From the NCBI GenBank assembly GCA_020628065.1, contig JAHDFR010000044.1, positions 1 to 32,545 of the forward strand: 32,545 bases of DNA, read 5' to 3'. This DNA comes from Acidimicrobiales bacterium (GTDB lineage: Bacteria > Actinomycetota > Acidimicrobiia > Acidimicrobiales > SZUA-35). Below, one piece after another: positions 1 to 32,545 of this stretch; within the stretch, counting starts at the first letter, position 1, and every line of letters starts with the position of its first letter. Below the pieces are notes generated by a model. The model was not told the origin of the DNA and made no database searches. It saw only the letters and a list, made by a program, of their open reading frames with translations. Both the position numbers and the translations under genes were made by a program.

Positions 1-52
1 GAGCGCTTCCATGGCATGGAAGAGGTCAGGAGTTCAATTCTCCTTAGCTCCA
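1..52 (+). tRNA. tRNA-Ala(GGC), 3' portion (5' end outside window)
   Basis: The window opens inside a tRNA. The anticodon stem is CTTCC (6-10) / GGAAG (18-22) around the 7-nt loop ATGGCAT, with anticodon GGC at 13-15, which reads Ala codons. A 5-nt variable loop AGGTC (23-27) follows, then a T arm of AGGAG (28-32), loop TTCAATT and CTCCT (40-44). The 3' acceptor strand is TAGCTCC (45-51) with discriminator A52. T at acceptor position 70 is compatible with the G3:U70 identity pair of tRNA-Ala, but the 5' strand is not visible. CCA is not encoded. The 3' half doubles as the integration site described below. Confidence 0.9.
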
Positions 53-56
53 CAGT
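11..56 (+). repeat. attL-like 46-bp direct repeat (left copy, in tRNA-Ala)
   Basis: Identical base for base to 1122-1167. It runs from the anticodon loop through the T arm to just past the 3' end of tRNA-Ala. A core covering anticodon loop to 3' end is the usual attachment site of tyrosine recombinases that integrate into tRNA genes. Identity stops at position 10 on one side (C here, G at 1121) and at position 57 on the other (T here, C at 1168). Confidence 0.85.
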
Positions 57-161
57 TTCCCCTGGTCAGGGCGTTGTGCACCTGATTCTTAAACGTGCTA
101 CGGGGCGCCGATGGCACATTCCAGGTGATGTGGTCGGCGCCCCCCGGGGTTCGTCGTCGAC

Positions 162-167
162 TAGAAT
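162..167 (+). promoter_or_regulatory. -10 box of a probable leaderless promoter
   Basis: TAGAAT lies 6 nt before the ATG at 174, so transcription would start at or next to the start codon. This matches the arrangement at seven or more other genes in the window and supports the short ORF as real. Confidence 0.55.
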
Positions 168-173
168 CGCGGT

Positions 174-368
174 ATGGACAGGATCGCAAAGGTCGCCGTG
201 AAGCGCCCGCTCGGTGCCGTGGACACGGCGTGGACTGACTACTGGCGATCTCGTCCGGTAACGGAGCGGTTGGCTATGGCGACTGAGCTCAGTTTGGAGT
301 GTGTCGGTGGAGATTCTGACCAAGGACTTCGTCGAGTTCATCGAGTGCTGCGCCGCTCGCGAGGTTAA
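174..368 (+). CDS. Small protein paired with nucleotidyltransferase
   Basis: A 64-residue protein whose 3' end overlaps the nucleotidyltransferase gene by 68 bp. The start is ATG 174, 6 nt behind a TAGAAT box. No named domain is visible. The pattern YWRSRPVTERL near residues 23-33, followed by a C-terminal LRRVHRVLRRSR stretch, resembles from memory the short ORFs often found just upstream of stand-alone MNT-type nucleotidyltransferases. The basic C-terminus could bind nucleic acid or the partner. A role as partner or antitoxin is inferred from coupling only. The long overlap makes translational coupling likely. Confidence 0.5.
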   Translation: MDRIAKVAVKRPLGAVDTAWTDYWRSRPVTERLAMATELSLECVGGDSDQGLRRVHRVLRRSRG

Positions 369-759
369 GTTCCTTGTCGTTGGTGGCTATGCGCTGGCCG
401 CTCACGGACATCCCCGTGCCACCAAGGATCTTGATGTCTGGATAATGATCGAGCCGGCGAACGCAGAGCGCTTAGTCGAGGCGCTCAACGATTTTGGGAT
501 GCGCTCTGTCGGACTTGAGGCCGACGACTTCCTGGAACCTGAGGTAGTCGTCCAGCTTGGCTATCCGCCGATCCGGATCGACCTGATCACGTCCGCTACG
601 GGCGTGGACTTCGAACAGTGTTGGGACAACAGGGTGCTGGTTCCGGTCGGTTCGGTGGTTGCAGGATTCATATCACGCGAGGATTTGATCGCAAACAAGA
701 CGGCATCGGCACGCCCCCAAGACCTAGTCGATGTCAACATTCTGCGGGACCTCGAGTGA
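301..759 (+). CDS. MNT/AbiEii-like nucleotidyltransferase
   Basis: A 152-residue protein of the minimal nucleotidyltransferase fold (AbiEii/AbiGii toxin or DUF6036-like group). The signature VVGGYALAAHG (residues 26-36) is followed by DLD (43-45), the two metal-binding aspartates, and a third acidic residue in RIDLIT (Asp94). The C-terminal ISREDLIANKTA and RPQDLVD stretches are typical of the group. Family members transfer nucleotides to proteins or tRNA, often in toxin-antitoxin or phage-defence modules. The target here cannot be read from the sequence, and no HEPN partner is visible. The start is GTG 301, which gives the N-terminus usual for the family. It is cargo of the tRNA-Ala element. 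Confidence 0.8.
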   Translation: MSVEILTKDFVEFIECCAAREVKFLVVGGYALAAHGHPRATKDLDVWIMIEPANAERLVEALNDFGMRSVGLEADDFLEPEVVVQLGYPPIRIDLITSATGVDFEQCWDNRVLVPVGSVVAGFISREDLIANKTASARPQDLVDVNILRDLE

Positions 760-787
760 GCCTGCCAAAACAGTCGTTCGATCGTGA

Positions 788-991
788 CGCACATCTCCGT
801 GGAGGGCAGGAAGGTTGTACCTGGTCGGAGACGGCTATGTCAGGGTTGACATGGATTTGACTTCGCAGGTCAACGGCGATCATCGCCGAAGCACGCGGCC
901 GTCGACTCGCACGACAATCCAACGCCTCGCTGGCGTTGCGCAGCGGACAGTCAAGCCAGTCGCAGCTCTGACACGGTTGAGCGAGGTCTAA
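788..991 (+). pseudogene. Decayed C-terminal tail of a helix-turn-helix protein
   Basis: An open frame from 788 to the TAA at 989-991 encodes a segment that aligns with the C-terminus of the protein at 1298-1699. GDGYVRVDM here matches GEGYVRVDM there, and TRTTIQRLAGVAQR matches TRTSIQRLVEVAQR, followed by KPVAALTRLSEV against QPVTTLTRISKI. An in-frame TGA at 785-787 and the absence of any helix-turn-helix coding sequence upstream show that only the tail survives. The first in-frame ATG is at 851. It is most simply the remnant of a related gene truncated by insertion or deletion within the element. Confidence 0.7.
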
Positions 992-1121
992 GGTCGGCAT
1001 GAGCGTACGTTGATCGCCTATGGCACATCCGTTGCACATCGGATCGGTTCGAGGTCTTTCAGCCATCGTCTGAATCCCCTGAACGAACGGGTTCAGACAT
1101 CGCTGAATGTCGGTTCGATTG

Positions 1122-1167
1122 ATGGCATGGAAGAGGTCAGGAGTTCAATTCTCCTTAGCTCCACAGT
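1122..1167 (+). repeat. attR-like 46-bp direct repeat (right copy)
   Basis: Exact copy of 11-56. It lacks the 5' half of a tRNA: the bases before 1122 cannot form a D arm or acceptor strand. It is therefore an attachment-site duplicate and not a second tRNA gene. Confidence 0.85.
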
Positions 1168-1187
1168 CACCGAACCCGCATCCCCAC

Positions 1188-1211
1188 AAGCCCGCCAGAA
1201 ATGGCGGGCTT
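1188..1211 (+). terminator. Hairpin terminator, probably the displaced tRNA-Ala terminator
   Basis: AAGCCCGCCA (1188-1197) pairs perfectly with TGGCGGGCTT (1202-1211) around a GAAA loop. The following bases (CGTCGTTCG) are only weakly T-rich. It lies 20 bp past the right repeat, where the end of the tRNA-Ala transcript would have been before the element inserted. Confidence 0.65.
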
Positions 1212-1297
1212 CGTCGTTCGGTGAGGGCGGTCCCTGACCGACGTCGGGATCGTAGGCAAGAGTTGACAATCGCCGGCAGAGGTGGGAAGTTGCCGTG

Positions 1298-1699
1298 ATG
1301 GTGTTTGATCTCGCCGGCCTTCACCGTGCTATCGACGCTGAGCGTCAGATCCGAGAGGGAACGTGGGAGGCGCTTGCCCGAGAAGTCGGTGTGTCGGCCT
1401 CAACGATCCGCCGATATCAGCATGCCGACGACGCTGAGGCCGACGGGGTTCTTGCCCTAGTCCGGTGGCTTGGATGTTCTCCGGAAGAATTCATCCAAGA
1501 CAATATCGTTGATGGCGAAGCGCTCGATCCGAGCGGCGAAGGCTATGTGCGAGTCGATATGCAACAGGTCAAGGAACTCGATGTTGGAGTGGTTGGCCGC
1601 TCACCGCAGGCCACCCGCACCTCAATCCAGCGACTGGTTGAGGTGGCCCAGCGCGCCGGACAGCCGGTAACGACCCTGACCCGAATCAGCAAGATATGA
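1298..1699 (+). CDS. Small helix-turn-helix regulator-like protein
   Basis: A 133-residue protein with an XRE-like helix-turn-helix near residues 20-42 (TWEALAREVGVSASTIRRY). A segment common to this type of small DNA-binding protein follows (DGVLALVRWLGCSPEEF). The C-terminal half is unassigned but is repeated, in decayed form, at 788-991. The chosen start is ATG 1298, 8 nt after GGGAAG; GTG 1295 is also possible. It sits just outside the right attachment repeat. It may be a chromosomal gene or belong to an older element at the same tRNA. Its target is unknown. Confidence 0.7.
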   Translation: MVFDLAGLHRAIDAERQIREGTWEALAREVGVSASTIRRYQHADDAEADGVLALVRWLGCSPEEFIQDNIVDGEALDPSGEGYVRVDMQQVKELDVGVVGRSPQATRTSIQRLVEVAQRAGQPVTTLTRISKI

Positions 1700-1752
1700 A
1701 GGCCGGCTAGGCGACTTCAAACGCTCGGCAAGTAGAGGAGTTCCGGCCAGCG

Positions 1753-3441
1753 CTAGCGGTGGCGTGTCGGAACCGCCAGCGATGTCTTCGGCGCCCCTAT
1801 CAGCTCGTCTGTCTGGTCTAGATTGCACGGCCGGTGAAGAAGAAAGCCCTGAACGGTGGGGCAGCCGATGTCTCGAAGAATCTCAAGCTCGACGTCTTCC
1901 TCAACACCTTCGGCTACGACTCGCAATCCAATGTCGAGCGCCATCTGGACCATCGCCGTCACGATTCGCCGAGCGCTGGCGTCGTGGGCGATCGAATTGA
2001 TCAGCCGACGGTCCAGCTTCAGTACCGAAACCGGCAGAGTCCAGAGGTAGCCCAGCGACGACGCTCCAGCGCCGAAATCATCGATGGCGATTTGAACCCC
2101 CGTAGCGCTGAGGTCATCCAGCGCCTCCAATGCGACCGGATCGGCCACCAACTCGCGCTCCGTGACCTCCACGACCAGTTGGCTCGGGTCAACACCGGAC
2201 ATGGTCAACGCATGAGAGACGATCTCCACCGCATGACGGTTTGCCAACTGGGAAGGTGCCACATTAAACGACAAGTACTTCGACGGATCGGTTACCAGCC
2301 ACTCCTGCAGTGAGCCGAGGCTGCGCTCGAGGACTGCTCGAAGGACATCGTCGAGCATTCCGTGCCTGTCGGCGACTTCGATGAACTCATTGGGTGGGAC
2401 GGTGCCGCGTTCGGGATGTCGCCACCGAGCCAACGCTTCGAATCCCATCAACGTGCGGCTCCCGACCGTGAAGATGCCCTGCACGTCGGCGTCCAACTGG
2501 CATGTGCCTACCGCCAATCGGAGATCTGCCTCGGTTCGGGTGCGGCGCCGAAGTTCTTCGTGGAACCGAGGCTGGAACTCAATGACCCTGTTGCCACCTT
2601 CGGCTCCGGCCCTACTCAGCGCAGTGTCGGCCTCTCGCAGCAGATCGCCGGCTGAGGTGGTTGCTCCGGCCGGTGCCCCCGCGTGGCCAACCGAGATTCG
2701 AAGATGAACCTTTGACTGGTTGATCACCATCTCGCCGCAGAGCAGCTCGTGCAGCGAGTGAGCGGTGGCCTGTATGGTCGCAGGGTCGGCCATACGCCTG
2801 ATCATGAGAGCGAACTGGTCGCCGCCTACCCGGGCCGAGAAAGAACGTGCTCCGGCGAATCGGCGAAGTCGTTGCGTGATCACCAGCAGAACTGCGTCGC
2901 CAAACTCGTGCCCGAACGTGTCGTTTATGCGGGTGAAGCCGTCGATGTCGACCAGAAACAGCGCCACCGGTTGCCCTGACGACATCGCCATCGACAGCTC
3001 ATCTCGGAGCGCGTCACGGTTCTCCAGACCGGTGAGACGGTCCCGTGTTGTCCGTGTCTGGAGCTCGGCGGTGAGTTGAGCTTCTCGACTCAGGTCCGTC
3101 CCCATTAGAAACAGCAGGTCTTTCTCGGCGTCGTACTCAAGGAGAAGTTCCCACTGTTGCGGTGTGGGCCCTTCGGCGCTGGGAACGCTGATAACGGCCC
3201 GAGCGTTGCCCTCCGCAATGACCTGTCTCAAAGCAAGATTCAAGTGCGACTTCGGCGGTTGCATCAGGACCTCGTCTATGGGTCGACCGACGATGTCATT
3301 GTTGTCGTGGGCCCCGATGGACACGAACGCAGGGTTGCATCCGAGAACAGCGCCGGATGGGTCGCATACGGCTACCGCAACCGGCGAATGGCTGTTGGCC
3401 CATGCGTCCAGAGCATGATCCAGGTTTGAATGCCCCGACAT
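1753..3441 (-). CDS. PAS-GGDEF-EAL cyclic-di-GMP protein
   Basis: A 562-residue cytoplasmic protein with no membrane segments. An N-terminal PAS-like sensor covers about residues 10-115, a GGDEF domain about 130-290, and an EAL domain about 300-545. The GGDEF signature reads GGDQF (206-210), and no RxxD inhibitory site precedes it. The EAL domain keeps its catalytic set: E335 (EAL), N393, E425, D454-D455, K475, E511 and Q531. By family knowledge the EAL half hydrolyses c-di-GMP, while the altered GGDEF half may bind GTP and regulate. Net phosphodiesterase activity is therefore inferred. The start is ATG 3441; TTG 3447 extends it by two residues. Confidence 0.9.
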   Translation of the reverse strand: MSGHSNLDHALDAWANSHSPVAVAVCDPSGAVLGCNPAFVSIGAHDNNDIVGRPIDEVLMQPPKSHLNLALRQVIAEGNARAVISVPSAEGPTPQQWELLLEYDAEKDLLFLMGTDLSREAQLTAELQTRTTRDRLTGLENRDALRDELSMAMSSGQPVALFLVDIDGFTRINDTFGHEFGDAVLLVITQRLRRFAGARSFSARVGGDQFALMIRRMADPATIQATAHSLHELLCGEMVINQSKVHLRISVGHAGAPAGATTSAGDLLREADTALSRAGAEGGNRVIEFQPRFHEELRRRTRTEADLRLAVGTCQLDADVQGIFTVGSRTLMGFEALARWRHPERGTVPPNEFIEVADRHGMLDDVLRAVLERSLGSLQEWLVTDPSKYLSFNVAPSQLANRHAVEIVSHALTMSGVDPSQLVVEVTERELVADPVALEALDDLSATGVQIAIDDFGAGASSLGYLWTLPVSVLKLDRRLINSIAHDASARRIVTAMVQMALDIGLRVVAEGVEEDVELEILRDIGCPTVQGFLLHRPCNLDQTDELIGAPKTSLAVPTRHR

Positions 3442-3569
3442 ACACAAGCTACATCGGAACGTTTCGGTGGCGGATTGAGGCTATGGGGGCTGATGTCGAT
3501 TGATGTTGCTTAAAGGTCTCCGGTAGATCAGCCGATCCAGCACTCATCATCGACCCTCCAGGAGGAACA

Positions 3570-4202
3570 ATGAGCGAGCAGAACCGGATGGACCCAGCGA
3601 GCACTGCGCTGTTGCTGGTCGAATATCAGAACGACTTTGCCACCGAGGGTGGCAACCTACACGGCTCGGTAGCCGAGGTGATGGCAACCAACGGCATGTT
3701 GCAGAAGTCGGCGCGTATCGCCCAGGCTGCCCGGGACTGCGGTGTCACCGTCATTCATGCCCCTCTTGGATTCGAGCCCGGCCACGAAGAGATCGCCGGA
3801 GCCAGTTACGGAATCCTCAAAGGGGTAGTCGATACCAACTCCTTCGCCGTCGACAGCTGGGGAGTTCAAATCATCGACTCGATGAAACCTGACCCGGCTG
3901 ACGTGATCCTGACCGACAAGCGGAGCCTCGACGCGTTCAACACCACGAACCTGGAGTTCGTGTTGAACAGCCGCCAGATTAAGACGCTGGCCATCGCCGG
4001 ATTCCTGACCAACTGTTGCATTGAGTCCACCATGCGAACCGCCTACGAGCGGGGCTACGAGGTGTTGCCTGTGGTGGACTGCATGGCGGCTACTAGTCAG
4101 GAAGAACATGACATGGCCATAACCCACAATTTCCCTCGCTTCTCCCAGCCGTTGAATCACGACGAGTTCCTTCAGGCTCTGCCCGCGCCAGTTGCCGGCT
4201 AA
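3570..4202 (+). CDS. Isochorismatase-family cysteine hydrolase
   Basis: A 210-residue single-domain hydrolase of the isochorismatase/nicotinamidase superfamily. The N-terminal motif is LLLVEYQNDF, where the usual catalytic Asp is Glu18. The catalytic Lys is K117 (LTDKRSL), and the nucleophile is C150 in GFLTNCCIESTMR. Length and motifs fit a subgroup of putative cysteine hydrolases with Glu at this position. Substrates of the superfamily are amides or vinyl ethers such as nicotinamide, carbamoyl compounds and isochorismate; which applies here is not visible. The start is ATG 3570, 4 nt after a strong AGGAGG. It is not obviously in an operon with the next gene (114-bp gap). Confidence 0.9.
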   Translation: MSEQNRMDPASTALLLVEYQNDFATEGGNLHGSVAEVMATNGMLQKSARIAQAARDCGVTVIHAPLGFEPGHEEIAGASYGILKGVVDTNSFAVDSWGVQIIDSMKPDPADVILTDKRSLDAFNTTNLEFVLNSRQIKTLAIAGFLTNCCIESTMRTAYERGYEVLPVVDCMAATSQEEHDMAITHNFPRFSQPLNHDEFLQALPAPVAG

Positions 4203-4316
4203 GGGGCCGGCGAATCGGGCGCCAGCGGTGGCGGGCTCGTCGCCTAGCAGGTCGCTGCCGACATAGAGGGCGGGCCGCGCCTCCGCCCGGCTACTGTGGC
4301 GACTTGGAGGCAACGC

Positions 4317-4769
4317 ATGGACGACCCTGCAGCAGTAGGTGGCCATCGTGGTCATCGAGATGCAGTTGAGTTTGCCGATGGCGCCGTCATTTTGGCGTGC
4401 TCCCACCCGGCTGGCGGCTACCGGCAGGACGAACGGCCGGACTTCGGGCTCTACCTTGACCCGCAATGGCGGCCGCCGTGGCCGCACGGCCACGTCGATT
4501 GGCCCGACTTCGGGCTGCCTGTCGATGATGGAGAACTCCATACAGCCCTCGACGATTTGCTGCGTCGGGCCCGCGGCGGGGCATCAGTAGAGATCGGTTG
4601 TCTCGGCGGCCATGGTCGCACGGGAACCGCTTTGGCCTGCCTGGCCGTCCTGTCGAGACTCGACGTAGACCCGGTCGAATGGGTGCGGGCCCGCTATTGC
4701 GACCGAGCCATTGAGACAGCGGAGCAGGTCGACTACGTACACCGCTTCGCCCTCAGGTACCCGACCTAG
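4317..4769 (+). CDS. Protein-tyrosine-phosphatase-like protein
   Basis: A 150-residue protein with the Cys-phosphatase P-loop C95-LGGHG-R101-TG (C-x5-R). Upstream is a WPD sequence (62-64), matching the general-acid loop of tyrosine and dual-specificity phosphatases. These two signatures in the right order support a phosphatase fold, although the flanking sequence is short and divergent and the substrate is unknown. The ATG at 4317 follows GGAGG (4306-4310) by 6 nt and is preferred over the in-frame GTG at 4296. Confidence 0.75.
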   Translation: MDDPAAVGGHRGHRDAVEFADGAVILACSHPAGGYRQDERPDFGLYLDPQWRPPWPHGHVDWPDFGLPVDDGELHTALDDLLRRARGGASVEIGCLGGHGRTGTALACLAVLSRLDVDPVEWVRARYCDRAIETAEQVDYVHRFALRYPT

Positions 4770-4825
4770 CGATCAGCGTGCCAAACTGGGATCTGCGGTG
4801 GAGCCGATGCTCGGAGGTTGAGTGA

Positions 4826-5797
4826 ATGGCGACGAGGCTCGAAATTTTCGACCCAACGGGTGATGTCGATGGACAGCTTGAGGCCCTCGATCAAGCTTGC
4901 CGAACCGTAGGCTTTTTTCGCATCCCATTCGAAGTGGTCGACCAGGAGATACGCAACAACGCCTGGCGTGATGCCCGGGACTTTTTTGCCTTGTCACCCG
5001 AAGACAAATCGCAGGTCGGATTCCCTGAGGCCGGTTATCCCTATGGGTACTCACCGTTTGCCTACGAGGCGCTTGCGGCGTCGACCGCCGACGACCGACC
5101 GACTGTCGCCGATCTGAAAGAGTCGTTCTCGGTAGGCCCCGATTGTTTGGGAACGGTGATCGATCTGACCGACTCGGCGGCAGAAGCTTCGGGGGAGGCC
5201 TGGCTCCGATCCCCATCCCTCTGGCCCGATGAGCCGGTCACAATGCGAGACACCTGGGCGGCGGCGTTTCGGGCGTTCTCTAATGTTGCCGCTGATCTCT
5301 TGTCGATGATGGCGCTCGCCCTGGAGCTCCCAAGTGACCACTTCGACTCGCTCGTCGACCGTCACAGCAGCGCTATGAGGGTGAACCATTATCCGGCCAT
5401 CGACGAACCGGTACCCGACGGCGCGCTGCGAGCCGGGCCCCACTCCGACTATGGCACGTTGACCATTTTGCGCACCGACGGGGTGGCCGGGCTTGAAGTC
5501 CAGGCTCGAGATGGTTCGTGGGTGGCGGTTGATGATGAACCCGGAACTTTTGTGGTCAACCTGGGTGACTCGATCGCCCAATGGACCAATGATCGCTGGC
5601 GCTCAACGGTCCACCGGGTCACACCGGTGGCCGGTGAGCGAGCCCGCATGTCCATGGCCTTCTTCCACATGGCCAACTGGGACGCCAAGATCGAATGTCT
5701 ACCGAGTTGTCTCGAACCTGGCGAAAGGCCCAGGTACGAACCGGTACTCGCCGGACCCTGGTTGATGACTAAGTTCCAGCGGACGGTGGCGTCATGA
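4826..5797 (+). CDS. 2-oxoglutarate/Fe(II) oxygenase (isopenicillin N synthase-like)
   Basis: A 323-residue cytoplasmic enzyme of the isopenicillin-N-synthase/2OG-Fe(II) dioxygenase family. The N-terminal DIOX_N-like part (about 5-120) contains the usual GFFRI segment and a PYGYSPF stretch. The double-stranded beta-helix carries the iron ligands H206 and D208 (PHSDYGTLTIL) and H263 (TVHRV), plus the 2OG-binding R274-x-S276. All key residues are present, so it should be active. The substrate is unknown, and bacterial members act on small molecules such as amino acids and secondary metabolites. The start is ATG 4826 after CGGAGG. It lies 56 bp after the phosphatase-like gene and upstream of a P450. 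Confidence 0.9.
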   Translation: MATRLEIFDPTGDVDGQLEALDQACRTVGFFRIPFEVVDQEIRNNAWRDARDFFALSPEDKSQVGFPEAGYPYGYSPFAYEALAASTADDRPTVADLKESFSVGPDCLGTVIDLTDSAAEASGEAWLRSPSLWPDEPVTMRDTWAAAFRAFSNVAADLLSMMALALELPSDHFDSLVDRHSSAMRVNHYPAIDEPVPDGALRAGPHSDYGTLTILRTDGVAGLEVQARDGSWVAVDDEPGTFVVNLGDSIAQWTNDRWRSTVHRVTPVAGERARMSMAFFHMANWDAKIECLPSCLEPGERPRYEPVLAGPWLMTKFQRTVAS

Positions 5798-5854
5798 GCC
5801 GAACCCTATAACGGAAGCTAAAGGCTAGGGGTTTACGGCAGTGCCGGTTTGCCG

Positions 5855-5872
5855 CGTGCACACGAGTGCACG
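5855..5872. promoter_or_regulatory. Dyad CGTGCAC-ACGA-GTGCACG upstream of P450
   Basis: A perfect 7-bp inverted repeat with a 4-nt spacer in the 182-bp gap between the oxygenase and P450 genes. It is compact and symmetrical, like an operator for a dimeric repressor. A short RNA hairpin is the alternative. The rest of that gap holds only the CRP-like site and a ribosome binding site. Confidence 0.4.
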
Positions 5873-5919
5873 GCTGTGACGGACGTTACCTGGCGTTCGT
5901 CTTGAGTTCGTTCGGACAT

Positions 5920-5935
5920 CGTGAAACAATTCACA
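5920..5935. promoter_or_regulatory. CRP/FNR-family-like site upstream of P450
   Basis: CGTGAAACAATTCACA matches TGTGA-N6-TCACA at every half-site base except the first. The site ends 44 bp before the P450 start codon. Actinobacterial GlxR/Crp proteins bind this pattern. Which regulator would act here, and whether it activates or represses, is not visible. Confidence 0.45.
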
Positions 5936-5979
5936 AGCACAGGGTCACAATCGGCAATGAAGCTGAGGAGGGTCGATCC

Positions 5980-7317
5980 ATGCGTCCGGAGACGATTGTC
6001 TTTCCGCTCATCCGCCAGGTTCTGGCCAGACCACGCTTGGCCAGCGCGCTGTTCAAATGGGATCGGTGGGGCAACCAGCTCGGCCCTGACCGGTACTCGT
6101 GGCCCTACCCGGGATACGAGAAAATTCGGGCCGACGGACCTGTCGCCTGGCACCGGCTCTACAACTCGTGGTTCGTCACCGGCTACGACGAGGCAAAGAC
6201 GATACTGTCGTCACCCGACGCCCGTGTTTCAGCTCAACTCGATCTTCAGTTATCGATATCGCCCTACAACCGGTTGAGCGGCCGCTCCAAAGAAATCCTT
6301 CGTCTCTTCCTGCTCTTCGTTGACCCACCTGCGCACACCCGACTTCGGGGTTTGGTTGGCCGAGCGTTCACGCCCCGACAGGTGGCTCGCATGGAGCCGG
6401 CAGTGACCGCTCTGGTGTCCGAGCTGCTGGATCGAGTCGAGGGTGAATCGGAGCCGGACTTGTGTACCGCCCTGGCCCGACCACTTCCGGTCCAGGTGAT
6501 CTCCGAGCTCATCGGCGTTCCGCGGGAGCGTTGGCCGTGGATGCAGCAGATGTCGGACGAGGTCGTCAAGTTGCTCAACCCCTTTGTGGCCTTCGACCCC
6601 GCCGACGTGGACGCTGCTATAGCCGAATTCGAGAGCTACTTCATTCAGTTGGCCAACGAGAGGCGGGTCAATCCCACCGAGGATCTGATCACAGCGCTGG
6701 CCCAGGTTGAGGACGAGGGTGACCGCCTTACCGAAACCGAACTGGTGTCAATGGTGGCCTGCATCCTCTTCGCCGGCCACGAAACCACCACCGGGCTGAT
6801 CGGCAACGCAGTAGTAGCCCTGGCCCGCTTCCCCGACGAGCGTCGCCGGTTGATGACCGAGCCCTCCCTTTGGGACACGGCGGTGGAAGAGCTGATTCGA
6901 TGGGACACGGCGGTCCACACCGACCCAAGATGCATGATGGTTGACACCCAAATTGGTGGTGTCACCATCAAGGCCGGAGACAGCGTCAACGTCTTCCTCG
7001 GTGCAGCCAACCGGGATCCAAGGGTGTTCGCCGATCCCAACAGCCTGCGGCTCGACCGTGACGAGGGGCCACCAGTGTCGTTCGGTCACGGAATCCACTA
7101 CTGCATCGGCGCGGCGCTGGCCCGGATGGAGTTGCGGGCCGCGGTCCGGGCTGTCTTGAACCGGTTTGGCGAGTACACGATCGATGAGGATGCCATTGAG
7201 TGGAAGCAATCACTTGTGACCAGGGGCCCCACCACGCTGCCGGTACAACGGCCAGCGAGCGCCACTGACCCCACCGGAGTGGGTGGGGCTGCCAGGCGTA
7301 ATCAGGCGGTTGGCTAA
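5980..7317 (+). CDS. Cytochrome P450
   Basis: A 445-residue soluble bacterial class I P450. The I-helix oxygen-activation motif AGHETT is at 265-270, the K-helix ExxR is E304-R307 (EELIR), and the heme loop FGHGIHYCIG has axial Cys375. The family catalyses mono-oxygenation using electrons from a ferredoxin and reductase, and no redox partner gene is next to it. The closest clan by eye is the CYP107-like actinobacterial group, but the substrate is unknown. The ATG at 5980 follows GAGGAGGG and is preferred over the upstream GTG at 5866, which lies inside the dyad. The stop overlaps the convergent cupin gene by 4 bp. Confidence 0.95.
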   Translation: MRPETIVFPLIRQVLARPRLASALFKWDRWGNQLGPDRYSWPYPGYEKIRADGPVAWHRLYNSWFVTGYDEAKTILSSPDARVSAQLDLQLSISPYNRLSGRSKEILRLFLLFVDPPAHTRLRGLVGRAFTPRQVARMEPAVTALVSELLDRVEGESEPDLCTALARPLPVQVISELIGVPRERWPWMQQMSDEVVKLLNPFVAFDPADVDAAIAEFESYFIQLANERRVNPTEDLITALAQVEDEGDRLTETELVSMVACILFAGHETTTGLIGNAVVALARFPDERRRLMTEPSLWDTAVEELIRWDTAVHTDPRCMMVDTQIGGVTIKAGDSVNVFLGAANRDPRVFADPNSLRLDRDEGPPVSFGHGIHYCIGAALARMELRAAVRAVLNRFGEYTIDEDAIEWKQSLVTRGPTTLPVQRPASATDPTGVGGAARRNQAVG

Positions 7318-7637
7318 GAGGGCGACTTGAACACGGAGACTAAGGTGCAGCCTTCGTCGGTACGGAACTCGTCGTGGGTTGTTCCGGCCACTGCGGCATA
7401 GGCGTGACCGGCTTGCATGGTGACCCCGTTTGACACGATGGAACCTTCGAGTACGTAGGAGAACTCCGGCTCCTCATGTTGATGGCTTTGACCGGAGAAG
7501 CCGGCATCGAACTTGAACATGGCGATGAGCTTGCCGTCGGCACTTCCGAGCACTTTCATGGCGATCTTGTCGCCCATGGGCTGCCACTCCATTGCCTCGG
7601 AGTCGGTGAAGGTCCATCCATCGGGGATCGTGGTCAT
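7314..7637 (-). CDS. Cupin-domain protein
   Basis: A 107-residue single cupin barrel. The metal-binding motif HQHEEPEFSYVLEG (about 53-66) and a later His (TTHDEF) are the usual ligand positions. It resembles ChrR/anti-sigma-type or small dioxygenase-like cupins, which bind a metal and sense or convert small molecules. No specific function can be assigned. The start is ATG 7637, with a GATACT box 6 nt upstream suggesting a leaderless mRNA. It is convergent with the P450 and divergent from the selenoprotein gene at 7712. Confidence 0.8.
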   Translation of the reverse strand: MTTIPDGWTFTDSEAMEWQPMGDKIAMKVLGSADGKLIAMFKFDAGFSGQSHQHEEPEFSYVLEGSIVSNGVTMQAGHAYAAVAGTTHDEFRTDEGCTLVSVFKSPS

Positions 7638-7643
7638 GATCTG

Positions 7644-7649
7644 AGTATC
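7644..7649 (-). promoter_or_regulatory. -10 box (GATACT) for the cupin gene
   Basis: On the minus strand GATACT lies 6 nt before ATG 7637. It differs by one base from TATACT, and the spacing fits the leaderless pattern seen elsewhere in the window. Confidence 0.4.
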
Positions 7650-7699
7650 GCAGACGTTCCGCAGCTCTGCCGTCTCGACCCGGGTGGTGCTGAAGTGAC

Positions 7700-7705
7700 T
7701 AGGGT
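7700..7705 (+). promoter_or_regulatory. -10 box (TAGGGT) for the selenoprotein nitroreductase gene
   Basis: TAGGGT lies 6 nt before ATG 7712 with no ribosome binding site between, again a leaderless arrangement. It supports a start upstream of the in-frame TGA at 7742. Confidence 0.5.
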
Positions 7706-7711
7706 GGGGTT

Positions 7712-8326
7712 ATGGATATCGAATTCTGGGTTGACCCTATTTGACCGTGGTGTTGGGTGACAGCCCGTTGGGTTGTCGACGAAATCAAACCGGCCCGTGA
7801 CCTGAACATCACCTGGCAGCCGATTTCTCTGCTCAAAAAGAACAATCCGGAACCGGACAGCGAGTACTACGAGCCGGTGCTTAAAACCCATCGTTTGCTC
7901 CGGGTGATGGAAGCGGTTCGAGCGGCCGAGGGTAACGATCGCGTCTTCGACCTGTACTGGGAGTACGGACGACGGATCCATCACGATCAGGACCGAGACT
8001 TCGATGTTGTCGACGCGTTAGCCGCTGTCTGGCTGGACGTCGGCTACGCCTCGGCGTTCGATGACGAGTCCTGGGATGCCGAGATCGACAAACGGATGAA
8101 GGTCGGGCTTGATCTGGCCGGTGACGACATCGGCACACCAATCATCGCCATGGACAACGCCGACGGTGACCGAGTGGCCCTGTTCGGTCCTGTCATCACC
8201 CGCGTACCTCCCACAGATTTGTCTCTGCAGCTGTGGGACGGATTCGTTGCCTGCGTGACCGTTCCCGGTTTCTGGGAACTCAAGCGCACCCGGACCGAGC
8301 GGCCCGAGTTCGGCGAGCGGCCATAG
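7712..8326 (+). CDS. Mycothiol-dependent nitroreductase (Rv2466c-like), putative selenoprotein
   Basis: A 204-residue DsbA-fold oxidoreductase if the TGA at 7742-7744 is read through. The N-terminus reads MDIEFWVDPI-U-PWCWVTARW, matching the FDPLCPWCWITSRW active site of mycobacterial Rv2466c, with TGA exactly at the first catalytic Cys (codon 11). Homology continues to the C-terminus (VGTP-like DIGTPII, FGPVI, ELKRTRTE). Family members use mycothiol to reduce nitro compounds and protect against oxidants. Without read-through, only a 63-codon-shifted GTG at 7757 would start translation, and the product would lack the active site. A SECIS-like hairpin lies at 7759-7777. The MFS gene follows 50 bp downstream. 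A sequencing error (TGC to TGA) is the main alternative. Confidence 0.85.
7759..7777 (+). promoter_or_regulatory. SECIS-like hairpin after TGA 7742
   Basis: GACAGCCC (7759-7766) pairs with GGGTTGTC (7770-7777) through 8 base pairs, including one G-U. The apical loop is GTT. The loop begins 22 nt after the TGA, and its first base is G. Both features fit the published bacterial SECIS model (apical loop about 16-37 nt downstream, G among the first two loop bases). Confidence 0.6.
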
Positions 8327-8375
8327 CGAAATTTCCGTCCGGGACCGATCAAGTAAGAACGGGATCAAGTAAGGC

Positions 8376-9518
8376 ATGTCGGGGGAGGGCAGGCGCACGC
8401 TCGTCGCCTGTTGCCTGCTGAGCTCGGTCCTAGGGAGCATCCACTCCTACAGTCTGTTTCTCGATCCCTTGGAGGAGCAGCTTGGTGTTGGTCGGGCTGC
8501 GGTGAGTTCGGTGTATTCCGTGGCGCTGTTGGCGCTTACTGGCGCAGTGTTGGTCGGCCACGGCATGTTTGTGAGACTCCGCCCGTCGACGCTAGTGGCC
8601 GTCGTCTCGGCCGGCGCCGCGGTCGGATTGTTGATCGCCGCTGGGTTGTGGTCCCTACCACTGGTGCTCGTCGGCTACGGCCTGCTGTTTGGTGGATGCA
8701 ATGGGCTCGGCTACGCCTTTGCGTTGCAGACGGCCGGGGAAGCGAATCCGGACCGCCGGGGCCTAGCTATGGGAGCGGTGACGAGTGTGTACGCTCTGGG
8801 AGCGGCTTTGACCGGGCTTCTTCTCAACCCGCTGATCGGACGGTGGGGTGCGGCCGTGGCCTTCGTGAGCCTGGCCGCGATCGTGTTGATGGTGGGACTA
8901 ACGGCATCGATTCTCATCGGAGAGGGCTCGATAGGTCGCTCCGCTGAGGGCGGCGAAGCCGCACCACCAAGTGTTGGCGGATCGGTGAGCTGGTTCTGGC
9001 TTGGATACGGACTGGCCGTGTTGGCCGGGCTGATGGCGTTGGGACACGCCGCTGCCCTTGTGGACCGGGGCGATGATGGCTCAACGCTGTCCGGCCTTGC
9101 AGTGGTGATTGCCGGACTGGCCAACGCACTCGGCGGTGTTGTTGTGGCGCTGGGAGTGGACCGTACCGGCCATCGAGCTTGGCTGGTCGGGTTGCCTATC
9201 GTGTCGGTGGTGGGATTGTTGACGTTGCTCGCTTCGACCTCGGCGGCGACATCGGTCATCGCCGTTGGTCTGGTGGCTCTGGCCTACGGCGCCGTCATTG
9301 CCGTTTACCCGGTGGCCGTCGTGTCGGTTTTCGGTGAGGCTCTGTATCCGGTGGCCTATGGGCGTATCTTCACGGCGTGGGGTGCGGCGGGCCTGATCGG
9401 TCCAACCGGGGCCGGGGCCATATTCGATCGGTGGGCCAGTTACTCGCCCGGTCTGGCCGTCGCCATCGGTGCCGGGTTGATGTCGGCGCTGGTGGCCGAC
9501 CGGCTACTGGAGGCTTGA
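8376..9518 (+). CDS. MFS transporter
   Basis: A 380-residue integral membrane protein with about twelve hydrophobic segments in two halves, split by a hydrophilic loop around residues 188-205 (rich in Gly, Ala, Glu and Pro). The layout and the segments GGCNGLGYAFAL (half 1) and YGRIFTAWGAAGLIGP (half 2) fit the major facilitator superfamily, near the oxalate/formate antiporter-like group. The substrate cannot be deduced. The start ATG 8376 follows TAAGG closely. It may be co-transcribed with the nitroreductase 50 bp upstream, which could hint at export of a toxic or redox-active compound, but that is only inferred. Confidence 0.85.
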   Translation: MSGEGRRTLVACCLLSSVLGSIHSYSLFLDPLEEQLGVGRAAVSSVYSVALLALTGAVLVGHGMFVRLRPSTLVAVVSAGAAVGLLIAAGLWSLPLVLVGYGLLFGGCNGLGYAFALQTAGEANPDRRGLAMGAVTSVYALGAALTGLLLNPLIGRWGAAVAFVSLAAIVLMVGLTASILIGEGSIGRSAEGGEAAPPSVGGSVSWFWLGYGLAVLAGLMALGHAAALVDRGDDGSTLSGLAVVIAGLANALGGVVVALGVDRTGHRAWLVGLPIVSVVGLLTLLASTSAATSVIAVGLVALAYGAVIAVYPVAVVSVFGEALYPVAYGRIFTAWGAAGLIGPTGAGAIFDRWASYSPGLAVAIGAGLMSALVADRLLEA

Positions 9519-9678
9519 CATCAGCGGCGCCAAGAGATCATCGGCCGGGCCGGATCGTCTACGTGTCACCCAACTGCGTGGTGCTAAGCGCTGATGTCGA
9601 GAGCTTTGCCGGCCACCGGGTCGGTGTCGCCGTAGTTCAATCCGGTCGCCATCTCGATCTGCTGATCTTCATTGCTGG

Positions 9679-10566
9679 TTATGCGGCAGGCGCCGAGCCG
9701 AGAAGCCGAAGGTAGTGATCGGCATCGGCCTGGCTGAAACAGTTGATGACCACTACGTCCAGTTCGCCGGGATGGTTGGACAGCCAGTCCACGATGGTGG
9801 TCAGAGCAACCGAGGCTGCCGCCGGTTTGGGAAAAGCAAATACGCCCGTCGAGATTCCACACATCGCTATGGACCGAATCGAGTCGACGGCACCGGCGAC
9901 ATCCAGGCAGGACCGGTAGCAGGCGGCGAGAGCCCGACTTTCCTGCTGCGTGGGTTCCGAGCCGGGGACAAGTTGCGGGCCGACAGTGTGAATGACAAAC
10001 CTGCTTGGGAGGGCGTAGCCGCGGGTTACCTTGGCCACACCGATCGGCTCCAACTGCCCCTGGGCTTCCATGATGGTTGCACAGTCATCACGGAGACGAG
10101 GGCCGGCTGAGCTGTGAATGGCGTTGTCGATACACCGGTGGTTGGGGATGCGACACCCGAGCATCTGCTGGTTGGCGGCGTTGACAATTGCGTCGACTCG
10201 CAACAGCGTGATGTCGGCGACAACAAGCTTGAGCTTGGCTCCGATTTCGGGTTGGGAGGCAAGGAGTGGCGATCCTGCCATGTTTGCGATGTCGGCTATG
10301 TCGACTGTTCCCGACTCGGCCGTAACGGCGGCATTGATCCTCTCAATCCGATCCATTGCCGGTGCGGGCAAGACGTACGGATCTATCTCAGCCAGGCGAC
10401 CTCTCAGGAGATGAAGGCCGGCATCGGCGTTGATACCCGCCGGCGCGACTTCTCCAACGGCGCCAAGTGCCGGTTCGACAGAGCTCCTCCAGTCGGGTTC
10501 ACGGTTCACCGGCCAGGGCTGATCCAGGTCGATAGCTGCCCGGTAACGACTCAAGTCGATGGACAT
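9679..10566 (-). CDS. Zinc-type macrodomain ADP-ribosyl hydrolase
   Basis: A 295-residue protein with a roughly 100-residue helical N-terminal extension and a C-terminal macrodomain (about 105-290). DITLLRVDAIVNAANQQMLG (118-137) is the ADP-ribose-binding core. GCRIPNHRCIDNAIH gives C138, H143 and C145, the Cys-His-Cys zinc site of the Zn-macrodomain subgroup that removes ADP-ribose from proteins. GISTGVFAFP (237-246) is the distal loop. The start is ATG 10566, with GGAGAG upstream, 16 bp after the aldo/keto reductase stop, so the two form an operon. Usual Zn-macro partners (lipoate ligase, GcvH-L, SirTM) are not nearby. Confidence 0.9.
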   Translation of the reverse strand: MSIDLSRYRAAIDLDQPWPVNREPDWRSSVEPALGAVGEVAPAGINADAGLHLLRGRLAEIDPYVLPAPAMDRIERINAAVTAESGTVDIADIANMAGSPLLASQPEIGAKLKLVVADITLLRVDAIVNAANQQMLGCRIPNHRCIDNAIHSSAGPRLRDDCATIMEAQGQLEPIGVAKVTRGYALPSRFVIHTVGPQLVPGSEPTQQESRALAACYRSCLDVAGAVDSIRSIAMCGISTGVFAFPKPAAASVALTTIVDWLSNHPGELDVVVINCFSQADADHYLRLLGSAPAA

Positions 10567-10582
10567 CAAAGTTGCTCTCCGA

Positions 10583-11527
10583 TCAGATGCGCTCCAGCTC
10601 GGCACCGTCGAACAGGGGAGTAACATCGAAGCGATCTTGGTCTGCGGACATGGTTTCGTGAGAAGGAGTGGACTTAGCCAACTTGGCCGCCTCGAGCATA
10701 AGCGGGAGCAGCCTGGCGTCGGATGAGCTGTTCACGAAGAGCTTCTGCTCGCCACCGGTGTCATGCCCCAACACGTAGCGGACTGCATTGGCAATGGCGT
10801 CCCGCTCGGTCAGCGGCTCGTACCAGGAGAATTTCGGTTCATCGTCGTGCTGCCAGCGTCGGCGGGCGATCGACTTGATGGTTTGCATCGCGACCCCTCT
10901 GTCCTGGCAGAGGGCGATGAGCGCCTCGACGTCAGCCCGATATGTCGGCGACGACATCATCGAGAAGTTGAACGGGAACAAGACCGAGTCGAACTCGAAC
11001 TCGGCCAGGCTTCGCAAATGCATTCCGGGAATCCGGACACCGTGACCGGTCACACCAATGAATCGGCACAGCCCCTCGCTTCTGGCCTGATCGAGAGCCT
11101 CCACCGCACCACCGGGTCGAAAGGCCTCAGCCCATTCATCGTCCTCCACCAGATTGTGGAGCTGAATGAGGTCGACCGACTCGACGTCCATGCGTTCAAG
11201 GCTTCGCTCCAAGCTTGCCCGGGCGGCATCGCCTGACCGGTCACCAGTCTTGGTGGCCAGAAAGAAGTCACCTCGGTGCTCGGCCAGGAACGGCTTGAGC
11301 CTGTCCTCACTGTCACCGTACGAAGCAGCGGTATCAATGTGGTTGACACCGGCCGGTTGCAGCTGAGCCAGGGTGACCTCGGCCCGCTCCGCTGACATCG
11401 AACCGAGAGCAGCAGCACCAAACAGCACACGACTGCTGACATGACCGGTCGATCCGAACTCGCTGGTCGGCATCAAGCCACCGGTTTGCCCAACACCTGG
11501 ATCGCCCACTGGTTCGTTGTTGATCAT
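10583..11527 (-). CDS. Aldo/keto reductase
   Basis: A 314-residue NAD(P)H-dependent oxidoreductase of the AKR superfamily (TIM barrel). The catalytic tetrad is visible: Asp and Tyr in HIDTAASYGDSE, Lys in FLATKTGDR, and His in LIQLHNLV. The C-terminal region is shorter and more divergent than in classic AKRs, and the barrel carries the MSSPTYRADVEALI segment found in radical-neighbouring AKR-like proteins. The substrate is unknown. The start ATG 11527 has AGGAG 7 nt upstream; a second Met at 11473 begins the conserved part. It is the first gene of a two-gene operon with the macrodomain protein. Confidence 0.9.
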   Translation of the reverse strand: MINNEPVGDPGVGQTGGLMPTSEFGSTGHVSSRVLFGAAALGSMSAERAEVTLAQLQPAGVNHIDTAASYGDSEDRLKPFLAEHRGDFFLATKTGDRSGDAARASLERSLERMDVESVDLIQLHNLVEDDEWAEAFRPGGAVEALDQARSEGLCRFIGVTGHGVRIPGMHLRSLAEFEFDSVLFPFNFSMMSSPTYRADVEALIALCQDRGVAMQTIKSIARRRWQHDDEPKFSWYEPLTERDAIANAVRYVLGHDTGGEQKLFVNSSSDARLLPLMLEAAKLAKSTPSHETMSADQDRFDVTPLFDGAELERI

Positions 11528-11626
11528 GATGCAGCTCCTGTTGCTTGTCGACGCCGTGCCCCAACAGTAGTCGGGCCACGTCTCGTCTTCTGGTTCGCGG
11601 CCGAGCGGAATGAACCGGCTGGGGTG

Positions 11627-11632
11627 TAGGTT
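11627..11632 (+). promoter_or_regulatory. -10 box (TAGGTT) for the gene at 11641
   Basis: TAGGTT lies 8 nt before ATG 11641 and no ribosome binding site intervenes, consistent with a leaderless mRNA. Confidence 0.45.
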
Positions 11633-11640
11633 CTGTCGGT

Positions 11641-12402
11641 ATGGCAGAACCCACCCAAACCTCGTCCACTCCGCAGCTCGGGGACCTTCCCGAAGGGCTG
11701 GTCGCGCAGCGAGACGCTCTGCATCGTCTGGCCACCTACGTCATCGGACCGGCCCGCTACCAACAGACCGAACGCTTCGGTCTTCGGGCCACCGAAGGTG
11801 GATTCGGCACTCCGGAATTCGGCGAACCCCCGATGCGGGTGCGGGTGACCAAGAACGAGCTGGTGGTTGAGCAGGACGGTAACGTCCGGACGGCCCCAAT
11901 CACGTCCCTGCAGGCTGCGGCGGAGTTCATTGGCTCAACCGTAGATCTGGAAACGGCGGCTGAGCACGACTCGCCGCCACCTGGTGATCTGGGAACCGAT
12001 CTGGGTGTAACCGAGGCGGTAGTCGACACTCTCGCCGCGTGGTGGGCGCTCGGCACCGACGCTCTAGAGCAGGTGCGGGCCGACGACGCATCGGTTGATG
12101 CCAGCATTGTTCAGCTCTGGCCCGGCCACTTCGACACCGCTATTGAGGTGGGTGACGAGAATCGGCGAGCATCGTATGGTGCCTCTCCCGGCGACGGAAC
12201 ATCGGATGAGCCTTACCTCTACGTCAGCGTGTGGTGGCCTGACCGTCTCGCCATGGATGAGAATTCCTACTGGAATGCCGACGGGTTCGTAGGATCCCGA
12301 CTGACATACAGCCAGCTGAGTCAGACAGACGACCCTCGGCAGGCGGCAGCCGACTTCTTCCGACAGGGCCGTGATCTGCTGGCCGCTTCGCCTGACGCTT
12401 GA
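11641..12402 (+). CDS. Conserved hypothetical protein
   Basis: A 253-residue soluble protein with no signal peptide or membrane segment. I do not recognise a named domain. The C-terminal half contains VQLWPGHFDTAIEVG and YLYVSVWWPD, followed by acidic and aromatic residues. From memory this pattern recurs in uncharacterised actinobacterial proteins of similar length. The N-terminal part has LRATEGGFGTPEFGEP, which suggests a beta-rich fold. It stands alone between divergent and co-directional neighbours, 55 bp before the Rieske-ThDP gene. Coding is well supported by composition and by the promoter. Confidence 0.75.
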   Translation: MAEPTQTSSTPQLGDLPEGLVAQRDALHRLATYVIGPARYQQTERFGLRATEGGFGTPEFGEPPMRVRVTKNELVVEQDGNVRTAPITSLQAAAEFIGSTVDLETAAEHDSPPPGDLGTDLGVTEAVVDTLAAWWALGTDALEQVRADDASVDASIVQLWPGHFDTAIEVGDENRRASYGASPGDGTSDEPYLYVSVWWPDRLAMDENSYWNADGFVGSRLTYSQLSQTDDPRQAAADFFRQGRDLLAASPDA

Positions 12403-12445
12403 CCGGCCGTCTCAACCGCAGCGTGACGACGCGCTGATCACAACC

Positions 12446-12451
12446 TAGGAT
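12446..12451 (+). promoter_or_regulatory. -10 box (TAGGAT) for the Rieske-ThDP gene
   Basis: TAGGAT is 6 nt upstream of ATG 12458 with no ribosome binding site, another leaderless arrangement. Confidence 0.5.
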
Positions 12452-12457
12452 CGCCCA

Positions 12458-14434
12458 ATGAGTGAATCGCCCACACCCCCGGCAACTGCTGCCGACCCGG
12501 GTCCAGACCATCAGTGGCACAAAATGCTGGAGCCCGACGAGCTTCCGGACGGTCGGGTAACCACAGTTCACATCGGGCACCGCAGCTATGCGGTCACCAA
12601 CAATGAGGGACGCTTCGGCGTGTTGGATAACCGATGCCCTCATCAGGGTGGACCGCTGGGTGAAGGCTCGATCGAGAACGGACATCTGCGGTGTCCATGG
12701 CACGGATACGACTACGACCCGACAACCGGGCAACCACCCCCACCGTTCGACGATGCGCCGGCATGTTTTGCCACCGAGGTTCGCGACGACGGTGTCTACG
12801 CCGCCCTACCCAACGATCCGGCACGAGTGCGCACCACCAGCGACGTGATGGTCGAGACCATGGTCAACTGGGGTGTCGACACCGTCTTCGGGATGGTTGG
12901 GCACTCCAACCTGGGTGTGGCCGACGCCATGCGGGAAGCAGAAGCTCGGGGTGATCTTCGCTACTTCGGCATCCGCCACGAAGGGGCGGCAGCTTTTGCC
13001 GCCGATGCCTACGGCAAACTCACCGGCAGGCCGGGTGCGTGTTTCGCCATAGCCGGGCCGGGATCAACCAACTTGTTGACCGGCCTGTACGACGCCAAAG
13101 TCGATGGAGCGCCGGTCCTCGCCATCAGCGGTCAGGTGCCGTCAAAGAGCCGGGGTAGGGGAGCGTTCCAGGACCTCGACCTCAGCGCCACCTTTAACGA
13201 CGTGGCCGGATACAGCCAGACCCTCTTCCCCGATTCCGATCACGCCGAGATCACCAGCTTGGCCTGCAAGTCGGCCATTGTCGGTCGCCAGGTCGGTCAC
13301 CTGATCGTGCCAGATGATGTTCAGATCATCGCCTCCGATGCTCCGGCCGGCGGCCCGGACGGCCGGGTAGGTGACAGGCGGATCGCTCCACCCGCTGATG
13401 CCGTCGCCTCGGCGGCCCGGCGATTGTCCGAGGCCGAGCGGCCGACGTTCATCGTCGGGGCGGGAGCGCGAGAAGACATGGCCGAGATCATCGCTCTGGC
13501 CGAACATGTCGGTGCCCCTGTAGCCACCACGTTTAAGGCAAAAGGGCAGATCAGTGACACCCACCCATTGGGTTGCGGTGTTCTGGGGCGAAGCGGAACC
13601 CCTATCGCCAGTTGGTTCATGAACGAAAGCGACCTACTGGTTGTGTTCGGTGCGTCGTTCTCCAACCACACCGGCATCAGTGACTACAAACCGATCATTC
13701 AGGTTGACGACGATCCTATGGCGCTGGGTCGTTTCCACCCGGTCGAGATACCCGTTCAGGGCAACGCCGCCGTGGTCGCCGAGTTGTTACGGGCTGCTGT
13801 GCCAACAGAGTCCTGCGGCGATCGACGTCCGGAAGTGGCCGACCGATGGCGGATCTGGCGGGAAGAGAAGGCCAACCGTCGAACCGACGATCAGAGCGGC
13901 GGGCTGTCGGCCGCCGCCATTTTCGAGGCGTTGGGTGAGGCAGTGGAGCCTGACGCCGTCCTGTGTGTTGACGTCGGCAACAACACCTACAGCTTCGGCC
14001 GCTACTTCGAGGTGGCGAACCAGACAGTTCTCATGTCCGGCTACCTGGGATCCATCGGCTTTGGCTTTCCCGCTTCGATGGGGGCCTGGGCCGCCGTTGG
14101 CGACACACGCCAGGTTGTGTCGGTCTCCGGCGACGGAGGCTTTGGCCAATACGCCATGGAGCTCAGCACTGTCTCCAAATACAACATGAACGTGACCCAC
14201 GTCTTGCTCGACAACCGTGAGCTGGGCAAGATCAGCAAAGAGCAACGTTCCGCCGACGTCGATGTGTGGCAAACAAGCCTTCACAACCCGGACTTCGCTG
14301 CCATGGCGGAGCTGTTCGGGGTCGACGCTCACCGGGTCGACGATTCGCAGGCTCTTGAACCGGCCCTACGCTCGGCCCTGGCCCACGAAGGGCCGTCGTT
14401 GGTCGCCATCCGAAGCGATGTTGGCTTGCTTTAG
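12458..14434 (+). CDS. Rieske domain fused to pyruvate-oxidase-like ThDP enzyme
   Basis: A 658-residue fusion. Residues about 18-118 form a Rieske [2Fe-2S] domain with C60-x-H62 (NRCPHQGG) and C79-PW-H82. Residues about 125-655 form a complete thiamine-diphosphate enzyme. It has the catalytic Glu175 in RHEGAAAFAADAYG, a central FAD/nucleotide-type domain, and the ThDP-Mg motif from GDG (558-560) to LDN (584-586). The sequence order and GMVGHSNLGVADAM resemble PoxB/acetolactate-synthase relatives. ThDP oxidases decarboxylate 2-oxo acids and pass electrons onward, so the Rieske centre could be a built-in electron relay. That, and the substrate, are inferred. A monomeric fusion of this kind is unusual. 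Confidence 0.9.
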   Translation: MSESPTPPATAADPGPDHQWHKMLEPDELPDGRVTTVHIGHRSYAVTNNEGRFGVLDNRCPHQGGPLGEGSIENGHLRCPWHGYDYDPTTGQPPPPFDDAPACFATEVRDDGVYAALPNDPARVRTTSDVMVETMVNWGVDTVFGMVGHSNLGVADAMREAEARGDLRYFGIRHEGAAAFAADAYGKLTGRPGACFAIAGPGSTNLLTGLYDAKVDGAPVLAISGQVPSKSRGRGAFQDLDLSATFNDVAGYSQTLFPDSDHAEITSLACKSAIVGRQVGHLIVPDDVQIIASDAPAGGPDGRVGDRRIAPPADAVASAARRLSEAERPTFIVGAGAREDMAEIIALAEHVGAPVATTFKAKGQISDTHPLGCGVLGRSGTPIASWFMNESDLLVVFGASFSNHTGISDYKPIIQVDDDPMALGRFHPVEIPVQGNAAVVAELLRAAVPTESCGDRRPEVADRWRIWREEKANRRTDDQSGGLSAAAIFEALGEAVEPDAVLCVDVGNNTYSFGRYFEVANQTVLMSGYLGSIGFGFPASMGAWAAVGDTRQVVSVSGDGGFGQYAMELSTVSKYNMNVTHVLLDNRELGKISKEQRSADVDVWQTSLHNPDFAAMAELFGVDAHRVDDSQALEPALRSALAHEGPSLVAIRSDVGLL

Positions 14435-14508
14435 GCCCTCAGCGGTCTGTCAGTATTAACTCCAGCGAAACTCGGCGTATTCGCGCCTGCCCGTCCGCTC
14501 GGGGTTTC

Positions 14509-14514
14509 TATACT
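14509..14514 (+). promoter_or_regulatory. -10 box (TATACT) for the thioredoxin lipoprotein gene
   Basis: TATACT, close to the consensus TATAAT, is 7 nt before ATG 14522, giving a leaderless or nearly leaderless mRNA. Confidence 0.5.
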
Positions 14515-14521
14515 TCGAGTC

Positions 14522-15235
14522 ATGTCTGCCGCCCCATCTAGTCGCCTTCGTGCGCTACTGGCCGTTTTGGCTGTGTTGAGCCTCGTTGTTGCCGCCTGCG
14601 GATCATCGGCTGAAGAAGCCGTCACCGTGGAGGATTCTGTAGAAGACGCAGTGGAAGAAGTGGCGGAGGATGATGCCCCGACCTCTGAGGCAGCCGAGAC
14701 AACAGAGGCCACTGAGACCGCTGAAGCTTCTGAAGAACCTGCTTCCGAGCCAACCGAAGATTCAGAAGAAGCTGGAACCACAGAAGAAGACGAAGCTCAG
14801 CCCGAGGCTGGAGAAGTTGAGTCTGAGGAAACGGCGTCGGGACCCGTCATTCCCACCGCCGACGGTGGACAGATCGACTTTGCTTCGCTGCAGGGCCAAG
14901 ACGTCATGTTGTGGTTCTGGGCGCCGTGGTGACCCACTTGCATCCGGGAAGCCCCTGCGGTCGCAGCGGCGCACGAACAATATGGAGACCAGGTCACTTT
15001 CATCGGTATGGCCGGCAGAGATGAGCTTGAGCCGATCGGCCGGTTCATCGCCGAGCGTGGGGTCAGCGGATTCCAGCACACCGTCGACGAAGACGGTTCG
15101 GTGTGGGCCGACTATGGGATACAAAGCCAGCCGGCTTTTGTCTTCATCAACGACGATGGCACCGTTGAAACCAATCAGGGTGCAATGGGTGAGGCCGGCA
15201 TAGCCGAACGGTTGGACGCTTTAATCGCCTCCTAG
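14522..15235 (+). CDS. MPT53/DsbF-like thioredoxin lipoprotein, putative selenoprotein
   Basis: A 237-residue exported protein if the TGA at 14930-14932 is decoded. Residues 1-25 are a lipoprotein signal (LVVAAC, lipidated C26). Residues 27-108 are an acidic Glu/Ala/Thr-rich tether. Residues about 112-237 are a thioredoxin fold whose active site reads WFWAPW-U137-PTC140. This matches the WFWTPWCPFC region of mycobacterial MPT53/DsbF, which handles extracytoplasmic disulfides. The same frame continues to TAG at 15233-15235 with WADYGI and the cis-Pro P204 loop (SQPAFVFI). A SECIS-like hairpin is at 14951-14970. Read as two ORFs, it would be a broken protein. The alternative is a TGC-to-TGA error or a pseudogene. 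Confidence 0.88.
14951..14970 (+). promoter_or_regulatory. SECIS-like hairpin after TGA 14930
   Basis: CTGC (14955-14958) pairs with GCAG (14963-14966) around the loop GGTC. A C-C mismatch follows, then GCC (14951-14953) pairs with GGC (14968-14970). The loop starts 26 nt after the TGA and begins with GG. The GGUC apex is the same tetranucleotide found at the tip of the E. coli fdhF SECIS. Confidence 0.65.
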
Positions 15236-15306
15236 TTGATCGCTTCCCAGCGGCCCGGTCGGCACAACCTATGCCGCTCAATAGCTCATGTTCCCCCGTC
15301 GACCGG

Positions 15307-15312
15307 TAGCCT
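15307..15312 (+). promoter_or_regulatory. -10 box (TAGCCT) for the Ldh_2-type dehydrogenase gene
   Basis: TAGCCT lies 7 nt before ATG 15320; no ribosome binding site is visible. It favours 15320 over the in-frame upstream start at 15236. Confidence 0.4.
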
Positions 15313-15319
15313 TCGGCCC

Positions 15320-16312
15320 ATGTCGATGACAAACGTGCCGGTTGACGAGATCGAGCGGGTTACACAAGCCGCTCTGGTTGCCCATGGCGCCGATCTGACG
15401 GTTGCTGATGCTGTGGCCCGAGCGGTGGCAGTGGCGGAGAGCGTGGGTAACAAGATCTGCGGCCTCTACTACGTGGAAAGCTACTGTCTCCAACTTCAGA
15501 CAGGACGGGTCGATGGCCGGGCCGAACCTCAGGTGACCCGACCAAAACCTGGCGCCGTGGTGGTCGACGGTCGAATGGGGTTTGCTCAACCGGCATTCGA
15601 TGCCGGATTTGCCCAGGCATGCGAGTCGGCCCACTCGAACGGCGTCTGCGGCATGGCAGTGGCACACACCCACACATGTACATCGTTGGGATACTTCACC
15701 GAGCAGTTCGCCAAGGCCGGCCTCCTGGCGATCGGCTCCACCAATGCCAGCCCCCGGGTGGCTCCCCCCGGAGGTCATCGCCCGTTGTTGGGAACCAACC
15801 CGTTCGCCCTGGCGGTACCCGGCGAGAGCGGTGAAGTGGCTTTCCAGTTCGACTTCGCCACCAGTGCAGTAGCGCTCGGCACCATCACCAAAGCAGCAGC
15901 TGCAGGCGAAGAAATTCCTCGCGGCTGGGCGGTGGACGCCGAGGGTGAACCGACGACTGACCCTGCGGCGGCCGTCGCCGGTTCGTTGGCTTCGGCCGCC
16001 GGCTACAAGGGTTTCGGTATCGGTTTGTTGGTCGAGGTGCTTGCCGCCGGCTTGACCGGCACAAACGCCAGCGTCGACGTACCGGCGTTGAAGGCCCCGG
16101 AGGGGCCACCCCACGATCTTGGTCAGTTCTACCTGGTGATCGACCCCGACACCTACGGACGCCACAACCTCAGTCGAATCATCTCGATTCTGGAAGCGGA
16201 GCTGAGCGATCAGCCGAACGCCCGGCTGCCGGGATCAGCTCGCCAGCCGTTGGAAGCCGTGGACGTTGAGTCGGACTTGTGGGACAAGATCACCGGACTT
16301 GCAGGGCGATGA
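15320..16312 (+). CDS. Malate/L-lactate (Ldh_2) family dehydrogenase
   Basis: A 330-residue NAD(P)H-dependent oxidoreductase of the Ldh_2/MDH2 family. This non-Rossmann fold includes malate/L-lactate, ureidoglycolate and delta-1-piperideine-2-carboxylate dehydrogenases. Diagnostic stretches are GFAQPAFDAGF near residue 85, AVAHTHTCTSLGYFTEQFA carrying the catalytic-type His, GTNPFALAVP, and AAGYKGFGIGLLVEVL. The substrate cannot be fixed; a 2-oxo or cyclic imino acid is likely. Length is typical. The gene is convergent with the Rieske-glutamate synthase gene, with only 4 bp between stop codons, and 84 bp separate it from the selenoprotein upstream. Confidence 0.9.
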   Translation: MSMTNVPVDEIERVTQAALVAHGADLTVADAVARAVAVAESVGNKICGLYYVESYCLQLQTGRVDGRAEPQVTRPKPGAVVVDGRMGFAQPAFDAGFAQACESAHSNGVCGMAVAHTHTCTSLGYFTEQFAKAGLLAIGSTNASPRVAPPGGHRPLLGTNPFALAVPGESGEVAFQFDFATSAVALGTITKAAAAGEEIPRGWAVDAEGEPTTDPAAAVAGSLASAAGYKGFGIGLLVEVLAAGLTGTNASVDVPALKAPEGPPHDLGQFYLVIDPDTYGRHNLSRIISILEAELSDQPNARLPGSARQPLEAVDVESDLWDKITGLAGR

Positions 16313-16316
16313 CCAA

Positions 16317-17927
16317 CTAGGGCTGAAGTACCCCTCCATAGCGAATGCCGGTTAGTGCCGCCATGTCCCGGTCGAATGTGGTTAGGTCGTCCTGAGCGAA
16401 ATCCGATAGCGAATGGTGGCCACATGCTCTGGCCATTACCTGCATCAGCTCAGTTGTTGCTTCGAAGAAGCGAGCCAGGCGTTGTGCCGCATCATCCACC
16501 AACAGTCGGGATCGTAGGTCTTTCTTCTGCGTGGCGATTCCCACCGGACAGTTGTCGGTGTTGCAGGCTCGCATACCGATGCAACCGATGGCCTGCATTG
16601 GCGAGTTGGACATCGCCACAGCGTCAGCCCCGAGTGCCAGCGCCTTCACAATGTCCATATGGGTGCGTAGACCGCCGGTGGCCACCAGGGTGACGCCTTC
16701 GGCTCCAGCCGCATCCAGGTGACGACGGGCCCTGGCCAAGGCCGGAATAGTGGGCACCGAGATGTGGTCCCGGAACATGGTGGGAGCAGCACCGGTGCCT
16801 CCACCGCGACCGTCGAGGATGACGTAATCGACACCTACCTCAATGGCGGCGTCAAGATCAGCCTCAATGTGCTGGGCTGAAAGCTTTGCTCCGATGGGTA
16901 TGCCGCCAGAGGCTTCTCTGACCTGCGCCGCCAAGTCCCGGTAGTCGTCCAGGGATGTCAAGTCAGGGAACGTCGGAGGCGAAATGGCGTCCTGGCCTTC
17001 CTCTAAACCGCGAACTTCGGCGATCTTGCCCACAACCTTCTTGCCCGGCAGGTGTCCTCCAGTGCCCGTCTTGGCTCCCTGCCCGAACTTGAAGTGGAAG
17101 GCCTGAACGTCACGTACGTTGTCGATCGACCAGCCGAACTTGCCGGAGGCAAGCTCGTAGAAGTAGCGGGAGTTCTCGGCGTGTTCTTCTGGCAGCATGC
17201 CACCCTCGCCCGAGCAGATGCCGGTGCCGGCCAGTTCGGCTCCACGACTGAGGGACACTTTGGCTTCCTCCGATAGCGCACCGAAACTCATATCGGATAC
17301 GAACATCGGGATGTCGAGATGCAGCGGCTTGTTGGCGTTCGGTCCGATAGTCACATTGGTCGACACCGGGTCGTTATCGAGCAGCGGCCGCCGGGCCAGC
17401 TGAGCGGTCACCAGCTGAATGTCATCCCATGACGGTAACTCCTGGCGGGACACTCCCATTGCCCCGACGGGACCATGATGGCCCAGTTGGCTGAGACCCT
17501 CGGAGGCCAACCGGCGAATGAGACCAACGTGAGGCTCATCGTCGGTGCCGTGGGGATCCTGGTACTGGCCTTGATACGCCGATCGGTCGTAGGGCTGAGG
17601 ATTGTCCTTTACCCAAGCCAACACCTCCTGCTCATCAACCATCAGGGCGTCGTCTTCGATCCAGGAGGCGAACCGATGGAGCCGCTCACTGTTGTTGTAG
17701 GCCGAGATGCCGGTGCTCATCCGGTAGTCCCAGCCGTGGAGGCCGCAGATGAGATCTTCACCGGATACGTGACCGTCCGACATCAGTGCGCCTCGGTGCA
17801 GGCACCGTCCGTAGAGCACTGAGTGATTGTCATCCCAGCGCACGATGACCAAGTCCATGCCGGCCACCTGGGCGCCGACGGGTTGGCGATCAGGGACTTC
17901 ACTCCATGTTGCAACCGTTACCGACAT
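16317..17927 (-). CDS. Rieske domain fused to glutamate-synthase-type FMN domain
   Basis: A 536-residue fusion. The N-terminal Rieske [2Fe-2S] domain (about 5-105) has C42-L-H44 and C61-GL-H64. The rest is the FMN-binding synthase domain of glutamate synthase (PF01645-like), with FVSDMSFGALS, AKLSAQHIEADLD, ILDGRGGGTGAAP and the 3Fe-4S ligands C449-x5-C455-x4-C460. No glutaminase domain is present, so ammonia or an amine, or another substrate, would have to be the nitrogen donor. The Rieske centre may feed electrons to FMN. The start is ATG 17927 with GGAAGGAAG upstream; the frame is open to 18002. Function as a glutamate synthase is unproven for this subgroup. Confidence 0.88.
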   Translation of the reverse strand: MSVTVATWSEVPDRQPVGAQVAGMDLVIVRWDDNHSVLYGRCLHRGALMSDGHVSGEDLICGLHGWDYRMSTGISAYNNSERLHRFASWIEDDALMVDEQEVLAWVKDNPQPYDRSAYQGQYQDPHGTDDEPHVGLIRRLASEGLSQLGHHGPVGAMGVSRQELPSWDDIQLVTAQLARRPLLDNDPVSTNVTIGPNANKPLHLDIPMFVSDMSFGALSEEAKVSLSRGAELAGTGICSGEGGMLPEEHAENSRYFYELASGKFGWSIDNVRDVQAFHFKFGQGAKTGTGGHLPGKKVVGKIAEVRGLEEGQDAISPPTFPDLTSLDDYRDLAAQVREASGGIPIGAKLSAQHIEADLDAAIEVGVDYVILDGRGGGTGAAPTMFRDHISVPTIPALARARRHLDAAGAEGVTLVATGGLRTHMDIVKALALGADAVAMSNSPMQAIGCIGMRACNTDNCPVGIATQKKDLRSRLLVDDAAQRLARFFEATTELMQVMARACGHHSLSDFAQDDLTTFDRDMAALTGIRYGGVLQP

Positions 17928-18026
17928 TGTTGACGACTTCCTTCCGGGCTGGGTGATTGGGTAACCATAGTTCCTGCGAGTTTGAGAGCCTTGGTGAGTC
18001 AAGTGTTGATCAAGGTCCTCGGCCGG

Positions 18027-18851
18027 CTACGACTCCGGTTCGGGGTTTGTCATGTCAAACCATTCAGCCAGTGTCGCATTCCATTCATCTGGCGACACGG
18101 GTACTTCCTCGGTGACCGCGCCACGACGGAGCTTCAGGCGTTCGGTCAGCAAGGTCACCCTGTCCGGACCACTGTCCAGGAGTCGGGTGGCAAACGGTTT
18201 CTGACTCCAGTGCAGTGATCTGTCGCTCTGGAGCCGCTTGGATGCAGCATCGAAGTCGGGCAACTTCAGGTTGACCCTTCGGAATCGATACTGGGGGACA
18301 GGGAAGCCCTCGCCGTCGATGACCGCCAGCGTTACACCCTGAGGGCTGTCGAGTAGTTGAAAGTCACCGCTGCCGCCGTCTTGAATCGAGCGATCGTTCA
18401 AGGCCAGCGGACGAATACAGCTGTCCCCAAAGCCGACATCCACCAGGTACGGCTGGTCGAGTCGAACTTCAATGGCGAGGTGATCAATCACCTGGTTGGG
18501 GCCGTCCAGCAAAACCGCAGCACCGAGGAGGGCGACATCGAACCCGAGTGCCTCCAACAGCGCCGAGAAGGCACCGTTCAACTCGAAGCACCAACCGCCC
18601 CGCCCTGCATTCACGACTTTGTTCAGAGAGTGGGTCAAGTCGGTGGCGACAGGACGCCGGTGATACACATCAAGATTCTCGAACGCCACTGCGGTCATGT
18701 GGGCCCGTTGCAAAGCTTCCAGGCCGTCGACGTCATGAGCCAACGGTCCTGTGTGATCGATGCGTTGTAGGTAAAGGTCGGTATCAACAGGTGAATCTGC
18801 TGGTGGCATGAACCAGCCAGCGTAGTGGCGGGTACCCGATTCTTTGCCCAT
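18027..18851 (-). CDS. Arylamine N-acetyltransferase
   Basis: A cytoplasmic enzyme of the NAT family that transfers acetyl from acetyl-CoA to arylamines and hydrazines. From ATG 18851 it has 274 residues. The catalytic triad is complete: C88 in RGGWCFELNG, H124 in IDHLAIEV, and D138 in LVDVGFGDS. AFENLDV (57-63) is also family-typical. Starting at the internal ATG 18809 would place the Cys near residue 74, closer to usual NAT numbering; no ribosome binding site decides between them. It is transcribed away from the secreted-protein gene at 18932 and towards the Rieske fusion, 99 bp away. Confidence 0.92.
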   Translation of the reverse strand: MGKESGTRHYAGWFMPPADSPVDTDLYLQRIDHTGPLAHDVDGLEALQRAHMTAVAFENLDVYHRRPVATDLTHSLNKVVNAGRGGWCFELNGAFSALLEALGFDVALLGAAVLLDGPNQVIDHLAIEVRLDQPYLVDVGFGDSCIRPLALNDRSIQDGGSGDFQLLDSPQGVTLAVIDGEGFPVPQYRFRRVNLKLPDFDAASKRLQSDRSLHWSQKPFATRLLDSGPDRVTLLTERLKLRRGAVTEEVPVSPDEWNATLAEWFDMTNPEPES

Positions 18852-18931
18852 CAATGGAGCACAGCCGACCCTGGTTGGCCGTATTAGTGCTCTCGTACTG
18901 TTCTTGAAGGGCCACTACTTGGGAGCATCTC

Positions 18932-19414
18932 TTGAACCGTTTTGAACCAACCAAAGCCGTCGTTCGATGTCGAATTCTTCGGCTGGTGGGCGTCGTGGCC
19001 GTTGTCGGTGTGCTGTTGACGGCCGTGCCGGCTTCGGCTCGTCAAGCTCAGGACTTGGACGCTTCACTCTCGGTGGACGTTGTCCAGTTGGCGTCCGGAC
19101 TGGCCAGCGTGACCGTTGATGCCGACTTGATTTCCGGTCGCACGGCCAAGGTCGGCACCTGGAACCTTTCTTTGGTCCAGATCATCCCCGACGATGGTCG
19201 CGGCGGCGAGGGCGGAGTGTTGGTCGAGTCTGTGCAGTTCGGAGCCCGTGATCTCCCCCTCGGCCACACCTTCGTGGTCGAAGCGAACGATGTTGAGTAC
19301 TACATCGTGCTGGAGGCCGATGCCCGACCAGTCGGTCGGCAACGAACCAGTGCCCAGCTGTTGTCCGTCTCTGAGAGAATCTCGGTTGGCTGCATGGCCG
19401 TCGGCGCCTGCTGA
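18932..19414 (+). CDS. Secreted protein of unknown function
   Basis: A 160-residue protein starting at TTG, with GGGAG about 9 nt upstream. The N-terminus has arginines, a hydrophobic stretch (LVGVVAVVGVLLTAV) and a PASA cleavage site, a typical Sec signal peptide. The mature part is about 120 residues of probable beta structure, ending VGCMAVGAC with two cysteines. No known domain is recognised. The gene stops 22 bp before the convergent transhydrogenase gene. Confidence 0.65.
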   Translation: MNRFEPTKAVVRCRILRLVGVVAVVGVLLTAVPASARQAQDLDASLSVDVVQLASGLASVTVDADLISGRTAKVGTWNLSLVQIIPDDGRGGEGGVLVESVQFGARDLPLGHTFVVEANDVEYYIVLEADARPVGRQRTSAQLLSVSERISVGCMAVGAC

Positions 19415-19436
19415 CGCTGCTCCGCCTGTCCCGCCG

Positions 19437-20744
19437 CTACCAGTAGCTGATCGCCCCTTGGTACAGGGCGGTCAACTGCTCCTGCTGTATCTCGATTGGG
19501 GCGTTGTCGAGAAGCCGGCGTTGCTGGATTGATCCGGCAACCAGATCGTCAACGTCGTCCGTTCCGTAGCCGACCCCGCTCAACCCGTTGGGCATGTCCG
19601 TCTGCTTCATCAGATGGATGATCTGGTCTGCCAGGACGCCGCCGGCTTCGTCCGGGCCGACGTCGTCGGTTGCCGCTCCGAGCCATCGGGCACCGTCGAG
19701 GTGACGATCGGGCGACTCGACGGCTGTCGTTCGAAAGACCGAAGGGGAGTTTACGATGACCGACATACCGTGGGGCACGAGGGGAGCCTCGTCCGGGTAG
19801 CCGTCGGGCTGGAAGTCTCGACAGAGGCCGGAAACCGAGTATGACATGCCGTGCGGCGCATGGCAGCCGGCATTGCCGAAGGCGATACCGGCCAGGGTTG
19901 CCGCCCACATGAGCTGGTGCCTGGCTTCGATGTCATTGGCGTCGGCAACGCCTCGTTCCAGATACAGGCCGAGCAGTCGTAGGGCCTCGGCGCAGCCGAG
20001 ATCGCTCCACGGGTTTGCTCCCTGGCTGGAGGGTCGTAGCGATGGCGCGGCGGCGGCAGGACGGCGGGTGTAGGGCCTGGCGGTATAGGACTCGAGTGCG
20101 TGACTGAGGACGTCGAAACCGCTGGCGGCCACCACCTTGGCCGGAAGCGTAAGCGTGCAATTGGGATCAATGAGGGCCTTGGTCGGTCGCAGCATCTTTG
20201 AGGCGATACCGGTTTTGGCTTTCATTTCCAGCAGGTCAAAAACGGCGATGCCTGTGCACTCGGAGCCGGTGCCTGACGTTGTCGGGCAGGCAATGTGAGG
20301 TTTCAAGGGCCCGGGTACGGGGGTGCCCTGACCTATGGGCGCATTTACGTACTCGAGGAAATCAGCTGGATGAGTGGAGTACAGGTTTGCCGCTTTGGCC
20401 GTGTCCATCACTGATCCACCACCGACGGAGATAAAACCGTCAACGTTGGCGTTGGTGGCAAAAGCAGCGGCTTCCATAAACGACTGATCGGTGGGTTCAA
20501 CTCGAACCGTGTCGTACACAGCCACGTCGACACCGGCGTCAGCCAACGACTTCAGCACCATGGCGACGTGTTCCGTGCCTGCCAGGGCGGAGTCAGTCAT
20601 AACGGCGGCGCGCCGCATCCCCAGACTCTTGGCGATGTCGCCCACTTCCGCCAGCGCTCCCGCTCCGAAGGTGACACTGGAAGCGTCGATGCTGAAGGCG
20701 CTGTCAGCCCCTTCCAATCCGAGTTCGTAATGTTGGCACTGCAT
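19437..20744 (-). CDS. Hydroxyacid-oxoacid transhydrogenase (ADHFE1-like)
   Basis: A 435-residue iron-containing alcohol dehydrogenase fold protein. It matches human ADHFE1 throughout as I remember it: [29 protein letters not shown] (NAD-binding GGGS at 108-111), [16 protein letters not shown], and [10 protein letters not shown]. Metal ligands are D211 and H215 ([12 protein letters not shown]), H298 (CHAPHGMSY) and H325 (VPHGMSV). The reaction interconverts 4-hydroxybutyrate plus 2-oxoglutarate with succinate semialdehyde plus D-2-hydroxyglutarate. It diverges from the D-2-hydroxyglutarate dehydrogenase gene, which would consume its product. The start ATG 20744 has AGAGG upstream. Confidence 0.92.
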
Positions 20745-20974
20745 TCGTTCGACCTCTCGTCAAGGTTGCCGTTTAGATGGCGGTGATTCGACTATGTAGA
20801 TTCTGGATGTACGGTCATACGAGCGACCGACTACCCAATCTGCCACAACGTAGGTGACTTCGACGACCTGGCGCCAGTCACGGTTGCTCACTCACCCGTT
20901 GCCGGGGCTACAACCATAAACGTCGGTGCCAGCCCAGGCCGACCCGGTGTACAGAGAAAGTTCGAGAGAGCCCA

Positions 20975-23803
20975 ATGTCCGACCTTCCCGCATCGCTAGT
21001 CAATCTTGACCTCGTCCACGAGGACGAGGCGACGCGGGCCGTTTACGCCACCGACAACTCGATCTATCAGCGCATGCCTGCTGCCGTAGCCGTGCCGGCA
21101 AGTGCGGACGAGTTGATCACGCTGCTTGAGGTTAACCACCGATCGGCTCGGCCTCGCCCGATCGTGGCACGCGGCGGTGGAACCGGCACCAACGGTCAGA
21201 GTCTGACCGATGGTGTGATGATCGATACCAAGAGAAAGATGAATCGAATCATTGATGTTGACGTGGCGGAGCGCACGGCGGTCGTCGAACCGGGCGTCGT
21301 AGCCGACGAACTCAATCGGGCGTTGCAACCGCACGGGCTATTTTGGGCGCCGCACGCTTCAACGGTGAGCCGGGCCACCGTAGGTGGGATGATTGCCACC
21401 GACGCAGCCGGCAAGGGGTCGATGGTGTACGGGCGGACCAACCGCCATGTCGAATCGGTTGACTTGGTTCTGGCCGACGGATCGTTGTTCCAGGCCGAAC
21501 CGGTACCCGTTGAGGAGGCCGCCCGTCGGGCTGCTGCCGGCGGATCGGTCGGACGGGTTTGGCAGGCCCTACTGGACATGGATGTGCAAGAGGGTGCCGA
21601 CCTTTCGTTGCCCGAACTGGCTCGCGGGTTCAGCGGCTACGGAATCGATCGACTTCGACGTGGAGGTTTGGTCGATCCTGTGCCCCTCATTGTGGGCTCA
21701 GAGGGCACACTCGGGGTTGTTGTGTCGGCCAGATTACGGCTCGAACCTCTGCCCACGTCCAAGCGGATGATCGCCGCTTGGTATGGCTCGTTTGATGCCG
21801 CATTGGCCGATGCCGTCGAGTTGCGGTCGACCGGGCCGACGGCCATCGAAACCTTTGACGAGCAGACGCTGGAGGCGGGCAAGCAGTCACCGGCTTGGGA
21901 GGCCTTGAAGTCTCTTGCCCCTGAAGGGGCAACGTCGGTGCTCTTGATGGAGTTTGCGTCGTTCGTGGCCGGTGAGCCCGCCGACTTGGTTGAGGCTCAG
22001 GAGTGTTTGGCCCGAACCGGACGAAGCCAAAGTTCGGTGGTGGTTGATGACACGGCCCAACAGACGGCAGCGTGGCGGGTGCGAGCCGATGCGGTAGGGC
22101 TGTTGGCCAAAGTCGAGGTGGGTGCGCCTGAGCGGTCGGCTCGACCGACCGCCTTTGTTGAGGATTGCGCCGTGCCGGTGGCATCCATGCAGGAGTTCAT
22201 TGCCGATTTCCGGGCCATTCTCGATGGGCACGGCTTGACCTACGGCATGTTCGGACATGCCGATGTAGGTTGCGTTCATGTCAGGCCGGCTCTGGATACA
22301 ACCGACCCCGAACACGAACGGTTGGTTTCGACCATCACAGCCGAAGTATTGGAGGTGTTGAATCGTCACGGTGGGCTGTTGTGGGGCGAGCACGGGCGTG
22401 GCCTGCGAGGAGCGGCAGTGGAGGACGTACTTGAACCGGCCGTCATACGGCTGATGCGTGAGGTGAAGACGGCATTTGATCCCGACGATTTGTGCAACCC
22501 GGGAAAGCTCTACCGGCCGCTGTCTTCGGCCCGGCCGCTCCTCTCGGTGGACGGCGTCGCTCTTCGCGGAGCGTCCAACCGGCTTGTTCCGGTTGAGATT
22601 CGTCGAACCTATGGCGATGCCTATGCCTGCAACGGCAACGGGGTTTGTCACCATCACCACGAGAACGAAGTGATGTGCCCGTCGTACAAGGCAACTCGTG
22701 ATCCTGCGCTGTCGCCGAAGGGTCGGGCGGACTTGATCCGCTACTGGCTGCACGAGAGCCACTCGCATCAGCGAGCGGCCGATGATCAGGCACTGCTTGA
22801 GGAGTCGGTCGCTGACAATCTCGCTCAGTGTTTGTCGTGCTCGGCCTGCACCGGGCAATGTCCGGTCGAGGTTGACATTCCGGAGCTGAAGTCGAGATTC
22901 CTTGAGGAGTATTACGAGACCCGCCGTCGACCGCTGTCCCATCTGGCTCTCTCCCAGTTCGAGAGGGGAGCGTCGCTGGCCACCCGAGCTGCTCCGGTAG
23001 CCAACCTGGGACTTGGGCCGGCGGCTCGCCTCCTCGGACTGGTGGATCTGCCACCTCTGCCGGCATCGGAAGACATTGATGCGCCAACCTTCGACAGTTC
23101 GTCCGGGCATCGCCCCGATCTGGTGGTCGTGCCCGATGTCTTCAGCGCCGTTCTCGATCCTGGTGTGTTGAGTGCTGCTTGTCGGGTGCTGTCCGAGCTT
23201 GGTTTTGACATCGCAGTCTCCGAGTTCATTCCGTCCGGAAAGTTCGATCACGTGAAAGGCCGGCGCGACGCCTTCCGCCGGGCTGCCCGTCGGCAAGCGA
23301 AACTTTTGCGGGGGATCGAAGCGGTGGGGGCCACAGCGGTTGTGTTGGAACCTGCCACCGCTTTGCTGCACCAGAACGAGTATCCGAACTTTGTTCCCGG
23401 CTACCCCTCTCATGTCGCCGTCGGCCTGCCCTCAGTCATCGCCGGGCGGGCGGAGCGACTTCCGGTTCAGGACAACCCAGGTAGTGTTCGCCTCCTCGGT
23501 CACTGCACCGAGCAGGCCAATGAGTCCATATGGATTCGACAGTGGGCGACGGCTTTGGAGGCTGTGGGTTACGAGGTGGATGCGGGGCCCGTCGGCTGCT
23601 GTGGGATGGCTGGTGTGTTTGGCCACGAGCGGTCGAACAAGGACCTGTCTCGAGCCGTTTGGGACACGTCGTGGGCGGGCGAGATCCAGTCCGCGGCCGA
23701 CGACCCGACATCGGTGATAGCCGCCACCGGATACTCGTGCCGTTCTCAGAGCGCTCGGTTCGGTGGTCTCAAGCCGCCGCATCCGGTGGAGCTGCTGCTG
23801 TAG
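20975..23803 (+). CDS. YdiJ-type D-2-hydroxyglutarate / D-2-hydroxyacid dehydrogenase
   Basis: A 942-residue multidomain flavoprotein. An FAD-binding PCMH domain (about 40-280) contains RGGGTGTNGQS and YGRTNRHVESVDLVL. A FAD-oxidase C domain (about 285-520) ends at FDPDDLCNPGKLY. Two iron-sulfur ligand sets follow: C552-x5-C558-x9-C568-P and C619-x2-C622-x2-C625-x3-C629-P. The C-terminus is a CCG domain with C875-C876 (GCCGMAGVFGHE). The order and the CNGNGVC and MCPSYKATRD stretches match E. coli YdiJ, which oxidises D-2-hydroxyglutarate. D-lactate is the alternative substrate. Electrons probably go to quinone. A run of four His follows C558. Confidence 0.92.
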   Translation: MSDLPASLVNLDLVHEDEATRAVYATDNSIYQRMPAAVAVPASADELITLLEVNHRSARPRPIVARGGGTGTNGQSLTDGVMIDTKRKMNRIIDVDVAERTAVVEPGVVADELNRALQPHGLFWAPHASTVSRATVGGMIATDAAGKGSMVYGRTNRHVESVDLVLADGSLFQAEPVPVEEAARRAAAGGSVGRVWQALLDMDVQEGADLSLPELARGFSGYGIDRLRRGGLVDPVPLIVGSEGTLGVVVSARLRLEPLPTSKRMIAAWYGSFDAALADAVELRSTGPTAIETFDEQTLEAGKQSPAWEALKSLAPEGATSVLLMEFASFVAGEPADLVEAQECLARTGRSQSSVVVDDTAQQTAAWRVRADAVGLLAKVEVGAPERSARPTAFVEDCAVPVASMQEFIADFRAILDGHGLTYGMFGHADVGCVHVRPALDTTDPEHERLVSTITAEVLEVLNRHGGLLWGEHGRGLRGAAVEDVLEPAVIRLMREVKTAFDPDDLCNPGKLYRPLSSARPLLSVDGVALRGASNRLVPVEIRRTYGDAYACNGNGVCHHHHENEVMCPSYKATRDPALSPKGRADLIRYWLHESHSHQRAADDQALLEESVADNLAQCLSCSACTGQCPVEVDIPELKSRFLEEYYETRRRPLSHLALSQFERGASLATRAAPVANLGLGPAARLLGLVDLPPLPASEDIDAPTFDSSSGHRPDLVVVPDVFSAVLDPGVLSAACRVLSELGFDIAVSEFIPSGKFDHVKGRRDAFRRAARRQAKLLRGIEAVGATAVVLEPATALLHQNEYPNFVPGYPSHVAVGLPSVIAGRAERLPVQDNPGSVRLLGHCTEQANESIWIRQWATALEAVGYEVDAGPVGCCGMAGVFGHERSNKDLSRAVWDTSWAGEIQSAADDPTSVIAATGYSCRSQSARFGGLKPPHPVELLL

Positions 23804-23895
23804 TTGTGGCCTCCGGCGACCGGTCTTGGGTAATTTCGATCAGTCAACGTTGACGTGACCGACAACACAAATGTAGTATCAGGTCATCACAGAAT

Positions 23896-23912
23896 CGTTA
23901 GGGGGTCTAACG
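23896..23912. promoter_or_regulatory. Dyad CGTTAG-GGGGT-CTAACG before the TRAP operon
   Basis: A perfect 6-bp inverted repeat with a 5-nt spacer, about 115 bp upstream of the DctP start region. It could be an operator for a transport regulator. The rest of the 223-bp gap (23804-24026) shows no gene. Confidence 0.4.
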
Positions 23913-24029
23913 CACGGCGGGTAGGGGGATATCTTCCTCTCCTCTTAGTGATGAATGTGGTGTGCCGTCATCGGAGGTTCCGATCGGTTCTAGGTCTGGT
24001 TGGCCCAGACAGACTAGGGAGTAGACATG

Positions 24030-24043
24030 AAGACTGAAGACTG
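24030..24043 (+). repeat. Tandem 7-bp repeat AAGACTG x2 in the dctP start region
   Basis: Two exact copies of AAGACTG directly follow ATG 24027, and a third partial copy (AAGAC) follows. Two copies put a TGA at codon 6 of that ATG. One copy would fuse ATG 24027 in frame with the whole DctP signal peptide. Confidence 0.8.
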
Positions 24044-24084
24044 AAGACCTGCAAGCAGGTGAGCCTCGCCGATGGCTCGCCCTT

Positions 24085-25299
24085 TTGGCCGGTTTGCTGG
24101 CATTGGCGCTGGTCGCCGCCGCATGCACCGGTGATGCCATTGATGACACCGCTTCCAGCGACGCTGCTGAGGAGGAAGCCGACGCCGACGAGGCCGAAGA
24201 AGCCGATGAGTCCGACGAAGCCGACGAGGAAGAGACCGTCGAGCTGACCCAGGACGAGGCCATCGAGTTCACCATCCAGACCGGCGTTCCTGCCACCTCG
24301 GTGTACCACGCAGTGATCGAAGACTTCGGTGAGCGCATCAGCGTCATGTCCAATGGTCGCCTCGATGCCACCGTTGTTCCCTCCGGTGGCGTGGTTGGCG
24401 CTCTCGAGATTCTCGACGCAGTGAATGACGACGTCATCCCGGTCGGCTTCGCCTGGTCCAACTACTGGAATGGCAAGAACGCCGCAGCTGCGTTGTTCTC
24501 GAACCCGCCGGTGGGCTCCACCGGTATGGATCAGAACACTTCTTTGGCCTGGATGTACGACGGTGGCGGTCTTGAGCTGTACACCCGTCTGTATCAGGAG
24601 GAGATCGGCGTGAACGTCATGCCGATGCCGGTTTGCCCCATGGGCCCAGACCCCTTCGGCTGGTTCGGTGAGAAGATCACCAGCCTCGAAGACCTGCAGG
24701 GCATCCCCTTCCGTTCACCCCCCGGCCTGCCCGGTGACTCGTTCAACAAGGTCGGCATGGAAGCAATCGCCATGCCCGGTTCCGAAATCATTCCCGCTGC
24801 CAACAGCGGCCTGATCGAAGGTGCCGAGTGGATTTCACCGTCCGATGACACCGCCCTGGGCTTCCAGGACGTCTGGGACAACTACTACCTGCAGGGTCTC
24901 CATCAGTCTACCGACATTGGTGAGATGCTGTTCAACGTCGACTGGTTCGAGGGTCTTCCGGCTGATCTCCAGGAGATAATCCGGGTAGCCGCTCAGGCTG
25001 CCATCGTCGACTGCGAGAACCTGTCGATCACCTCAAACGCCGATGCCGTGACCGCACTACAGGAGCAGGGCATCAACATCTGGAACACCCCGCCCGAGTT
25101 TTACGAGGCCTTCGCCGGCGCCTGGAACGAGGTTGCTGCTGAGCTGGAGGAGTCCGATCCGTTCTTCGCCGAGGTTCGCGCCTCACAGCAGGCCTACGCC
25201 GAGCGGGTTATGCCCTACCGTCTGACCATCACCGAGCTCTACCAGACCATTGGTGAGACCTACTTCCCGGAGAAGGTGGGCGCAGACCCCAGTGAGTGA
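24085..25299 (+). CDS. dctP: TRAP transporter solute-binding lipoprotein DctP
   Basis: The extracytoplasmic binding protein of a TRAP transporter, about 404 residues from TTG 24085. The signal ends LVAAAC, a lipoprotein site, followed by an acidic linker rich in Asp and Glu. The DctP fold has GIPFRSPPGLPGDSFNKVG, carrying the substrate-binding Arg, and IEGAEWISPSDD, close to the AEWVGPYDD of 2-oxo-acid/lactate-binding members. The natural start appears to be ATG 24027 with GGGAG 5 nt upstream, but the 7-bp duplication shifts its frame. In-frame alternatives are CTG 24034 or 24049 and TTG 24085. The stop overlaps dctQ. The protein may be poorly made in this sequence version. Confidence 0.88.
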   Translation: MAGLLALALVAAACTGDAIDDTASSDAAEEEADADEAEEADESDEADEEETVELTQDEAIEFTIQTGVPATSVYHAVIEDFGERISVMSNGRLDATVVPSGGVVGALEILDAVNDDVIPVGFAWSNYWNGKNAAAALFSNPPVGSTGMDQNTSLAWMYDGGGLELYTRLYQEEIGVNVMPMPVCPMGPDPFGWFGEKITSLEDLQGIPFRSPPGLPGDSFNKVGMEAIAMPGSEIIPAANSGLIEGAEWISPSDDTALGFQDVWDNYYLQGLHQSTDIGEMLFNVDWFEGLPADLQEIIRVAAQAAIVDCENLSITSNADAVTALQEQGINIWNTPPEFYEAFAGAWNEVAAELEESDPFFAEVRASQQAYAERVMPYRLTITELYQTIGETYFPEKVGADPSE

Positions 25300-25885
25300 T
25301 CTTGAGACGCAGATCGCAGCCGATTACGGCGTAGAGATCGACGTCACAGACACTGAAATTGATGAACCCTGGAATACCGACCGAGGCGGCGTTGATGCCA
25401 TCAACGCCGTCTCGGAAGGGACCGGGCGAATCGTCGCATGGCTGGGACTGGCTCTCATGCTGGTCCTGGCCGCCGACGTTTTCTCCCGCCAGTTGTTCAA
25501 CGATTCCATTTCGTGGGCCAACGACATGGCCTACTTTCTGTACTCGATTCACTTCGTCATCGGCGCAGCGTTCACGCTGAAGCGAAGCGGGCATATTCGC
25601 ACCGACTTCGTCTACCGAAACTGGTCGGCCAAGCGACAAGCGCTAACCGATGCCATCGTCTACGGACTGATGTTCATCCCGGCTCTTGCCTTGGCCCTTT
25701 GGATCGCCACCGATAAAGGGATCGCCTCGTTCAACATTAGAGAAAAGGTCATTACCAGCACCTCCGGTCTTCCGTTGTGGGTGCTGAAAGTGGCACTGGC
25801 CGTCGGCCTATTTCTCTGGTTGCTGCAGTCGATCTCCGAGCTGGTGAAGTCGATTCGCACCGCCCGATCGGGGGAGTGGCAGTGA
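25292..25885 (+). CDS. dctQ: TRAP transporter small permease DctQ
   Basis: A 197-residue membrane protein with an acidic N-terminal tail of about 40 residues and four hydrophobic segments, roughly at 45-65, 80-95, 115-135 and 160-180. SWANDMAYFLYSIHFVIGAAF and HIRTDFVY-type segments are characteristic of DctQ. It forms the small membrane subunit with DctM. GTG 25292 overlaps the dctP stop by 8 bp and has AAGGTGGG upstream; the open frame begins earlier at 25250. The end overlaps dctM by 4 bp. Confidence 0.9.
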   Translation: MSDLETQIAADYGVEIDVTDTEIDEPWNTDRGGVDAINAVSEGTGRIVAWLGLALMLVLAADVFSRQLFNDSISWANDMAYFLYSIHFVIGAAFTLKRSGHIRTDFVYRNWSAKRQALTDAIVYGLMFIPALALALWIATDKGIASFNIREKVITSTSGLPLWVLKVALAVGLFLWLLQSISELVKSIRTARSGEWQ

Positions 25886-27243
25886 TAGCAACCCTTACTA
25901 CGTTCATGTTCGCCCAGATTGATCTGGGAATTGGTCCGGAGTGGCTCGGCATCATCATGCTGGCGTGCCTGTTCGGCGCCATCGTTATCGGATTTCCCAT
26001 CGCCCAGACCTTGATGGTGATGAGTTTCGCCTTCGGATTCATTGGCTTCGGCTCAACGGCGTTCAACCTCTTCACCAACAAGACTTATGAGGTCATGACC
26101 GATGTGACCTTGGCGGCCGTCCCGCTCTTCCTGCTAATGGGCTATGTGCTCGAACAAGCAGGATTAATGGACCGGTTGTTCCGGGCACTTCAGCTGGCGC
26201 TGGCCAACTTGAAGGGCTCGCTGTACCTGGCGGTTATTGCTGCTGCGACGGTCTTTGCCGCAGCAACGGGAATTGTCGGGGCCTCGGTGACCCTCATTGG
26301 CCTCATGGCTATTCCGTCGATGACCCGAAGCGGCTATGACACCAAGCTGGCCGCCGGCGCCATCACCGCCGGCGGAACGCTTGGCATTTTGATTCCACCG
26401 AGCATCATGTTGGTGGTTATGGCCCCGGTCGTTGGCGTGAAGGTCCTCGATCTGTTTGCCGCCGCCATCATTCCCGGGTTTGTTCTCAGCGGGCTCTACA
26501 CCGGCTATGCCCTTATCCGGACGTTCCTAAAACCGGAACTGGGACCCCCACTGGCTGAGGAAGACCGAGCCGAAAATGTCGGTGTTATTGTCAAAGAGAT
26601 TGCGCTCGGCATTATCCCGCCGATGGTGTTGATCACCGCCACCTTGGGCTCGATCCTGTGGGGCTGGGCTACGCCAACTGAAGCATCGGCCATGGGTGCT
26701 CTCGGCGCCATGGTTCTGGCCATGCTTAGCGGCAACTTCGGGGTGCGAAAGCTTGAGCGGGCGCTTATCGCCACGCTGGAGACGGGTTCGATGATCATGA
26801 TTTTGATCGTGGCTTCGAACTTCTTCGGCGCAGTGTTCTCCCGTCTCGGAAGTGCCAACTTTGTGGCCGATGCGTTGGTGGCGTTGAGCCTGCCGCCGGT
26901 GATCATGCTGATCCTGATCTTGATCTTCATTTTCGTGTTGGGCTGGCCGCTGGAATGGGTTCCGATCGTTCTGATCTTCGTTCCCATCTTGCTGCCTGTC
27001 GTCACCGAATTGGGCATCAACCTGGTTTGGTTCAGCATCCTGGTGGCGGTAACGCTGCAGACCGCATGGTTGTCTCCACCGGTCGCGCTTTCGGCCTACT
27101 TCCTCAAAGGGGTAGCGCCGCACTGGGATCTGAAAGACATCTACGCCGGCATGTTCCAATTCATGGGGCTGCAGTTGGTCGGCCTTGCGCTGGTGATTCT
27201 TGTTCCTGCAACCGCCCTTTGGTTGCCGGAGGTCCTGAACTAG
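25882..27243 (+). CDS. dctM: TRAP transporter large permease DctM
   Basis: A 453-residue, highly hydrophobic protein with about twelve membrane segments: the ion-coupled transport subunit of the TRAP system. Typical stretches are AATGIVGASVTLIGLMAIPSM, GGTLGILIPPSIMLVV, ATPTEASAMGALGA and QTAWLSPPVALSAYFLKG. The substrate is set by DctP. GTG 25882 forms a GTGA overlap with the dctQ stop and has GGGGGAG upstream, so translation is coupled. The frame is open from 25777. A strong terminator follows. Confidence 0.95.
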   Translation: MIATLTTFMFAQIDLGIGPEWLGIIMLACLFGAIVIGFPIAQTLMVMSFAFGFIGFGSTAFNLFTNKTYEVMTDVTLAAVPLFLLMGYVLEQAGLMDRLFRALQLALANLKGSLYLAVIAAATVFAAATGIVGASVTLIGLMAIPSMTRSGYDTKLAAGAITAGGTLGILIPPSIMLVVMAPVVGVKVLDLFAAAIIPGFVLSGLYTGYALIRTFLKPELGPPLAEEDRAENVGVIVKEIALGIIPPMVLITATLGSILWGWATPTEASAMGALGAMVLAMLSGNFGVRKLERALIATLETGSMIMILIVASNFFGAVFSRLGSANFVADALVALSLPPVIMLILILIFIFVLGWPLEWVPIVLIFVPILLPVVTELGINLVWFSILVAVTLQTAWLSPPVALSAYFLKGVAPHWDLKDIYAGMFQFMGLQLVGLALVILVPATALWLPEVLN

Positions 27244-27298
27244 CAGTGTCAAGTTGAGCAACTAGCCAACGATCGTCCGAACCTCCCCTGACGGACAC

Positions 27299-27328
27299 AA
27301 GGAGCCCCGGCCTCAGCCGGGGCTCCTT
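27299..27328. terminator. Strong rho-independent terminator after dctM
   Basis: AAGGAGCCCCGGC (27299-27311) pairs perfectly with GCCGGGGCTCCTT (27316-27328) around a CTCA loop, and TTTGTTT follows. It lies between the convergent dctM and HAD genes and can serve both. Confidence 0.92.
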
Positions 27329-27346
27329 TGTTTATCCAGCCCGTGG

Positions 27347-28165
27347 CTAGTCGATGAAGTTGGGCCAACCGAACACTTGCCGCAGAACGTCGGCTACGCC
27401 GTCGGCGTCGTGGGCCAGCGCGGTGACGGCGTCGGCTGCTTCGACGGCCAGCGGATGAGCGTTGGCCATTGCGTATCCTGTGCCGGCCCAGGACAGCATT
27501 TCCACATCGTTCAGATTGTCACCAAAGGCAATGGTGTGCTCCTGATCAATATCAAGCTGCTGGCTGAGCCGGTTCAGCATCCATGCCTTGTTCACTCCCG
27601 GTGCCGTGGCCTCAAGAAACTCGGCGCCGGAGGTGGTGATAGCGAGATCGGTTGATATCTCATCCCTGATGTGGGCCGCCAGTTCCAGTGCGCCCATCTC
27701 CGGGTGAGCCAGGTACAGCTTCAACATGTCGTCGGGAAGCTCGGAGCCGTCGTCGATCTGCTGCCACTTGTCGGGCGGAAGCGTGGTCAAAGAGGCAAAC
27801 TGTTCGATCCAGAAGAAACCCTGGGTCAGGCTCTCCCACGCCCATGCCAGGTCGGGTGTTGATGCCCTGATGGTGGCCAAGGTGTCCATGGTCGAGTCCC
27901 GAGGTAGCGGGTGGCTTTCGGTAACGACCGCCTGCTCAAGGTCGTACAGCACAGCTCCGTTGTCACAAACCGCCCACCTGATGGCAGAGGTCGGTGACAG
28001 CCGGGGCGCCGCCGACCGGTGGCTCCGCCCGGTGGCGGCGACGAAGTGTAGCCCGGGCTTGCTGAGACGCTCCAGCGTTTCGATGGTCGCCGTCGATAGC
28101 TGGGCTGAACGATCAAACAGGGTGCCGTCGAGGTCGAAGGCGGCGAGGGAAGGAAGCTTACTCAC
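27347..28165 (-). CDS. HAD-superfamily Cof-type phosphatase
   Basis: A 272-residue cytoplasmic hydrolase of the Cof/HAD IIB subfamily. Motif I is FDLDGTLFD (D11 nucleophile, D13), motif II is AATGRS, and motif IV is AFGDNLNDVEML near residue 220, with a conserved Lys before it. The cap is the Cof-type alpha/beta insert between motifs II and III. Members dephosphorylate sugar phosphates, flavin precursors and similar compounds; the substrate here is unknown. The start is GTG 28165, 6 nt after a TAGGCT box. It diverges from the QEGLA gene. Confidence 0.92.
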   Translation of the reverse strand: MSKLPSLAAFDLDGTLFDRSAQLSTATIETLERLSKPGLHFVAATGRSHRSAAPRLSPTSAIRWAVCDNGAVLYDLEQAVVTESHPLPRDSTMDTLATIRASTPDLAWAWESLTQGFFWIEQFASLTTLPPDKWQQIDDGSELPDDMLKLYLAHPEMGALELAAHIRDEISTDLAITTSGAEFLEATAPGVNKAWMLNRLSQQLDIDQEHTIAFGDNLNDVEMLSWAGTGYAMANAHPLAVEAADAVTALAHDADGVADVLRQVFGWPNFID

Positions 28166-28171
28166 TGTTGG

Positions 28172-28177
28172 AGCCTA
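28172..28177 (-). promoter_or_regulatory. -10 box (TAGGCT) for the HAD gene
   Basis: On the minus strand TAGGCT is 6 nt before GTG 28165; the mRNA is probably leaderless. Confidence 0.5.
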
Positions 28178-28218
28178 GGCGTTCGTCAATGTCTCAGTAC
28201 TGCAATTGCTGCCGCCGC

Positions 28219-28224
28219 TAGAAT
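28219..28224 (+). promoter_or_regulatory. -10 box (TAGAAT) for the QEGLA protein gene
   Basis: TAGAAT lies 8 nt before GTG 28233 with no ribosome binding site. It argues for GTG 28233 over the start at 28206, which would lie upstream of the box. Confidence 0.5.
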
Positions 28225-28232
28225 CCGGCTTT

Positions 28233-29507
28233 GTGAACATCGAGGAAGAGGTACGGCGGCTGTCGGATGAGTTGGTCGACATCCAACGACCGATTCGCAT
28301 TCTCAACTCGATCAAGTGGACCGACGACGTCAAGAACCAGTTCTTCAGCACAGGACAAGGAACCCAACCGCAGGTTGACGCTGACTATTACCATCGGGAG
28401 CGGCCGCTGAAGTTCGACGTCGGCCAGCGGGCCGAAGCGCTGGCTAATCTGCAAAAGCGGATCGGATCGACCCTTGGCGGTCACCCTTGTGGCGGTTTGC
28501 TGTTGTCCAGGGTGGCTGAGTATCGGTCGGTGTTGAGTCTTCTGCAGGCAAGAGGAACCGCTGATTTCGGACCGATTTCCGGCGAGCTTTATGGGCGGGC
28601 CGTCGACCCGGTCTACCCCGGAGGGCCGACGCTGGCCAGTCTCGGTGAGATCATGACCGAAGCCTTGGGGAACATCGCCGAGGGGGAGTGGGAACCGCCG
28701 AAGATGGAGGAGTATGACGCCGAGCAGTCGGTTGGCATCTTGTCGGAGCGGCTGCAGGACATGTTCGGCGACGACCAACTTCAGGTGAAGGTGGACGACG
28801 GGATTGTGGCTGACGCCGCCGCCGGCAGCGACTACATCAAGTTGCGGGAAGACGCAACCTTTACCGCCCGCGATCTGCGAATACTGGAAGTCCATGAGGG
28901 CTGGGTCCATGTAGCCACCAGCCTCAACGGCAGGCGTCAGCCGGTATGTACGTTTCTGGGCAAGGGCGTGCCGTCGACCACGGTCACCCAGGAAGGCCTG
29001 GCCGTGTTCACCGAGATCACCACGCTGTCGTCGACCCCTGATCGTTTGAGGCGGGTGACGAGGCGGATGCGGGCCATTGCCATGGCTGAGGACGGAGCCA
29101 CCTTCCTCGATGTCTACCGCTGGTTCCTCGACTTGGACTTGAACGTCGACGACGCCTGGACGTCGACTGTTCGCGTTTTCCGAGGGAGCACCTCCGCCGG
29201 GCTGCCGTTCACCAAGGACTTGGTGTACAGCCTCGGCTTCCTGCAGGTTTACAACCTGATTCGGTTGGCTGTCCGCCGTGGCCTCCTTGACCGAATCCCG
29301 TGGCTGTTCGTCGGCAAGATGTCAGTCGAGGAGCTTGGATTGATCGCCCATCTGGCCGAGGAGGGCCTAATAAGGCCGGCCGGGTACCTTCCACCTCACA
29401 TCGCTGACCTCGGCGCACTCGCCTCGTGGATGGCTTACTCCAACATCTTGAACGAGCTTGATCTTGACGTGGTGCAGCTTCATCTGGAGGACGCGCTGAC
29501 TCCCTAG
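28233..29507 (+). CDS. QEGLA/DUF1704 putative metalloprotease
   Basis: A 424-residue protein of the DUF1704 family (bacterial name: flavohaemoglobin expression-modulating QEGLA motif protein). It is related to the eukaryotic MATCAP tubulin carboxypeptidases. The zinc motif is H221-E222-GWV-H226 (HExxxH), followed by TQEGLAVFTE with Q253-E254-G-L-A, whose Glu is the likely third ligand. The N-terminal half (about 1-120) contains DYYHRERPLKFD and is family-typical. Proteolytic activity is known for the eukaryotic relatives and inferred here; bacterial substrates are not established. The start was chosen from the -10 box. Confidence 0.88.
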   Translation: MNIEEEVRRLSDELVDIQRPIRILNSIKWTDDVKNQFFSTGQGTQPQVDADYYHRERPLKFDVGQRAEALANLQKRIGSTLGGHPCGGLLLSRVAEYRSVLSLLQARGTADFGPISGELYGRAVDPVYPGGPTLASLGEIMTEALGNIAEGEWEPPKMEEYDAEQSVGILSERLQDMFGDDQLQVKVDDGIVADAAAGSDYIKLREDATFTARDLRILEVHEGWVHVATSLNGRRQPVCTFLGKGVPSTTVTQEGLAVFTEITTLSSTPDRLRRVTRRMRAIAMAEDGATFLDVYRWFLDLDLNVDDAWTSTVRVFRGSTSAGLPFTKDLVYSLGFLQVYNLIRLAVRRGLLDRIPWLFVGKMSVEELGLIAHLAEEGLIRPAGYLPPHIADLGALASWMAYSNILNELDLDVVQLHLEDALTP

Positions 29508-29603
29508 CCCAGGACCAGGTTTGGTCGAGAGGCCAGGGAGCAGCCGGGTGGGGTGAAGATTGTCGGGCTTCGTCAGCCGGGTGCCAGCGTGAAGTCGACC
29601 GGT

Positions 29604-31214
29604 CTAAAGATTGTAGATCCGGACATAGTCGATGGCGAAATTGGTTGACCCTTCGGCGTCAAGGGTTGTCGGTCCAAGTGGTCCTGGCCAATTGCCGCCG
29701 AGGGCGAAGTTCAGCTTGATTTGGGTCACCGGTCGGGCGTTAGGTCCGAACGGACTGCCTTTGGCGCCGATGGTGTCGGGATCGAGCCGCTGGACTTCCT
29801 CGCCGTCGAGGTACCAGACCAGTTCGTCACTCCAGTCGAAAGCAATGGTGTGCCAGCGGTCGGAGAACTTCTCGCCCATGTCGATCGCCTTGGATACGTG
29901 GCGGTGTTTGCCCGAGGTGTCGGCGTAGTGGATGGCGTGGTTGGCTCGGGTGGGTGTGGTGCCGACGTACTCGAGCCAGTCGAATTCACCGCCGGTCGGC
30001 CAGCCTCCACCGTTCCACGATGAGGCCCACAGCGCCGGCCACAGTCCACGTTGGTCGTTTTCGTCAGCCGGATTGACCTTGACTCTGAACTCGATGCGCT
30101 GGCCGTATTCGAAGTGCACGGCGCCCCGAACCATCCCTGAGGTGGCCTGACGGGTTGAGCCGTTGGGGCAGGTGTACACCTCTTCTTTGGCGGTGAGGAT
30201 GAGCGAGCCGTCGCGAACCGACACGTTCTGCGGTCGGTAGCACTGAAGTTCGTTGTTGCCATCGCCATAGGTCGAGTGCTCTGGGCGCCAGATCGTGGTG
30301 TCGAGTGTGGTGAACTCTTCCTGCCAGACGAGCTGCCCGGCTGCCTGTTGTTCGTCGACCGGCTTTTCCGCTACCGGGTCGCTGCCACTGTTGAGGTCTG
30401 TGTCGAGCGGTTCGTCGGCAGTCGTTGGATCGGCTGCCGGGTCTTCATCACCAGCCGGATTGTTGTCTGATACCGGTTGTTCGACCGTCTCTTTCTCGTT
30501 GGGCGAATCCGCCCTCGGTTTGGTGGCAACAGGAGCGGGCTCGTCGACCATGGCCAGCCGGTCGGGGGCTTCACCGAGATCGACCACAGTCTCTTTAGAA
30601 GTTGGCTTCTTGGAGGTTGGCTTGGCTGCGGTCAGCGGTGCTGTTTCAGTGCCGTCGGCATCCGATAGTGCAGGTTCGTCGGCCACGACAAGGGATCGGG
30701 TGACGAACTCGTTCGACTGGGAGAACTGCAACGTCACATCGGACCGCTCGGCGTCACCGGCCAACTGGTTCTGCCAATAGCGCGAACCGGAGGACTGGTG
30801 GCGGCGCCCAAGCACATTGCAGTACAAGAGCTCCACAAACTCGGGATCCGAGAGCCGGCCGTAGCGATTGGTGAATTCGTCGGACTGGGCGAATAGTCCG
30901 GCCACCTCCCGGAGATCGGTGCGGCCCGACTGGATGCGCTGGGTCCAATATCCAAGCCCGGCCTCAGTCGGGGAGCGGAGGAACAGCGCCCGATAGAGCC
31001 GTTCCACGGCAGCCGATGTGCCGGCCAGTTGGCGGTGGTCGGCAGCTGGCGGAACAGTTTCGCAAGCCTGGGCGTCAACCGCCGGGGCTGCTGCCGAAGC
31101 CGGCTGGAGAGCGACGGTGGTAAGGGTCGAAGCGACGAGCAGAACCGTCACCATGGTGACCACGGTCTTTGCTGCTTTCGATTCGGAAGTTGTGGTTTGG
31201 TTTTGTTTGTTCAT
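29604..31214 (-). CDS. Secreted DUF4214-GH16 glycoside hydrolase
   Basis: A 536-residue exported protein. Residues 1-43 are a signal peptide (TMVTVLLVASTLTTVAL, then PASAAA). DUF4214 modules cover about 68-175 (YRALFLRSPTEAGLGYW and LYCNVLGR). A Pro/Thr/Glu-rich linker spans about 178-300. A GH16 domain covers about 305-536, with E410-F-D412-W-L-E415 as the catalytic ExDxxE. GH16 enzymes cleave beta-1,3/1,4-glucans such as laminarin, or galactans such as agar. The exact substrate is not readable. ATG 31214 is preferred because an upstream start (frame open to 31373) would bury the signal peptide. It diverges from the sulfatase gene. Confidence 0.9.
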   Translation of the reverse strand: MNKQNQTTTSESKAAKTVVTMVTVLLVASTLTTVALQPASAAAPAVDAQACETVPPAADHRQLAGTSAAVERLYRALFLRSPTEAGLGYWTQRIQSGRTDLREVAGLFAQSDEFTNRYGRLSDPEFVELLYCNVLGRRHQSSGSRYWQNQLAGDAERSDVTLQFSQSNEFVTRSLVVADEPALSDADGTETAPLTAAKPTSKKPTSKETVVDLGEAPDRLAMVDEPAPVATKPRADSPNEKETVEQPVSDNNPAGDEDPAADPTTADEPLDTDLNSGSDPVAEKPVDEQQAAGQLVWQEEFTTLDTTIWRPEHSTYGDGNNELQCYRPQNVSVRDGSLILTAKEEVYTCPNGSTRQATSGMVRGAVHFEYGQRIEFRVKVNPADENDQRGLWPALWASSWNGGGWPTGGEFDWLEYVGTTPTRANHAIHYADTSGKHRHVSKAIDMGEKFSDRWHTIAFDWSDELVWYLDGEEVQRLDPDTIGAKGSPFGPNARPVTQIKLNFALGGNWPGPLGPTTLDAEGSTNFAIDYVRIYNL

Positions 31215-31249
31215 TGGTTTGGTTCGCCTCGTTGGACTCGCCATCGGAC

Positions 31250-31288
31250 TGGCGGCCTCTGTTGGGCTCAACGGGCTAGTTGCCGCCA
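31250..31288 (-). promoter_or_regulatory. Inverted repeat in the GH16 leader (proximal)
   Basis: TGGCGGC (31250-31256) and GCCGCCA (31282-31288) are exact reverse complements 25 nt apart, 36 bp upstream of the GH16 start. In RNA they would form a 7-bp stem. The function is unknown. Confidence 0.35.
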
Positions 31289-31308
31289 ATCTGAACATCA
31301 TCGAACCC

Positions 31309-31333
31309 GGTTGCTCACGGCGACCGAGCAACC
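31309..31333 (-). promoter_or_regulatory. Inverted repeat in the GH16 leader (distal)
   Basis: GGTTGCTC (31309-31316) and GAGCAACC (31326-31333) form a perfect 8-bp dyad with a 9-nt spacer, 95 bp before the GH16 start. It may be an operator or a leader hairpin. The rest of the 433-bp region 31215-31647 shows no convincing gene. Confidence 0.4.
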
Positions 31334-31647
31334 ATTGCCCGGCCGTAGGGTCGAATGACCTAGGTGGGGCCATCGACCAGTGGGCAACTGTGCTTTGCTA
31401 ACGTCGATTGCCGTGCGACCAGACGGTACTTCCACCCGCCAAGAACGCCGGTTCAGGTTGCCTAGGATGAACCGGGCGGCCATCCCTCCAGCGAGCGCTG
31501 TCGACCCACCAGAGTTTGGCGACCGACCCCCTGTCCCGCCTCCGGTCTCCGCACCTGCCAGAGGTCCCCTGCGTCTGCTGCCTGACAGGCCGGTGATGCG
31601 GGTAAAAGACGACGAGGTCGACTAGCCCCACGGCCGGAGGCGGACCG

Positions 31648-32545
31648 TTGACTTCAGCCCCAAACCTGCTTTTCGTCATGAGTGACGATCATGCCTGCCA
31701 TGCTATTTCGGCCTACGGATCGGTCCTCAATCGAACTCCGCACCTCGATCGCCTGGCCTCCGAGGGAATGCGATTTGACGCCGCCTTCTGTACCAACTCA
31801 ATTTGCGCTCCAAGCCGGGCCGCCATCCTTACCGGCACGTACAACCACCGGAACGGCGTCACCACTCTTGATACGCCGCTGGACAACCGCCTGTGGACGT
31901 TTCCCCAGGCACTCCAGCAGGCCGGTTACCAGACCGCCCTGTTCGGCAAATGGCATCTTGGTCATGGGCCGGCCAACGATCCGACCGGTTTCGATACGTG
32001 GCGGATCTTGCCTGGGCAGGGCCACTACCACAATCCGGTTTTCCTCGAGCAAGGTGGGGTGGTGGTCGAGCGGGGAGGCTACGTAACCGATCTAATAACC
32101 GACGACTGCATCGACTATTTACAGCGTCGAGATAGGTCGCGACCCTTTGCCTTGTTCTGCCATCACAAGGCTCCTCATCGCAGCTGGGAACCCGCTCCGC
32201 GTCATTTCGATTTGTACGAAGGTCTGGAACTTCCCTACCCTCCGACCTTCACCGACGACCTGGATGGGCGGGCAGCGGTGGTGCAGGCGGTCAAGATGAG
32301 AATGATGGATCTGGATCCAATTGTCGATCTGAAGTCCAACGTTCCTGCCGGGCTCAGTGAAGAGGAGGAGATTCGATGGCGCTACCAGCGGTACATCAAG
32401 GACTACCTCAGGGTTGTTGCCGCCATTGACGACAGTATGGGCCGACTGTTGGAGTATCTGGAAACCGATGGCTGTGTAGACAACACGGTTGTCGTGTACA
32501 CGTCGGATCAAGGGTTCTTTCTGGGCGATCACGGCTGGTTCGACA
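31648..32545 (+). CDS. Sulfatase (Cys-type), 3' end outside window
   Basis: At least 299 residues, open to the window edge. It starts at TTG 31648, 7 nt after GGAGG (31636-31640), because the conserved strand NLLFVMSDDH begins before the first ATG. D13-D14 are metal ligands. C53-A-P-S-R57 is the sulfatase signature whose Cys is converted to formylglycine by a maturase. GKWHLGH (about 107-113) and the later YTSDQGFFLGDHGWF segment are also typical. The enzyme hydrolyses sulfate esters, plausibly of polysaccharides given the adjacent GH16 gene. No signal peptide is visible, so it is probably cytoplasmic. Confidence 0.92.
   Translation, partial: MTSAPNLLFVMSDDHACHAISAYGSVLNRTPHLDRLASEGMRFDAAFCTNSICAPSRAAILTGTYNHRNGVTTLDTPLDNRLWTFPQALQQAGYQTALFGKWHLGHGPANDPTGFDTWRILPGQGHYHNPVFLEQGGVVVERGGYVTDLITDDCIDYLQRRDRSRPFALFCHHKAPHRSWEPAPRHFDLYEGLELPYPPTFTDDLDGRAAVVQAVKMRMMDLDPIVDLKSNVPAGLSEEEEIRWRYQRYIKDYLRVVAAIDDSMGRLLEYLETDGCVDNTVVVYTSDQGFFLGDHGWFD

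Follow-up and report, generated by a model that had tools for sequence, protein, structure and literature searches.

The question raised by the locus described here is whether a TGA codon within an otherwise open reading frame is a stop or is translated as selenocysteine (Sec), and what kind of redox protein would result in the latter case. The window, i.e. the whole stretch of DNA analysed, comprises 32,545 nucleotides from a draft genome of an Acidimicrobiales bacterium. On its plus strand a single frame ranging from position 14522 to 15235 starts with ATG at 14522 and contains 237 codons followed by TAG at 15233–15235, its sole in-frame interruption being TGA at 14930–14932, codon 137. Read according to the standard code the protein stops at residue 136 and its redox domain is lost, and the TGA-bearing homologues found across the lineage would be cut likewise. 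We put the probability that the gene product is an exported, lipid-anchored Sec thiol:disulfide oxidoreductase, with the direction of its reaction left open, at about 0.92.

Organisation of the gene

With TGA read as U the frame encodes a thioredoxin-fold lipoprotein which has orthologues at the loci L018 and L019. The predicted signal peptide (14522–14599, plus strand, as are all features given here) ends with the lipobox VAAC, the acceptor cysteine of which is encoded at 14597–14599. It is followed by an acidic tether rich in glutamate, aspartate, alanine, and threonine (14600–14839) and by a thioredoxin-fold domain of the DsbF/MPT53/ResA type (14840–15232). Between the lipobox cysteine and U lie 110 residues, including 35 aspartates or glutamates and no lysine or arginine, which terminate in WFWAPW and the final 30 of which are already part of the domain. 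The TGA occupies position 1 of the active site UPTC, in the context WFWAPW-U-PT-C, the TGC at 14939–14941 encodes the resolving cysteine, and the cis-proline motif reads SQPAF. A first-pass annotation, made from the sequence alone, had described the lipoprotein signal, the acidic tether and the WFWAPW ahead of the TGA as well as PTC and a thioredoxin fold with cis-proline running in frame to the TAG, and all of these were recovered.

The hexamer TATACT at 14509–14514, 7 nucleotides upstream of the ATG, is a possible −10 box and recurs 6 and 7 nucleotides upstream of the ATG in the orthologues L018 and L019. As a distance of 6 to 7 nucleotides in three orthologues provides no room for a leader, this suggests a leaderless transcript. 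The neighbouring genes (window positions 12458–18002) we take to be a fusion of a Rieske protein and a TPP enzyme, a dehydrogenase of the LDH2 type, and a convergent FMN gene which resembles glutamate synthase and includes a Rieske-like portion. The order Rieske/TPP enzyme, thioredoxin, LDH2-type dehydrogenase, FMN enzyme is common to the window genome (G000) and the genomes G031 and G032, and the TGA is kept in the syntenic orthologues of G032 (86% identity) and G031 (83%).

Fold and nearest relatives

With U read as cysteine the domain matches PF00578 (AhpC-TSA) with an E-value of 7.7e-14 and 52.1 bits at a gathering cut-off of 26, and PF08534 (Redoxin) and PF00085 (Thioredoxin) also score above their cut-offs. 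The closest solved relatives by sequence are the Mycobacterium tuberculosis proteins DsbF (1.1e-28) and MPT53 (6.9e-23). A structure predicted for the domain (pLDDT 95.4, pTM 0.91) has these same two proteins as its best matches, DsbF (3ios) with a Z score of 23.8 and an rmsd of 0.9 and MPT53 (1lu4) with a Z score of 22.3 and an rmsd of 1.1. Both the model and the structure matches show one thioredoxin-like domain, which is of DsbE/DsbF type. The likeness to MPT53 and DsbF which had been proposed at first sight thus holds for sequence and fold, and MPT53 reads in the alignment exactly as had been given for the mycobacterial motif, WFWTPWCPFC.

DsbF (Rv1677) and MPT53, also called Mt-DsbE (Rv2878c), share with the window protein the fold, the motif WFWxPW-x-P-x-C, the cis-proline, and, as predicted for the window protein, export. 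They differ from it in having CxxC where the window protein has Sec in place of the first cysteine and hence UxxC, and in that the window protein carries a long acidic lipoprotein tether; in addition, neither VKOR nor DsbD_TM/CcdA was detected in the window genome. The window protein is a Sec homologue of DsbF and is not filed as DsbF. From peroxiredoxins with a TxxC/TxxU motif it is distinguished by the residue three positions before U, which is alanine (A-P-W-U) and not threonine.

No NCBIfam family scored above its cut-off for the window protein. The ResA subfamily NF002854 reached 59.2 bits at a curated cut-off of 170. Two families which by their names are Sec-bearing or Sec-capable thioredoxin-like proteins were likewise far off: NF041054, the ResA-like WAxxUGC family, with 34.3 bits (cut-off 300), and NF041057, the Rcas_1661 thioredoxin-like (seleno)lipoprotein family, also a lipoprotein by name, with 14.5 bits (cut-off 190) and a match confined to residues 16–89, i.e. 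signal and tether.

Conservation of the TGA codon

A homologue was found at E 1e-8 in 38 of the 39 genomes of the family. For comparison 65 places (L017–L081) were fetched, 30 picked automatically and 35 by hand among the matches listed, which yielded 67 homologous frames. The first active-site position is TGA in 61 of these and cysteine in six, and the TGA lies at the identical codon in all 61. The motifs include UPTC, UATC, UTSC, UVRC, UPHC, USTC, UGAC, and others, and 14 homologues contain two TGAs (UPFU, UPHU, UPVU). Among the matches listed, TGA-bearing homologues occur in nine of 11 genera, the window genome has nine homologues, five of them with TGA, and the only internal stops are TGA. 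Two Sec thioredoxin genes, one with UPTC and one with UTTC, were seen close together in the genomes G014 and G015 (L064, L038).

These data bear on the reading of TGA as a true stop, in which case the locus would be a pseudogene or encode a lipoprotein of 136 residues, the similarity downstream being a relic. The standard code does read TGA in this way. Against it stand the confinement of internal stops to TGA among the matches listed, at one and the same codon in all 61 TGA homologues, and the substitution pattern behind it. Between the window gene (L017) and L018 the dN/dS values were 0.10/1.4 for the 33 codons before the TGA, and dN was 0.07 and dS 3.2, near saturation, for the 100 codons after it. 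Thus dN is smaller than dS on both sides, with dS often saturated and some pair ratios not low; L017 and L047 gave a dN of 0.32 and a dS of 0.57 before the TGA. In the homologues the frame stays open beyond the TGA, with dN below dS there, and a check proposed in the first-pass annotation thus turned out in favour of its interpretation.

The closest cysteine homologues in named genomes, taken from the best 80 of 264 relatives, many of them distant, belong to Actinomycetota, read WFWAPWC..C and are at best 46% identical; the scan used a cysteine-codon pattern and could return cysteine homologues only.

The probable SECIS hairpin

Downstream of the TGA a hairpin of 20 nucleotides can be drawn at 14951–14970 (GCC-C-CUGC-GGUC-GCAG-C-GGC). 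It consists of four base pairs, one mismatch, and three further pairs, with a four-nucleotide loop GGUC at 14959–14962 and a minimum free energy of −9.7 kcal/mol. It starts exactly 18 nucleotides after the TGA, as had been read from the letters, and its loop 26 nucleotides after it. The bacterial SECIS model, as given in the cited section of a recent inventory, asks for a loop of 3–9 nucleotides with a G in the first two positions, a stem of 4–16 base pairs, a spacing of 16–37 nucleotides, and a minimum free energy of at most −7.5 kcal/mol (PMC13188914). Loop GGUC, spacing of 26 nucleotides, and −9.7 kcal/mol lie within these bounds (PMC13188914).

Folding of the single sequence revealed no excess stability of the region over shuffled sequences (z +0.78 and +0.28), which speaks for a true stop, and the SECIS assignment therefore rests on the comparison of homologues. 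GGTC stands 26 nucleotides after the TGA in 56 of the 61 TGA homologues, compared to a mean of 7.0 and a maximum of 17 in 2000 randomisations of synonymous codons using the pooled codon usage of the homologue genes. GGTC together with the four inner pairs was observed in 48 of all 61 (randomised mean 2.0, maximum 8); since the homologues share descent, these counts are not independent. This conservation beyond the synonymous expectation argues against a true stop. The remaining 13 comprise five without GGTC (L046, L071, L075, L077, L078), four in which GGTC is present but no more than one inner pair forms (L023, L031, L032, L033), and four with three of the four inner pairs (two genes of L064, one of L038, and L074). 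For L033 an alternative fold, GGAGGCC-AGUUC-GGUCUCC, was noticed by eye.

The stem varies on both sides, as in CUGC/GCAG, CCAC/GUGG, CUAC/GUAG, and GACGC/GCGUC. Covariation was examined in an alignment (A2) of 42 of the 47 distinct GGTC-carrying sequences, in which the loop is conserved by the selection of rows; it omits L023, L031, L032, L033, and L074, whose inner pairs are incomplete, and keeps L064 twice and L038 once. In these 42 sequences 38 cells had changed on both sides as compared to 9.4 after shuffling, a value reached in none of 500 shuffles. When the window gene and its closest kin were left out, 38 cells stood against 10.3, again with none of 500 as high; a reduced alignment (A3) comprises 36 of the 42 sequences. 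Two-sided changes were not spread over more pairs than in the shuffles (5 versus 3.8; 71 of 500), and pairing of columns 25/38 is seen in 11 of the 42 sequences only.

Two covariance models, which score coding conservation as well as structure, were searched. Model R2 comprises 36 homologues and excludes the window gene, its two orthologues, and the three paralogues closest to it. It finds 14930–14977 with 55.0 bits, the next match in the window having 11.3, and gives 50.8–60.6 bits on seven family sequences outside the model. The 60.2 bits of model R1 for the window are by construction, because R1 contains the window's own sequence. A scan of the genome with R1 (150 of 3626 candidates) yielded two more strong places, the paralogues on contigs C107 and C364, both contained in R1, and a weaker match of 26.5 bits at a further TGA homologue on C4. 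On eight Actinomycetota cysteine loci R2 gave one weak match, L117 with 18.4 bits, at the active site. Among the 80 cysteine loci GGTC was found 26 nucleotides after the active-site codon in one, was missing in 76, and had no motif match to be placed by in three; the eight nearest (L117–L124) account for one GGTC.

The element had at first been called similar to that of Escherichia coli fdhF. The apex letters GGUC and the position downstream of the UGA within the coding frame are indeed shared, whereas the GGTC of fdhF follows its TGA by 18 and not by 26 nucleotides, the stem is another one, and fdhF scores a mere 2.3 bits with the SECIS model built here. Comparison supports the Sec codon, the SECIS element, the fold, and the lipobox, and the window gene is very probably a real selenoprotein gene with a real bacterial SECIS.

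Selenocysteine machinery

The window genome is a draft bin of 5.43 Mb in 432 contigs, 95.2% complete with 4.83% contamination. Searches found selA (E 5.2e-117) adjoining selB on contig C89, the joined frame of selB reaching 254.3 bits at a cut-off of 242.25, and selD on C14 (G000:C14:8510-9445, L010; E 1.6e-109). The frame of this selD is itself interrupted by a single TGA, located in the motif GAGUACK, and the gene is thus a Sec-type selD. A second selB-like N-terminal part (G000:C337:21981-22799, L002; E 5.7e-55) was seen at a contig end and is either a second selB or part of the 4.8% contamination of the bin.

The tRNA for Sec (selC) was not found in the bin when the top 150 of 1087 RF01852 candidates were scored, the best match being a tRNA-Ser, nor with ARAGORN on three stretches of C89, on C14, and on part of C337, nor was it found in the sister genome G031. 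ARAGORN detected tRNA-SeC(tca) in 29 of the 39 family genomes, the window genome being counted among the 39. In three of the 29 relatives having selC (G006, G029, G032) the gene lies less than 150 bases from a contig end, and its lack in the window bin is presumably an assembly gap. Of selABCD, named beforehand as the genes whose absence would refute a Sec protein, three are hence in place and selC is seen in relatives. The gene selA occurs in 35 of the 39 genomes. Among the matches listed, three of the four genomes without it (G017, G018, G019, G020) each contain a single homologue that lacks the TGA, and the fourth, G020 (87% complete), has one TGA-bearing homologue. TGA-bearing homologues with no tRNA-Sec detected occur in G000, G001, G015, G020, and G031.

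The failure to see selC in the bin may be counted in favour of a stop and likewise in favour of UGA being decoded as cysteine or tryptophan by another tRNA, for which the homologues with cysteine at the same position could also be quoted. Recoding of this kind is at odds with the presence of selA, selB, and a selD which is itself of the Sec type, with the tRNA-SeC(tca) in 29 of the 39 family genomes, and with a position-specific GGUC hairpin that is missing from nearly all cysteine homologues. We regard it as very improbable, and a true stop, given the homologue data, as slightly more improbable still. For translation as Sec the following course is proposed: Sec-tRNA would be made by SelA, SelD, and tRNA-Sec, SelB would bind the hairpin with the GGUC loop 26 nucleotides after the UGA, and the ribosome would continue by inserting Sec at this codon. 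Once the protein is exported and lipidated, the long acidic tether would hold the domain above the membrane.

Chemistry and redox partners

By homology the window protein would be an exported disulfide oxidoreductase with Sec attacking first and Cys140 resolving. The attacking residue would be the selenocysteine U137 of WFWAPW-U-PT-C, which may attack a substrate disulfide or donate the selenenylsulfide in which it takes part to a thiol of the substrate.

VKOR was found in none of the 39 family genomes at E 1e-5, and DsbD_TM (CcdA/DsbD) in five of the 39 at 1e-6, both searches being positive in control genomes. DsbD_TM was absent at 1e-6 from the window genome and 11 other genomes of its genus, and from the window genome also at E 0.001, so that the membrane partner of DsbF and MPT53, thought to be DsbD/CcdA, has no match in the draft bin. 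Of the exported Sec-based disulfide oxidoreductase originally proposed, Sec is backed by comparison, and the term disulfide oxidoreductase by homology, VKOR and CcdA/DsbD not being detectable in the window genome.

It may be that the selenoprotein acts chiefly as a peroxidase or reductase and not as a disulfide oxidase, an alternative which concerns the direction left open above and no other part of the interpretation. Sec favours peroxide chemistry, the top Pfam match is AhpC-TSA, and with VKOR undetected in the lineage oxidising power might come from peroxide. Moreover, E. coli DsbE is a reductant according to the cited part of the literature (PMC3853704). The same source describes the oxidative folding of hirudin by DsbF and MPT53, the nearest solved relatives (PMC3853704), and this argues against a peroxidase or reductase, as do the absence of the peroxiredoxin motif TxxC/TxxU, with alanine three before U, and the cis-proline retained in the window protein. 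We consider a chiefly peroxidatic or reductive role unlikely, though a serious contender, and from M. tuberculosis DsbE and DsbF oxidation would be slightly favoured over reduction. The undetected VKOR and CcdA turn the redox partner into a concrete question.

A clade with two in-frame TGA codons

The UxxU paralogues comprise one protein of the window genome (G000:C107:8852-9187, L060) and 13 loci in related genomes. In a tree of 76 rows and few columns, from which L066 was omitted as too short, the 14 form one clade (support 100/99). All 14 have arginine at the cis-proline position, which occurs in none of the 62 other rows, and arginine at this position is tied to UxxU. The 46 UxxC rows have proline in 39 and serine in seven cases; six of the latter (L041, L043, L044, L045, L059, L062), of the UTSC/USTC/UGAC type, form one clade, which the tree places next to the UxxU clade, though weakly supported (91/16). 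The 16 CxxC rows have proline in nine and serine in seven cases (L118–L124), all of these seven being Actinomycetota homologues from the scan of named genomes. As serine occurs also in seven CxxC rows, it is not tied to Sec.

The second UGA of the UxxU genes follows the first by 9 nucleotides and is 17 nucleotides away from the loop. As this is still inside the range of 16–37, one SECIS could serve both UGAs. Taken with a second Sec, arginine at the cis-proline position points to a different chemistry.

Relation to known selenoproteins and outlook

In their cited sections, inventories of selenoproteins list Prx-like thiol:disulfide oxidoreductases with PF00578 and UxxC or UxxU (PMC13188914, PMC9312934; 2026, 2022) and further a redoxin family protein and a thiol-disulfide isomerase-like protein, both UxxC (PMC13188914, PMC9312934). 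Prx-like UxxC proteins appear in the cited parts of the Sargasso Sea and GOS papers (PMC1088965, PMC2398784), the latter also describing several UxxU proteins in another Prx-like family (PMC2398784). As selenoprotein-rich groups a further survey names, in the part cited, Deltaproteobacteria, Clostridia, and Synergistetes (PMC5029168). Because it has the PF00578 domain and UxxC, the window protein belongs to the described Prx-like UxxC/UxxU class, with which its genome also shares a UxxU paralogue. It differs from the class as described in belonging to a DsbF-like lipoprotein subgroup which is expanded in one family and which, like its lineage, is not named in the cited portions of these inventories and surveys, and in the associated UxxU clade with arginine at the cis-proline position. 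As far as these sources extend, three things are new: the subgroup of DsbF-like lipoproteins, the expansion of this subgroup within one family, and the UxxU clade with arginine (14 of 14). A literature search on Sec in Acidimicrobiia yielded, judged by title, no paper on the subject.

It is conceivable, though we think it improbable and offer it as speculation, that this lineage performs much of its extracytoplasmic disulfide chemistry by selenium, VKOR being undetected in it and CcdA/DsbD mostly so, with an expanded set of lipid-anchored Sec thioredoxins, a UxxU/arginine branch, and a diselenide that may be fed directly by peroxide or oxygen instead of a membrane quinone enzyme. In our view the UxxU proteins with arginine are the most interesting lead. 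In this family CxxC, UxxC, and UxxU occur as a natural series on the same fold, combined with proline, serine, or arginine at the cis-proline position, and such a series allows one to ask what selenium contributes to extracellular disulfide chemistry.
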